This document shows positions 1 through 64,000 of a stretch of DNA of 64,000 bases, piece after piece. The notes below the pieces were generated by a model, which worked only from the letters and a program-made list of their open reading frames with translations, ran no database searches and was not told where the DNA came from. How positions within the stretch are numbered: the stretch's first letter is position 1; each line of letters opens with the position of its first letter. A program made the translations under genes and the position numbers. The stretch is taken from positions 62,001 to 126,000 of the forward strand of contig NZ_QNRU01000002.1 in assembly GCF_003315235.1 (NCBI RefSeq), written 5' to 3'. The stretch is from Neisseria gonorrhoeae (GTDB lineage Bacteria > Pseudomonadota > Gammaproteobacteria > Burkholderiales > Neisseriaceae).

Positions 1-101
1 ACTATATCATAGCAACCTTCGATGCCGTCTGAAACCTTGCCCCGATATTCGGACGGATGCCTGCCGATAAAAAAACAGCGGCAAATGCCGCCGTTTCCCG
101 T

Positions 102-314
102 TCAAACCTCGCCACGCTCTTTTAAAACAGCATAAGCCGCACCTTTCTCCCGTGTGGAATTTTTAAAAAAACCATCACTCTTTACGATTTCATGCAGCTC
201 CTCACTTGATTTCTCTGCATATTCCATTTTCAACGCCTTATGCTGATTGCCGGCTTCAATCAATCCCTCGCCTACTGCTTTTGCTGCTTTTCCCACACTA
301 CCCCAAAAACCCAT
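102..314 (-). CDS. Small conserved hypothetical protein (70 aa)
   Basis: I do not recognise a function. The product begins MGFWGSVGKAAKAVGEG and has an alanine/glycine-rich N-terminus, then a charged helical segment and a C-terminus ending LKERGEV. The start at 314 is preferred because a GGAGG lies 8 bases upstream of it; the ATG at 320 is only 2 bases from that GGAGG, and longer starts read through an uptake-sequence hairpin. It lies downstream of, and in the same direction as, the DUF2247-like gene, but a hairpin separates them, so it may be transcribed on its own. A role beside an immunity protein is possible but not shown. Confidence 0.6.
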   Translation of the reverse strand: MGFWGSVGKAAKAVGEGLIEAGNQHKALKMEYAEKSSEELHEIVKSDGFFKNSTREKGAAYAVLKERGEV

Positions 315-347
315 AATCATGTCCTCCAATCGTTTCAAATAAATAAG

Positions 348-391
348 GTCGTTGTTTCTGTCAAGAAACAACGACAGTTTATAAACTGTCG
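348..391. repeat. Two overlapping perfect inverted repeats
   Basis: Bases 348-359 pair with 364-375 (12 bp, 4-base loop). Bases 372-391 form a perfect 20-base palindrome (CGACAGTTTATAAACTGTCG). The two share four bases, so the structures are mutually exclusive in part. They sit in the leader of the 70-aa gene. Confidence 0.7.
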
Positions 392-400
392 GAAAACAAA

Positions 401-437
401 ATGCCGTCTGAACGCCGGATAACGCTTCAGACGGCAT
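401..437. terminator. DUS-pair hairpin
   Basis: An uptake sequence at 401-412 is paired with its inverse at 426-437. It follows the stop of the DUF2247-like gene and is a plausible terminator for it. Confidence 0.6.
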
Positions 438-450
438 CGGATTGCCGGTT

Positions 451-924
451 TTAACCCTGCCCGCCGCCGTTGTTCAAATAGTGTTCCCAGTGAGAATATA
501 ACCGGGCAATATTTTCTTCATAACTATGATTAGAAGGGATATAGCCGTCTTTGGGCGGCATATACCTGACAAATGATTCTATTTCTTCCGGGTAATCAAA
601 ATCCGCATAAATTTTTTCAACTTCCCCCAGAGGATCCTCAAATTCTTCTTTTCTATGGAATACGTCATTTAGGAGGATGTACAGCCAATTTTTAGGGGAA
701 TAACCCCTCGTTTCCGAAGCCAAATCTTCCAGAACAGGCTTTAATTCAAAAATATTGGATTTGTTGGTTAAAGATAGCTTGAACACGCGTTCATCATGAT
801 CTGAAAGCGTCATTTTTCGGGCATAAGCTGCCACATCAGCCCAACCCAAGTATTTATTCTCATACCCCCACAGAATATCCTTCCAAGAAAGGCGGACTTT
901 TTGCGCGGTTAAATCAAGGTTCAT
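451..924 (-). CDS. DUF2247-like protein, possible immunity protein
   Basis: This 157-aa soluble protein has no signal peptide or membrane segment. Its sequence (W-K-D-I-L-W-G-Y near residues 14-21 and many acidic residues) resembles my memory of the DUF2247 family, which is often found beside polymorphic toxins as a candidate immunity protein. A GGAG lies 6 bases before the ATG. No toxin gene is adjacent in the window, so it would be an orphan here, or its partner lies beyond the left edge. The family call comes from recall and needs a profile search. Confidence 0.6.
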   Translation of the reverse strand: MNLDLTAQKVRLSWKDILWGYENKYLGWADVAAYARKMTLSDHDERVFKLSLTNKSNIFELKPVLEDLASETRGYSPKNWLYILLNDVFHRKEEFEDPLGEVEKIYADFDYPEEIESFVRYMPPKDGYIPSNHSYEENIARLYSHWEHYLNNGGGQG

Positions 925-1064
925 TTTTTACTCCGGTTGCCTGCTCCGTGTTCACGCATCGGTTTGCCTGCCCCGTCATTCCGCCCCTTTCGATTGACGC
1001 CTGTTACGAAAAGTCTTCCAAATGACGGCTGATTGCCTCTTCAACAGTCGGATACCAATCTATG

Positions 1065-1108
1065 AAAATGCCGTCTGAACGGCAAAACGTGCGTTCAGAC
1101 GGCATTTT
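1065..1108. terminator. DUS-pair hairpin after pyrD
   Basis: An uptake sequence at 1068-1079 and its inverse at 1094-1105 form a stem bounded by AAAA and TTTT. It lies just past the pyrD stop. Confidence 0.75.
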
Positions 1109-1120
1109 GGGTGGGGCGCG

Positions 1121-2128
1121 TCATCGCGCCAATGCCTTCAAACATTCTTTGACCAACGCCGGGCCTTTGTATATCAATCCGCTGTACACTTGGACGGCGG
1201 TCGTGCCCAAGCGGATTTTCTCTGCCGCGTCCCCGCCTTCCATAATGCCGCCTACGCCGATAATCGGCAATGCGCCGTCTATGTGTTCCGCCAGTTTTTT
1301 CAGCACCCGGTTGCTTTTTTCGCGCACGGGAAAACCGCTCAAACCGCCCTGCTCGCCTGCGAGCGGATGGCTGCCGAGGCTTGATTTGTCGATGGTGGTG
1401 TTGGTAGCGATGATGCCGTCCATTTCGACGGATTTGACGACGCGGGCGATGTCTTCGATTTGTGCTTCATCCAAATCGGGGGCGATTTTGACGGCTAGCG
1501 GGATGTATTTGCCGTGGGCGGCGGCAAGCTGCGCCTGTTTGTTTTTCAGGGCTTCGAGCAATGCGCCCAATTCGCCGCCGCCTTGCAGCGCGCGGAGGTT
1601 TTTGGTGTTGGGCGAGGAAATGTTGACGGTAATGTAGCTTGCGTGCGCGTAGGCTTTTTCGAGGCAGATTAAATAATCATCGGCGGCGTTTTGGATGGGC
1701 GTAACCGCGTTTTTGCCGATGTTGATGCCCAATACGCCTTGATATTTGCTTTTTTCAATATTGCGTATCATCGCGTCGATGCCGTGGTTGTTAAAACCCA
1801 TTCGGTTGATGATGCCTTGGTGTTCGGGAACGCGGAAGAGGCGCGGCTGCGGGTTGCCGGGCTGCGGGTTGCGCGTAACCGTGCCGATTTCGAGGAAGCC
1901 GAAACCGAGCGCGCCCAAAGCGTCGATGTATTCACCGTTTTTGTCGAGACCTGCGGCAAGCCCGACAGGGTTGGGCAAATCCATACCCATCAGTTTTATA
2001 GGTTTGGTACGGTTGTCGGTTACGGGAATCAGGCCCAATTTATAAACCGTGTTGAGCGCGTCGAGCGTGAAGTGGTGGGCTTTTTCGGCATCGAGTGCAA
2101 ACAGGATGCGGCGGGCAAGTGGATACAT
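1121..2128 (-). CDS. pyrD: Dihydroorotate dehydrogenase, class 2
   Basis: PyrD oxidises dihydroorotate to orotate in de novo pyrimidine synthesis and passes electrons to quinone at the inner membrane. The 335-residue product matches the usual class 2 length. Visible motifs include the FMN-binding N-P-V-G-L-A-A-G-L-D-K-N-G near the N-terminus, E-I-G-T-V-T, the catalytic-loop N-I-S-S-P-N-T with the class 2 serine, A-T-N-T-T and I-G-V-G-G-I near the C-terminus. The start M-Y-P-L-A-R-R matches the amphipathic membrane helix of class 2 enzymes; earlier ATGs run through a partial uptake sequence. It is divergent from acpP. Confidence 0.95.
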   Translation of the reverse strand: MYPLARRILFALDAEKAHHFTLDALNTVYKLGLIPVTDNRTKPIKLMGMDLPNPVGLAAGLDKNGEYIDALGALGFGFLEIGTVTRNPQPGNPQPRLFRVPEHQGIINRMGFNNHGIDAMIRNIEKSKYQGVLGINIGKNAVTPIQNAADDYLICLEKAYAHASYITVNISSPNTKNLRALQGGGELGALLEALKNKQAQLAAAHGKYIPLAVKIAPDLDEAQIEDIARVVKSVEMDGIIATNTTIDKSSLGSHPLAGEQGGLSGFPVREKSNRVLKKLAEHIDGALPIIGVGGIMEGGDAAEKIRLGTTAVQVYSGLIYKGPALVKECLKALAR

Positions 2129-2255
2129 GACAGGGCTTTCTGCTTCAGATGGAAATGCCGCCATTTTAACCGAAATCCCGCCAAACATACGGCACACAGG
2201 TCAAACTTGAACGACAAAACCCGCCGCACCCAAAAATGTACAAATCCGCAAATAT

Positions 2256-2264
2256 TGATATAAT
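2256..2264 (+). promoter_or_regulatory. Extended -10 promoter of acpP
   Basis: TGATATAAT is an extended -10 element (TATAAT at 2259-2264) about 95 bases before the acpP start. No good -35 hexamer is visible. Confidence 0.5.
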
Positions 2265-2359
2265 AGGCATTAGATAGAAAACTCTATTAAAAATCGGTAC
2301 AATACCACCGATTTATTTCCCTTAAACAACCTGCCGCAAGGCATAAAGGAACGACTGAT

Positions 2360-2596
2360 ATGTCAAACATCGAACAACAAGTTAAGAAAATTATTGCTGA
2401 ACAACTGGGCGTAAACGAAGCCGACGTGAAAAACGAATCTTCCTTCCAAGACGACTTGGGCGCGGATTCTTTGGATACCGTGGAGCTGGTTATGGCTTTG
2501 GAAGAAGCCTTCGGCTGCGAAATCCCCGACGAAGATGCCGAAAAAATCACCACCGTCCAACTGGCTATCGACTACATCAATGCCCACAACGGCTAA
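2360..2596 (+). CDS. acpP: Acyl carrier protein
   Basis: This 78-aa acidic protein carries growing acyl chains on 4'-phosphopantetheine. The attachment site is Ser37 in the motif [12 protein letters not shown]. Length and acidic character are typical. It is preceded by AAAGGA and followed by fabF, the usual acpP-fabF pairing of fatty-acid synthesis. Its product feeds FabF, FabZ and the Lpx acyltransferases encoded elsewhere in this window. Confidence 0.98.
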
Positions 2597-2752
2597 CCGG
2601 TCGTCGCCCGACACAACAGCCTCTGCTGCACCGCGCAATAGAGGCTTTTCCCTTATATGGCAAACTGTTTGAACCCCTGCCGCAAATTACAGACGGCATC
2701 TGCACGACAGCCGCATATGCCCCCCATTCCGACAACCAACAGCGAGGTTATC

Positions 2753-4000
2753 ATGAGTCAGAGAAGAGTAGTCATTACAGGCTTAGGTCAGGTTTCCCCT
2801 GTCGGCAACACTGCCGCAGAGGCTTGGGACAACCTGCTCGCCGGCAAAAGCGGCATCGGCGCGATTACCCGCTTTGACGCATCCGACATCAACAGCCGTG
2901 TCGCCGGCGAAGTGCGCGGTTTCGACATCGGACAATACATCAGCGCGAAAGAAGCGCGCCGGATGGACGTGTTCATCCACTACGGCATCGCCGCCGCATT
3001 GCAGGCGATTGCCGATTCGGGTTTGGACGATGTGGAAAACCTCGACAAAGACCGCATCGGCGTGAACATCGGTTCCGGCATCGGCGGACTGCCCAGCATC
3101 GAGGCCACCGGCAAAGCCGTAATCGAAGGCGGCGCGCGCAAAATCAACCCTTTCTTTATCCCCGGTTCGCTGATCAACCTGATTTCCGGACACGTTACCA
3201 TCCTCAAAGGCTACCGCGGCCCGAGCTACGGCATGGTTTCCGCCTGTACCACCGGCGCGCACGCCATCGGCGATTCCGCCCGACTGATCAAATACGGCGA
3301 CGCGGACATAATGGTTGCCGGCGGCGCGGAAGGCGCAATCAGCACCTTGGGCGTGGGCGGTTTTGCTGCGATGAAAGCCCTCTCCACCCGCAACGACGAC
3401 CCCGCCACCGCTTCCCGTCCGTGGGACAAAGGCCGCGACGGCTTCGTCATCGGCGAAGGCGCGGGCATATTGGTGTTGGAAGAATTAGAACACGCCAAAA
3501 AACGCGGCGCGAAAATCTACGCCGAAATCGTCGGCTTCGGCATGAGTTCCGATGCTTACCATATCACCGCGCCGAACGAAGAAGGCCCCGCCCTTGCCGT
3601 TACCCGCGCGCTGAAAGATGCCGGCATCAATCCCGAAGACGTGGATTACGTCAACGCGCACGGCACGTCCACCCCCTTGGGCGATGCCAACGAAACCAAA
3701 GCCCTCAAACGCGCGTTCGGCGAACACGCCTGCAAAACCGTCATCAGCTCGACCAAATCCATGACCGGCCACCTGCTCGGCGCGGCGGGCGGCGTGGAGG
3801 CCGTGTACAGCATTTTGGCGATACACGACGGCAAAATCCCGCCGACCATCAACATTTTTGAACAAGACGTTGAAGCCGGCTGCGATTTGGACTACTGCGC
3901 CAACGAAGCGCGCGACGCGGAAATCGACGTTGCCATTTCCAACTCCTTCGGCTTCGGCGGCACCAACGGTACGCTGGTCTTCAAACGCTTCAAAGGCTGA
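2753..4000 (+). CDS. fabF: Beta-ketoacyl-ACP synthase II
   Basis: FabF condenses malonyl-ACP with acyl-ACP in fatty-acid elongation. The product has 415 residues, normal for the family. The Cys-His-His catalytic triad is visible as Cys165 (S-A-C-T-T-G), His303 ([11 protein letters not shown]) and His340 ([11 protein letters not shown]). The start M-S-Q-R-R-V-V follows a GAGG; the longer reading frame upstream is not conserved-looking. It lies 156 bases after acpP and is followed by an uptake-sequence hairpin. Confidence 0.97.
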
Positions 4001-4025
4001 TTCCGCAAAGCCGCCGCCGACATCG

Positions 4026-4059
4026 AAATGCCGTCTGAAACCGTTTCAGACGGCATTTT
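4026..4059. terminator. DUS-pair hairpin after fabF
   Basis: An uptake sequence at 4028-4039 faces its inverse at 4045-4056, followed by a T run. Confidence 0.75.
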
Positions 4060-4215
4060 TATAGTGGATTAACAAAAATCAGGACAAGGCGGCGGGCCGC
4101 AGACGGTACAAATGGTACGGAACCGATCCGCCCGGTGCTTCAGCACCTTAGGGAATCGTTCTCTTTTGAGCTAAGGCGGGGCAACGCCGTACCGGTTTAA
4201 AGTTAATCCACTATA
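4060..4215. repeat. Correia element (CREE), full length 156 bp
   Basis: The element has TATAGTGGATTAAC at its left end and the inverse GTTAATCCACTATA at its right end, and is flanked by TA. The length matches the full-size class. The rest of the 4001-4393 gap holds the fabF hairpin, one inverse uptake sequence near 4280 and the leader of the MFS gene. Confidence 0.95.
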
Positions 4216-4393
4216 CTAACTGGAATTAACAAATACGGCACAAATATTAACCCGAACCGCAAACGCCCATCAAGCCCTTTCAGACGGCATCGGCAGACAT
4301 ACCGTTGGCTATATCCAAAGAATCAGGAATTATTTAGCCCGAATCATCCGGTTTGTTAAAATTCGCAAACTTAACCGACTCAAAATACATATT

Positions 4394-5611
4394 ATGACGC
4401 ACACCGCATCGAAAACACCCAAACTCTGGGCGGTCATTGCCGCCGCCGCATTCATCCTGCTGATTACCATCGGCATGAGGATGACGCTCGGACTGTTCGT
4501 CCAACCCGTCGTCAACACCACCGAATTGAGCATTGCCCAGTTCAGCCTCATCATCGCCGTTTTCCAACTGATGTGGGGCGTATTGCAACCATTGTCCGGC
4601 GCGCTTGCCGACCGTTTCGGCGCGTTCAGGGTATTAAGCGGCGGTGCCCTCCTGCTCGTCTGCGCCTGCCTGATTGCCTCCAACATCCCGACTTATTGGG
4701 GGCTGATGATTGCCGTCGGGCTGCTGCTCGCATTCGGCACCGGTTCCGGCGGGTTTTCCATCATTATGGGACAGGTCGCCGCCCAAGTCCCCACACACAA
4801 ACGCGGCTTGGCATCCGGACTGGTCAACGCAGGCGGTTCGGCAGGACAATTCCTGTTCGCACCGCTGGTTCAAGGACTCTTCGTCCTGCCCGAAGTCGGC
4901 TGGACGGGTACATTTTACGTTTGGGGCGCAATCGCCCTGCTGATTCTGCCCGTCTCATGGTGGCTTGCCGGCGGCAACAACGCCGCCCACACCCAACACA
5001 CCCAAGCCACACACGGACAAAGCCTCGGAGAAGCAGTCAAAACCGCCTTCAAAACCCCAAGCTACATCCTGCTGCACCTGAGCTTTTTCGCCTACGGCTT
5101 CCACATCGCCTTTCTCGTAACCCACCTACCCACGGAAGTCGCCCTGTGCGGACTGCCCGCCACCGTCGCCTCGACATCCATCGCCATCATCGGACTGGCA
5201 AACATCGCCGGTTGCGTGTTCTCAGGCTGATGCACCGGACGCTTCAAAGGAAAACACATCCTGTTCGGACTCTACGCCTCACGCGTCGCCATGGTGCTGA
5301 TTTACATCTTCTCACCCAAAACCGACCTCAACTTTTACATTTTCGCCGCCGCACTCGGATTCACATGGCTCGCCACCGTCGCCCCGACCGCCGCCGTTAC
5401 CGGCAAACTCTTCGGCACGCGCTACCTCGCCACCCTGTTCGGACTGGTGATGCTCACCCACCAAATCGGCGGATTCCTCGGCTCGTACATCGGCGGCATC
5501 GTGATTACACAATTCGGTGACTACGGCTGGATGTGGTACGCCGATGCCGTACTCGCCGGCACGGCAGCCCTGCTTGTCCTGCCCGTCCGCGAACCCCGAA
5601 CCGCCGCATGA
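4394..5611 (+). pseudogene. MFS transporter interrupted by in-frame TGA
   Basis: A single frame of 406 codons encodes a 12-helix major facilitator. The N-terminal half has the G-A-L-A-D-R-F-G signature between helices 2 and 3, typical of the oxalate/formate antiporter-like branch. A TGA at 5228-5230 follows V-F-S-G in the second half, and reading resumes in the same frame with C-T-G-R-F-K-G-K, so one base change (TGG to TGA, W to stop) explains the break. The truncated 278-aa product would lack about four helices. No substrate can be assigned. A second nonsense change of the same kind occurs in mntP in this window. Confidence 0.88.
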
Positions 5612-5614
5612 CAG

Positions 5615-5645
5615 AATGCCGTCTGAAACCTTCAGACGGCATTTT
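5615..5645. terminator. DUS-pair hairpin after MFS gene
   Basis: An uptake sequence at 5616-5627 and its inverse at 5631-5642 form a short-loop hairpin ending in TTTT. Confidence 0.75.
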
Positions 5646-5964
5646 CCAAACACCCCGCCCGTTGCCGGACTGCACGGCACGCAAATCAGCCTTATCAAAC
5701 CGCAAATAACCGCCGCGATTAAACCGCCATTCAAATAAGCCCGTTTTCCCTTCGGGTGTAAAATCATCACAAAACGCGATACTGTATATCGCTGGGCGTT
5801 ATGCAGCGGATTTCAGGATAAAATGCCGTCTGAAGCCGCCCCTGCCCGGGCGGGCGAAGCGTCGGATGCGGCGCGCTTGGCAAAGGTTTGCCCGCCGCGC
5901 CCCGTATCCGGCATTTCATCAATGCAGACCGCATTTCCAATCCTATATTCAAGGTGTCCGCCTT
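5646..5964. other. Intergenic leader of pglA
   Basis: No credible gene is seen. It holds one isolated uptake sequence at about 5823 and GC-rich sequence that reads open only because of composition. The pglA promoter must lie here, but I see no clear -35/-10 pair. Confidence 0.5.
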
Positions 5965-7103
5965 ATGAAAATCGTTTTTATCACAACAGTCGCATCCAGC
6001 ATTTACGGTTTCCGCGCCCCCGTCATTAAAAAATTAATCGGCAAAAACCATCAGGTGTATGCCTTTGTATCGGAGTTTTCCGACAATGAGTTGGACATTA
6101 TCAGGGAAATGGGGGTTACACCCGTTACCTACCGGTCAAACCGCAGCGGGCTAAACCCGTTTTCCGATATAAAATCCACCTTCCTCATATTTAAAGCACT
6201 CAAAAAAATATCGCCGGATTTGGTTGTCCCTTATTTCGCAAAACCCGTGATTTTCGGCACTTTTGCCGCAAAATTGGCAGGCGTGCCCAGAATCGTCGGG
6301 ATGCTGGAAGGTTTGGGATTCGCATTTACCCCGCAGCCGGAAGGCATACCGTTAAAAACAAAAATAATAAAGGGCATTTTGATTGCCCTGTACCGCATTG
6401 CCCTGCCGATGTTGGAAAGCCTGATCGTATTAAACCCCGACGACAAAGACGAGCTGCTGCATCAATACGGCATCAAAATAAAAAACATTCATATTTTGGG
6501 GGGAATCGGTTTGGATTTGCGGCAATATCCTTATTCCGAGGCGGATATTCCCGATGAAAAAGAACCCGTAAAATTTCTCTTTATCGGCAGATTGTTGAAA
6601 GAAAAAGGGATTGATGAGTTTATTCGGGCGGCGGAATGGGTTAAAGGCAAATACCCCGAAACAATCTTTACAGTTTTGGGCGCAATCGACAAATCACGCG
6701 CGCGGGGGGGGGGGGGGGAGATTTAGAACGCTTTATCGCCCGCGATATTATCCGTTTCCCCGGTTTTGTAAACAATGTTTCCGAAGTAATCAAGGCGCAC
6801 CATATATTCGTATTGCCGTCTTATTATAGGGAAGGCGTTCCCCGGAGCACCCAGGAGGCCATGGCCGTCGGCAGGGCGGTGATTACGACGGATGTCCCCG
6901 GATGCAGGGAAACGGTTGCCGACAAGGTCAACGGCTTCCTGATCGAACCTTGGAATCCCCGCATCTTGGCCGAAAAAATGATTTATTTTATCGAAAACAG
7001 GGCTGCCGTCCGCCTGATGGGGAATGCAAGTTATGCGATTGCCAAAGATAAATTCGATGCCGAAAAAGTCGATTTGAAATTTCTCGATATTTTGAAGGCG
7101 TAA
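5965..7103 (+). CDS. pglA: Pilin glycosyltransferase PglA/PgtA, phase-variable, OFF
   Basis: This group 4-type glycosyltransferase is known to add galactose to the pilin O-glycan. The first 251 codons read M-K-I-V-F-I-T-T and continue through a GT-B N-domain and the start of the C-domain (F-L-F-I-G-R-L-L-K-E-K-G). A run of 15 G at 6704-6718 follows. In this assembly the frame then ends at TAG 6724-6726, while the rest of the catalytic domain (R-E-G-V-P-R-S-T-Q-E-A-M-A-V-G-R and onward) continues in another frame to 7103. Restoring the frame needs one more G or two fewer, so tracts of 13 or 16 would be ON and 15 is OFF. The tract length may vary in the population or be miscalled. Confidence 0.93.
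6704..6718 (+). repeat. Poly-G15 phase-variation tract
   Basis: Fifteen consecutive G residues lie inside the coding frame of pglA. Slipped-strand changes here switch the gene between frames. Confidence 0.97.
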
Positions 7104-7504
7104 ACAAGGTGGTCGGCTTTTGAGTTTCGGTGATTTCTGACAAACTCCCGCCATTCCCGCGAAACCCCGTCATTCCCGCGAAAGCGGGAATCCAGGTTCG
7201 TTGAGCTTCAGATGTGTAGGGCGGGCTGTAGGGTGGGCTTCAGCCCACCGAAACCAATCCCGCCACCAACCTCACCGGCTCAAACCGGCACAGCAACTTA
7301 TATCCCGTCATTCTCGCGCAGGCGGGAATCCAGCCCCGCCGGTACAGAAACTTATCGAAAAAAAGTTTCTTCAGATTTTACGTTCTAGATTCCCACTTTC
7401 GCGGGAATGACGGGATGCAGGTTTCCGCGCGGACGGATTCGGCATTCCCGCTTTCGCAGAAATGTCGGCTTTTGGTTTGTTGTCTTTATAAGATTATTCG
7501 GTAA
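7104..7504. repeat. dRS3/NIME repeat tract
   Basis: This gap holds perfect dRS3 units (ATTCCC-N8-GGGAAT) at 7172-7191 and 7389-7408, degenerate copies near 7312 and 7443, and a GTAGGGTGGGCTTCAGCCCA palindrome near 7220. I see no gene. Confidence 0.85.
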
Positions 7505-8365
7505 TTATTCTGCGGTTTTGCGTTTGTGTGCTGCCGGAATCTCAAGGGATTCTCTGTATTTGGCAACGGTGCGGCGGGAAACCTCTATACCGCGGAAAGC
7601 CAGCAGGTTGGCGAGTGCCTCGTCAGAATAGGACTTGGGCGTGGACGAGGCAAAACCGGCGGCGGGAAAGGGGTTGAGCGAAGCAATGAGGCCGAGTGCG
7701 GCTTCGAGTGTGCCGCTGTCGGTTTGGGGCAGGCGTTTTTTATTCGCGCCGGGGTTTGGCTGCGGTTGCCGTCAATGCTGTCGAGGGCGTTTCGGACGAT
7801 ATGCAGGGCGGCGGGTTTGGCAGCACATTCGCCCGATCTTTCTATCTGCAATATCAACGATTCGGTCACATCGGCGGCGGCCACGCCTGCCGGATCGAAT
7901 TTTTTCAATGCGGTCAGGGCTTGTTTCAGCATTGCTTCATCCAACATCCACTCCAAGGGCGTATGGTCCAGGATGTCTTCGATGCTGTCGGTCAGGTAGC
8001 CCTGCTCGTCAAGGAAATCGATAAGGATGTGGACGCAGGCGGCTTCTTGGTCGGAAAGGGGGTGTTCGCACGCTTGCGCGTGCAGGTATTGCTTGAAATC
8101 TTCTTCGCCGGCGATGTTGGACAGCATATCTTCGCCTTCGTCTCCGCCGATTTGACGCGCGGGCGCGGTGTAATGGCTGAATTCGGCATCGGAAAATTCA
8201 TCCGTTTCTTTGCGTTCGAGCAGGGGGTTGTCCGACGGCCAGTTTTCGACCTCGCGTTCAAGTTCGATACCCGGCATCTGCAATACGCGCAAAGATTGTT
8301 GCAGCCGCTGGTCGAGCTGCTGGGTCTGTTTGAGCTTTATTCCGATTAAGGTAATGATAATGCGG
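7505..8365 (-). pseudogene. rpoN: RpoN (sigma-54)-like pseudogene
   Basis: The upstream part encodes the glutamine-rich activator-interacting region (Q-T-Q-Q-L-D-Q-R-L-Q-Q-S-L-R-V-L-Q-M) and part of the core-binding domain. At an A6 run near 7737-7743 the frame shifts, so the first frame ends at 7585. The other frame continues through a core-domain segment and then jumps directly to the C-terminal RpoN box, S-R-R-T-V-A-K-Y-R-E, ending at 7505. The central helix-turn-helix region is missing, so there is both a deletion and a frameshift. This agrees with the gonococcal rpoN-like sequence reported as non-functional. The 5' boundary is approximate, with no convincing start codon. Confidence 0.88.
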
Positions 8366-8548
8366 TGAAAATTGTTATTTTCAGCCTGTCGGCGCAAAAA
8401 AATGCCGCAAAGCGTCATTGCATTATAAATGGTTTTAATGAGCGGGTTCGGATTCCGTCCGATAACAAAAAACAAACGAAAATGGAAACTTGATTGCTTA
8501 TAACAATATTAAATCAATTTCATAGTTTTAATAACGAAAATCTTGGCG

Positions 8549-8554
8549 TATAAT
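8549..8554 (+). promoter_or_regulatory. -10 element of katA transcript
   Basis: A perfect TATAAT lies 33 bases before a mini-ORF and about 150 before katA. The AT-rich stretch upstream (8490-8545) has no good -35, which fits an activator-dependent promoter. Neisserial katA is known to be OxyR-controlled. Confidence 0.55.
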
Positions 8555-8586
8555 CGCATCCATAGTTTTTGCAAAAGGAAAATAAA

Positions 8587-8658
8587 ATGTCGATTCAAGA
8601 AATTTATTACAATCAAGAAACCGGTTACGAATACGCTTTCCGCCAAATCGTACTGTAA
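8587..8658 (+). CDS. 23-aa mini-ORF in katA leader
   Basis: An ATG at 8587 with AAAAGGAA six bases upstream opens a frame encoding [14 protein letters not shown] and ending F-R-Q-I-V-L at TAA 8656-8658. It is tyrosine- and glutamine-rich. It lies between the -10 and katA, 46 bases before the katA ATG, so ribosomes should meet it first. It could be a leader peptide or a small protein; I know of no described homologue. The ribosome-binding site is as good as that of katA. Confidence 0.5.
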
Positions 8659-8704
8659 GCCGTTTGCCCCCCATTTGACCAACCTGAGAAAAGGAACAAG
8701 AGCG

Positions 8705-10219
8705 ATGACTACCTCCAAATGCCCCGTAACCCATCTGACCATGAACAACGGCGCGCCCGTTGCCGACAATCAAAACAGCCTGACCGCCGGCCCGCGCGGC
8801 CCCCTGCTGACGCAAGATTTGTGGCTGAATGAAAAACTCGCCGACTTCGTGCGCGAAGTCATCCCCGAACGCCGTATGCACGCCAAAGGTTCGGGCGCGT
8901 TCGGTACGTTTACCGTAACACACGACATCACCAAATACACCCGCGCCAAAATTTTCAGCGAAGTCGGCAAAAAAACCGAGATGTTCGCCCGTTTCACCAC
9001 CGTGGCAGGCGAGCGCGGCGCAGCCGATGCGGAACGCGACATCCGCGGTTTTGCGTTGAAATTCTATACCGAAGAAGGCAACTGGGATGTGGTCGGCAAC
9101 AACACGCCCGTGTTCTTCCTGCGCGACCCGCGCAAATTCCCCGACCTGAACAAAGCCGTCAAACGCGATCCGCGCACCAATATGCGTTCCGCCACAAACA
9201 ACTGGGACTTCTGGACGCTGCTGCCCGAAGCCCTGCACCAAGTTACCATCGTGATGAGCGACCGCGGTATTCCCGCCAGCTACCGCCATATGCACGGCTT
9301 CGGTTCGCATACCTACAGCTTCTGGAACGAAGCGGGCGAACGTTTTTGGGTGAAATTCCATTTCCGCAGCCAGCAAGGGATTAAAAACCTGACCAACGAA
9401 GAAGCTGCAAAAATCATCGCCGACGACCGCGAAAGCCATCAGCGCGACCTGTACGAAGCCATCGAGCGCGGCGAGTTCCCGAAATGGACGATGTACATCC
9501 AAGTCATGCCTGAAGCCGATGCCGAAAAAGTGCCTTATCATCCGTTTGACTTGACCAAAGTTTGGCCGAAAAAAGACTATCCGCTGATTGAAGTGGGCGA
9601 ATTCGAGTTGAACCGCAATCCCGAAAACTTCTTCGCCGATGTGGAACAATCCGCCTTCGCACCGAGCAACCTCGTTCCCGGTATCGGCGCGAGCCCGGAT
9701 AAAATGTTGCAAGCCCGTTTGTTCAATTACGCCGACGCGCAACGTTACCGCTTGGGTGTGAACTTCCGCCAAATCCCCGTCAATCGTCCGCGTTGCCCTG
9801 TTCACAGCAACCAGCGCGACGGACAAGGCCGCGCCGACGGCAACTACGGCAGCCTGCCGCACTACGAACCCAACAGCTTCGGCCAATGGCAGCAACAACC
9901 CGACTTCGCCGAACCGCCTTTGAAAATCAACGGCGACGCGGCACACTGGGACTACCGCCAAGACGATGACGACTACTTCAGCCAACCGCGCGCCTTGTTC
10001 AACCTGATGAACGACGCGCAGAAACAGGCTTTGTTTGACAACACCGCCGCAGCCATGGGCGATGCGCCCGACTTCATCAAATACCGCCATATCCGCAACT
10101 GCTACCGTTGCGACCCGGCATACGGTGAAGGCGTAGCCAAAGCCCTCGGACTGACCGTCGAAGACGCACAAGCCGCCCGCGCGACCGATCCCGCACTGGG
10201 TCAGGCCGGTTTGCTGTAA
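8705..10219 (+). CDS. katA: Monofunctional haem catalase
   Basis: KatA disproportionates hydrogen peroxide in the cytoplasm and is a hallmark of the gonococcus, which makes abundant catalase. The product has 504 residues, a small-subunit catalase. The distal histidine is His59 in R-R-M-H-A-K-G; the distal asparagine lies in G-N-N-T-P-V-F-F (132-133); the proximal haem ligand is Tyr342 in R-L-F-N-Y-A-D. The start M-T-T-S-K-C-P-V is preceded by AAAGGAACAAGAGCG; a longer in-frame upstream reading overlaps the mini-ORF in another frame and is not supported. An uptake-sequence hairpin follows. Confidence 0.97.
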
Positions 10220-10290
10220 GGGGGCATTATGTGGATGGAAATTGAAGAAATCCTGTCCCGCGCCGTCCGATACCGGAAATAACCGGGCAT

Positions 10291-10336
10291 AAAAATGCCG
10301 TCTGAAACGTCGTTTGACCGTTTCAGACGGCATTTC
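10291..10336. terminator. DUS-pair hairpin after katA
   Basis: An uptake sequence at 10295-10306 pairs with its inverse at 10322-10333. Confidence 0.7.
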
Positions 10337-10373
10337 CACACCTCGCCCCGCCGTTTCAGTGGGCGTTTTTTAT

Positions 10374-10442
10374 TATAGTGGATTAAATTTAAACCGGTAC
10401 GGCGTTGCCTCGCCTTGTCCTGATTTTTGTTAATCCACTATA
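10374..10442. repeat. Short Correia element (69 bp)
   Basis: TATAGTGGATTAAATTT at the left and GTTAATCCACTATA at the right bound an internally deleted element that retains only about 40 bases of core. Confidence 0.9.
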
Positions 10443-10733
10443 AACGCAAAATATCCCGTCATTCCCGCACCATCCCCACCGGTTCAAACCGGCACGAAAA
10501 CTTTTCCGCGTCATTCCCGCGAAAGTGGGAATCCGGAACGTAAAATCTAAAGAAACCGTTTTCCCGATAAGTTTCCGTGCCGACGGGGCTGGATTCCCAC
10601 TTTCGTGGGAATGACGGGATTTCTGTTTTTGATTTTTTGTTTTTGCGGGAATAACGGGATGCGGGTTTTCGTGCGGCGTTTTTCGCGCTTTGCTGTTTTG
10701 TTATAATCCGCCCTTTTTAAGGATGGGTGCGGT
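10443..10733. repeat. dRS3-flanked NIME unit and mntP leader
   Basis: Perfect dRS3 units at 10513-10532 and 10593-10612 face each other around a 60-base RS-type core. After these, an extended -10 (TGTTATAAT, hexamer at 10702-10707) lies 27 bases before mntP. Confidence 0.8.
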
Positions 10734-11300
10734 ATGAGTCTTTACGCTTTGCTCTTGGTTGCGCTGGGAATGTCGATGGATGCGTTTGCCGTCGCGCTGG
10801 CAAAGGGTGCGGCGGTCAGGATGCCCCCGCGCAAAATTGCAGCAACGGCTTTGGTGTTCGGTACGGTTGAAGCGTTCATGCCGCTGGCGGGCTGGGTAGG
10901 CGGTTTTTATGCCAAGCCGTTTATCAGCGAATGAGACCATTGGGTGGCTTTTGTCCTGTTGGGCGGACTGGGTCTGAAAATGATGCGCGAAGGGTTGTCC
11001 GGCGAGGCGGAAGATGTGCGCGAAAGCAAACAGGAAAGCCTATGGATGACGGTTTTGACTGCTTTTGGAACCAGTATTGATTCCATGATCGTCGGGGTGG
11101 GCTTGGCGTTTATGGAGGTAAACATCGCCTTTGCCGCCGCCGTAATCGGTATGGCGGCTACGGTAATGGTTACCATCGGGCTGACGGCGGGAAAGGCTTT
11201 TGGCGTATTGTTCGGCAGGCGTGCGGAATTTGCCGGAGGTTTGGTGTTGATTGCCATCGGTACATGGACGCTCTTATCGCATTTGGGTTTGATTCAATGA
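10734..11300 (+). pseudogene. mntP: Manganese exporter MntP/MntX with in-frame TGA
   Basis: The 188-codon frame encodes a six-helix MntP-family Mn(II) exporter, with the two S-M-D-A-F-A/T-S-I-D-S-M acidic metal motifs of the family. A TGA at 10932-10934 interrupts it after F-I-S-E; reading resumes in frame with D-H-W-V-A-F-V-L-L-G-G. The E. coli protein has L-E-W-N-H-W-I-A-F here, so the stop replaces a conserved tryptophan (TGG to TGA). The protein would end after 66 residues, leaving no exporter. In meningococcus this protein (MntX) sets the Mn:Fe ratio; I recall that gonococci often lack it, which fits. Confidence 0.92.
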
Positions 11301-11311
11301 TGTCGGAAAAT

Positions 11312-11352
11312 AAAATGCCGTCTGAAGCTTTACCGGTTTCAGACGGCATTTT
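11312..11352. terminator. DUS-pair hairpin after mntP
   Basis: An uptake sequence at 11315-11326 pairs with its inverse at 11338-11349. Confidence 0.7.
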
Positions 11353-11406
11353 GTTAAACTTGATTCTCTATCGGTATTATTGTGTAAAGCTATTGAAAAT
11401 AAAATA

Positions 11407-11448
11407 TTGATTTTCCGCAAAGATGGCTAAAGGTGCGATAGGTACACT
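11407..11448 (+). promoter_or_regulatory. Candidate FNR-dependent promoter of ccp
   Basis: TTGAT-TTTC-CGCAA at 11407-11420 is a one-good-half FNR site. A -10 (TACACT) lies at 11443-11448. A start about seven bases beyond it puts the site centre near -41.5, the class II activator position. Gonococcal ccp is reported to be FNR-regulated. Confidence 0.55.
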
Positions 11449-11521
11449 GAAGAAATAATCGGCAGAACAGGTTTGCCTGCCGGTTTGAACAATGATTTTA
11501 ACCTCCCATAAGGAATACACG

Positions 11522-12685
11522 ATGTCTTTCAAACTCCGTTACCTCGCATCAGTATTGGCATTGTCTTCACTGTTGGCGGCATGCGGCGGTCAGGAAAAGT
11601 CTGCGGCAGGCGATGCTTCTCCTGCTTCCGAGACCGAAGCGGCTTCCCAAGTACAGGCCTCGGAAGCCGTTCCTTCCGCTTCATCGGCCTCGCCCGAAGA
11701 CCAAGACCTTTTGAAACGCGCGCAAGGTGTATTCCAACCTTTGCCGACTGTCGAAGAAATGCAGAAAATCCGTCCGTTTACCGAAGAACAGGTCAAACTC
11801 GGACACCAACTCTGGTATGAACCACGCCTTTCCAAAGGCAATACCGTAAGCTGCAACTCTTGCCACAACCTTGCTTCCGCCGGTGTGGACAATATGCCGA
11901 CCAGTCAGGGGCACAAAGGGCAGTTCGGCGGACGCAACTCGCCTACCGCATTGAATGCTGCGCTGCTGGGCAGCCAGTTTTGGGACGGACGTGCCGCCGA
12001 TGTTGAAGAACAGGCTGGCGGGCCTTTGGTGAATCCGGTGGAAATGGCGAATGATTCGCAAGAGGCGGCTGCAGCCAAAATCGCCAAAGTTCCCGAATAT
12101 CAAGAAATGTTTAAAAAAGCTTTTCCTGAAGACGGCGCGGTTTCGTTTAAAAACATCACTACCGCATTGGGTGCGTTTGAGCGTACCCTGCTGACGCCGA
12201 CCAAATGGGACGAATACCTCAAAGGCAACGTCAACGCCCTGAGCGAACAGGAACGAAAAGGCGTGCGCGCGTTCATGGACAACGGCTGTATTGCCTGCCA
12301 CAACGGTGTCAACCTTGGAGGCACGACCTTCCAGAAATTCGGTCTGGTCCAAGGGCCGTATTGGAAATTCATTGAAGATCCGAAACGCGACAAAGGCCGT
12401 GCTGACGTAACCAAAAAAACCGAAGACGAATTTTTCTTCCGTGTTCCGGGGTTGCGTAACGTGGCTAAAACTTATCCGTATTTCCACAACGGCAGCGTGT
12501 GGGAGCTGGATAAGGCAGTTACCATCATGGGTAAGGCGCAATTGGGTAAAGACATTCCGAAAGAAGATGTGGATAACATCGTCGTATTCCTGAATGCACT
12601 TTCCGGCAATGTTTCCGAATCAGCGCGCACGATGCCGGAACTGCCCCTGACCGCACCGATGGAATCTAAGCCGGACAACAAATAA
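11522..12685 (+). CDS. ccp: Di-haem cytochrome c peroxidase, lipoprotein
   Basis: Ccp reduces hydrogen peroxide in the periplasm with electrons from cytochromes c. The 387-residue product begins with a lipoprotein signal; the lipobox is L-A-A-C with Cys20, so it is anchored, as reported for the gonococcal enzyme. A low-complexity Ala/Ser/Glu linker follows. Two haem-binding motifs are visible: C-N-S-C-H at 111-115 and C-I-A-C-H at 256-260. The start is chosen at M-S-F-K-L-R-Y after AAGGA. It complements katA in peroxide defence. Confidence 0.96.
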   Translation: MSFKLRYLASVLALSSLLAACGGQEKSAAGDASPASETEAASQVQASEAVPSASSASPEDQDLLKRAQGVFQPLPTVEEMQKIRPFTEEQVKLGHQLWYEPRLSKGNTVSCNSCHNLASAGVDNMPTSQGHKGQFGGRNSPTALNAALLGSQFWDGRAADVEEQAGGPLVNPVEMANDSQEAAAAKIAKVPEYQEMFKKAFPEDGAVSFKNITTALGAFERTLLTPTKWDEYLKGNVNALSEQERKGVRAFMDNGCIACHNGVNLGGTTFQKFGLVQGPYWKFIEDPKRDKGRADVTKKTEDEFFFRVPGLRNVAKTYPYFHNGSVWELDKAVTIMGKAQLGKDIPKEDVDNIVVFLNALSGNVSESARTMPELPLTAPMESKPDNK

Positions 12686-12699
12686 TCCGGCCGGTACGC

Positions 12700-12743
12700 A
12701 AAAATGCCGTCTGAAACGGGAATCTGTTTCAGACGGCATTTTA
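12700..12743. terminator. DUS-pair hairpin after ccp
   Basis: An uptake sequence at 12704-12715 faces its inverse at 12728-12739. Confidence 0.7.
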
Positions 12744-13044
12744 TATTTCGTCGCGTCAGATACGCAGGGTATGCCGTAGGGTGTGCTTCAGCCAGCCGTT
12801 TCCACCAATTCAACCAACCATGTCCGGGTCTTATGCGTTTTTCACGAATGCGCGGCGTAGGCGGAGGGATTGGTGGGCTGAAGCCTAATTCAATGGCTGC
12901 GTTGTGTAAGCCATGATGCGTTTGGATAATTAATCAATATTCTTGCGCTACCATTACCATCGGCTTTGGGGGTTTGTACTTCGGCATTATGATAATCAAT
13001 AGCCTGTTTGGATTGTATTCCCGAATCCGACAGTTTTAGATTAT
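12744..13044. other. Intergenic stretch with inverted GTAGGGTG-type repeats
   Basis: A GTAGGGTGTGCTTCAGCC copy near 12776 and an inverted relative (GGTGGGCTGAAGCC) near 12877 bound about 100 bases. The same repeat family occurs near 7220. No convincing gene is seen. Confidence 0.5.
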
Positions 13045-13080
13045 AAAAAGGCCGTCTGAAAAATTTTCAGACGGCCTTTT
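13045..13080. terminator. AG-DUS hairpin
   Basis: AGGCCGTCTGAA at 13049-13060 and its inverse at 13066-13077 form a hairpin bounded by A and T runs. This is the AG dialect, not the common ATG form. Confidence 0.7.
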
Positions 13081-13114
13081 ATAGTAAATTTCAAATAAAA
13101 ATATCTTTGTCGTC

Positions 13115-13214
13115 ATTCCCACGCAGGCGGGAATCCAGACTTGTCGGCACAGAAACTTATCGGGTAAAACGGTTTCTTCAATTTTATGTTCCGGATTCCC
13201 GCCTGCGCGGGGAT
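13115..13214. repeat. dRS3/NIME unit
   Basis: A perfect dRS3 at 13115-13134 faces a degenerate one at 13195-13214 around an RS-type core. The element lies between the AG-DUS hairpin and the 3' end of prlC. Confidence 0.8.
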
Positions 13215-13265
13215 AACGATTCAGGTATTTCTACATCGAATCCGCTTTTTATATCAACCTGACTA

Positions 13266-15302
13266 TCAAGCCGCGTTGTCGAAGCCGCTGTGGCGCAGCA
13301 GTGCGTCTATGCTCGGTTCGCGTCCGCGGAAGGCTTTGAAGGATTCCGCCGCGCTGCGGGAGCCGCCGACGGCAAGGATTTCTTGCCAGAAGCGTTTGCC
13401 TGTGGCGGCGACGTCGTCGCTTTCTTCAAAGGCGGCGTAGGCATCGGTGCTGAGGACTTCGGCCCATGCGTAGCTGTAATAGCCTGCGGAATAGCCGCCG
13501 GCGAAGATGTGGCCGAAGCTGTTGGCGAAGCGGTTGTATTCGGGCGGTTGGATGACGGCGACTTCTTTGCGCACGCTGTCTAAAACCTGCTGCCAGTTTT
13601 TCAGACGGCATTCGTCGCTTTCACTGTAAATCATCATATCGAAGAGGGCGAACTCCATTTGCCGGACGAGGAACATGCCGCGTTGGAAGTTTTTGGCGGC
13701 GAGCATTTTGTCGAAGAGTTCTTTCGGCAGGGGCTCGCCGGTTTCTTCGTGGGCGGACATTTGTGCCAATACATTGTATTCCCAAACGAAGTTTTCCATA
13801 AACTGGCTGGGCAGTTCGACCGCGTCCCATTCTACGCCGTTGATGCCGGACACGCCCAGTTCGTCCACTTGGGTAAGCAGGTGGTGCAGTCCGTGGCCGG
13901 TTTCGTGGAAGAGGGTGAGGATTTCGTCGTGGCTTAAACGCGCTTCTTTGCCGCCGACGGGCGGGGCGAAGTTGCAGACGAGGTAGGCGGTGGGCAGTTG
14001 CAGCGTGCCGTCGGCAAAGCGGCGGCGGCCTTTGTAGTCGTTCATCCACGCGCCGCCGCGTTTGCCTTCGCGTGCGTACAAATCCATATAAACGCCGCCG
14101 ATGGTTTCGCCGTTTTGTTGCAATTCAAAATAGCGCCCGTCTTTGTGCCAGACGGGGACGGTTTTTTCGGCAAATCCGATGCCGTAGAGTTTTTTGATTT
14201 GGGCGAACAGTCCGTTTAATACTTTGCCGACGGGGAAGTATTTTTTGACTTCGGTTTCGCTGAATGCGTATTTGGCTTCGCGCAGTTTTTCGCCGGCGTA
14301 GCTCAAGTCCCACGGCTGCGGGTCGGCGAGACCGAGGTGTTCGCGGGCGAAGGCTTTGACTTCGGCGAGGTCTTTTTCGGCGTAGGGTTTGGCGCGGCGG
14401 GCGAGGTCGTGCAGGAAGTTTAAAACCTGTTCGGGCGTGTCCGCCATTTTGGTTGCCAGCGACAATTCGGCGTAATTTTTAAAGCCGAGCAGTTTGGCGG
14501 TTTTCAATGCGTTTTCGAGCGTGCGGTCGATGTTGGCGGTGTTGTCGAATTTGCCGTCGTTTGAAAGTTCGCTGGCACGGGTAACGTAGGCGCGGTAGAT
14601 TTGTTCGCGCAGTTCGCGGTTGCCGGCGTATTGGATGACGGCAAGGTAGTGCGGAATCTGCAAGCCGATTTTGTAACCTGTTTTGCCTTCGCTTTGCGCG
14701 GCGGCGGCAAACATCGCGAGCGCGTCTTCGGGAATACCGGCAAGCGGTGCGGCATCGTCAAAGTAAATGCCGAACGCGTCGGTCGCGTCTAGGACGTTTT
14801 GGGAGAATTTGGCGGAAAGTTGCGCGCCTTCGGTTTGCAGTTTTGCCAGTTCTGCCTGCTGTTCGGGCGGCAGTTCCGCGCCGCTCAATACGAAATCGCG
14901 CAGGTCGTGATCGAGCTTGGTTTTTTGTGCGGGGGAAAGCGTTGCAAATTCGGGGGAATTTTTGATGGTTTTGAAGCGGTTGTACAGTTCGATGTCTTGT
15001 CCGATTTCGGTGAAGAAGACGGTGATTTCAGGCATCAGTTCGTTATAGACGGCGCGCAGTTCGGGCGTGTCGACGACGGAGTTGAGATGGGACACGACGC
15101 CCCAAATCCTGCCGACGCGTTCGGTGATGCCGGTCAGACGCTCGACGGTGTTCGCCCAGCCGGTGTGCGTTTGCGCTTTGACGGCGGCGATTTGTCCGCG
15201 CGCTTCGGCGATGGCGGTTTGGACGGCGGGTTTGATGTCTTCGGTTTTGATTTGATTAAAACGGGGTTCTTCGCCCAAGTGGAGCAGTGCGTTGTCAATC
15301 AT
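13266..15302 (-). CDS. prlC: Oligopeptidase A (M3 zinc metallopeptidase)
   Basis: PrlC/OpdA degrades short peptides, including cleaved signal peptides, in the cytoplasm. The 678-residue product is of normal length. The zinc motif is H466-E467-T-G-H470 in F-H-E-T-G-H-G-L-H-H-L-L. The start M-I-D-N-A-L-L-H-L follows AAAGGAAACCC; an upstream ATG would translate an uptake sequence (M-P-S-E) and is unlikely. It is monocistronic, with an uptake-sequence hairpin upstream. Confidence 0.96.
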   Translation of the reverse strand: MIDNALLHLGEEPRFNQIKTEDIKPAVQTAIAEARGQIAAVKAQTHTGWANTVERLTGITERVGRIWGVVSHLNSVVDTPELRAVYNELMPEITVFFTEIGQDIELYNRFKTIKNSPEFATLSPAQKTKLDHDLRDFVLSGAELPPEQQAELAKLQTEGAQLSAKFSQNVLDATDAFGIYFDDAAPLAGIPEDALAMFAAAAQSEGKTGYKIGLQIPHYLAVIQYAGNRELREQIYRAYVTRASELSNDGKFDNTANIDRTLENALKTAKLLGFKNYAELSLATKMADTPEQVLNFLHDLARRAKPYAEKDLAEVKAFAREHLGLADPQPWDLSYAGEKLREAKYAFSETEVKKYFPVGKVLNGLFAQIKKLYGIGFAEKTVPVWHKDGRYFELQQNGETIGGVYMDLYAREGKRGGAWMNDYKGRRRFADGTLQLPTAYLVCNFAPPVGGKEARLSHDEILTLFHETGHGLHHLLTQVDELGVSGINGVEWDAVELPSQFMENFVWEYNVLAQMSAHEETGEPLPKELFDKMLAAKNFQRGMFLVRQMEFALFDMMIYSESDECRLKNWQQVLDSVRKEVAVIQPPEYNRFANSFGHIFAGGYSAGYYSYAWAEVLSTDAYAAFEESDDVAATGKRFWQEILAVGGSRSAAESFKAFRGREPSIDALLRHSGFDNAA

Positions 15303-15329
15303 AAGATGGGTTTCCTTTGCGTGTTGTGC

Positions 15330-15362
15330 TTCAGACGGCATATCGGCAATATGCCGTCTGAA
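15330..15362. terminator. DUS-pair hairpin between prlC and mscS genes
   Basis: Here the inverse uptake sequence (15330-15341) precedes the direct one (15351-15362). It lies past the end of the mechanosensitive-channel gene and may terminate it. Confidence 0.65.
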
Positions 15363-15389
15363 GCCAGAAATGGGGCCGGCCGGGGAAAG

Positions 15390-16262
15390 TTAAAGTGTTT
15401 CGGAGCCGGCGGGATGATTTAACAGGCGGTATTGTACGCGCAAAAATTCGTCCATAACCGCCTGTTGGATTTCCAGCCGCTTTGAAACGGGGGAGGCGAA
15501 GCGGACGATGATGCGGTATGCCTTGTCGTCGTACGGTACGCGGGTAACGCGCGGCCTGGCGGCGGGCGTGATAAACAGTTTTTCCGCCTGCACGTTTTCC
15601 AAATACCGCTGAATGGCGGGGATGTAGGGCGCGCACAAGGGCTCGAGTACGGCTTTCAGACGGCATACGGCTTCATCCGAATCCAAATGGATGGGAACGG
15701 GGATTTCGACCGTATGGATGACATAGTCGCCCAAAATATTGTCGCGGCGCACGGGGTGGCTCAACAACAGGCTGTTGGGGAAAGAAACGGTGGTTCCCGC
15801 AAGCTGTCCGACCAAGGGGTTCGGACCGACCTGCATCATCAGCGTGTTCAACAGATTGATGTCGACCACGCGCCCGCGCAGGCCGTTGATTTCGATATAG
15901 TCGCCGACCGAGTATTGCTGGGTGGCAGACCTTAAAATACTGCCCGACAGACACATAATCAGTTCTTTTGTCGCCACGACGACCGCCGCCGCCACCGCAA
16001 ACATCGACAAAGCCAGCGTTTGAATTTGCGCCGACCAGATAAATGCCAGCGAAAACAGCACCAAAAGCAGCGTTATATTGCGGCTGGCAACCAAAAACCG
16101 CCGCTTGCTTTCGATGCCGAAATCCGGATGCCGTCTGAAGCGGATGTTCAACAGAAGGGCGCGCGCCAGCAGCAAAGCCGCGACCGCCGCCACGGATTCG
16201 GCCGCCTCCGCGCGTATCGGGACGGCATCGGGCCAAGTGTTCAACATATTCCATATTTCCAT
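15390..16262 (-). CDS. MscS-family mechanosensitive channel
   Basis: The 290-residue product has three hydrophobic segments before a cytoplasmic beta domain. The third, alanine/valine-rich segment (M-F-A-V-A-A-A-V-V-V-A) matches the pore helix, and V-G-D-Y-I-E-I-N-G-L-R-G-R-V-V-D-I is the characteristic beta domain entry after it. Such channels release osmolytes during hypo-osmotic shock. The start M-E-I-W-N-M-L-N is chosen because longer frames run into the gyrB leader. It is divergent from gyrB. Confidence 0.88.
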   Translation of the reverse strand: MEIWNMLNTWPDAVPIRAEAAESVAAVAALLLARALLLNIRFRRHPDFGIESKRRFLVASRNITLLLVLFSLAFIWSAQIQTLALSMFAVAAAVVVATKELIMCLSGSILRSATQQYSVGDYIEINGLRGRVVDINLLNTLMMQVGPNPLVGQLAGTTVSFPNSLLLSHPVRRDNILGDYVIHTVEIPVPIHLDSDEAVCRLKAVLEPLCAPYIPAIQRYLENVQAEKLFITPAARPRVTRVPYDDKAYRIIVRFASPVSKRLEIQQAVMDEFLRVQYRLLNHPAGSETL

Positions 16263-16296
16263 TTCCGCGCCCCTGTCCGAAAAGTATAGGGTGTAG

Positions 16297-18918
<2,622 letters not shown>

Positions 18919-18930
18919 GTGCCGTTTTAA

Positions 18931-18964
18931 AAAAGGAGACGGGCAGCTTGCCGCGTCTCCTTTT
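18931..18964 (+). terminator. Rho-independent terminator of gyrB
   Basis: AAAAGGAGACG pairs with CGTCTCCTTTT around a short loop, giving a GC-rich stem and a U tract. Unlike most in this window it does not use uptake sequences. Confidence 0.85.
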
Positions 18965-19016
18965 GGTTTGTCAAACGGAAGCCATGCCGTCTGAAACCGC
19001 CTTTCGGAGCAAAACC

Positions 19017-20402
19017 ATGATCAGCATTTTTGATATTTTCAAAATCGGTATCGGCCCTTCCAGTTCGCATACGGTCGGCCCGATGAAGGCCGCCGCCGCC
19101 TTTGCCGCAGGCTTGGACGCGCAAACCGCCCGCATCGCCATCGACATTTACGGCTCGCTTGCCCTGACCGGATACGGACACGGCACATTTGACGCGCTGA
19201 TGCTCGGTTTGGAAGGCAGCCTGCCGCACGACATCCCGCTTGCCGGCATTCCCGAACGCCTCGGACGCATCCGCACGCAGCACATCCTCCGGCTCAACGG
19301 GCAAGAAATCCGCTTCATCCCCGACCGCGACCTGAACATACGCGGCAATCAAGTGCTGCCCAAACACCCCAACGGCCTGCGATTTACCGCCTATGCTTCA
19401 GACGGCACGGTATTGAAGGAACAGGTTTATTATTCGGTCGGCGGCGGCTTTGTCGTTACCGAAGAAGACTTCGAGTGGCAGTCGGAAACGGAAAAAGCCG
19501 TTCCTTATCCTTACAACAGTTGTGCCGGGCTGCTTGCCCGATGCCGTCTGAACCGGCTCGGCATCTCCGAAGTCGTGTTGGCAAACGAAGCCGCGCTTGC
19601 CGGATGCGGCGAAGCCGAAATCCGCCGCCGCGTCGCTGCCGTTGCCGAGGTTATGGAAGGCTGCATCAAACGCGGCTTGGGTGCGGACGGCGAACTGCCC
19701 GGCGGATTGAACGTCCGCCGCCGCGCCCCGCAGCTTGCCGCCAAACTCAAAGTCCTGCGCGAAACCGAAATCGTCAACACCCAGCTCTGGCCGATGGTGT
19801 ACGCCATGGCGGTCAACGAAGAAAACGCCGCCGGCGGACGCGTCGTTACCGCCCCGACCAACGGCGCGGCAGGCATCATTCCCGCCGTATTGCATTATTT
19901 CCGCAAGTTCAACCCCCACGCCACACAGGAACGTGTCGAAAACTTCCTGCTCACCGCAGGCGCAATCGGCATCCTCTACAAAACCAACGCCTCCATTTCC
20001 GGCGCGGATGTCGGTTGTCAGGGCGAAGTCGGCGTAGCGTGTTCAATGGCGGCGGGTGCATACGCCGAAGTCATCGGCGGCACGCCCAAACAAGTGGAAA
20101 ACGCCGCCGAAATGGCAATGGAACACCATTTGGGCTTAACTTGCGACCCCGTCGGCGGGTTGGTGCAAATCCCCTGCATCGAACGCAACGGCATCGCCGC
20201 CGAAAAAGCCCTCAAACTCGGCACGCTCGCGCTCTTGGAAGACGGCACGGACAAAAAAGTCTCGCTCGACGAAGTCATCCGAACCATGCTGCAAACCGGC
20301 CGGGACATGAAGGCGACCTACAAAGAAACCTCGCTTGCCGGACTCGCCGCCACGCTCCGGAAAAAAGCCGTCCCCGTATCCGTGCGCGTGGTCGAGTGCT
20401 GA
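19017..20402 (+). CDS. sdaA: L-serine dehydratase
   Basis: SdaA converts L-serine to pyruvate and ammonia with a [4Fe-4S] cluster. The 461-residue single-chain product has the N-terminal beta domain starting S-I-F-D-I-F-K-I-G-I-G-P-S-S-S-H-T, the substrate loop S-S-S-H-T-V-G-P, and the catalytic domain with cluster cysteines in D-V-G-C-Q-G-E-V-G-V-A-C-S-M and C-D-P-V-G-G. The start is chosen at M-I-S-I-F; it follows CGGAG. An uptake sequence lies just upstream and a hairpin follows. Confidence 0.96.
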   Translation: MISIFDIFKIGIGPSSSHTVGPMKAAAAFAAGLDAQTARIAIDIYGSLALTGYGHGTFDALMLGLEGSLPHDIPLAGIPERLGRIRTQHILRLNGQEIRFIPDRDLNIRGNQVLPKHPNGLRFTAYASDGTVLKEQVYYSVGGGFVVTEEDFEWQSETEKAVPYPYNSCAGLLARCRLNRLGISEVVLANEAALAGCGEAEIRRRVAAVAEVMEGCIKRGLGADGELPGGLNVRRRAPQLAAKLKVLRETEIVNTQLWPMVYAMAVNEENAAGGRVVTAPTNGAAGIIPAVLHYFRKFNPHATQERVENFLLTAGAIGILYKTNASISGADVGCQGEVGVACSMAAGAYAEVIGGTPKQVENAAEMAMEHHLGLTCDPVGGLVQIPCIERNGIAAEKALKLGTLALLEDGTDKKVSLDEVIRTMLQTGRDMKATYKETSLAGLAATLRKKAVPVSVRVVEC

Positions 20403-20417
20403 GGATGGACAGAAACG

Positions 20418-20455
20418 AAAATGCCGTCTGAAAACAGTTTTTCAGACGGCATTTC
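20418..20455. terminator. DUS-pair hairpin after sdaA
   Basis: An uptake sequence at 20421-20432 faces its inverse at 20441-20452. Confidence 0.75.
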
Positions 20456-20472
20456 ATTTATTTTTTGCGGGT

Positions 20473-20616
20473 TTACCGCTTCAACGCCAACGTCAACACG
20501 CCCGCCGTAACCAGCCCCAAGCCTATCCATTCCTGCGTGTTCGGGCGTTCGTCCAAGAAAACCACCGCCATCAGGAATGCAAACCGGCGTTGTTTGCAGC
20601 ATCCGGCAAGAATTTT
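20473..20616 (-). pseudogene. C-terminal remnant of an EamA/DMT transporter
   Basis: Read on the minus strand, this piece ends with F-L-M-A-V-V-F-L-D-E-R-P-N-T-Q-E-W and then I-G-L-G-L-V-T-A-G-V-L-T before TAA at 20475-20473. That is the typical last two helices of a drug/metabolite transporter (EamA) with the conserved L-x-E-R turn. Everything upstream is missing; the piece stops at a Correia element starting at 20617. It is a relic, not a working gene. Confidence 0.75.
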
Positions 20617-20771
20617 TATAGTGGATTAACAAAAATCAGGACAAGGCGACGAAGCCGCAGGCAGTACAAATAGTACGGAACCGATTCACTTGGTGCTTCA
20701 GCACCTTAGGGAATCGTTCTCTTTGAGCTAAGGCGAGGCAACGCCGTACCGGTTTTTGTTAATCCACTATA
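20617..20771. repeat. Correia element, full length (155 bp)
   Basis: TATAGTGGATTAAC at the left and its inverse at the right bound a full-size element. It separates two unrelated gene remnants. Confidence 0.95.
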
Positions 20772-21005
20772 AAAGGTCTTTTCTAAAATATGCAGATATT
20801 CGAATGTCGAATTTGCCTTATGATTACGGTTTTCTGTCTTATCCGCCTTAAAACGCCGGTATTCCGTTTGAACCAAATTATATTTGCCGAAACACTCAAA
20901 AATCTCCCTTACCTGCCCGACAGACATCAAGACTTCGTTGTTGTAACTGAGAAAAATATATTGAAAGTCCGCATCCCTAATCAAAGCCTCAAATACCGGA
21001 ACCAC
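20772..21005 (-). pseudogene. C-terminal remnant of a D12-class adenine methyltransferase
   Basis: The minus-strand frame holds F-Q-Y-I-F-L-S-Y-N-N-E, then R-F-K-A-D-K-T-E-N-R-N-H-K-A and E-Y-L-H-I-L-E-K. This closely resembles the C-terminus of D12-class N6-adenine methyltransferases. About 75 residues remain; the target-recognition and AdoMet domains are absent. The frame runs on into the Correia element, which supplies its last codons and stop. It is AT-rich relative to its neighbours and probably derives from a lost restriction-modification system. Confidence 0.72.
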
Positions 21006-21107
21006 ATCCGATTTTGATCAAGTCCGCGCTAAAACACATCGTACAGCGCAAAACCGGATGGGAATGGCAAAATCCGGAAACAAACATTTTTCAAAGCGTA
21101 CAAACAA

Positions 21108-21133
21108 AAAATACCAACCGGAGGTTGGTATTT
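21108..21133 (-). terminator. Rho-independent terminator of tRNA unit 1
   Basis: AATACCAACC pairs with GGTTGGTATT. On the minus strand a T run follows, so it ends the transcript after tRNA-Asp. Confidence 0.8.
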
Positions 21134-21142
21134 CTTAACTTT

Positions 21143-21219
21143 TGGCGCGGCGGACGGGGCTCGAACCCGCGACCACCGGCGTGACAGGCCGGTACTCTAA
21201 CCAACTGAGCTACCACCGC
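21143..21219 (-). tRNA. tRNA-Asp (GTC), copy 1
   Basis: The minus strand folds as a 77-nt cloverleaf beginning GCGGTGGTAGCTCAG with anticodon GTC in loop C-T-G-T-C-A-C and an encoded CCA. It is identical to the second copy at 21367. Confidence 0.95.
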
Positions 21220-21251
21220 GCATCCATTGTTTGCAACAATGAAAGGAAACT

Positions 21252-21327
21252 TGGTGGGTGATGACGGAGTCGAACCGCCGACATTCTGCTTGTAAGGCAG
21301 ACGCTCTACCAACTGAGCTAATCACCC
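21252..21327 (-). tRNA. tRNA-Val (TAC), copy 1
   Basis: The minus strand gives a 76-nt cloverleaf beginning GGGTGATTAGCTCAG with loop T-T-A-C-A-A-G (anticodon TAC) and an encoded CCA. It precedes tRNA-Asp in the transcript. Confidence 0.95.
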
Positions 21328-21334
21328 GTGTATA

Positions 21335-21361
21335 AAAAATACCGACAGAGTCAGTATTTTG
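21335..21361 (-). terminator. Terminator of tRNA unit 2
   Basis: AAAATACTGAC pairs with GTCGGTATTTT on the minus strand (one wobble), followed by T residues. It lies between the two Val-Asp units. Confidence 0.65.
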
Positions 21362-21366
21362 AAACT

Positions 21367-21443
21367 TGGCGCGGCGGACGGGGCTCGAACCCGCGACCAC
21401 CGGCGTGACAGGCCGGTACTCTAACCAACTGAGCTACCACCGC
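21367..21443 (-). tRNA. tRNA-Asp (GTC), copy 2
   Basis: Identical in sequence to the copy at 21143-21219. Confidence 0.95.
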
Positions 21444-21475
21444 GCATCCATTGTTTGCAACAATGAAAGGAAACT

Positions 21476-21551
21476 TGGTGGGTGATGACGGAGTCGAACC
21501 GCCGACATTCTGCTTGTAAGGCAGACGCTCTACCAACTGAGCTAATCACCC
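21476..21551 (-). tRNA. tRNA-Val (TAC), copy 2
   Basis: Identical in sequence to the copy at 21252-21327. The promoter of the array should lie between here and 21620. Confidence 0.95.
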
Positions 21552-21620
21552 TTGCGATTTGCGAAAACGCTATTAGACCAAATAACCGGGAATGGCGCAA
21601 GCCTTATTTCGGCATTTCAT

Positions 21621-23597
21621 TTATATTCCCTGCAAGCTCCAGTTTTCAAAAGAGATAATTTCTTCTTTTTTGCCTGCGACCACCAACACGTCACCGCATT
21701 CCAATGTAAACGAGGCATCCGGGTTTTCAATCCGGCCGGTGCGGCGGCGGACGAACAAGAGTTTGATGCCGTAAGCCGCCATCGGAAGCGTGCCGACTGT
21801 TTTGCCGACGGCGTATGCTTCTGCAGCCAAAGGAAAGGCGTGGCGGACGGTTTCGCCATTTTCGCCGAATCCTGCCTCATCATCACTACCGACAAACAGT
21901 CCCTCCAACGCGGCATAACGGCTGTGGCGGATATTTGCCATCGTCTGATAGACGTGCCGGTACGACGCGCCGTTGCCCAACATCGCATAGCCTGCCAGCA
22001 CGAGTCCGGTTTCTTTGGTGTCCGACACGGCTTCTTCCGCACCCATATCGGTAAACGTTTTCACATAATCGTCATTGGTGGCGCGCGCATATACGGGCAT
22101 ATTGGGATGCATGGACAGCACATTGTCTAAAACGTGTTGCGTTTCGTGCATATTGTTGAGCGTAACCACCACCATTTTCGCCCGTCCCAGACCGGCGGCT
22201 TCCAATACTTCCCTGCGTTTCGCATCGCCGAACGACACCGGCTCGCCTGCACTTCTGGCTACCTGCACGCGTGCGATGTCCAAGTCGAGCGCGAAATACG
22301 GAATATCCTCTTGGGCGAGGACGCGTCCGACCGTCTGCCCGCCCCTGCCGAAGCCGACAATCAGCACATGATCAGACTTGCTCATCGCTTCCACCAACAT
22401 GCTGTGCAGATCGAGCGACTTCATGTCCCAGCTTGACTTGACCAAGCGCCCGACCAGCGCATCGCTGCCGCCCAAGAGGAAGGGCGCGATAATCATCGAC
22501 AGCAGAACCGCCGCCGTCGCCGCCTGTTCCAATTCTGGCGAAACCATATCAAGCTGCCCGGCAATGGCCAGCATCACGAAGCCGAACTCGCCGCCTTGCG
22601 CGAGATACAAAGCCGTTTTGAGGCTGTCGCCGACCGAATGCTTCATTTTGAATGCAATGGCAAACACAACCAATGCCTTCAACACCAGCAGCATTGCCAA
22701 CAGCATCAATACCTGCCGCCAGCCGCCGATCAATGCCTGAATGTCCAGCTTCATGCCGACCGTGATAAAGAAGAAGCCGAGCAAAATATCGCGGAACGGG
22801 CGAATGTCGTCTTCGACTTGGAAACGGTATTCCGTTTCCGAAAGCAACATGCCGGCAACGAATGCGCCCAACGCCATAGACAAACCTTCCAGCTCAGTCA
22901 GATAAGCCACACCCAAGGTTACCAGCAGCACATTGATCATAAAGAGTTCGGACGATTTGCGTTTTGCCACCATCCTGAACCATCGCGACATAATTTTGCT
23001 GCCGACGAAAAACAGCAGCCCCAGCGTCAGCAGCATTTTTGCAAACGCCAAACCCAAGGCCGCCCAAATATTTCCGTCCCCTCCGCCAGCCAGCGCGGGA
23101 ATCAGAATCATCAGCGGCACGACGGCGATGTCCTGCATCAGCAGCACGCCCATCGCCATCTGACCGTGCGGCTGCCCCAACTCCGTCTTTTCCGACAAAA
23201 TCCGGCTCACAATCGCCGTGGACGACATCGCCAACGCGCCCGATACGGCAAACGCCCAATTGAACGGCACGCCCGTCAGCATCAGTATGCCCATTACCGA
23301 CAGCATCGTAACGCCGACCTGCAAACCGCCCAGACCGAACACCAGCCGCCTCATCGCCCTCAGCTTGGGCAATGAAAACTCCAAACCGATGCTGAACATC
23401 AGGAACACAATCCCGATTTCGCCCAAATAATCCGTCGCATGGCTTTTCGGAATCAGGCTGAGCATACCGGGCCCCGCCAAAAAGCCCACCAGCAGGTAGC
23501 CCAGCATGGAGGGAATGTTGAACTTGCGGCACAGGATCACCGTAATGACCGACACCAGCAGAACAACCACAATAGGGGCAAGCGAAAATTCGTTCAT
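21621..23597 (-). CDS. Kef-type CPA2 monovalent cation/proton antiporter
   Basis: The 658-residue product has about twelve membrane helices (CPA2 antiporter domain), with G-Y-L-L-V-G-F-L-A-G-P near the N-terminus and Q-G-G-E-F-G-F-V near residue 370. These are followed by a TrkA-N Rossmann domain (V-L-I-V-G-F-G-R-G-G-Q-T-V-G-R) and a TrkA-C-like tail. This is the architecture of KefB/KefC potassium efflux systems. The start M-N-E-F-S-L-A-P is used because longer readings pass through an uptake sequence. It is divergent from the RnfB-like gene, with a 145-base shared leader. Confidence 0.9.
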   Translation of the reverse strand: MNEFSLAPIVVVLLVSVITVILCRKFNIPSMLGYLLVGFLAGPGMLSLIPKSHATDYLGEIGIVFLMFSIGLEFSLPKLRAMRRLVFGLGGLQVGVTMLSVMGILMLTGVPFNWAFAVSGALAMSSTAIVSRILSEKTELGQPHGQMAMGVLLMQDIAVVPLMILIPALAGGGDGNIWAALGLAFAKMLLTLGLLFFVGSKIMSRWFRMVAKRKSSELFMINVLLVTLGVAYLTELEGLSMALGAFVAGMLLSETEYRFQVEDDIRPFRDILLGFFFITVGMKLDIQALIGGWRQVLMLLAMLLVLKALVVFAIAFKMKHSVGDSLKTALYLAQGGEFGFVMLAIAGQLDMVSPELEQAATAAVLLSMIIAPFLLGGSDALVGRLVKSSWDMKSLDLHSMLVEAMSKSDHVLIVGFGRGGQTVGRVLAQEDIPYFALDLDIARVQVARSAGEPVSFGDAKRREVLEAAGLGRAKMVVVTLNNMHETQHVLDNVLSMHPNMPVYARATNDDYVKTFTDMGAEEAVSDTKETGLVLAGYAMLGNGASYRHVYQTMANIRHSRYAALEGLFVGSDDEAGFGENGETVRHAFPLAAEAYAVGKTVGTLPMAAYGIKLLFVRRRTGRIENPDASFTLECGDVLVVAGKKEEIISFENWSLQGI

Positions 23598-23742
23598 GGA
23601 CCGTCCGAACAGGAAAATACAGAAAAATGCCGTCTGAAACGGCATACGCCGCCGTATTATAACAAAACACCGCGCACCATCCGAAACGGGCGCGGCATAC
23701 AATTCTGATAAAATACGCCCTTTTGACCCGCACCACCGCACA

Positions 23743-24582
23743 ATGACCGCCACCGCCGCCGATTTAGACCGACTCCTCCCCCAAACCCAATGCCGCGAAT
23801 GCGGCTATGAAGGCTGCCTGCCCTACGCCCGCGCGATGCTGCGGGGCGAGGCGCACAACCTCTGCGCCCCGGGCGGCGCAACCGTCGTCCGCGACCTTGC
23901 CGCCCTGCTCGGCAAACCCCTTGTCGCACCTGCCAAAACCCAAGCCAAAGCACTCGCCCGGATAGACGAAACCGCCTGTATCGGCTGCACCGCCTGCATC
24001 CGCGCCTGCCCTGCCGATGCCATTATGGGCGCGGGCAAACTTATGCACACCGTCATCACCGACGAATGCACCGGCTGCGGACTCTGCGTCGCCCCCTGCC
24101 CCGTGGACTGCATCCATATGCAGCCCGTTGCCGACACCGTCCTGCCGCGCGCGCGCCGTTTCAGCCTGTCCGACGACAGCCGTTTTGCCGCCGCCGAACA
24201 CGCGCGTGCGCGCTACCTCAAACGCAACGAACGCAAACAGCGCGAAGCCGACGAACGCAAGGCCATGCTTGCCGAACGCGAAGCCGCCGTCCGCAACGCG
24301 CGTCCGCAAACGCCCGACACACCGAAAAAACCGGCGTTCAACCCCGCCGACCTCATCGCCAAAGCCATGGCAAAAGCGCAAACCCAACAGGATCGCCTCG
24401 CCGCCGCCGACAACCGCCAAGGCTATCAGGCAAAACAGATAGCCGAAGCCCGCGAACGCGCCGAGTTGCGCCGCGCCCAACGCGATATGAAATACGGCAG
24501 CGACAGCGAAAAAGCCGCCGCCCTCGAATACCTCAAACAATACAAAGCCAAACAGGAAGCCGCACAGAATACCGCCTCCTGA
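23743..24582 (+). CDS. RnfB-like iron-sulfur protein
   Basis: The 279-residue product carries a C-R-E-C-G-Y-E-G-C four-cysteine cluster motif (residues 17-25 region) and then two 4Fe-4S ferredoxin motifs, [12 protein letters not shown] and [12 protein letters not shown]. This is the RnfB/RsxB core, which passes electrons in the Rnf complex. It lacks the usual N-terminal membrane helix, and about 120 C-terminal residues form a highly charged Ala/Lys/Arg/Glu helix-rich tail. No rnfA, C, D, G or E gene is nearby, so its partner is unknown. Confidence 0.85.
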
Positions 24583-24593
24583 CCCTTACCCGA

Positions 24594-24626
24594 CATGCCG
24601 TCTGAAGCCGCTTCAGACGGCATTTT
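24594..24626. terminator. DUS-pair hairpin after RnfB-like gene
   Basis: An uptake sequence at 24595-24606 pairs with its inverse at 24612-24623, followed by T residues. Confidence 0.75.
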
Positions 24627-24710
24627 ATCAAGCTCTCCGTCCGCCGTACCCGTGCCGTCCGTATCTTACCGCCCACCCTTCCGGCCGTGCCGTTTTCAAT
24701 AAAATATTAA

Positions 24711-24738
24711 TTACACGCCACTACAAATTTGCTATAAT
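24711..24738 (+). promoter_or_regulatory. Sigma-70 promoter of gapA
   Basis: TTACAC at 24711-24716, a 16-base spacer and TGCTATAAT (hexamer 24733-24738) form a good extended -10 promoter 43 bases before the start codon. Confidence 0.7.
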
Positions 24739-24780
24739 CCGCCCCGAAAATCTACCCAACCCTCAACAAAGGAACAAACC

Positions 24781-25812
24781 ATGGGCATCAAAGTCGCCAT
24801 CAACGGCTACGGACGCATCGGCCGCCAGGTTTTGCGCTCCATCTACGACTATCAGATTCAAGACCAACTCCAAATCGTCGCCGTCAACGCCAGCGGCAGC
24901 CTTGAAACCAACGCCCATCTGACCAAATTCGACACCGTACACGGACGCTTTGAAGCCGACGTATCCCACGACGGCGGCAACCTCATCGTCAACGGCGACA
25001 AAATCCCCTTCTTCTCGACCCGCAACCCTGCCGAACTGCCGTGGAAAGAACTCGGTGTCGATTTGGTCATGGAATGCACCGGCGCGTTCACCAGCAAAGA
25101 AAAAGCCAAAATCCACCTCGAAAGCGGCGCGAAAAAAGTCCTCATTTCCGCACCGGGCGGCGACGATGTCGATGCAACCGTCGTGTACGGCGTGAACGAC
25201 AGCGTCCTGACCGCCGACATGACCGTCGTTTCCAACGCTTCCTGCACCACCAACTGCCTCTCGCCGGTTGCCAAAGTGTTGAGCGAAAGCGTCGGCATCG
25301 TCAAAGGCGCAATGACCACCATCCACGCACTGACCAACGACCAAACCGTTACCGACGTGCGCCACAAAGACCTGCGCCGCGCCCGCAGCGGCGTGGAAAA
25401 CATGATTCCGACCAAAACCGGCGCGGCAAAAGCCGTCGGTTTGGTCTTGCCCGAATTGAAAGGCAGACTCGACGGGCTTGCCATCCGCGTGCCGACCGTC
25501 AACGTATCCTTGGTAGATTTGAGCTTCCAAGCCGCGCGCGACACCACAGTCGAAGAAATCAACGCACTGATGAAAGCCGCCTCGGAAGCAGGCGCGCTCA
25601 AAGGCGTTTTGGGCTACAACACCCTGCCATTGGTTTCCATGGACTTCAACCACACCACCGAAGCCAGCCACTTCGACGCAACGCTGACCAAAGTCGTCGA
25701 CGGCAACATGGTCAAAGTGTTCGCGTGGTATGACAACGAATGGGGCTTCAGCTGCCAAATGCTGAACACCGCACGCCGTATGTTCGGACTTGAAGTGCGC
25801 CCGCTCAAATAA
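24781..25812 (+). CDS. gapA: Glyceraldehyde-3-phosphate dehydrogenase (GapA-1 type)
   Basis: GapA oxidises glyceraldehyde-3-phosphate with phosphate and NAD(P). The 343-residue product has the nucleotide-binding start I-N-G-Y-G-R-I-G-R, the catalytic Cys155 in [10 protein letters not shown], and the C-terminal W-Y-D-N-E-W-G-F-S. From its place beside aat and fur I infer it is the GapA-1 enzyme that meningococci also display at the surface. It is followed by an uptake-sequence hairpin and is monocistronic. Confidence 0.95.
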
Positions 25813-25829
25813 GCAACAAACCGTCAAAC

Positions 25830-25877
25830 AAAATGCCGTCTGAAACCCGATGTTTTCAAGTTTCAGACGGCACTTTT
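25830..25877. terminator. DUS-pair hairpin after gapA
   Basis: An uptake sequence at 25833-25844 pairs with an imperfect inverse at 25862-25872. Confidence 0.65.
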
Positions 25878-25921
25878 CATTTTTGACCGCGATTTTACCC
25901 GGCTGTCGTCATTTCCAATTT

Positions 25922-26038
25922 TATAGTGGATTAAATTTAAACCGGTACGGCGTTGCCTCGCCTTGCCGTACTATTTGTACTGTCTGCGGCTTCGCCGCCT
26001 TGTCCTGATTTAAATTTAATCCACTATAATCCACTATA
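25922..26038. repeat. Correia element (107 bp) with duplicated right end
   Basis: TATAGTGGATTAAATTTAAA at the left and its inverse end at 26028 bound a medium-size element. The last ten bases (ATCCACTATA) are repeated immediately at 26029-26038. Confidence 0.9.
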
Positions 26039-26067
26039 TTTGAACCTGACCGAAGCATAAGCCGCCA

Positions 26068-26793
26068 TCAAAGCCCCTTGCACGCCACTTCGCGCCGCCC
26101 GATTTCCTCTTTCAACGGCACGGCGTTCAACATCCGCAGACGTTCGGCAAAATCCGCAAACGGCAGCAGCTCCGAACCGAAACGGCGCATATGTTCCGTG
26201 TCCTGCTGGCAGTCTATCAGTTCCACGCCCAAATCCGCCAAAAACGGCACGGCGCAGGCAAACGCGATTTTCGACGCATCCGGTTGCAACGCAAACATCG
26301 ATTCGCCATAAAACACCCTGCCGATCTGAACGCCGTAAAAGCCGCCCGCCAACCTCGTTTTACCGTTTTCATCGGGATAATGGCACTCGAAAGAATGCGC
26401 GTGTCCCATTTCGTGCAGCTTCAAATATGCCGTCTGAAACTCGGGCGCAATCCAAGTCCCATCCTGATTCGGGCGCGCCGCTGCCGCACAATGCGCGACA
26501 ACTTCCGCAAAACAGCCGTTGACCGCAACCCGATAGCTGCCGTTACGCAGCGTTTTCGCCAGCGAGCGCGGAACGTGCAGACGTTCGGGAACAATTACCG
26601 CACGCGGCCCGACCGCATACCAAAAAAACCAACCGTCCCGCGAAAACCAAGGAAACACGCCGTTCCGATACGCCTCGAGCAGCCGCCCCGCGTCCAAATC
26701 CCTGCTCACGCCGACCAGCCCGTCGCACCGGGCCAAAGCATAGGCAGGATCGGGAAAGGCATAATTGTCAGGGGCAAGCAGCGGAATACGCAT
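26068..26793 (-). CDS. aat: Leucyl/phenylalanyl-tRNA-protein transferase
   Basis: Aat adds Leu or Phe to N-terminal Arg or Lys of proteins, tagging them for ClpAP (N-degron pathway). The 241-residue product has the family motifs [13 protein letters not shown], and [18 protein letters not shown]. It starts M-R-I-P-L-L. It is monocistronic and shares the strand of fur, with an uptake-sequence hairpin between the two. Confidence 0.95.
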
Positions 26794-26811
26794 GGCAGTT
26801 CTCCAAAAACA

Positions 26812-26845
26812 CAGACGGCATCCAAAATCATGAATGCCGTCTGAA
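26812..26845. terminator. DUS-pair hairpin between fur and aat
   Basis: An inverse uptake sequence at about 26812-26821 (core) faces the direct one at 26834-26845. Confidence 0.65.
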
Positions 26846-26862
26846 CAACAAACCGTCCGGAT

Positions 26863-27297
26863 TTAACGTTTGCCCTTGGCCTGACAGTCGCTGCACACGC
26901 CGTACATATAAAGCGCGTGATCGACGATGCGGTAGCCGTTTTCCTCGGCGATTTTGTCTTGCAGGGCTTCGATTTCGGGATTGTGGAATTCCGTTACCTC
27001 GCCGCACTTCACGCAGACGATATGGTCGTGGTGGTCGCCCTTGTCCAACTCATAAACCGCCTTGCCCGTTTCAAAATGGTGGCGTTGCAGAATGCCCGCC
27101 TGCTCGAACTGCGTCAGCACGCGGTAAATCGTCGCCACACCGATTTCCACGCCCTCTTCCAGCAGAATGCGGTACACATCTTCCGCACTCAAATGCTCTT
27201 CCGCGTGCTTCTCGAACAAATCCAAAATCTTCAAACGCGGGCCGGTAACCTTCAGACCGCTGTCTTTCAGTTGCGCAATGTTGCTGAATTTTTCCAT
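26863..27297 (-). CDS. fur: Ferric uptake regulator
   Basis: Fur is the Fe(II)-sensing repressor of iron-uptake genes. The 144-residue product has the winged-helix domain ([12 protein letters not shown]), the metal-site segment [11 protein letters not shown], and a second Cys pair, C-S-D-C, near the C-terminus. The start M-E-K-F-S-N-I-A-Q is preferred; the longer reading would cross a TATTAT -10 on the minus strand near 27330. It is divergent from bamE. Confidence 0.97.
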
Positions 27298-27523
27298 AAT
27301 ATTCAATATCCCTGTAAAATAATAGACGCTATAATACGCAATTTCAGCCTGCTTGCCCACTATCACACCATAGCAGTTCGCAATAGCAAAACCGCAACGG
27401 CGGACGGGCAGTCGGACACAGACAGGGTAAAATACCGCTTAAGCGTATGATTATCGTTCGCTTTTATAAAATATTCAAGCAGTGCTACACTAGACATCCC
27501 GATTTGCACAGAAAGGTTCTCCC

Positions 27524-27901
27524 GTGAACAAAACCCTCATCCTCGCCCTTTCCGCCCTGTTCAGCCTGACCGCGTGCAGCGTCGAACGCGTCTCGCTGTT
27601 TCCCTCCTACAAACTCAAAATCATCCAAGGCAACGAACTCGAACCGCGCGCCGTTGCCGCCCTGCGCCCCGGCATGACCAAAGACCAAGTCCTGCTCCTG
27701 CTCGGCAGCCCCATACTGCGCGACGCTTTCCATACCGACCGCTGGGACTATACCTTCAACACCTCCCGCAACGGCATCATCAAAGAACGCAGCAACCTGA
27801 CCGTCTATTTTGAAAACGGCGTACTCGTCCGCACCGAAGGCGACGCCCTCCAAAATGCCGCCGAAGCCCTCCGCGCGAAACAAAACGCAGACAAACAATA
27901 A
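27524..27901 (+). CDS. bamE: Outer-membrane assembly lipoprotein BamE
   Basis: BamE (SmpA) is an accessory lipoprotein of the BAM complex. The 125-residue product has a signal peptide ending at lipobox L-T-A-C (Cys18), then the SmpA/OmlA fold with L-R-P-G-M-T-K-D-Q-V-L-L-L-L-G-S-P and W-D-Y-T-F. It acts with BamA, encoded later in this window. It lies 9 bases before dapB on the same strand, so the two are probably co-transcribed. Confidence 0.93.
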   Translation: MNKTLILALSALFSLTACSVERVSLFPSYKLKIIQGNELEPRAVAALRPGMTKDQVLLLLGSPILRDAFHTDRWDYTFNTSRNGIIKERSNLTVYFENGVLVRTEGDALQNAAEALRAKQNADKQ

Positions 27902-28720
<819 letters not shown>

Positions 28721-28728
28721 CCCCCATA

Positions 28729-28768
28729 CAAAATGCCGTCTGAAAAGATATTGTTCAGACGGCATTTT
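28729..28768. terminator. DUS-pair hairpin after dapB
   Basis: An uptake sequence at 28733-28744 pairs with its inverse at 28754-28765. Confidence 0.75.
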
Positions 28769-28833
28769 GCCGACAGGCTTCGTATCGGCATATCAATAAA
28801 GTTGCTTGTGCAGCATGACAAGCTACGGCTCGT

Positions 28834-29148
28834 TTAATTGAAACTCTCCTGATCTAAAAATTCCAACTCTATTTCCCGGCAAACTATATCTATGATAAAA
28901 CTGGTCGGAAGATTATACCTACGCCCTATTAATGCCAGTGCACCTCCATAATCCAAGATTTCATCATCCTGCTTTAATTCTCCAAGCTCCAAGGTATTAT
29001 CGATATCTTTATCTTGGTTCTCCGTAGCGTATCCATAGATAAATTTCAGATAGCTGAACTGCTTGAATTTAATTTTTACCCAGTCTGTGTAATTTGGTGT
29101 AGGACACAATTGCCTAAAATAGAAATTTACGAAGAACAAATGAAACAA
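28834..29148 (-). CDS. AT-rich hypothetical protein, possible immunity remnant
   Basis: The minus-strand frame gives up to 104 residues with no ATG, only a TTG at its 5' limit, so it may be 5'-truncated. The acidic C-terminal part (residues about 45-104, with L-E-L-G-E-L-K-Q-D-D-E-I-L and the ending F-L-D-Q-E-S-F-N) looks like a real protein. Base composition is far more AT-rich than dapB and lpxB. It follows, on the same strand, a short frame resembling a toxin tail. I infer a remnant toxin/immunity pair; no family is recognised. Confidence 0.4.
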   Translation of the reverse strand: MFHLFFVNFYFRQLCPTPNYTDWVKIKFKQFSYLKFIYGYATENQDKDIDNTLELGELKQDDEILDYGGALALIGRRYNLPTSFIIDIVCREIELEFLDQESFN

Positions 29149-29193
29149 GGTACGTAAGCGTATTAGTATAAACTATAATCATATATAATAAAA

Positions 29194-29352
29194 TTAATCA
29201 GTTAACGAACCATTATATTTTAACCTTAATCCCATTCGGGCCAGTTCTGTTTCATTTGGAATTCCTCTTAAATACTTATTGTTTGATGTGCCATTAATCA
29301 CAATTTCTCCCCCTTTTTTTGTAATACGTGCTGCTTCGGGAAAATAATCCAT
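29194..29352 (-). pseudogene. Toxin-tail-like fragment
   Basis: A 52-codon frame reads M-D-Y-F-P-E-A-A-R-I-T-K-K-G-G-E-I-V-I-N, then N-N-K-Y-L-R-G and ends G-S-L-T-D. The E-A-A-R-I-x-K-x-G-G pattern resembles the late region of class I methyltransferase-like folds, which I recall from tails of some polymorphic toxins. It has no ribosome-binding site, and its upstream part would overlap the lpxB 3' end in another frame. It is best seen as an orphan C-terminal cassette. Confidence 0.4.
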
Positions 29353-29359
29353 TAACCGC

Positions 29360-30514
29360 TCAACATCCCGCCTCTTCCAAAACCGCGCGCGCGGCCAAAT
29401 CCGCCGTATCTTTTTTCAACAGCAGGTGCAACGCCCCGAAATCCTGTTGCAGCGCGGCAACCTTATCGGGGTGTTCGTACCAGTCCGCCAATGCCGCCGC
29501 CAGTTTTTCCGGTTTTGCTTCAGATTGCAATAATTCCGGCACGGCCTCCTTACCCAACAGGATATTCGGCAGGCCGACATGCGGCACTTTGATTTTGCGT
29601 TTCACATAAGCATAGGTCAGCGGCGAAATCTTGTAGCTGATGACCATCGGACGCTTGCACAACGCCACCTCCAAAGTCGCCGTACCGCTCGTTACCAGCA
29701 CCGCATCCGCCGCCCTGCACACCGTTTCAGACTGTCTGTCGGTTACCGTCAGCGCCAATCCGGCAAACTCCGGCCGCTGCAAAACTTCCGCCAAACGCCG
29801 CTTCGTCGCCTCCGTTGCGGCAGGCAGCAGGAAGCGGGCGGCGGGATAGCGTTCCAACAACAATAATGCCGTCTGAAAAAACACCGGCGCCATATAGTCG
29901 ATTTCGCTGACGCGGCTGCCGGGCAGCAGGGCGAATACGGGGATGCCGACATCCGCGCCCAAAGTTTTCCGCGCCGTTTCACGGTCGTCTTCCAAGGGCA
30001 TAAGCTGTGCCATCGGATGACCGACAAACTCCGCACGTCCGCCCGCATCGAGATAAAGCTGCGGCTCCATCGGGAACAGGCACAGCACGCGGTTGACCTG
30101 ATGCACGATTTTGCCCACGCGTTCGCGCCGCCACGCCCAAACCGACGGACTGACATAATGCAGGGTCGGAATGCCCGCCCGTTTCAGCTTTTCCGCCACA
30201 CCCAGATTAAAATCGGGCGCATCGATACCGACAAAGACATCAGGTTTCAACGACAGCAAATCCCGTACCAGCTCCCTGCGTATCCGTAAAATTTCCGGCA
30301 GCCGCCTGACCACTTCGACAAAGCCGCGCACCGCCAGCCGCTCCTGATCATAAAGGCTCTCGAAACCTTCCGCCTTCATCAGTTCCCCGCCGATGCCGGT
30401 TAACCGTGCCTGCGGGCAACGCTTTCGGATGGCGCGTATCAGGTGCGCCCCCAACAGGTCGCCCGACGCTTCGCCGACACTGACGGCAATCAAAGGGCTT
30501 TTTTTATCAACCAT
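29360..30514 (-). CDS. lpxB: Lipid-A-disaccharide synthase
   Basis: LpxB joins UDP-diacylglucosamine and lipid X to form the lipid A disaccharide at the inner membrane. The 384-residue product has the GT19 hallmark S-V-G-E-A-S-G-D-L-L-G-A-H at the N-terminus and P-S-V-W-A-W-R near residue 120. The start M-V-D-K-K-S-P-L is preferred, since a longer frame would begin inside a Correia element that ends only 17 bases upstream. That element must therefore form the leader and possibly the promoter. Confidence 0.96.
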   Translation of the reverse strand: MVDKKSPLIAVSVGEASGDLLGAHLIRAIRKRCPQARLTGIGGELMKAEGFESLYDQERLAVRGFVEVVRRLPEILRIRRELVRDLLSLKPDVFVGIDAPDFNLGVAEKLKRAGIPTLHYVSPSVWAWRRERVGKIVHQVNRVLCLFPMEPQLYLDAGGRAEFVGHPMAQLMPLEDDRETARKTLGADVGIPVFALLPGSRVSEIDYMAPVFFQTALLLLERYPAARFLLPAATEATKRRLAEVLQRPEFAGLALTVTDRQSETVCRAADAVLVTSGTATLEVALCKRPMVISYKISPLTYAYVKRKIKVPHVGLPNILLGKEAVPELLQSEAKPEKLAAALADWYEHPDKVAALQQDFGALHLLLKKDTADLAARAVLEEAGC

Positions 30515-30531
30515 ATTCGTCTGTCCCCACA

Positions 30532-30636
30532 TATAGTGGATTAACAAAAACCGGTACGGCGTTGCCTCGCCTTGCCGTACTATCTGTACTGTCTGCGGCT
30601 TCGTCGCCTTGTCCTGATTTTTGTTAATCCACTATA
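30532..30636. repeat. Correia element (105 bp) upstream of lpxB
   Basis: TATAGTGGATTAAC at 30532 and its inverse ending at 30636 bound a medium-size element. It lies between rluC and lpxB, which both read leftward. Confidence 0.95.
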
Positions 30637-30646
30637 CTTTCACGCC

Positions 30647-30680
30647 CCGATGCCGTCTGAAGCCTTCAGACGGCATCGGG
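30647..30680. terminator. DUS-pair hairpin after rluC
   Basis: CCGATGCC...GGCATCGG extends an uptake-sequence pair (30650-30661 and 30665-30676). Confidence 0.75.
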
Positions 30681-30682
30681 GT

Positions 30683-31675
30683 TCACATTTTCGTCCCGTT
30701 TTCCAACATCACCGCAAACTGCGCCAAATCCGGCGGCGGCTCCGCCTTCAACACCAGCGGATCACCCGTGAGCGGATGGTTCAGGTGCAGCTCGGACGCG
30801 TGCAAAAACATGCGCTTCAAACCCAATTTCTGCAAACGCCGGTTCGCCTGATAATCGCCGTAGCGTTCGTCGCCCGCAATCGGACAGCCTTGAGATTGCA
30901 GATGCACGCGGATTTGGTGCGTACGGCCCGTTTTCAGCGTTGCCCGCACCAAAGTCAGGTGCGACAGCCCGACACCGTGCAAAATGCCGTCTGAGAAACG
31001 GCTTAACACACGGAACACCGTATGCGCCGACTGCCCGTCCTCGCTGACGCGTACCATCTTTTCGCCTTGTGCGCCGGTATATTTGAACAGGGGCAGTTTG
31101 ACATGGAAATTGTCGTCCGGCAGTTTGCCCACCCCCAGCGCAAGGTAGATTTTTTTGGGGTGGTCGTTACGGATAGCTTCGTGCAGTTTGACGAGCGCGC
31201 TGCGTTTCTTCGCCACCATCAACAAGCCGCTCGTATCCTTGTCCAAACGGTGGACCAACTCCAAATACTTCGCCTCCGGACGGGCGCGGCGCAACTGTTC
31301 GATAACGCCGAAACCCACGCCGCTGCCACCGTGTACCGCCACACCGGAAGGCTTATTGACCACCAGTAGCGCGTCGTCCTCATACACCACCTCAAACGCA
31401 CGCGCCGGTACGGCGGCACGCCTTTCAGACGGCATTTCCTTCTCCGCCACGCGCACAGGCGGAATCCGCACCGTATCTCCCTCCGCAATACGGCTGTCGG
31501 GTTTGCAGCGTTTCTTGTTCAACCGCACCTCGCCGGCGCGGATAATGCGGTGGATATAGCCCTTGGGCACGCCCTTGAGGATTTTTATCAGATAGTTATC
31601 AAGGCGTTGACCCGCCTCATGTTCGGCAACCCCTATCAGGCTGACCGAACCTTTGCTTATTTCGTGCGTTTTCAT
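30683..31675 (-). CDS. rluC: 23S rRNA pseudouridine synthase RluC
   Basis: RluC isomerises uridines in 23S rRNA. The 330-residue product has an S4 RNA-binding domain at the N-terminus (G-Q-R-L-D-N-Y-L-I-K) and the RluA-family catalytic motif H-R-L-D-K-D-T-S-G-L-L with Asp145. An uptake sequence lies inside the gene and encodes M-P-S-E near residues 81-84, in the linker between the domains. It is divergent from rne, the common neighbour of rluC. Confidence 0.94.
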   Translation of the reverse strand: MKTHEISKGSVSLIGVAEHEAGQRLDNYLIKILKGVPKGYIHRIIRAGEVRLNKKRCKPDSRIAEGDTVRIPPVRVAEKEMPSERRAAVPARAFEVVYEDDALLVVNKPSGVAVHGGSGVGFGVIEQLRRARPEAKYLELVHRLDKDTSGLLMVAKKRSALVKLHEAIRNDHPKKIYLALGVGKLPDDNFHVKLPLFKYTGAQGEKMVRVSEDGQSAHTVFRVLSRFSDGILHGVGLSHLTLVRATLKTGRTHQIRVHLQSQGCPIAGDERYGDYQANRRLQKLGLKRMFLHASELHLNHPLTGDPLVLKAEPPPDLAQFAVMLENGTKM

Positions 31676-31682
31676 CTATAAT
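31653..31682 (+). promoter_or_regulatory. Candidate rne promoter
   Basis: TTGCTT at 31653-31658 and TATAAT at 31677-31682 with an 18-base spacer read toward rne and overlap the rluC start. This implies a leader of about 480 bases. Confidence 0.5.
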
Positions 31683-32167
31683 CCGAACATCCGTTTCAGC
31701 AGAAAGCGCGTCCGCCGCGCCCCCTGAAACGGTTTACTTTAAAACGGAATTTTATATTAAAAACGCACTCCGCAAAGCATTTTCCCTGCGCCTGTTCCCA
31801 GCCGGCAGGCGCAGAACGTAGTCAAGTTTGAATTGATTTTGCCGTTTCGGCGCGGAAGTAAGACGGCAGCGGAGCCCCAAGCCCCGAACGCAAACCGCCC
31901 GAAAACACAGGCATCACGATAACAAGAAGAAGCCGGCGCCCATTTTTCCGACCGCAGCGTTCGGAACGCGGCAGGCAGACCGCCGCATCGATCTTTATAG
32001 CCTTCTTTATCCGACCCTTCCGCACACGGTTCCCCGGAACGTGCATCCCTGCGGATTTTCAACTCAAAAACTGATTACCGGTTTTATCCGAAGACATCGG
32101 AAACCCAGCCTTACGGAATGCCGAACCGGACCGGCGCGCCCGAATGCCGCCCGTCCACGAGGTGATC
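31683..32167 (+). other. Long leader of rne
   Basis: This stretch has no credible gene and no uptake-sequence hairpin. A GC-rich inverted motif lies near 31787-31815 (GCGCCTG...CAGGCGC). In E. coli the rne leader folds and mediates feedback by RNase E; a similar role here is inferred from length and position only. Confidence 0.45.
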
Positions 32168-34927
32168 ATGAAAAGAATGTTATTCAACGCAACGCAGGCC
32201 GAAGAGCTGCGCGTTGCCATCGTCGACGGACAAAACCTGCTGGATTTGGACATCGAAACGCTGGGCAAAGAACAGCGCAAAGGCAATATCTACAAAGGCA
32301 TCATTACCCGCATCGAGCCGTCGCTGGAAGCGTGTTTCGTCGATTACGGAACCGACCGCCACGGCTTTTTGCCGTTTAAAGAAGTATCGCGTTCGTATTT
32401 CCTCGGCTACGAAGGCGGGCGCGCGCGCATTCAGGACGTGCTCAAAGAAGGCATGGAAGTCATCGTCCAAGTCGAAAAAGACGAGCGCGGCAACAAAGGC
32501 GCGGCGCTGACCACCTTCATCAGCCTCGCCGGACGCTATCTGGTATTGATGCCGAACAATCCGCGCGGCGGCGGCGTATCCCGCCGTATCGAAGGCGAAG
32601 AGCGTCAAGAACTCAAAGCCGCGATGGCGCAACTCGACATTCCGAACGGCATGAGCATCATCGCGCGTACCGCCGGCATCGGCCGCAGCGCGGAAGAGTT
32701 GGAATGGGACTTGAACTACCTCAAACAACTCTGGCAGGCGATTGAAGAAGCAGGAAAAGCGCATCACGACCCCTACCTGCTCTTTATGGAAAGCTCGTTG
32801 CTCATCCGCGCCATCCGCGACTACTTCCGTCCCGACATCGGCGAAATTTTGGTGGACAATCAAGAAGTTTACGACCAAGTTGCCGAGTTCATGAGCTACG
32901 TCATGCCGGGCAACGCAGGTCGTCTGAAACTCTACGAAGACCACACGCCGCTGTTTTCCCGCTTCCAAATCGAACACCAGATCGAAAGCGCGTTCTCGCG
33001 CAGCGTCAGCCTGCCCTCCGGCGGCGCGATCGTCATCGACCACACCGAAGCCCTCGTCTCCATCGACGTGAACTCCGCACGCGCCACACGCGGCGCGGAC
33101 ATCGAAGACACCGCCTTCAAAACCAATATGGAAGCTGCCGAAGAAGTCGCCCGACAAATGCGCCTGCGCGACTTGGGCGGCTTGGTCGTCATCGACTTCA
33201 TCGACATGGAAAACCCCAAACACCAGCGCGATGTGGAAAACGTCCTGCGCGACGCACTCAAAAAAGACCGCGCCCGCGTACAGATGGGCAAACTCTCCCG
33301 TTTCGGACTTTTGGAATTGAGCCGCCAACGCCTGAAACCCGCTTTGGGCGAAAGCAGCCACGCCGCCTGTCCGCGCTGCGCCGGCACCGGCGTGATCCGC
33401 GGCATCGAATCCACCGCCCTGCACGTTTTGCGCATGGTTCAGGAAGAAGCGATGAAGGACAACACCGGCGAAGTGCGCGCCCAAGTGCCCGTCGATGTCG
33501 CCACCTTCCTGCTGAACGAAAAACGCGCCGAGCTGTTTGCAATGGAAGAGCGTTTGGATGTGAACGTCGTCCTGATTCCGAACATCCACCTCGAAAATCC
33601 GCACTACGAAATCAACCGCATCCGCACCGACGACGTAGAAGAAGACGGCGAACCGAGCTACAAGCGCGTTGCCGAGCCTGAAGAAGACGAATCCGCCAAA
33701 CCTTTCGGCGGCGAAAAAGCCAAAGCCGCCCGCCCCGAACCCGCCGTCAAAGGCGTGCGCCACACCAGCCCCGCCCCGACTGCCGCCCCCGAGAAAAAAA
33801 CCTCCTGGTGGGACAGCTTCAAAGCATGGCTCAAACGCATTTTCGGCGGCAGCGAAACCCAAGCCGTACCCGCTGCCGAAACCTCCGAAAAACGCAGCAC
33901 GGCAAACCGCAGCGGCAGCCGCGCCAACAACCGCTGCCAAAACCCGCGCCGCAGCAAACGCGAAGGCAGCAAAATAGAAGTCCGCGAAGCGGCGGGCAAA
34001 ACTGCCGGACAGAAAGCGCGCGCCGACAAAGCCGAAACGCGCAACAACGGCAACCGCCGCCGCAACGAACGCGGCGACCGTGCCACCGAACGCGCCAACG
34101 AAGCGGAAATCCAAAGCCGCAACGTACAGCCTGCCGCACCCGTTGCAGATGCCGCACCGCCCGAAACCGAAGGTCAAACCGGAAAACGCCGCCGCAACGG
34201 CAGCCGCAACGAACGTGGCCAAACCGCACCGGAAACCGCCGCCGTTGCCGAAACAGCCGTTCAGACAGCGGAAAACACGCCGCCCGAACCGTATACCGCA
34301 GAAGACAAAGGCAGCAAGCCCAAATCCGAACGCAACCGCCGCGAACGCGACAGCCGCGATGCCAAAGAACGCCGCGAACGCAACAATCAGCGCGACCGCC
34401 GTCAAAACGGCAAAAAACGCAATATCCCGTCTGCCGCCAAAATCGAGCAGTACCTGAATATTCACGACACCGCCGACAAAGTCCGTTCCGCCGCCGCGCA
34501 CGTTTTCGGCGAAACCGACGCAAACGCGCCGATTACCGTCAGCATTGCCGATCCGCTCATCGCCACACCCGTTCAGACGGCATCTTCCGCCGTTTCAAAC
34601 GGCGACGCACTGATTTATGATGCGGCGGAAAAAATCCGCCGTGCCGCCGCCGACATCCTGCCCGAAGGCGCGGCACCGAAAGCCGCAGCACAGGAAATGC
34701 CGTCTGAAACCGCAACCTTTACGGCTGCGGCGGAACAGGCACGGGAAACCGCACAAACCGGCGGACTCGTCCTGATCGAAACCGACCCTGCCGCATTGAA
34801 GGCATGGGCGGCACAACCCGAAGTCCAAGCCGGACGCGGTTTGCGCCGTTCCGAACAGCCAAAACCGTCTGAAGCCGCAACCGTCCCTGCCGAAGAAATG
34901 ATCCAAGTCGAAACCCGGCAAGGCTGA
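32168..34927 (+). CDS. rne: Ribonuclease E
   Basis: RNase E makes the main endonucleolytic cuts in mRNA decay and rRNA/tRNA processing. The 919-residue product has the S1 domain (about 36-120), the RNase H-like and DNase I-like catalytic parts (V-S-I-D-V-N-S-A-R-A-T and V-V-I-D-F-I-D-M with metal-binding Asp), and the zinc-link C401-P-R-C404. After residue about 510 comes a long Arg/Asn/Ala/Glu-rich disordered scaffold, as in degradosome-forming enzymes. An uptake sequence near 34696 encodes M-P-S-E-T in this tail. Start: M-K-R-M-L-F after GAGG. Confidence 0.95.
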   Translation: MKRMLFNATQAEELRVAIVDGQNLLDLDIETLGKEQRKGNIYKGIITRIEPSLEACFVDYGTDRHGFLPFKEVSRSYFLGYEGGRARIQDVLKEGMEVIVQVEKDERGNKGAALTTFISLAGRYLVLMPNNPRGGGVSRRIEGEERQELKAAMAQLDIPNGMSIIARTAGIGRSAEELEWDLNYLKQLWQAIEEAGKAHHDPYLLFMESSLLIRAIRDYFRPDIGEILVDNQEVYDQVAEFMSYVMPGNAGRLKLYEDHTPLFSRFQIEHQIESAFSRSVSLPSGGAIVIDHTEALVSIDVNSARATRGADIEDTAFKTNMEAAEEVARQMRLRDLGGLVVIDFIDMENPKHQRDVENVLRDALKKDRARVQMGKLSRFGLLELSRQRLKPALGESSHAACPRCAGTGVIRGIESTALHVLRMVQEEAMKDNTGEVRAQVPVDVATFLLNEKRAELFAMEERLDVNVVLIPNIHLENPHYEINRIRTDDVEEDGEPSYKRVAEPEEDESAKPFGGEKAKAARPEPAVKGVRHTSPAPTAAPEKKTSWWDSFKAWLKRIFGGSETQAVPAAETSEKRSTANRSGSRANNRCQNPRRSKREGSKIEVREAAGKTAGQKARADKAETRNNGNRRRNERGDRATERANEAEIQSRNVQPAAPVADAAPPETEGQTGKRRRNGSRNERGQTAPETAAVAETAVQTAENTPPEPYTAEDKGSKPKSERNRRERDSRDAKERRERNNQRDRRQNGKKRNIPSAAKIEQYLNIHDTADKVRSAAAHVFGETDANAPITVSIADPLIATPVQTASSAVSNGDALIYDAAEKIRRAAADILPEGAAPKAAAQEMPSETATFTAAAEQARETAQTGGLVLIETDPAALKAWAAQPEVQAGRGLRRSEQPKPSEAATVPAEEMIQVETRQG

Positions 34928-34939
34928 ACCGACGGCGGC

Positions 34940-34973
34940 AAAAAGAGGTTCTGTTCCGCAGAACCTCTTTTTG
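34940..34973 (+). terminator. Rho-independent terminator of rne
   Basis: AAAAAGAGGTTCTG pairs with CAGAACCTCTTTTT around a short loop. Confidence 0.9.
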
Positions 34974-35041
34974 CATGGTTTCGGATACCTGCAATACCGT
35001 CTGAAACTTCGCCATTCCCGTGATTCCCGCCACCTTTCGTC

Positions 35042-35137
35042 ATTCCCGTGAAAACGGGAATCTAGAACCTCAAACTTTCGGATAACCTTTGAATATTGCC
35101 GCCGCCCGAAGGTCCGGATTCCCGCCTGCGCGGGAAT
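35042..35137. repeat. dRS3-flanked NIME unit
   Basis: Perfect dRS3 units at 35042-35061 and 35118-35137 bound an RS-type core between the ends of rne and pdxA. Confidence 0.85.
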
Positions 35138-35156
35138 GACGGGTCTTTTATCATCT

Positions 35157-36149
35157 TTAAAGGCTGCCGCGCGCCATCTCGACGGCGGTCTCCACGGCAG
35201 TTATCAGGCTGCCGGAGTCCGCCCTGCCGGTTGCCGCCAAATCGAGCGCGGTGCCGTGATCGACGGAGGTGCGGATAAAGGGCAGCCCCAGCGTGATGTT
35301 CACGCCCTGCCCGAAGCTGTGGTATTTCAACACGGGCAGCCCTTGGTCGTGGTACATCGCCAATACGGCATCCGCACCTTCGAGCATAAACGGTTGGAAC
35401 AATGTGTCCGCCGGATACGGGCCGGCGAGGTTTATCCCTTCGCGGCGCAGGTTTTCGAGCGCGGGGATAATGGTGTCGGTTTCTTCGTGTCCGAGGTGTC
35501 CGCCTTCGCCGGCGTGGGGATTGAGTCCGGCGACTAGGATTTTGGGATTTTTGATGCCGAATTTGTGTTTTAAGTCGTGATGCAAAATGCGTGCGACGCT
35601 TTCAATCAGCGGTTGCGTGATGGCGGCGGCAACGTCTTTCAGCGGCAGGTGGGTCGTTACGAGGGCGACGCGCAGGCCTTTGCCGGCAAGCATCATCACG
35701 ACCTGCCCCGTGCCGCTTTTTTCCGCCAGATATTCGGTGTGTCCGCTGAAAAAACCTGTGCTTGCGCGCGCGGCGTTGATGATGCCTTTGTGCAGCGGCG
35801 CGGTAACGATGCCGTCGAAAATGCCGTCTGAAATGCCTGCGAGCGCGGTGTCCAAAAGTTGCAGCACATAGGCGGCGTTGGCGGGATTGAGCCACCCTGC
35901 CTCAACCGCTTCGGCGGCAGGGATGTGCAGCACTTCCAGCCCGCCTTCTCCGTGCGCGCCGCCTGATTCCGGATCGAAGTCGCGCAGGACGACGCTTTTG
36001 CCCAAGGCTTCGGCGCGCGCGCGCAACAGGTGTTTGTCGCCCAATACCGCGCAGCGGCAGGGCAGGCGTGCAAACGCCAAGTCCAAACAAATATCAGGGC
36101 CGATGCCGGCAGGCTCGCCGGAAGTAACGGCAAAAACAGGCTGTTTCAT
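35157..36149 (-). CDS. pdxA: 4-hydroxythreonine-4-phosphate dehydrogenase
   Basis: PdxA oxidises 4-phosphohydroxy-threonine in pyridoxal phosphate synthesis. The 330-residue product begins K-Q-P-V-F-A-V-T-S-G-E-P-A-G-I-G-P-D, the family start, and has H-L-P-L-K-D-V and the late G-L-N-P-H-A-G-E-G-G and M-Y-H-D-Q-G-L motifs that bind metal and substrate. The start M-K-Q-P-V-F is preferred over an upstream ATG. It is monocistronic here, not paired with ksgA. Confidence 0.95.
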   Translation of the reverse strand: MKQPVFAVTSGEPAGIGPDICLDLAFARLPCRCAVLGDKHLLRARAEALGKSVVLRDFDPESGGAHGEGGLEVLHIPAAEAVEAGWLNPANAAYVLQLLDTALAGISDGIFDGIVTAPLHKGIINAARASTGFFSGHTEYLAEKSGTGQVVMMLAGKGLRVALVTTHLPLKDVAAAITQPLIESVARILHHDLKHKFGIKNPKILVAGLNPHAGEGGHLGHEETDTIIPALENLRREGINLAGPYPADTLFQPFMLEGADAVLAMYHDQGLPVLKYHSFGQGVNITLGLPFIRTSVDHGTALDLAATGRADSGSLITAVETAVEMARGSL

Positions 36150-36307
36150 CGTGTTTGCTCCAAACAAAACGCGATTCTAACGCCACAGGCGCGCGGCGAT
36201 GTAAATTTTTCTGATTTTGTTGACAATCTGCTAGAATGGGCGTTTACAAAATTTAAACCCTGCTTGCATACCGCCATATGTGCGGGTTTCAACTTTAAGG
36301 AAGCGAT

Positions 36308-37735
36308 ATGAACGAGAACTTTACCGAATGGCTGCACGGCTGGGTCGGCGCCATCAACGATCCGATGTGGTCATACTTGGTTTATATGCTTTTGGGTACG
36401 GGGCTTTTCTTCACCGTAACCACGGGCTTTGTCCAATTCCGCCTGTTCGGGCGCAGCATCAAAGAAATGCTCGGCGGCCGCAAACAGGGGGACGACCCTC
36501 ACGGCATCACGCCGTTTCAGGCATTTGTAACCGGCCTTGCCAGCCGCGTGGGCGTGGGCAATATCGCGGGCGTGGCAATCGCCATCAAAGTCGGCGGGCC
36601 GGGCGCGGTGTTTTGGATGTGGGTAACCGCCTTAATCGGCATGAGTTCGGCGTTTGTCGAATCTTCGCTGGCGCAGCTCTTTAAAGTCCGCGACTGCGAC
36701 AACCACCATTTCCGGGGCGGCCCTGCCTACTACATCACGCACGGTCTGGGGCAGAAATGGCTGGGCGTGTTGTTCGCCCTGAGCCTGATTTTCTGTTTCG
36801 GTTTTGTGTTTGAAGCGGTTCAGACCAATACCATCGCCGATACCGTCAAAGCGGCGTGGGGCTGGGAGCCTCATTATGTCGGCGTCGCCCTGGTGATTTT
36901 AACCGCACCGATTATCTTCGGCGGCATCAGGCGCATATCCAAAGCGGCGGAAATCGTCGTGCCCCTGATGGCGGTTTTGTACCTCTTTATCGCGCTTTTC
37001 ATCATTTTGACCAATATTCCGATGATTCCGGACGTGTTCGGTCAGATTTTTTCGGGCGCGTTCAAATTCGACGCGGCAGCAGGCGGCTTACTCGGCGGTC
37101 TGATTTCGCAAACGATGATGATGGGCATCAAACGCGGCCTGTATTCCAACGAGGCGGGTATGGGTTCCGCGCCGAACGCCGCCGCCGCCGCCGAAGTGAA
37201 ACACCCTGTTTCGCAAGGTATGATTCAAATGCTGGGCGTGTTTGTCGATACCATCATCGTTTGTTCTTGCACCGCCTTCATCATCTTGATTTACCAACAG
37301 CCTTATGGCGATTTGAGCGGTGCGGCGCTGACGCAGGCGGCGATTGTCAGCCAAGTGGGGCAATGGGGCGCGGGTTTCCTCGCCGTCATCCTGTTTATGT
37401 TTGCCTTTTCCACCGTTATCGGCAACTATGCCTATGCCGAGTCCAACGTCCAATTCATCAAAAGCCATTGGCTGATTACCGCCGTTTTCCGTATGCTGGT
37501 TTTGGCGTGGGTCTATTTCGGCGCGGTTGCCAATGTGCCTTTGGTCTGGGATATGGCGGATATGGCGATGGGCATCATGGCGTGGATCAACCTCGTCGCC
37601 ATCCTGCTGCTCTCGCCATTGGCGTTTATGCTGCTGCGCGATTACACCGCCAAGCTGAAAATGGGCAAAGACCCCGAGTTCAAACTTTCCGAACATCCGG
37701 GCCTGAAACGCCGCATCAAATCCGATGTTTGGTAA
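36308..37735 (+). CDS. AGCS-family sodium:amino acid symporter (copy 1)
   Basis: The 475-residue product has about eleven membrane helices and the AGCS signature G-N-I-A-G-V-A-I-A-I-K-V-G-G-P-G-A, with S-N-E-A-G-M-G-S-A-P in the second half. The family imports alanine or glycine with sodium. A sequence AAGGAAGCGAT precedes the ATG. It shares clear similarity with the symporter at 58247. The 158-base leader holds an inverted AAACCC...GGGTTT pair but no recognised riboswitch. The substrate is inferred from the family. Confidence 0.92.
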   Translation: MNENFTEWLHGWVGAINDPMWSYLVYMLLGTGLFFTVTTGFVQFRLFGRSIKEMLGGRKQGDDPHGITPFQAFVTGLASRVGVGNIAGVAIAIKVGGPGAVFWMWVTALIGMSSAFVESSLAQLFKVRDCDNHHFRGGPAYYITHGLGQKWLGVLFALSLIFCFGFVFEAVQTNTIADTVKAAWGWEPHYVGVALVILTAPIIFGGIRRISKAAEIVVPLMAVLYLFIALFIILTNIPMIPDVFGQIFSGAFKFDAAAGGLLGGLISQTMMMGIKRGLYSNEAGMGSAPNAAAAAEVKHPVSQGMIQMLGVFVDTIIVCSCTAFIILIYQQPYGDLSGAALTQAAIVSQVGQWGAGFLAVILFMFAFSTVIGNYAYAESNVQFIKSHWLITAVFRMLVLAWVYFGAVANVPLVWDMADMAMGIMAWINLVAILLLSPLAFMLLRDYTAKLKMGKDPEFKLSEHPGLKRRIKSDVW

Positions 37736-37751
37736 ATCCCACCCTTACCGG

Positions 37752-37776
37752 AGCCGCTTCCCCGCGAAGCGGCTTT
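37752..37776 (+). terminator. Terminator of AGCS symporter gene
   Basis: AGCCGCTTC pairs with GAAGCGGCT, followed by TTTT. Confidence 0.85.
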
Positions 37777-37907
37777 TCCCTTTCCGCGCACTGTAAAAAC
37801 AGGGCGAACAGGCGTACAATCCCAACCCTTTACTTTTGAATCCGTTTCGTTTTTCAGACGGCATCCTGCTTGGAATGCCGTCTGAAAAACCGATAGGCAA
37901 TACACAC

Positions 37908-39803
37908 ATGACCCACATGATTTACCCCAAAACCTACGATGTCATCGTCGTCGGCGGCGGACACGCCGGCACGGAAGCCGCGCTTGCCGCCGCCCGTATG
38001 GGCGCGCAGACGCTTTTGCTCACACACAATATCGAAACGCTCGGACAAATGTCGTGCAACCCCTCTATCGGCGGCATCGGCAAAGGGCATTTGGTACGCG
38101 AACTCGACGCGCTCGGCGGCGCAATGGCGTTGGCAACCGACAAATCAGGTATCCAATTCCGCCGCCTGAACGCCAGCAAAGGCGCGGCAGTACGAGCCAC
38201 GCGCTCGCAGGCAGACCGCATCCTGTATAAAGCCTCCATCCGCGAAATGTTGGAAAACCAAGAAAACCTCGACCTTTTCCAACAAGCCGTCGAAGACGTA
38301 ACACTCGAGGGCGAACGCATCAGCGGCGTGATCACCGCGATGGGCGCGGAGTTTAAAGCACGCGCCGTGGTGCTGACCGCAGGCACGTTCTTGTCCGGCA
38401 AAATCCACATCGGTTTGGAAAACTACGAAGGCGGCCGCGCCGGCGACCCAGCCGCCAAATCGCTCGGCGGACGTTTGCGCGAATTGAAGCTGCCGCAAGG
38501 CCGTCTGAAAACCGGCACGCCGCCGCGTATTGACGGACGCACGATTGACTTTTCCCAACTCACCGAACAGCCCGGCGACACGCCCGTTCCCGTCATGTCC
38601 GTGCGCGGCAACGCCGAAATGCACCCGCGCCAAGTGTCCTGCTGGATTACGCATACCAACACGCAAACCCACGACATCATCCGCTCAGGCTTCGACCGCA
38701 GCCCGATGTTTACCGGCAAAATCGAAGGCGTGGGTCCGCGTTATTGTCCGTCTATCGAAGACAAAATCAACCGCTTCGCCGACAAAGACAGCCACCAGAT
38801 TTTCCTCGAACCCGAAGGTCTGACCACGCACGAATACTACCCCAACGGTATCTCCACCAGCCTGCCGTTCGACATCCAAATCGCGCTCGTGCGCAGTATG
38901 AAGGGTCTTGAAAACACCCATATCCTGCGCCCCGGCTACGCCATCGAATACGACTACTTCGATCCGCGCAACCTCAAAGCAAGCCTCGAAACCAAAACCA
39001 TTGAGGGACTGTTTTTCGCCGGGCAAATCAACGGCACGACAGGCTATGAAGAAGCCGCCGCGCAAGGATTGCTGGCGGGCGCGAACGCCGTGCAATACGT
39101 CCGCGGACAAGATCCGCTCCTGCTGCGCCGCGAACAAGCCTACCTCGGCGTATTGGTGGACGACCTCATCACCAAAGGCCTGAACGAACCTTACCGGATG
39201 TTTACCAGCCGCGCCGAATACCGCCTGCAACTCAGGGAAGACAACGCCGATATGCGCCTGACCGAAGACGGCTACAAAATCGGCTTGGTGGGTGAAGCGC
39301 AATGGCGCATGTTCAACGAAAAACGCGAAGCCGTCGAACGCGAAATCCAACGTTTGAAAACAACGTGGTACACGCCGCAAAAACTCGCCGAAGACGAACA
39401 AATCCGCGTGTTCGGACAAAAACTCAGCCGCGAAGCCAACCTGCACGATTTGTTACGCCGCCCGAACCTCGATTACGCCGCGCTGATGACGCTCGAAGGC
39501 GCGATGCCGTCTGAAAACCTCTCTGCCGAAGTCATCGAGCAAGTCGAAATCCAAGTCAAATACCAAGGCTATATCGACCGCCAAAACGAAGAAATCGACA
39601 GCCGCCGCGACATCGAAACCTTAAAGCTGCCCGACGGCATCGATTACGGCAGAGTCAAAGGCTTGTCGGCCGAAGTGCAACAAAAGCTCAACCAGCACAA
39701 ACCCGAAACCGTCGGGCAGGCAAGCCGCATTTCCGGCGTTACGCCTGCCGCCGTCGCACTGCTGATGGTGCATTTGAAGCGCGGGTTTAAAGACGCGAAA
39801 TAA
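37908..39803 (+). CDS. mnmG: tRNA modification enzyme MnmG (GidA)
   Basis: MnmG works with MnmE to put the carboxymethylaminomethyl group on wobble U34 of several tRNAs, using FAD. The product (631 residues from this ATG, or 628 from the ATG at 37917) begins with the FAD motif [14 protein letters not shown] and has [13 protein letters not shown] shortly after. An uptake sequence at about 39503 lies in-frame and encodes M-P-S-E-N. The start choice between the two ATGs is uncertain. rnhB follows after a hairpin. Confidence 0.95.
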
Positions 39804-39810
39804 ACACATC

Positions 39811-39852
39811 GGTACGATGCCGTCTGAAACCATTTTCAGACGGCATCGTACC
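39811..39852. terminator. Extended DUS-pair hairpin after mnmG
   Basis: GGTACGATGCC...GGCATCGTACC lengthens the uptake-sequence stem (39817-39828 and 39835-39846). Confidence 0.8.
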
Positions 39853-39870
39853 ATCCCGACAGGAAACATC

Positions 39871-40455
39871 ATGCACATACTGACCGCCGGCGTGGACGAG
39901 GCAGGACGCGGACCTTTGGTCGGCAGCGTGTTTGCCGCCGCCGTCATCCTTCCGGAAACATTCGACCTGCCCGGACTGACCGACTCCAAAAAACTCAGCG
40001 AGAAAAAACGCGACGCGCTTGCCGAAATGATTAAAGAACAGGCGGTCGCGTGGCACGTCGCCGCCTCCACGCCCGAAGAAATCGCAAGCCTCAACATCCT
40101 GCACGCCACCATGCTCGCCATGAAACGTGCCGTTTACGGTTTGGCTGCGCGTCCCGAAAAAATATTCATCGACGGCAACCGCATTCCCGAACATTTGGGC
40201 ATCCCTGCCGAAGCAGTCGTCAAAGGCGACAGCAAAATCATCGAAATCTCCGCCGCATCCGTTTTGGCAAAGACCGCACGCGATGCGGAAATGTACGCAC
40301 TGGCGCAACGCCGTCCCCAATACGGTTTCGACAAACACAAAGGTTACGGCACAAAGCAGCATCTGGAAGCCCTCAAACAATACGGCGTGCTGCCCGAACA
40401 CCGCCGCGACTTCGCCCCCGTCAGAAACCTGCTCGCGCAGCAGGCCTTGTTTTAA
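39871..40455 (+). CDS. rnhB: Ribonuclease HII
   Basis: RNase HII cuts RNA in RNA-DNA hybrids and at single ribonucleotides in DNA. The 194-residue product has the catalytic V-D-E-A-G-R-G-P-L at the N-terminus, T-D-S-K-K-L-S, I-D-G-N, and the basic K-G-Y-G-T-K-Q-H motif. The start M-H-I-L-T-A-G follows ACAGGAA. Confidence 0.96.
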
Positions 40456-40463
40456 ACCGGCAC

Positions 40464-40495
40464 AAAAATGCCGTCTGAACTTCAGACGGCATTTC
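40464..40495. terminator. DUS-pair hairpin after rnhB
   Basis: Direct (40468-40479) and inverse (40481-40492) uptake sequences are separated by only one base. Confidence 0.7.
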
Positions 40496-40529
40496 CAGCA
40501 TCGCAACTTCAAAGAGAAAGAACCCAAAC

Positions 40530-40954
40530 CGTCATTCCCCCGCAGGCGGTAATTTAGTTTTTTGGGTTTCAGTTGTTTTTAAGTTTCGGGAAACTTCCCA
40601 ACCGTCATTCCCGCGAAAAACAGAAAATCAAAAAAACCTAAAATCCGTCATTCCCGCGCAGGCGGGAATCCAATCCGTCCGGTTTCCGTTTTTTTTTTGA
40701 ATTTCAGGTAACTTCCAAACCGCCATTCCCGCAAAAGCGGGAATCTAGAAACTCAAAGCTGCAAGAATTTATCAAAAATGACTGAAACTCAAAAAACCGG
40801 ATTCCCGCGAAAACAGGAATCCGGAGTCTCAGGGTTGGAAAAACCGTTTTTCCCGATAAGTTTCCGTACCGACAGACCTAGATTCCCGCCTGCACGGGAA
40901 TGACGATATTTCAGTTTTGTGTTTTTGATTTTTTTGTTTTTGCGGGAATGACGA
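40530..40954. repeat. Mosaic of dRS3/NIME units
   Basis: dRS3 units lie at 40650-40669, 40725-40744 and 40882-40901, with a degenerate unit at 40801-40820 and half units nearby. A T10 run occurs near 40689. No gene is seen in 40496-41200. Confidence 0.85.
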
Positions 40955-41108
40955 TATAGCGGATTAACAAAAATCAGGACAAGGCGGCGGGCCGCAGACA
41001 GTACAGATAGTACGGAACCGGTTCGCCTGGTGCTTGGGCACCTTAGGGAACCGTTCCCTTTGAGCCGGGGCGGGGCAACGCCGTACCGGTTTTTGTTAAT
41101 CCGCTATA
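40955..41108. repeat. Correia element (154 bp), variant termini
   Basis: The ends read TATAGCGGATTAAC and its inverse, a C variant of the usual TATAGTGG. The flanking sequence AATGACGATAT occurs on both sides. Confidence 0.9.
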
Positions 41109-41200
41109 AATGACGATATTAAGTATTTTTATTTTAATCCGCCATATTAACGCACCCGGCCAAACAGCATAAAGGCACGGGCAGCCCGATTTGGATTGAC

Positions 41201-41974
41201 CTATTTCCCCGACACCCTCGCCGCCAGCTCGTCCGCCAAGGCAAGATACGCCTTGGCACCCTTTGCCTGCGCGTCGTAAGCCATAACCGGCATACCGTGG
41301 CTCGGCGCTTCCGCAAGGCGGATATTGCGCGGGATGGCGGTTTCAAAAAGCAAATCCCCGAAATGGCTGCGCAACTGTTCGCTGACTTCGGCAACCAGCC
41401 TGCTGCGGCTGTCGTACATCGTGCGCACGATGCCCGTGATGTCCAAATCGGGATTGACCGCCTGACGGATTTTGCGCACGGTCGCAATCAAATCGGAAAT
41501 CCCTTCCAGCGCGTAATATTCGCACAACATCGGCACAATCACGCCCCCCGCCGCCACCAAGCCGTTAAGCGTCAACAGCGTCAGCGAAGGCGGACAGTCG
41601 ATCAGGATAAAGTCGTAATCTTCCGCCACTGCCTTGAGCGCGTTTTTCAAACGCACTTCCCGGGCGATTTCCTGCACCAGCTCGATTTCCGCACCGGCCA
41701 GCGCGCGGTTCGCACCCAGCACAGCGTATCCGCCCTCTTTGCTGCGTACCGCCGCCGACTGCACGTCCGCATCGCCCAATAAGACCTGATAAACGCCGGA
41801 CTGCAAACCCGCCTTGTCGATGCCGCTGCCCGTCGTCGCATTGCCCTGCGGATCCAAATCGACCACCAGCACGCGTTTGCCGCGCGATGCCAGCGAAGCC
41901 GCCAAATTTACCGTCGTCGTCGTTTTGCCCACACCGCCCTTCTGATTGGCGATGGCAAGGATGTTCGCACTCAT
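41201..41974 (-). CDS. parA: ParA/Soj chromosome-partition ATPase
   Basis: ParA is the nucleoid-binding ATPase that moves ParB-parS complexes. The 257-residue product has the deviant Walker A K-G-G-V-G-K-T-T-T-T-V-N-L near residue 12-24 and I-D-C-P-P-S-L as Walker B. It lies 99 bases downstream of rsmG on the same strand, a common pairing. No parB gene follows; downstream sequence is repeats, so parB must be elsewhere. Confidence 0.94.
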   Translation of the reverse strand: MSANILAIANQKGGVGKTTTTVNLAASLASRGKRVLVVDLDPQGNATTGSGIDKAGLQSGVYQVLLGDADVQSAAVRSKEGGYAVLGANRALAGAEIELVQEIAREVRLKNALKAVAEDYDFILIDCPPSLTLLTLNGLVAAGGVIVPMLCEYYALEGISDLIATVRKIRQAVNPDLDITGIVRTMYDSRSRLVAEVSEQLRSHFGDLLFETAIPRNIRLAEAPSHGMPVMAYDAQAKGAKAYLALADELAARVSGK

Positions 41975-42073
41975 GTCCCGCCCGTGTCCCGTCTGATGTT
42001 GAAAAAAAGAAAAACAGTGCGGAATTTTACCTTTATCCGCACAAAAAAGGTATTCATGCCGTCTGAAGCGCGC

Positions 42074-42697
42074 TCAACGCTTGCTCAGGATGACGATATG
42101 GCGTTCCGCATCCAAGCCCGGCACGTCGAGCCTTTGGACTTTTTCGACGCACACATCCTGCGGCAGGCGGCCGATTTCCCCCTGCGGATATACGCCCTTC
42201 ATCGCCGCCCAGTAGCCGCCGTCTTTCAACAGGTGCGCCGTCCACGACACAAAATCCGCCAGTTCCGCAAACGCACGGCTGGTAACCACGTCGGCACGCA
42301 CGTCCGAAACCGCCTCCACGCGCCCCGACACCACGCGCACATTGTCCAACCCCAACTCGATAGCCGCCTGCCGCAAAAAAGCCGTTTTCTTCGTATTCGC
42401 ATCCAACAAGGTTATCTGCACATCCGGACGGCACACCGCCGCCGGAATGCCGGGCTGGCCGCCGCCCGAACCGACATCCAGCATCGTCTGTGCGCCTTCG
42501 ATATAGGGCAGCAGCGTCAGGCTGTCCAAAAGATGATGGACAATCATTTTTTCCTCGTCGCGCAGGGCGGTCAGATTGTAGGTTTTGTTCCACTTTTTCA
42601 ACAAATCCACATAGGCCAAAAGCCTGTCCTGCGCCGTTTCCGAAATATCCGGCCCCATCGCGGCAATGCCTGCACGCAGGCGTTCTTTACGTTCCAT
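42074..42697 (-). CDS. rsmG: 16S rRNA m7G527 methyltransferase RsmG (GidB)
   Basis: RsmG methylates G527 of 16S rRNA. The 207-residue product has the AdoMet motif M-L-D-V-G-S-G-G-G-Q-P-G-I-P and V-T-S-R-A-F-A in the second half, both family hallmarks. It starts M-E-R-K-E-R-L-R-A-G and precedes parA. An uptake-sequence hairpin at 42742-42779 separates it from the upstream membrane-protein gene. Confidence 0.95.
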   Translation of the reverse strand: MERKERLRAGIAAMGPDISETAQDRLLAYVDLLKKWNKTYNLTALRDEEKMIVHHLLDSLTLLPYIEGAQTMLDVGSGGGQPGIPAAVCRPDVQITLLDANTKKTAFLRQAAIELGLDNVRVVSGRVEAVSDVRADVVTSRAFAELADFVSWTAHLLKDGGYWAAMKGVYPQGEIGRLPQDVCVEKVQRLDVPGLDAERHIVILSKR

Positions 42698-42741
42698 ATC
42701 TGCTTCCTGTCCATATTCAGGCGTAATGTTAGCGGAAAAAC

Positions 42742-42779
42742 ATGCCGTCTGAAACCGCGTATCGGGTTTCAGACGGCAT
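42742..42779. terminator. DUS-pair hairpin upstream of rsmG
   Basis: An uptake sequence at 42742-42753 and its inverse at 42768-42779 follow the end of the membrane-protein gene read on the minus strand. Confidence 0.7.
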
Positions 42780-42791
42780 TTCCGTTCCGTC

Positions 42792-43271
42792 CTATTTTTT
42801 CCTGTGGAACACCACAGGCTGCACCGGCGCGCGCGTCAGGCGTTTCGGCAGCGTCAGCATAGACACCAGCCACACGGCAAACGCATATTCCGACACCGCC
42901 TCCCCGCTCAGCCCGCCCAAGGCGGCACTGCCCAACAACAGCTTGAAAATCCAAGCCACCGCCGCGCAAGCCGCCACGCCCGACAGAAACAGCGCGTAAC
43001 GCGAATGCCGCCGCATCATCTTTTTGTACGCCAGTTTCGTCAGGCCCGCCGACACAACCACATTCAAAAACGCAAGCACACCGAACACAAACCAAACAGT
43101 GCCGTCCCAACCGCCACGCCGGCCGAATCCGCCGTCCGACACCGACACCAGCAGCCCCGCCCGTCCGAACGCACATGCAAAGGCATCATGCACCGCCAAC
43201 GCAAACGGCAGCGTCAAAAACACCAGCCCCGCAAACAGGGTCGCATAAGGATATTTCTCGTTCACAAACAT
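42792..43271 (-). CDS. Hypothetical inner-membrane protein (159 aa)
   Basis: I do not recognise the family. The product starts M-F-V-N-E-K-Y-P-Y-A-T-L-F and has four hydrophobic segments (about residues 11-30, 55-78, 92-115, 125-140), with a basic loop K-K-M-M-R-R-H-S-R before the third. It ends V-V-F-H-R-K-K. The start is chosen because the longer frame runs through unlikely coding sequence toward tRNA-Thr. It is divergent from that tRNA. Confidence 0.7.
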   Translation of the reverse strand: MFVNEKYPYATLFAGLVFLTLPFALAVHDAFACAFGRAGLLVSVSDGGFGRRGGWDGTVWFVFGVLAFLNVVVSAGLTKLAYKKMMRRHSRYALFLSGVAACAAVAWIFKLLLGSAALGGLSGEAVSEYAFAVWLVSMLTLPKRLTRAPVQPVVFHRKK

Positions 43272-43377
43272 CGCCGTCCCCCCTCTTCCGAAGCAGGCCG
43301 CATTATACCGCGCACCGCCTTGCCGCCCGCCCGAAAAGTTGCACAAACAACCGTTTATATATATCATAACGAAAAAC

Positions 43378-43453
43378 GCCGGTGTAGCTCAGTCGGTAGA
43401 GCAGCGCATTCGTAACGCGAAGGTCGGGGGTTCGATTCCCTTCTCCGGCACCA
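43378..43453 (+). tRNA. tRNA-Thr (CGT)
   Basis: A 76-nt cloverleaf begins GCCGGTGTAGCTCAG, has loop T-T-C-G-T-A-A (anticodon CGT) and an encoded CCA. The top anticodon-stem pair next to the loop is an A-C mismatch. Confidence 0.93.
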
Positions 43454-43458
43454 ATACC

Positions 43459-43494
43459 AAGCACAGACCCTCCCTCGGGAAGCCTGTGCTTTTT
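43459..43494 (+). terminator. Terminator of tRNA-Thr
   Basis: AAGCACAG pairs with CTGTGCTT, followed by T residues. Confidence 0.8.
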
Positions 43495-43522
43495 CACATT
43501 TCCGCTTCAGACGGCATCCGAT

Positions 43523-44650
43523 ATGAACTCCTCGCAACGCAAACGCCTTTCCGGCCGCTGGCTCAACTCCTACGAACGCTACCGCCACCGCCGCCTCATA
43601 CATGCCGTGCGGCTCGGCGGAGCCGTCCTGTTCGCCACCGCACTCGCCCGGCTACTCCACCTCCAACACGGCGAATGGATAGGGATGACCGTCTTCGTCG
43701 TCCTCGGCATGCTCCAGTTCCAAGGCGCGATTTACTCCAAGGCGGTGGAACGTATGCTCGGTACGGTCATCGGGCTGGGCGCGGGTTTGGGCGTTTTATG
43801 GCTGAACCAGCATTATTTCCACGGCAACCTCCTCTTCTACCTGACCATCGGCACGGCAAGCGCACTGGCCGGCTGGGCGGCGGTCGGCAAAAACGGCTAC
43901 GTCCCTATGCTGGCGGGGCTGACGATGTGCATGCTCATCGGCGACAACGGCAGCGAATGGCTCGACAGCGGCCTGATGCGCGCGATGAACGTCCTCATCG
44001 GCGCCGCCATCGCCATTGCCGCCGCCAAACTGCTGCCGCTGAAATCCACACTGATGTGGCGTTTCATGCTTGCCGACAACCTGGCCGACTGCAGCAAAAT
44101 GATTGCCGAAATCAGCAACGGCAGGCGTATGACGCGCGAACGTTTGGAGCAGAATATGGTCAAAATGCGCCAAATCAACGCACGCATGGTCAAAAGCCGC
44201 AGCCACCTCGCCGCCACATCGGGCGAAAGCCGCATCAGCCCCTCCATGATGGAAGCCATGCAGCACGCCCACCGCAAAATCGTCAACACCACCGAGCTGC
44301 TCCTGACCACCGCCGCCAAGCTGCAATCTCCCAAACTCAACGGCAGCGAAATCCGGCTGCTCGACCGCCACTTCACACTGCTCCAAACCGACCTGCAACA
44401 AACCGCCGCCCTCATCAACGGCAGACACGCCCGCCGCATCCGCATCGACACCGCCATCAACCCCGAACTGGAAGCCCTCGCCGAACACCTCCACTACCAA
44501 TGGCAGGGCTTCCTCTGGCTCAGCACCAATATGCGTCAGGAAATTTCCGCCCTCGTCATCCTGCTGCAACGCACCCGCCGCAAATGGCTGGATGCCCACG
44601 AACGCCAACACCTGCGCCAAAGCCTGCTTGAAACACGGGAACACGGCTGA
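43523..44650 (+). CDS. FUSC-family membrane protein
   Basis: The 375-residue product has a hydrophobic N-terminal half with about six helices, including G-M-T-V-F-V-V-L and the G-T-V-I-G-L-G-A-G-L region after an A-V-E-R-M-L turn. The C-terminal half is soluble, helical and charged. This matches the FUSC family (fusaric acid resistance/aromatic acid exporter-like). No substrate can be given. Family and topology are seen; function is inferred. A hairpin at 44661-44700 follows. Confidence 0.82.
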   Translation: MNSSQRKRLSGRWLNSYERYRHRRLIHAVRLGGAVLFATALARLLHLQHGEWIGMTVFVVLGMLQFQGAIYSKAVERMLGTVIGLGAGLGVLWLNQHYFHGNLLFYLTIGTASALAGWAAVGKNGYVPMLAGLTMCMLIGDNGSEWLDSGLMRAMNVLIGAAIAIAAAKLLPLKSTLMWRFMLADNLADCSKMIAEISNGRRMTRERLEQNMVKMRQINARMVKSRSHLAATSGESRISPSMMEAMQHAHRKIVNTTELLLTTAAKLQSPKLNGSEIRLLDRHFTLLQTDLQQTAALINGRHARRIRIDTAINPELEALAEHLHYQWQGFLWLSTNMRQEISALVILLQRTRRKWLDAHERQHLRQSLLETREHG

Positions 44651-44660
44651 CGGCCGGACA

Positions 44661-44700
44661 CGATGCCGTCTGAAACGCCTGCCGCTTCAGACGGCATCGG
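44661..44700. terminator. DUS-pair hairpin after FUSC gene
   Basis: An uptake sequence at 44663-44674 pairs with its inverse at 44686-44697. Confidence 0.75.
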
Positions 44701-44723
44701 TCCGATAAACACCCTGACGGTTT

Positions 44724-44732
44724 TGCTATAAT
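44724..44732 (+). promoter_or_regulatory. Extended -10 of the NgoPII operon
   Basis: TGCTATAAT (hexamer at 44727-44732) lies 27 bases before the endonuclease ATG. Confidence 0.6.
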
Positions 44733-44758
44733 CTGCCGCAAAACCCCAAGGAAAAACC

Positions 44759-45596
44759 ATGAACATTATCGATGCCATCATCAATTTGGCTAACAACCCT
44801 GTTGTCGGGGTCGAATCCCATTCTCAAAGCAACAATCGTGCCAATCAGGCAGGTGATGCTTTGGAAGAATATGTAAAAGACTTGTTTTCCGGCAGTTTCA
44901 ACCTAAATGAAACCCAACGCATAGCCCGACACGCAAAAGTATTCTCATATTTGGGCAACAACTCCAACCCTCCTGATGCCATGTTGCGAAACGGGGATGC
45001 CATCGAAGTTAAGAAAATTGAAAGTAAAGATTCCGCACTGGCGCTGAATAGCAGCCACCCAAAATCAAAGCTCTCTGTTGATGACAGCATGCTTACAAAA
45101 GCCTGCAAAGATGCGGAAAAATGGGAAGAGAAAGACATTATCTATAATTGTCGGCGTCGTTGACAAAAAGAAAAACCTCAAACACTTGGCAATGGTTTAC
45201 GGAATCGACTACTGCGCCGATGCCGAATGCTATTTGAAGATAAAAAATCAAATTAAGGAAGGAATCGGCAACATCGGCGGCATACAGTTTGCAGAAACCA
45301 AAGAGCTGGGCAGGGTCAACCGCATTGATCCGCTCAACATAACTTATCTGAGAGTACGGGGTATGTGGGGAATCGAAAATCCATGGTTTGTCTTCAACTA
45401 TATTTACCAACGGAATATGGAAAAAAGTTTCAATTTCATGGCCATTATCAACGAAGACAAATGGAACAGTTTTAACAATACAGACAAGCTGCTTGCCATA
45501 CAGGATTCCAAACTGGCCATTTCCGACATTAAAATTAAAAATCCCAACAACCCGGCGCGATTAAGAAATGCAAAACTCATCACCTACCACTTATAA
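44759..45596 (+). pseudogene. NgoPII-type restriction endonuclease, frameshifted
   Basis: The gene encodes an endonuclease of the NgoPII family, which cuts GGCC. The first frame reads M-N-I-I-D-A-I-I-N-L to codon about 129 and then ends at 45163 after a short wrong tail. The rest, starting I-V-G-V-V-D-K-K-K and ending K-L-I-T-Y-H-L, is in the next frame to 45596. One extra A at 45146-45147 explains this: TATAATTGTC in place of an expected TATATTGTC. The full product would be 278 residues. With the change the enzyme should be inactive unless the ribosome slips or the base is a sequencing error. Confidence 0.9.
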
Positions 45597-45600
45597 TCCT

Positions 45601-46593
45601 ATGAAAATCATTAGTTTGTTTAGCGGTTGCGGCGGTTTGGATTTGGGTTTCGAAAAAGCGGGATTTGAAATCCCCGCCGCCAACGAATACGATAAAACCA
45701 TTTGGGCAACCTTCAAGGCAAACCATCCAAAGACCCATTTGATAGAAGGCGATATACGCAAGATTAAAGAAGAAGATTTCCCTGAAGAAATCGACGGGAT
45801 TATCGGCGGCCCACCCTGCCAGTCTTGGTCTGAAGCGGGAGCTTTGCGCGGCATCGACGATGCGCGCGGACAGTTGTTTTTCGACTACATCCGTATTTTG
45901 AAAAGCAAACAGCCAAAATTCTTTTTAGCGGAAAACGTCAGCGGAATGCTGGCAAACCGCCACAACGGAGCCGTACAAAACCTGCTGAAAATGTTTGACG
46001 GATGCGGATACGACGTAACCTTGACTATGGCCAACGCCAAAGACTACGGTGTAGCACAGGAACGCAAAAGGGTCTTCTACATCGGTTTCCGTAAAGACTT
46101 GGAAATAAAATTTTCTTTTCCAAAAGGTTCGACGGTCGAAGACAAAGACAAGATTACATTGAAAGACGTTATTTGGGATTTGCAGGACACAGCCGTACCT
46201 TCCGCCCCGCAAAACAAGACCAACCCCGACGCAGTCAACAACAACGAATATTTTACCGGCAGTTTTTCCCCTATTTTTATGAGCCGGAACCGAGTTAAAG
46301 CGTGGGATGAACAGGGTTTTACCGTCCAAGCTTCAGGCAGGCAGTGCCAACTGCACCCGCAAGCCCCAAAGATGGAAAAGCACGGGGCAAACGACTACCG
46401 TTTTGCTGCCGGCAAAGAAACACTATATCGGAGGATGACGGTACGCGAAGTCGCAAGAATCCAAGGCTTTCCCGACAACTTCAAATTCATCTATCAAAAT
46501 GTCAACGACGCATACAAAATGATTGGCAACGCCGTCCCCGTCAACCTTGCCTACGAAATTGCAGCGGCAATTAAAAAAACCCTAGAAAGGTGA
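45601..46593 (+). CDS. NgoPII-type DNA cytosine-5 methyltransferase (GGCC)
   Basis: This C5 methyltransferase should protect GGCC sites. The 330-residue product has motif [13 protein letters not shown], the catalytic Cys73 in [11 protein letters not shown] (motif VI), Q-E-R-K-R (motif VIII) and G-N-A-V-P (motif X). Its ATG is 4 bases after the endonuclease stop, a tight operon. It appears intact, so the cell should remain methylated although the endonuclease gene is broken. No uptake-sequence terminator follows it. Confidence 0.95.
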
Positions 46594-46734
46594 AACACCC
46601 TTCCTACAGGCATCTGCCTTGTCGTCATGCCCGAATAACGGTACTATTCGCAGTTAACGGTCTTTATGCCGTCTGAACGGCTTGGAGCGCGTTCGAACGG
46701 CTGCCCGCCTACCTTATCTTACCGAAAGAACAAT

Positions 46735-47292
46735 ATGATCAACGATATTCAAAAAACAGCCGAAGGCAAGATGCAGCGTTCGGTCGAAGTACTGAAAGAA
46801 AATCTGGCGAAAGTGCGTACCGGCCGCGCGCATACCGGCCTGCTCGACCAAGTGGAAGTCGAATACTGGGGCAGCATGGTCCCCGTCAGCCAGGTTGCCA
46901 ACGTAACCCTTTTGGACGCGCGCACCATCGGCGTGAAACCGTTTGAGGGCAATATGGCGGCCAAAGTCGAGAAAGCCATCCGCGATTCAAACTTGGGACT
47001 GAACCCGGCAGCTGTCGGCGATTTGATCCGCGTGCCGATGCCCATGCTGACCGAGGAACGCCGCAAAAACCTGATTAAAGTCGTGCGCGGCGAGGCGGAA
47101 GAAGGACGCGTCTCTATCCGCAACGTGCGCCGCGATGCCAACGACCACATCAAAAAACTCCTCAAAGACAAAGAAATTTCCGAAGACGAGGCACGTCGCG
47201 GCGAAGAGGCGGTTCAAAAACTGACCGACAAGTACATTGCCGAAGCCGATAAGGTTTTGGCTGCCAAAGAAGAAGACCTGATGGCGGTTTAA
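46735..47292 (+). CDS. frr: Ribosome recycling factor
   Basis: Frr splits terminated ribosomes with EF-G. The 185-residue product has the family signature V-R-T-G-R-A-H around residue 27-33 and the late R-N-V-R-R-D-A-N-D segment. The start M-I-N-D-I-Q-K-T-A is chosen over an upstream ATG that would translate an uptake sequence. It begins the envelope-biogenesis cluster. Confidence 0.97.
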
Positions 47293-47347
47293 ATCTCACG
47301 GCGCGGCGTTCAGACGGCATTTGAACGCCGAACCGCGAAAGGCAGAT

Positions 47348-48094
47348 ATGAAGAGCAGCACGCAGACCATTTTGGAACACACCGCCATCCCGAGGCACAT
47401 CGCCGTAATTATGGACGGCAACGGCCGTTGGGCGAAAAAACGTTTTCTCCCGCGTATAATGGGACACAAACGCGGCTTGGACGCGTTGGAAAATATGGTG
47501 AAGCATTGCGCCAAACTGGGCGTGCAATATCTGACCGTGTTTGCCTTTTCAACCGAAAACTGGCGTCGCCCCGAAGACGAAGTTTCGTTCCTGATGGGGC
47601 TGTTTTTACAGGCTTTGCAAAAACAGGTACGCCGCCTGCACGAAAACAATATGCGCCTGAAAATATTGGGCAGCCGCGAACGCTTTAATCGGCAGATTCT
47701 GCAAGGTATCGAAGAGGCGGAAGCCTTGACGGCAAATAATACCGGTCTGACCCTGAGCATTGCTGCGGATTACGGCGGCCGCTGGGATATTTTGCAGGCG
47801 GCAAACAAACTGATTGCCGAAGGCGTATCCGAGATTACGGAAGACACGCTGGCCAAACACTTGATGCTGGGCGACGCGCCGGAACCGGATTTGTTCATCC
47901 GCACGGGCGGAGAAACGCGCATCAGCAATTTCCTGCTCTGGCAGATGGCGTATGCAGAACTGTATTTCACCGACATCCTGTGGCCCGATTTCGACGAAAC
48001 CGCCTTAGATGCCGCCGTCGCTTCGTTCCAAAAACGCGAACGGCGGTTCGGACGCACTTCCGAGCAACTGCCTATCGGACAGCAAAGGAACTGA
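47348..48094 (+). CDS. uppS: Undecaprenyl diphosphate synthase
   Basis: UppS makes the C55 lipid carrier for peptidoglycan. The 248-residue product has the family motifs V-I-M-D-G-N-G-R-W-A-K (with the catalytic Asp), H-K-R-G and R-T-G-G-E-T-R-I-S-N-F-L-L-W. It starts M-K-S-S-T-Q-T and ends 2 bases before cdsA, so the two are co-translated or nearly so. Confidence 0.97.
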   Translation: MKSSTQTILEHTAIPRHIAVIMDGNGRWAKKRFLPRIMGHKRGLDALENMVKHCAKLGVQYLTVFAFSTENWRRPEDEVSFLMGLFLQALQKQVRRLHENNMRLKILGSRERFNRQILQGIEEAEALTANNTGLTLSIAADYGGRWDILQAANKLIAEGVSEITEDTLAKHLMLGDAPEPDLFIRTGGETRISNFLLWQMAYAELYFTDILWPDFDETALDAAVASFQKRERRFGRTSEQLPIGQQRN

Positions 48095-48096
48095 AT

Positions 48097-48894
48097 ATGC
48101 TGAAACAACGGGTAATAACCGCTATGTGGCTGCTGCCGCTGATGCTGGGCATGCTGTTTTACGCGCCGCAATGGCTGTGGGCTGCATTTTGCGGGCTGAT
48201 TGCCCTGACCGCCTTGTGGGAGTATGCCCGTATGGCCGGTTTGTGCAAAACCGAAACCAACCATTACCTCGCCGCAACCTTGGTTTTCGGCGTAGTTGCC
48301 TATGCGGGCGGCTGGATGCTGCCTAATTTGGTTTGGTATGTTGTTTTGGCATTTTGGCTCGCCGTTATGCCTTTGTGGTTGAGATTCAAATGGAGGCTCA
48401 ACGGCGGTTGGCAGGTTTATGCCGTCGGCTGGCTTTTGCTCATGCCGTTTTGGTTCGCGCTCGTATCCCTGCGCCCGCATCCCGATGATGCCCTGCCGCT
48501 GCTCGCCGTGATGGGTTTGGTCTGGGTTGCCGACGTTTGCGCGTATTTCAGCGGCAAGGCGCTCGGCAAACACAAAATCGCACCGGCAATCAGCCCCGGC
48601 AAGAGCTGGGAAGGCGCAATCGGCGGTGCGGTTTGCGTGGCAGTGTACATGACTGCCGTACGAAGTGCCGGCTGGCTGGCATTCGATACAGGCTGGTTCG
48701 ATACCGTGTTAATCGGTTTGGTGTTGACCGTTGTCAGCGTATGCGGCGACCTGTTGGAAAGCTGGCTCAAGCGCGCGGCAGGCATCAAAGACAGCAGCAA
48801 CCTGCTGCCCGGACACGGCGGCGTGTTCGACCGTACCGACAGCCTGATTGCCGTTATCAGCGTCTATGCGGCGATAATGTCGGTTTTAAATTGA
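48097..48894 (+). CDS. cdsA: Phosphatidate cytidylyltransferase
   Basis: CdsA makes CDP-diacylglycerol for all membrane phospholipids. The 265-residue product has about eight helices and ends with the CdsA signature [11 protein letters not shown] followed by [20 protein letters not shown] within the uppS end serves as ribosome-binding site. Confidence 0.96.
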
Positions 48895-48898
48895 TTCT

Positions 48899-48927
48899 AT
48901 GCCGTCTGAAAACGCTTCAGACGGCAT
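48899..48927. terminator. DUS-pair hairpin between cdsA and dxr
   Basis: An uptake sequence at 48899-48910 and its inverse at 48916-48927 sit inside the operon. There is no T run, so it may only attenuate. Confidence 0.5.
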
Positions 48928-48949
48928 CCGGTATAAAGTTATCCTCATT

Positions 48950-50134
48950 ATGACACCACAAGTCCTGACCATATTAGGCAGTACCGGCAGCATAGGCGAA
49001 AGCACGCTGGACGTTGTCTCCCGCCATCCCGAAAAATTCCGCGTATTCGCGCTGGCAGGGCATAAGCAGGTCGAGAAACTGGCGGCTCAATGTCAAACGT
49101 TCCGCCCCGAATATGCCGTCGTTGCCGATGCCGAACACGCCGCCCGGCTTGAAGCCCTGTTGAAACGCGACGGCACGGCGACTCAGGTTTTACACGGCGC
49201 GCAGGCATTGGTTGCCGTTGCGTCTGCCGACGAAGTCAGCGGCGTCATGTGCGCCATCGTCGGGGCGGCGGGGCTGCCTTCCGCGCTCGCAGCGGCGCAA
49301 AAAGGCAAAACCATTTATCTGGCAAACAAAGAAACGCTGGTGGTTTCCGGCGCGTTGTTTATGGAAACCGCCCGCGCAAACGGCGCGGCAGTGTTGCCCG
49401 TCGACAGCGAACACAACGCCATTTTCCAAGTTTTGCCGCGCGATTACACAGACCGTCTGAACGAACACGGCATCGATTCGATTATCCTGACCGCTTCCGG
49501 CGGCCCGTTTTTAACAACCGATTTAAGCACGTTCGACAGCATTACGCCCGAGCAGGCGGTCAAACACCCCAATTGGCGTATGGGGCGCAAAATCTCCGTC
49601 GATTCAGCCACTATGGCAAACAAGGGCTTGGAACTGATTGAAGCGCATTGGCTGTTCAACTGTCCGCCCGACAAACTCGAAGTCGTCATCCATCCCCAAT
49701 CCGTGATACACAGTATGGTGCGCTACCGCGACGGCTCCGTGCTGGCGCAACTGGGCAATCCCGATATGCGAACGCCCATCGCCTATTGTTTGGGCTTGCC
49801 CGAGCGCATCGATTCGGGTGTCGGCAAACTCGATTTCGGCGCATTGTCCGCGCTGACCTTCCAAAAGCCCGACTTCGGCCGCTTCCCCTGCCTGAAGTTC
49901 GCCTATGAAACCATAAACGCAGGCGGAGCCGCGCCCTGCGTATTGAACGCCGCCAACGAAACCGCCGTCGCCGCCTTTTTGGACGGACAGATTAAGTTTA
50001 CCGACATTGCCAAAACCGTCGCCCACTGTCTTGCACAAGACTTTTCAAACGGCATGGGCGATATAGAAGGACTGTTGGCGCAAGATGCCCGGACACGCGC
50101 ACAAGCGCGGGCATTTATCGGCACACTGCGCTGA
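48950..50134 (+). CDS. dxr: 1-deoxy-D-xylulose-5-phosphate reductoisomerase
   Basis: Dxr (IspC) forms MEP in the non-mevalonate isoprenoid pathway, which supplies UppS. The 394-residue product begins with the NADPH motif [14 protein letters not shown] and has [10 protein letters not shown] and A-S-G-G-P-F in the catalytic domain. The start M-T-P-Q-V-L-T-I avoids the uptake-sequence hairpin just upstream. Confidence 0.96.
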
Positions 50135-50168
50135 TACCGTCCGAACACCGTTATCAAAGGAAAACCAT

Positions 50169-51509
50169 TTGCAAACCCTTCTAGCTTTTATCTTCGCCAT
50201 CCTGATTTTGGTCAGCCTGCACGAATTCGGACACTACATCGTCGCCAGGTTGTGCGGCGTCAAGGTTGTGCGTTTTTCCGTCGGCTTCGGCAAACCGTTT
50301 TTCACCCGAAAGCGCGGCGACACCGAATGGTGCCTCGCCCCGATTCCGTTGGGCGGCTACGTCAAAATGGTCGATACGCGCGAAGGCGAAGTATCAGAAG
50401 CCGATTTACCCTACGCTTTTGACAAACAACACCCCGCCAAGCGCATCGCCATCGTCGCCGCCGGTCCGCTGACCAACCTCGCACTGGCGGTTTTGCTGTA
50501 CGGACTGAGCTTTTCCTTCGGCGTAACCGAACTGCGGCCCTATGTCGGCACAGTCGAACCCGACACCATTGCCGCCCGCACCGGCTTCCAAAGCGGCGAC
50601 AAAATACAATCCGTCAACGGCGTTTCCGTCCAAGACTGGAGCAGCGCGCAAACCGAAATCGTCCTCAACCTCGAAGCCGGCAAAGTCGCCGTCGGCGTTC
50701 AGACGGCATCGGGCGCGCAAACCGTCCGCACCATCGATGCCGCAGGCACGCCGGAAGCCGGTAAAATCGCAAAAAACCAAGGCTACATCGGACTGATGCC
50801 CTTTAAAATCACAACCGTTGCCGGCGGCGTGGAAAAAGGCAGCCCCGCCGAAAAAGCAGGCCTGAAACCGGGCGACAGGCTGACTGCCGCCGACGGCAAA
50901 CCCATCGCCTCATGGCAGGAATGGGCAAACCTGACCCGCCAAAGCCCGGGCAAAAAAATCACCCTGACCTACGAACGCGCCGGACAAACCCATACCGCCG
51001 ACATCCGCCCCGATACTGTCGAACAGCCCGACCACACCCTGATCGGGCGCGTCGGCCTCCGTCCGCAGCCGGACAGGGCGTGGGACGCGCAAATCCGCCG
51101 CAGCTACCGTCCGTCTGTTGTCCGCGCATTCGGCATGGGCTGGGAAAAAACCGTTTCCCACTCGTGGACAACCCTCAAATTTTTCGGCAAACTAATCAGC
51201 GGCAACGCCTCTGTCAGCCATATTTCCGGGCCGCTGACCATTGCCGACATTGCCGGACAGTCCGCCGAACTCGGCTTGCAAAGTTATTTGGAATTTTTAG
51301 CGTTGGTCAGCATCAGCCTCGGCGTGCTGAACCTGCTGCCCGTCCCCGTTTTGGACGGCGGGCACCTCGTGTTTTATACTGTCGAATGGATACGCGGCAA
51401 ACCTTTGGGCGAACGTGTCCAAAACATCGGTTTGCGCTTCGGGCTCGCCCTGATGATGCTGATGATGGCGGCCGCCTTCTTCAACGACGTTACCCGGCTG
51501 ATCGGTTAG
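50169..51509 (+). CDS. rseP: Site-2 zinc protease RseP
   Basis: RseP cleaves transmembrane segments (e.g. anti-sigma factors, signal-peptide remnants). The 446-residue product has H18-E19-F-G-H22 in the first helix, two PDZ regions (the second near [13 protein letters not shown]), and the L-D-G-G-H motif near the C-terminus. The start is TTG at 50169, with AAAGGAAA seven bases upstream; there is no suitable ATG at this point, and the reading frame extending further left overlaps dxr. The TTG may limit translation. Confidence 0.93.
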
Positions 51510-51565
51510 ATTTTACGTTTCGGAATGCAGTCTGAAACCGCATTCCGCACCACAAGGAACTTACG

Positions 51566-54510
<2,945 letters not shown>

Positions 54511-54542
54511 CCCTTTCAGACGGCATACCAAACAGGAAAACC

Positions 54543-55586
54543 ATGATTCCGGCCACCTGCACCCTGTCCCAAATCACCGCGCGGCTCGGCGGCGAATGGC
54601 GCGGCGAGGACATTTCCGTTACCGCCGTGCGCCCGCTCGCAGACGCGCAGGCGGAACACATCAGCTTCCTCGCCAATCCGAAATACAAAGCCGAAGTCCA
54701 CGACAGCAGCGCGGGCGCGATCATCGTTTCCGCCAAAGCAGCAGACGGATTTGAAGGGCGCAACCTGATTGTCGCCGACGATCCCTATCTCTATTTCGCC
54801 AAAGTCGCGCGCCTGTTTTCACCCGTCGTCAAAGCGCGCGGCGGCATCCATCCGACCGCCGTCGTCGAACCGGGCGCGACCGTTCCCGCAAGCTGTGAAA
54901 TCGGCGCGAACGCCTACATCGGCGCGAACACCGTGCTCGGCGAAGGCTGCCGCATCTTGGCAAACGCCGTCGTCCAACACGATTGCAAACTGGGCGACGA
55001 AGTCGTCCTGCATCCCAACGCCGTCGTTTATTACGGCTGCACACTCGGCAGACACGTCGAAATCCACAGCGGCGCGGTCATCGGCGCGGACGGTTTCGGA
55101 CTCGCCTTCGCCGGCGATTCGTGGTTCAAAATCCCGCAAACCGGCGCGGTAACGCTGGGCGACGACGTAGAAATCGGCTCGAACACCAACATCGACCGCG
55201 GCGCGATGAGCGACACCACCGTCGGCAACGGCACCAAAATCGACAACCAAGTCCAAATCGGACACAACTGCAAAATCGGTTCGCACACCGTCATCGCCGC
55301 CAAAACGGGCATCTCAGGCAGCGTAACCATAGGCAGCTACTGCATCATCGGCGGCGGAGTCGGCACGGTCGGACACATCGAAATCGCCGACAAAACCACC
55401 ATCGGCGGCGGCACGTCCGTTACCCACAGCATTACCGAAAGCGGCAAACACATCGCCGGCATCTTCCCGATGTCCACCCATAAAGAATGGGCGCGCAACG
55501 CCGTTTACATCCACCGCTTAAGCGAAATGAACAAACGCCTCAAAACGCTGGAACAGCAGCTTTCAGACAGCAAAGACACGCAATAA
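54543..55586 (+). CDS. lpxD: UDP-3-O-acylglucosamine N-acyltransferase
   Basis: LpxD adds the N-linked hydroxyacyl chain in lipid A synthesis. The 347-residue product has a uridine-binding N-domain (I-S-F-L-A-N-P-K-Y), then a left-handed beta-helix of hexapeptide repeats, and a C-terminal helix. The histidine region G-H-N-C-K-I-G-S-H is consistent with the catalytic site. AGGAAA precedes the ATG. Confidence 0.96.
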
Positions 55587-55621
55587 ATCCAAACCGACTT
55601 TATTCAAGGAATACGACAGAC

Positions 55622-56071
55622 ATGGACGTACAACTCCCCATCGAAGCCAAAGACATCCAAAAACTCATCCCCCACCGCTACCCGTTTCTCCAGCTCGACC
55701 GCATTACCGCCTTCGAGCCGATGAAAACCCTGACCGCCATCAAAAACGTAACCATAAACGAACCCCAATTCCAAGGCCATTTCCCCGACCTGCCCGTTAT
55801 GCCCGGCGTACTCATCATCGAAGCGATGGCGCAGGCGTGCGGCACGTTGGCGATTTTGAGCGAAGGCGGGCGCAAGGAAAACGAATTTTTCTTCTTCGCC
55901 GGCATAGACGAAGCCCGTTTCAAACGCCAAGTCATCCCCGGCGACCAACTCGTCTTTGAAGTCGAACTCCTGACCAGCCGGCGCGGCATCGGCAAATTCA
56001 ACGCCGTTGCCAAAGTGGACGGACAAGTCGCCGTCGAAGCCGTGATTATGTGCGCCAAACGCGTGGTTTGA
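55622..56071 (+). CDS. fabZ: 3-hydroxyacyl-ACP dehydratase
   Basis: FabZ dehydrates hydroxyacyl-ACP in fatty-acid elongation and competes with LpxA/LpxD for the same substrate. The 149-residue hot-dog fold has catalytic His18 in I-P-H-R-Y-P-F-L and the Glu in L-I-I-E-A-M-A-Q. It lies 35 bases after lpxD. Normally lpxA follows directly; here a foreign gene intervenes. Confidence 0.97.
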
Positions 56072-56080
56072 GCGTTCGGA

Positions 56081-56113
56081 AAAAGGTCGTCTGAAAGTTT
56101 CAGACGACCTAAA
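56081..56113. terminator. AG-mucDUS hairpin
   Basis: AGGTCGTCTGAA (56084-56095) and its inverse (56099-56110) form a hairpin. This is the uptake-sequence dialect I associate with N. mucosa-type species, unlike all other pairs in this window. Confidence 0.75.
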
Positions 56114-56124
56114 TAAAAAGAAAA

Positions 56125-56199
56125 CCCACCGGTTTAGGTTTATTCAAACCCAGGGACACGGTGGGGATTAGTTTTATCTAACTATATCAAATATAGTTT
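56125..56199 (+). ncRNA. Candidate structured RNA upstream of Abi gene
   Basis: CCCACCG at 56125-56131 pairs with CGGTGGG at 56159-56165. Inside, GGTTT (137-141) pairs with AAACC (146-150). A second AT hairpin follows: AACTATAT...ATATAGTT at 56180-56198 with a CAA/A loop. The nested fold directly before an Abi_2-type gene resembles the abiF RNA arrangement I recall from comparative RNA studies. No separate promoter is evident, so it may be part of a leader. Confidence 0.4.
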
Positions 56200-56236
56200 G
56201 AAACGTCAATTTAAAAATAAAGAATCAAGGGTTAGC

Positions 56237-56965
56237 GTGAATTATAAGGAATGCTGTAGTATTTTTTCTGATTTCAGAATGGAACGGTATAAAAATGCCG
56301 TTAGGAAAGACAAAGCAGCTGAATTGTATTTATTGAATTTATCTTTATCAAGAGAACTTTTTCATGTTGTTTCTATATTTGAGATCGTTTTAAGAAACAA
56401 AATTGATATTTGCTTTCGGCAGGAGTTTAAAGACAGAAACCGGTTATATGATAGCATACAACCACAAACGAATCCTGCATTGAAATATCAAGGTTGCTTT
56501 TTAAGAAATGGTACGAAAGAATCTGCTGAATTAATCAAGGTTGCATTATCTAAAATACAAAATAATAGCGGAGGAAAGTTTGACCACAACCAATTGGTTG
56601 CAGGACTAGGATTCGGTTTTTGGCGGTATCTGTTTGCGGGAGGGAAAGATGCTCAATTTGATGCTGCAGGAAAAGTATTGATGAAAGTTTTTCCAAAAAA
56701 GCCCAAATCTACACCAAGTGTGCAATATAACCAAAAATGGATTTTTCGAGAACTTTCCAATATTAACAATTTCCGTAATCGTTTGGCACATCACGAACCG
56801 ATTTGTTTTAGTTTTAAAGGTGCAATAAAAGATACCGGCTACGCTAGAAATATTTACCAATCTATTTTTGAACTGCTTAATTACATGGATGTAGATACTG
56901 CTTCAGTATTTAGCCATTTTAGCGATCAAGTGATTGCGGTCTGCGATGAAATCGACAAACTGTGA
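56237..56965 (+). CDS. Abi_2-like HEPN-family protein
   Basis: The 242-residue soluble, helical product resembles AbiD/AbiF (Abi_2) abortive-infection proteins. The key feature is N-N-F-R-N-R-L-A-H-H, with R180-N-R-L-A-H185 giving the R-X4-H motif of HEPN ribonucleases. A second conserved-looking N-terminal segment is E-I-V-L-R-N-K-I-D. I prefer the GTG at 56237 (AAGGG five bases upstream); a TTG at 56198 lies within a hairpin. The gene is very AT-rich beside GC-rich fabZ and lpxA, a sign of transfer. It probably acts as a toxin or phage-defence RNase; activity is inferred. Confidence 0.75.
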   Translation: MNYKECCSIFSDFRMERYKNAVRKDKAAELYLLNLSLSRELFHVVSIFEIVLRNKIDICFRQEFKDRNRLYDSIQPQTNPALKYQGCFLRNGTKESAELIKVALSKIQNNSGGKFDHNQLVAGLGFGFWRYLFAGGKDAQFDAAGKVLMKVFPKKPKSTPSVQYNQKWIFRELSNINNFRNRLAHHEPICFSFKGAIKDTGYARNIYQSIFELLNYMDVDTASVFSHFSDQVIAVCDEIDKL

Positions 56966-57007
56966 TTTTCTATTATTTGTCTTAACAAGCAGCGGAGTAT
57001 TCAAAAC

Positions 57008-57784
57008 ATGACCCTCATCCACCCGACCGCCGTCATCGACCCCAAAGCCGAACTCGACTCCGGCGTCAAAGTCGGCGCGTACACCGTCATCGGCCCCAAC
57101 GTCCAAATCGGTGCGAATACAGAAATCGGTCCGCACGCCGTCATCAACGGCCACACCACCATCGGCGAAAACAACCGCATTTTCCAATTTGCCAGCCTCG
57201 GCGAAATTCCGCAGGACAAAAAATACCGCGACGAGCCGACCAAGCTGATTATCGGCAACGGCAACACCATCCGCGAATTCACCACCTTTAATTTAGGCAC
57301 GGTAACCGGCATCGGCGAAACCCGTATCGGCGACGACAACTGGATTATGGCGTACTGCCACCTCGCGCACGACTGCGTGGTCGGCAACCACACCATTTTC
57401 GCCAACAACGCCTCGCTTGCCGGACACGTTACCGTCGGCGACTACGTCGTTTTGGGCGGCTACACGCTGGTCTTCCAATTCTGCCGCATCGGCGACTACG
57501 CCATGACCGCCTTCGCCGCAGGCGTACACAAAGACGTGCCGCCCTACTTTATGGCATCGGGCTACCGCGCCGAACCGGCCGGCCTAAACAGCGAAGGTAT
57601 GCGCCGCAACGGTTTTACCGCAGAACAGATTTCCGCCGTCAAAGACGTATACAAAACCCTCTACCATCGCGGCATTCCGTTTGAAGAAGCCAAGGCGGAC
57701 ATTCTCCGCCGCGCCGAAACCCAAGCCGAGCTTGCCGTATTTCAAGACTTCTTCGCACAATCGACGCGCGGCATCATCCGCTGA
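57008..57784 (+). CDS. lpxA: UDP-GlcNAc O-acyltransferase
   Basis: LpxA starts lipid A synthesis by adding a hydroxyacyl chain to UDP-GlcNAc. The 258-residue product is a hexapeptide beta-helix starting L-I-H-P-T-A-V-I-D, with the catalytic His region [10 protein letters not shown] and a C-terminal helical domain. It begins 42 bases after the Abi gene, so its transcription must pass through the insertion or start within it. Confidence 0.97.
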
Positions 57785-57796
57785 CCGCACCCTTTC

Positions 57797-57836
57797 AATG
57801 CCGTCTGAAACCCCGAAAGCGTTTCAGACGGCATCG
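57797..57836. terminator. DUS-pair hairpin after lpxA
   Basis: An uptake sequence at 57798-57809 pairs with its inverse at 57823-57834. Confidence 0.75.
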
Positions 57837-57880
57837 GTTTTTTTTAAAGCGGTATGTTGTTTGATCGATGCATCATTTTG

Positions 57881-57987
57881 TATAGTGGTTTAAATTTAAA
57901 TCAGGACAAGGCGACGAAGCCGCAGACAGTACAAGAAGTACGGCAAGGCGAGGCAACGCCGTACCGGTTTAAATTTAAACCACTATA
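57881..57987. repeat. Correia element (107 bp), TATAGTGGTTTAAA variant
   Basis: Termini read TATAGTGGTTTAAATTTAAA and its inverse. The element lies between lpxA and the second symporter gene. The remaining 57988-58246 has a 69-codon minus-strand frame without ribosome-binding site, and otherwise nothing clear. Confidence 0.93.
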
Positions 57988-58246
57988 GATTTCAAAAGTA
58001 TGGCAGTCGGCAGCATTGATGATTTCTGCCGCCCGCCACATCCCCATTCGGACATTTCATTGTGACCTCCGCCTCTGCTTTTAAATAATTGCAAACAATT
58101 TCCGCAGCTTGAACCGGCCTGTCTTCGGTGAAAAAACCAAAAGTATTTTTCAAAAGAACATATTGTCTTATTGAATATTCTGTGCTGAAATTACCGGACA
58201 CTACAAAAGTGGTGTTTTAAAAATAAAACAGACAAAGGAGAAAGCC

Positions 58247-59638
58247 ATGCAAGTATTTTTAGACAATCTCAAAGCCTTTTTCGAAACCGTCAGCAGCTGG
58301 GTTTGGGGATCTGTTATGTTGATGCTGCTGGTCGGCACCGGCATTGTGCTGACCGTTATGCTGAAAGGCTTGCAGTTCACTATGTTGGGCTATGCGCTGA
58401 AACAGGCGTTTGTGCCGTCAAAGAAGTATGAAGGCGGCGCAGGCCACGAAGGCGATATTTCCCATTTTGCGGCGTTGATGACCGCGCTGTCCGCCACCAT
58501 CGGTACGGGTAACATCGCCGGCGTGGCGACTGCAGTGGTAACCGGCGGCCCGGGCGCGGTATTTTGGATGTGGATGACCGCTATTTTCGGCATGGCCACC
58601 AAATACGGCGAAGGCGTGTTGGCGGTGAAATACCGCGTCAACAATTCCAAAGGCGAAATGTCCGGCGGCCCGATGTATTACATCGAAAAAGGCTTGGGCA
58701 AAAACTGGAAATGGATGGCCGTTGCATTTGCGCTGTTCGGCACATTCGCTTCCTTCGGTATCGGCAGCTCGGTGCAGTCCAACTCGGTTGCACAGGCTGT
58801 GCAAACCAGCTTCGGTATCGAACCTGCCTATACCGGCATTACGTTGACCGTTCTGACTGCCGTTGTCGTTTTAGGTGGTATTAAAGGCATCGCCAAAGCC
58901 GCTTCTTTCATCGTGCCTGCTATGGCGGTGTTTTATGTGTTGGGCGGTCTTTCCATTATCGTCATTAATTCCGATGCACTGATGCCTGCCGTCAAGCTGA
59001 TTTTCTCCGATGCGTTCAGCGCGCAGGCCGTAGCAGGCGGCGCTATCGGTACGGTCATCCGCTACGGCGTGGCGCGCGGCGTGTTCTCCAATGAGGCGGG
59101 TATGGGTTCTGCGCCTATTGCCGCCGCAGCCGCGAAAACCGACCACCCCGTTCGTCAGGCTTTGGTTTCCATGACCGGTACTTTTTTGGACACCATTGTT
59201 GTCTGCTCGATTACCGGTATCGTGTTGGTCATGGGTCTGCTCGGCGCAGGCGGCGAGTTTGTGAAACCTGAATTGAGCGGCGCGGCGCTGACAACCGTCA
59301 CTTTCCAAAAAATGCTGCCCGGCATCGGCGGCTGGATTGTGACCATCGGCCTGATTTTCTTTGCCTACTCAACCATTCTCGGCTGGTGTTATTACGGCGA
59401 GAAATGCGCGGTTTACGTCTTCGGCGAGAAGTTTGCCGCTTTGTACCGCGTCGGTTATGTTTCTTCCGTCATGCCGGGTACCGTGTTGAGCCTTGATTTG
59501 GTATGGCTGGCTTCGGATACATTCAACGGCTTGATGGCATTGCCCAACCTGACTGCGCTTTTGTTGATGGCGAAAGTCATCGTCAATGAAACACGCGACT
59601 TCAAACAAAAAATCACAAACGGCGAATTGCCGCATTAA
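58247..59638 (+). CDS. AGCS-family sodium:alanine symporter (copy 2)
   Basis: The 463-residue product has about eleven helices and the AGCS motifs G-T-G-N-I-A-G-V-A-T-A-V-V-T-G-G-P-G-A and S-N-E-A-G-M-G-S-A-P. It is a paralogue of the protein at 36308. AAAGGAGAAAGCC gives a strong ribosome-binding site. It is followed by dadA, which oxidises D-amino acids such as D-alanine, supporting alanine as substrate. A weak uptake-type hairpin lies between the two genes. Confidence 0.93.
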   Translation: MQVFLDNLKAFFETVSSWVWGSVMLMLLVGTGIVLTVMLKGLQFTMLGYALKQAFVPSKKYEGGAGHEGDISHFAALMTALSATIGTGNIAGVATAVVTGGPGAVFWMWMTAIFGMATKYGEGVLAVKYRVNNSKGEMSGGPMYYIEKGLGKNWKWMAVAFALFGTFASFGIGSSVQSNSVAQAVQTSFGIEPAYTGITLTVLTAVVVLGGIKGIAKAASFIVPAMAVFYVLGGLSIIVINSDALMPAVKLIFSDAFSAQAVAGGAIGTVIRYGVARGVFSNEAGMGSAPIAAAAAKTDHPVRQALVSMTGTFLDTIVVCSITGIVLVMGLLGAGGEFVKPELSGAALTTVTFQKMLPGIGGWIVTIGLIFFAYSTILGWCYYGEKCAVYVFGEKFAALYRVGYVSSVMPGTVLSLDLVWLASDTFNGLMALPNLTALLLMAKVIVNETRDFKQKITNGELPH

Positions 59639-59646
59639 TATCCGAG

Positions 59647-59675
59647 ACCGTCTGAATCCGAATATTCAGACGGCA
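59647..59675. terminator. Degenerate DUS hairpin
   Basis: ACCGTCTGAA and its inverse TTCAGACGGC form a short stem between the symporter gene and dadA. Confidence 0.45.
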
Positions 59676-59716
59676 CGGCATATTAAGCCTGTTTTGAAAA
59701 AGCCGGAGGGGGAAAC

Positions 59717-60976
59717 ATGAAAGTGCTTGTTTTAGGTGCGGGTGTTGCCGGCGTATCCTCCGTGTGGTATCTGGCAGAGGCCGGACATGAAGTAACGGTC
59801 ATCGACCGCACCGAGGGTGTGGCGATGGAAACCAGTTTTGCCAATGCAGGCCAGCTTTCTTACGGCTATACCACGCCTTGGGCTGCACCCGGTATTCCGA
59901 CCAAAGCACTGAAACGGCTGTTTAAAAGCCATCCGCCTTTACTGTTCCGCCCTGACGGCGGCCTGTATCAAATCGAATGGCTGTGGCGGATGCTGCAAAA
60001 CTGCACGGCAACGCGCTATCAAATCAATAAAGAGCGCATGGTCAGGATTTCCGAATACAGCCGTGAAATGTTCCGCCGTTTTGAAGCGCAAACCGACATG
60101 AATTTTGAGGGACGCAAAAAAGGGACGTTGCAGATTTTCCGCCAAACCGAAGAAGTCGAAGCGGCAAAACAAGACATTGCCGTTTTGGAACGCTACGGCG
60201 TGCCGTACCGCCGTCTGAAGCCCGAAGAATGCGCAGAATTCGAGCCTGCGCTGGCACGCGTTACCGCCAAAATTGTCGGCGGTCTGCACCTGCCTGCGGA
60301 TGCGACCGGCGACTGCCGCCTCTTCACCGAAAACCTGTACAAATTGTGTCAAGAGAAGGGCGTACGGTTCTACTTCAACCAAACCATCAGCCGCATCGAC
60401 CACAACGGGCTGCGCATCAAAGCCGTTGAAACCGAAACAGGGCGGTTTGAAACAGATGCCGTTGTCTGCGCGCTCGGCTGCTTCAGCAGGACTGTGTTGG
60501 CGCAGTTGGATCTCAATCTGCCCATTTATCCCGTCAAAGGCTATTCCTTGACCCTGCCGGTCACAAATTCCGACGGCGCACCGGTGTCCACTGTTTTAGA
60601 TGAAAGCTACAAAGTCGCCATCACGCGTTTTGACAACAGAATCCGCGTCGGCGGAATGGCGGAATTGTCCGGCTACGAAACCAAACTGCCCGAAAAACGC
60701 CGCGAAACCTTGGCTTTGGTCGTCAACGACTTGTTCCCGGAAGGCGGCGATTTGAGCCAAGCATTGTCCTGGAGCGGCCTCAGGCCGATGACGCCCGACA
60801 GTACGCCGTTAATCGGGCGCACCCGCTTTGAAAACCTGTTTCTGAATACCGGGCACGGTACTTTGGGCTGGACCATGTCGCCGGGTTCGGCAAAATTGAC
60901 CGCCGATATCGTGAGCGGCAAAGACACCGAAATCCGCAGCGACGATTTGAGCCTGTCGCGCTATCAAAAACTGTAA
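59717..60976 (+). CDS. dadA: D-amino acid dehydrogenase small subunit
   Basis: DadA is a membrane-associated flavoprotein that oxidises D-amino acids, mainly D-alanine, to keto acids. The 419-residue product begins with the FAD motif [11 protein letters not shown] and ends with the DAO-family [22 protein letters not shown] precedes the ATG. Its position after an alanine symporter suggests a shared role in alanine catabolism. Confidence 0.94.
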
Positions 60977-60994
60977 AGGCAATATTTAAATTTA

Positions 60995-61031
60995 AGGCCG
61001 TCTGAAACCCCGAAAGCGTTTCAGACGGCAT
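60995..61031. terminator. Mixed AG/ATG DUS hairpin after dadA
   Basis: AGGCCGTCTGAA at 60995-61006 faces an ATG-type inverse at 61020-61031, so the outer bases do not pair perfectly. Confidence 0.65.
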
Positions 61032-61080
61032 TTGCGCTATAATTCAAACCATCAAATCATCTTATTTCTCAGGGCTTCAT

Positions 61081-63918
61081 ATGTTAGACAAATACTCCCC
61101 CGCCGAAATCGAATCCAAACACTATCAAAACTGGGAAAGCCAAGGCTATTTCCGGCCCGATATGGATTTGACCAAACCGTCTTTTTCCATCCAACTGCCG
61201 CCGCCCAACGTAACCGGCACGCTGCACATGGGTCATGCCTTCAACCAAACCATCATGGACGGCCTGACCCGCTACTACCGCATGAAAGGCTGCAACACCG
61301 CCTGGATTCCCGGTACCGACCACGCGGGCATCGCCACGCAAATCGTGGTCGAGCGTCAGCTTGCCGCGCAAAACGTGTCCCGTCATGACTTGGGCCGCGA
61401 AAAATTCTTGGAAAAAGTGTGGGAGTGGAAAGAAGTTTCCGGCGGCACGATTACCCAGCAAATGCGCCGCGTGGGCTGCTCCGCCGACTGGACGCGCGAG
61501 TATTTCACGATGGACGGCGTACGCGCCGAAACCGTGACCGAAGTGTTCGTGCGCCTGTATGAACAGGGCTTGATTTACCGCGGCAAACGCTTGGTGAACT
61601 GGGATCCCGTGCTTGGCACGGCGGTGTCGGATTTGGAAGTGGAAAGCATGGAAGAACAAGGCTCTATGTGGCACATGCGCTATCCGCTGGCCGACAATCC
61701 CACCGAAGCCGTTATCGTGGCGACCACCCGTCCTGAAACGTTGCTGGGCGACGCGGCCGTTGCCGTCAATCCAGAAGATGAACGTTACACCCACTTAATC
61801 GGCAAAGAATTAATCCTGCCGCTGACCGGTCGCACCATTCCGGTTATCGCCGACGAATACGTTGAAAAAGACTTCGGTACCGGTTGCGTGAAAATCACGC
61901 CTGCGCACGATTTCAACGATTACGAAGTCGGCAAACGCCACGACACGCGCCTGATTAACGTGTTCGACTTAGAAGCCAAAGTGCTGGCAAACGCCGAAGT
62001 GTTCAACTTCAAAGGCGAAGCGCAACCAGGCTTTTCCCTGCCTGAAAAATACGCAGGCTTGGACCGCTTTGCCGCGCGCAAACAAATGGTTGCCGATTTG
62101 CAGGAGCAAGGCTTCTTGGTCGAAATCAAACCGCACACGCTGATGACGCCGAAAGGCGACCGCACAGGTTCAGTGATTGAGCCGATGCTGACCAGCCAAT
62201 GGTTTGTCGCCATGTCCGCCACACCGAACGGCGGCGAGCCTGACAACGAATTCAAAGGCTTGAGCCTTGCCGACAAAGCCAAAAAAGCCGTCGACAGCGG
62301 CGCAGTGCGCTTTATCCCTGAAAACTGGGTCAATACCTACAACCAATGGATGAACAACATCCAAGACTGGTGTATTTCGCGCCAACTGTGGTGGGGGCAT
62401 CAAATCCCCGCGTGGTACGACGAAGCAGGTAATGTTTACGTCGCCCGCAATCAGGCTGAAGCCGAAAAACAAGCCGGCAAAACAGGTTTGACCCGCGAAG
62501 AAGACGTATTGGACACATGGTTCTCCTCCGCGCTCGTGCCGTTCTCCACGCTCGGCTGGCCGTCTGAAACCGACGAGCTCAAAGCCTTCCTGCCGTCCAA
62601 CGTCTTGGTTACCGGATATGAAATCATCTTCTTCTGGGTGGCGCGCATGATTATGATGACCACCCACTTCACCGGCAAAGTACCGTTTAAAGCCGTGTAC
62701 ATCCACGGCATCGTGCGCGACCACGAAGGCAAAAAAATGTCCAAATCCGAAGGCAACGTCATCGACCCTGTGGATTTGATCGATGGTATCGGCTTGGACA
62801 AGCTGCTGATGAAACGTACGACCGGCCTGCGCAAACCCGAAACCGCGCCGAAAGTGGAAGAAGCCACGAAAAAACTCTTCCCCGAAGGTATCCCCAGCAT
62901 GGGCGCGGACGCATTGCGCTTCACCATGGCGAGCTACGCCAGCTTGGGCCGTTCGGTTAACTTCGACTTCAAACGCGCCGAAGGCTACCGCAACTTCTGC
63001 AACAAAATCTGGAACGCCACCAACTTCGTCTTGATGAACACCGAAAACCAAGACTGCGGCTACGGCGCAACCGCTGCCGAACCGCGCGGCCATTCCTTCC
63101 CCGATATGTGGATCATAGGTCGTCTGAATCAGACCATCGAGCAGGTTACGCAAGCCTACGAAACCTACCGCTTTGATTTGGCGGCGGAAACCCTGTACAG
63201 CTTCGTATGGAACGATTATTGCGACTGGTATCTGGAACTCGCCAAAGTGCAGCTCCAAACCGGCTGCGCCAGCCGCCAGCGCGCCACACGCCATACCTTA
63301 TTGCGCGTACTCGAAGCCGCCCTGCGCCTGCTGCACCCGATTATCCCGTTCATCACCGAAGAACTGTGGCAAACCGTCGCCCCCATGTGCGATGCCAAAA
63401 CCGCCGACAGCATCATGCTCGCCCGCTTCCCCGAAACCGACGGCGGCGAGATTGTTCAGACGGCATTCGGGCAAATGACCGTGTTGCAGGATTTGATCGG
63501 CGCAGTCCGCAACCTGCGCGGCGAAACGGGCATCCAGCCCAACGTGAAAGCCCCGCTGTTTGTCGAAAGCGCGGACGACTTGGCGGACTACCTCAAATAC
63601 CTGCCGATGATGACCCGCCTGACCGAAGCACGGCAAGTCGCCGCCCTGCCCGAAAGCGGAGACGCGCCCGTCGCCGTCTGCAACGGCGCGCGCCTGATGC
63701 TGAAAGTCGAAATCGACAAAGCCGCCGAAACCGCCCGTTTGAGCAAAGAAGCCGAGAAGCTGCAAAAAGCCTTGGACAAACTCAATGCCAAACTCTCCAA
63801 ACCCGGCTACACCGAAAAAGCCCCGGCGCATCTGGTGGAAAAAGACAAAGCCGATTTGGCGGAATTGGAAGACAAAATGGCAAAAGTGCAAAATCAGTTG
63901 GCGAAGTTGAAAGACTGA
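61081..63918 (+). CDS. valS: Valyl-tRNA synthetase
   Basis: ValS charges tRNA-Val; two tRNA-Val genes lie in this window. The 945-residue class I synthetase has the [13 protein letters not shown] motif (HIGH-type), the editing domain around [10 protein letters not shown], the K-K-M-S-K-S-E-G-N loop and a C-terminal coiled-coil arm rich in Lys/Leu/Glu. The start M-L-D-K-Y-S-P follows a weak CAGGGCTTCAT. An AG-DUS hairpin follows. Confidence 0.98.
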
Positions 63919-63934
63919 TTTGATTGAATAAACA

Positions 63935-63975
63935 AGGCCGTCTGAAAACCTGAAACCGGGGTTTTCAGACGGCCT
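63935..63975. terminator. AG-DUS hairpin after valS
   Basis: AGGCCGTCTGAA at 63935-63946 pairs with its inverse at 63964-63975. Confidence 0.75.
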
Positions 63976-63994
63976 CCTTTAAAAAAGGAAATAG

Positions 63995-64000
63995 ATGAAA
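63995..64000 (+). CDS. Possible start of next gene (partial)
   Basis: ATGAAA at the window edge follows AAAAAAGGAAATAG, a good ribosome-binding site. Only two codons are visible, so nothing can be said of the product. Confidence 0.4.

Follow-up and report, generated by a model that had tools for sequence, protein, structure and literature searches.

A candidate AbiF-like toxin gene and an opposite-strand RNA, its putative antitoxin, between fabZ and lpxA of Neisseria gonorrhoeae, with solitary RNA copies in phages

The fabZ-lpxA spacer in the Neisseria gonorrhoeae DNA analysed here (the window, 64,000 nucleotides, positions 62,001 to 126,000 of contig NZ_QNRU01000002.1) appears to carry an AbiF-like pair of a HEPN toxin and an RNA antitoxin, a reading to which a probability of about 0.7 is assigned. 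As judged from the sequences, this is a pair of the AbiF kind whose RNA fails the Rfam abiF model RF03085 and is encoded on the strand opposite to the toxin gene. The protein would be a dimeric HEPN ribonuclease with harmful effects in its free state, and it would be bound and held inactive by a hairpin RNA of ~55-60 nt, which would be made from its own opposite-strand promoter and ended by its own U-rich tail. Phage infection would upset the supply or stability of the RNA, the protein would be freed, and growth of the infected cell would stop. The features of the locus are as follows.

55622..56071, plus strand: fabZ, the upstream neighbour, an open reading frame used as tblastn anchor in the junction survey
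56084..56110, no strand assigned: inverted pair of AGGTCGTCTGAA, a DNA uptake sequence of the AG-mucDUS type, with 13-nt arms matching at 100%
56114..56174, minus strand: small structured RNA, with a predicted start at ~56174 and a predicted U-rich end at ~56114; model match at 56119-56172
56125..56165, minus strand: hairpin of this RNA, with outer helix, CCC internal loop and inner helix, based on the conserved fold and on folding against shuffles
56181..56209, minus strand: predicted sigma-70 promoter of the RNA, with -35 TTGACG at 56209-56204, a 17-nt spacer and an extended -10 TATAGT at 56186-56181
56237..56965, plus strand: Abi_2/HEPN protein, the AbiF-like toxin candidate, 242 aa from a GTG start, based on PF07751, PADLOC, AlphaFold and dN/dS
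56774..56791, plus strand: HEPN RNase motif R-N-R-L-A-H, with R180, N181, R182, A184 and H185
56807..56815, plus strand: Ser-Phe inserted shortly after the HEPN motif through a 6-nt duplication, seen in alignments
57008..57784, plus strand: lpxA, the downstream neighbour, an open reading frame used as anchor in the surveys of relatives

The initial annotation had noticed an AT-rich reading frame with an R-N-R-L-A-H motif at this place, and this is borne out by a G+C content of 34.6%, versus 56% for the upstream and 58% for the downstream neighbour (presumably fabZ and lpxA, the names used in that annotation). Its statement that the two genes are normally adjacent needs correction, as a spacer of ~60-140 nt separates them in most relatives; the inserted gene is better described as a recurrent resident of this spacer. 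A segment of 6.7 kb of the window is 99.66% identical to the N. gonorrhoeae record NZ_CP119142, which is listed as a plasmid but has the size of a chromosome. The toxin candidate probably starts at GTG 56237, since the starts of its relatives align there, AAGGG precedes it and a repeat of ~107 nt is inserted upstream in L006/L016. The alternative TTG at 56198 is less likely because a close relative has this insertion between 56212 and 56216, and in L006/L016 the inserted copy separates the RNA promoter from the toxin start. The same inverted-repeat element (TATAGTGG...CCACTATA) also occurs at 57882-57990 of the window, 3' of lpxA, and related copies are located near 26028-25916 and 30637-30532. 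Elsewhere in the window (21146-21551), two tRNA gene pairs have pairwise identical scores, which suggests a duplication.

The toxin candidate matches the Pfam family PF07751 (Abi_2) with 28.0 bits, above the curated cut-off of 25.6, and Abi_2 is found at E <= 0.01 in all 25 members of protein profile A6. The five motif residues listed above are invariant across the 27 rows of protein alignment A4, as expected for the R-x4-H pattern of HEPN proteins. The AlphaFold model (pLDDT 90.0, pTM 0.86) yields as first PDB match 8VZ6, the PbAbiF dimer with its ncRNA, at a probability of 1.00 and a TM score of 0.59 (Foldseek E 0.061, identity 14%); the second rank has a probability of 0.38, and no PDB chain is found at E 0.001 in this structural search. 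Profile A6 also ranks 8VZ6 first, at E 0.11 and without significance, and the entry is absent from searches with profile A1 and with the single protein sequence. Based on the model, an AbiF-like fold with distant kinship is likely, and the assignment as an Abi_2/HEPN protein in the initial annotation is supported. The likely fold and the presence of an RNA partner are shared with PbAbiF-AbiFr (PMC12737573, PMC12373285), while the low identity and the length of 300 aa in the 8VZ6 chain set PbAbiF apart from the protein described here. A search of NCBIfam returned no match for the toxin candidate, and its best PADLOC model is PD-T4-5 (E 2.7e-14, positions 4-209 of 309 covered, for a model without stated cut-off). 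PD-T4-5 is described as a plasmid-borne distant relative of AbiF/D acting in abortive defence and resembling toxin-antitoxin systems, and the passages on it in PMC9519451 mention no RNA partner.

The nested hairpin proposed at 56125-56165 turns out to be real: it is conserved, and none of 200 dinucleotide shuffles folds as well as this stretch; the folding z-score is -3.3 on the plus strand, with the neighbouring AT hairpin included, and -3.6 on the minus strand. A hairpin core of ~32-42 nt is common to the window, to Neisseriaceae whose proteins are ~40-63% identical, and to relatives from Bacteroidota and Acidobacteriota. The latter two phyla contributed 45 distinct cores, 39 of which were combined with five Neisseriaceae copies in alignment A2. 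Read on the toxin strand, these 44 sequences keep 90.4% of the cells in 13 pairs, and their covariation is 0.383 versus 0.155 (reached in 0 of 500 shuffles); sliding the pair partner by 1-3 columns leaves at most 45.9% pairing. The count of double-change pairs (reached by 115 of 500 shuffles) and that of further pair types (498 of 500) are unremarkable in A2. For the opposite strand, 56 sequences were aligned, including 12 viral or phage-like ones. Of their pair cells 97.0% are kept, with 126 double-change cells versus 37.8 and a covariation of 0.506 versus 0.190 (each reached by 0 of 500 shuffles); the number of pairs containing a double change is ordinary (reached by 104 of 500). Conserved pairing across homologous loci, which had been set as a test of the original proposal, is therefore found together with compensatory changes. 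Unpaired positions are conserved as well, namely the C-rich internal loop, the A opposite to it and an AUU before the stem, whereas the loop is the main variable element.

Two models of the RNA were used, R1 trained on all copies and R2 on the 39 copies from outside the Neisseriaceae. Both were built with the motif on the toxin strand, so their folding model misses wobbles, but the copies are still found. R1 detects the window RNA with 42.5 bits as the sole match in 64 kb at E <= 10, and R2, which had no Neisseriaceae in its training, still matches it with 23.5 bits (E 1.3e-5). When presented with 11 Neisseriaceae copies, R2 recovers all 11, and at E <= 1 its only other match in 124 kb is the phage-like L175; a suspected half-relic (L033) is missed by both models. 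Across 83 Neisseriaceae genomes, R1 yields 11 strong matches in 10 genomes, representing nine filled fabZ-lpxA sites, the relic site L074 and one further copy in genome G061. Three weak matches in this family (L184-L186, 16.8-19.3 bits) were judged from their context to be due to chance.

The assignment of the RNA to the minus strand rests on wobble pairs and on promoter placement across lineages. Read on the toxin strand, the pair cells consist of 515 Watson-Crick, 39 A.C, 2 G.U and 16 other combinations; as an A.C on one strand corresponds to a G.U wobble on the other, the excess of A.C over G.U argues for an RNA on the minus strand. Note that the rows are related and that 21 of the 39 A.C cells fall in one column, but six columns contain such cells. 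Promoter placement likewise speaks against an RNA on the toxin strand. The motif TAnnTTTG, the -7 promoter element of Bacteroidota (PMC7366714), lies 9-12 nt before the UCCC of the RNA in 54 of 62 loci, and within 40 nt in 57, on the RNA strand. On the other strand it is seen in 6 of these 62 loci, at the other flank in none of the 62, and in shuffles in 3.0. These 62 are the regex-positive loci among the best 80 of 495 relatives. For the Neisseriaceae, a promoter of the TTGAC-17/18-TA-like type with the same placement is seen in all eight sites examined, with 9 to 11 of 12 positions matched; these are eight of the 11 filled or relic sites (all except L017, L022 and L033). The scores within Neisseria are modest at 9-10, being reached by 9.4% (the window), 38%, 41% and 2.4% of shuffles, with 38% and 41% belonging to the two promoters at 9 of 12, while those in the other genus are strong (11 of 12, reached by 0.2-0.6%). 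Simple letter shuffles were used in both promoter tests. A promoter scan of the window region gave 3 promoter-like sites versus 2.6 in shuffles, and a terminator scan of the same region does not list the tail of the RNA. The strand assumed in the initial annotation is therefore wrong, and the RNA is not a leader on the toxin strand; it runs away from the toxin gene and has its own predicted promoter. The AT hairpin at 56180-56198, listed there beside the nested hairpin, overlaps the extended -10 element of this promoter.

The expected covariance match of the upstream region to Rfam abiF did not materialize, as RF03085 scores 12.9 bits against the window (E 3.5), far from its gathering score of 37, and the match is not even on the strand that had been assumed, so membership in this family is ruled out. 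RF03085 is not found at its gathering score in any of 20 loci searched, nor at E <= 10 in L093 1890-1980, and the RNA reaches no gathering score of Rfam 15. A description of this RNA was found neither in Rfam 15 nor in the literature search, which leaves room for an earlier one; the main text of a gonococcal RNA-seq study (PMC4176332) contains neither lpxA nor fabZ nor any of three locus tags looked for. From the proposed module of an RNA antitoxin and a HEPN toxin, the Abi_2/HEPN protein and a conserved RNA thus remain, whereas the RF03085 match and the toxin-strand leader have to be given up. The closest described counterpart is AbiF-RCd22 of Clostridioides difficile phi027 (PMC12373285), which shares the Abi_2/HEPN protein, an RNxxAH-type motif and a short hairpin RNA adjoining the gene. 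C. difficile AbiF is reported there to be toxic and to be neutralised in trans by a protein-binding RNA, a mode of action which is demonstrated for AbiF-RCd22 and would apply to the present pair by analogy (PMC12373285). RCd22 is encoded on the toxin strand, co-transcribed, composed of two RF03085 motifs and located in a prophage lysis module (PMC12373285), while the present locus, at a chromosomal site, has a single RNA that is encoded opposite to the toxin, is preceded by a predicted promoter of its own and scores below the RF03085 threshold. The layout of type III toxin-antitoxin systems, with an upstream RNA co-transcribed on the toxin strand as in ToxIN and RCd22, is therefore not the one found here.

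The linkage of RNA and toxin was assessed in the best 80 of 495 relatives from genome contigs. The regular expression finds the motif within 500 nt upstream of the toxin in 62 of these 80 loci, and R1 finds the RNA in 16 of the remaining 18, giving 78 of 80; the two misses (L113, L170) start at the toxin. R1 had not been trained on those 16, but L112 is the same contig as L091, and its core is identical to the one in L090, which was in the training set. Within these 78 loci among the best 80 of 495, the RNA is upstream and divergent in 65 (in L109 at a distance of 1.6 kb), downstream and convergent in six, and downstream on the toxin strand in seven, two of which have tandem copies. TAnnTTTG is present on the RNA strand of 15 of the 18 copies in the 16 loci found by R1, the exceptions being L112, which has a sigma-70 type promoter, and the second copies of two tandem RNA pairs located downstream of the toxin in L149 (1120-1230) and L161 (2798-2908). 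Considering all downstream copies among the best 80 of 495, 13 of 15 carry the element on the RNA strand.

These arrangements bear on the possibility that the RNA is a cis-acting leader or an antisense regulator of the toxin mRNA, either as an attenuator or in a type I-like manner. An upstream position, as in the window and in the 65 loci, would make the RNA antisense to any read-through toxin leader, and U-rich sequence borders its 3' end in 50 of the 62 regex-positive loci. A leader function is impossible in the 13 of 78 loci where the RNA is downstream on either strand, and conservation extends beyond the pairing to unpaired positions, which makes regulation in cis quite unlikely. Because side and strand change while the linkage persists, a diffusible partner is favoured, and the RNA is probably a trans-acting antitoxin. 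In 16 toxin-bearing genomes searched as a whole, 18 of 19 RNA copies have a toxin within ~1.5 kb. The remaining one (L238, at G110:C190:39440) is solitary in a Bacteroidota genome that also contains a full pair; it is preceded by TATCTTTG, and a nearby reading frame matches a PHROG family of unknown function. Among 149 genomes of one Bacteroidota family, the RNA occurs solely in two that had been chosen earlier for having the toxin, and it thus appears to be rare in this family.

A view on the corresponding sites in the Neisseriaceae indicates that the pair is dispensable. The protein has relatives in 13 of 83 genomes, lpxA was identified in 78, and the fabZ-lpxA junction was resolved in 66 of these; the other 12 were not counted because fabZ was not found (four) or lpxA was confused with a related gene (eight). 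Nine junctions from two genera are filled, all with RNA plus toxin (the toxin of L091 has a changed C-terminus), two are apparent relics and 55 lack the pair, some of them holding other inserts. The claim that the placement in the lpx operon matters hence finds no support, and the idea of the lpx site as a required one was rejected on these counts. Inserts of 319-1401 nt occur between fabZ and lpxA in other Neisseriaceae (L088, L079, L080), suggesting that the spacer tolerates insertions. Although from the same genus, lpxA of L007/L089 (G009) and of G016 is only 58% and 51% identical to that of the window, compared to 83% for lpxD of G009, which may indicate a replacement of lpxA.

One old entry of the pair at the lpx site, followed by transfers and losses, fits the sequences best; in a tree, the four toxins included from this site group together with support of 97/90. 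The window contains 67 uptake sequences of the AT-DUS and four of the AG-mucDUS dialect (dialects in Neisseria are described in PMC3630211), and two of these four make up the inverted pair at 56084..56110, which is followed by a T-run on the minus strand only. As the same AG-mucDUS pair is present at the empty sites L019, L020 and L023 of related genomes, the segment probably arrived by transformation, with an AG-mucDUS Neisseria as donor. A locus that has decayed or become inactive in the present organism would be compatible with the GTG start, with the Ser-Phe duplication near the HEPN motif, which is absent from the five close relatives aligned and from the nearest gonococcal record L173, and with the relics seen elsewhere at the lpx site: L074 retains the RNA and a promoter matching 11 of 12 positions next to a broken fragment of the toxin gene, and L033 probably represents a second case, with half of the RNA seemingly kept as judged by eye. 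The window frame is open, its dN/dS is 0.24 against L005 and 0.27 against L003 (0.23 for L008 against L010; the pair of window and L007 is saturated), and its RNA keeps 13 of 13 pairs, so that decay of this locus is considered very unlikely.

The RNA also occurs without a toxin in phages. A first pattern of ~46 specified bits retrieved 11 virus records from IMG/VR, two more patterns added one and two, and a fourth added none, whereas the complement of the first pattern, with the same information, had 0 matches in the same collection. Although R1 was trained without them, all 14 records score 43-66 bits; they represent 12 distinct cases, as L191 and L194 repeat L190 and L193. The toxin profile has no match in any of the 14 whole records (0 of 11 and 0 of 3, the latter search being positive for G061, G110 and G264), and PF07751 none in the first 11; the RNA is therefore solitary in these phage sequences, which may be fragments. 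On the side where an upstream-type toxin would be expected, the record of L195 stops 33 nt and that of L198 130 nt past the motif, so that its being alone says little in these two. A thirteenth case, L188, is located on an 11.6-kb contig of genome G061 with holin-like and DarB-like genes, where ~440 nt remain on that side and are filled by the holin-like frame; this assembly has 7% contamination and also contains a toxin at lpxA. Conversely, the RNA is present in only one (L201) of 21 virus loci with a toxin relative. A BLAST search of INPHARED phages with one RNA query gave 15 records, all partial and with E of at least 1, and tblastn of the protein against phages gave no match.

PHROG matches of known function lie near the RNA in nine of the 12 cases, namely terminase (L189), NUDIX hydrolase and methyltransferase (L191), DNA polymerase exonuclease (L192), exonuclease VIII (L193), major head protein (L197, L241), baseplate hub (L198), UvsX-like protein and endonuclease VII (L199) and portal (L242). 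No match was obtained for the two frames tried in L195 and the three in L196, and one of four in L200 belongs to a family of unknown function. Reading frames around these copies were called mechanically, and the two flanking the RNA in L189, which match no family, may not be genes. The RNA is co-directional with the nearest frames in 10 of 13 cases (opposed in L188, L196 and L198), follows the major head gene by ~15 nt in L197 and a frame by 4-12 nt in L242, L241 and L190, and is preceded at 9 nt by TAnnTTTG in L193, L198 and L200. It might be asked whether these copies are ordinary terminators or chance hairpins, as several follow a same-strand frame by 4-27 nt and the stem is succeeded by a U-run in several. 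This is regarded as unlikely, given the R1 scores, the lack of a U-run in L190, L199 and L200, the absence of matches to the pattern complement, and the retention of 12-13 of 13 pairs and of the unpaired core in the 11 solitary IMG/VR copies of alignment A5 (from which the repeats L191 and L194 and the later-found L241 and L242 were left out).

The contrast between hosts, which have the RNA beside the toxin, and viruses, which mostly have it alone, suggests decoys: the solitary phage RNAs may keep the toxin inactive during infection, and with several of them behind structural genes, large amounts would be produced at a late stage of infection. Phage-borne solitary copies of the RNA of a defence system are also described for the pseudo-ToxI of phage PhiTE (PMC3475682) and for RNA anti-CRISPRs (PMC10651486), which belong to other systems and other RNA families. 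The wider proposal of an RNA antitoxin family distinct from abiF, free-standing and mobile around its toxin and repeatedly captured by phages as decoys, which would amount to a counter-defence by RNA against an Abi system, is a tentative one, held at somewhat less than even odds. The same copies help to judge a role of the RNA as an activating or guide cofactor of the HEPN nuclease, comparable to a crRNA, in which RNA and protein together would form the active defence unit. The tight linkage of the two would agree with such a role, as would the description of AbiF as the precursor of Cas13 (PMC12737573). No variable guide part is seen, however, variation being concentrated in the loop, and toxin-less phage copies as well as a relic with a broken toxin are better suited to an inhibitor, which renders a guide function highly improbable.

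If the reading as an antitoxin RNA with an AbiF-like toxin is correct, an RNA family scoring below all gathering thresholds of Rfam 15 would pair with an Abi_2 clade that spans at least three phyla, and action in trans would be implied by the strand and mobility of this RNA. Most surprising are the phage copies. They would provide naturally occurring candidates for RNA inhibitors of an AbiF-like toxin, from a group proposed as the ancestor of Cas13 (PMC12737573), and would allow a direct test of whether phages commonly mimic antitoxins with RNA. For Neisseria, the odd gene between fabZ and lpxA would then be an old and dispensable passenger which has probably moved between species of the genus.
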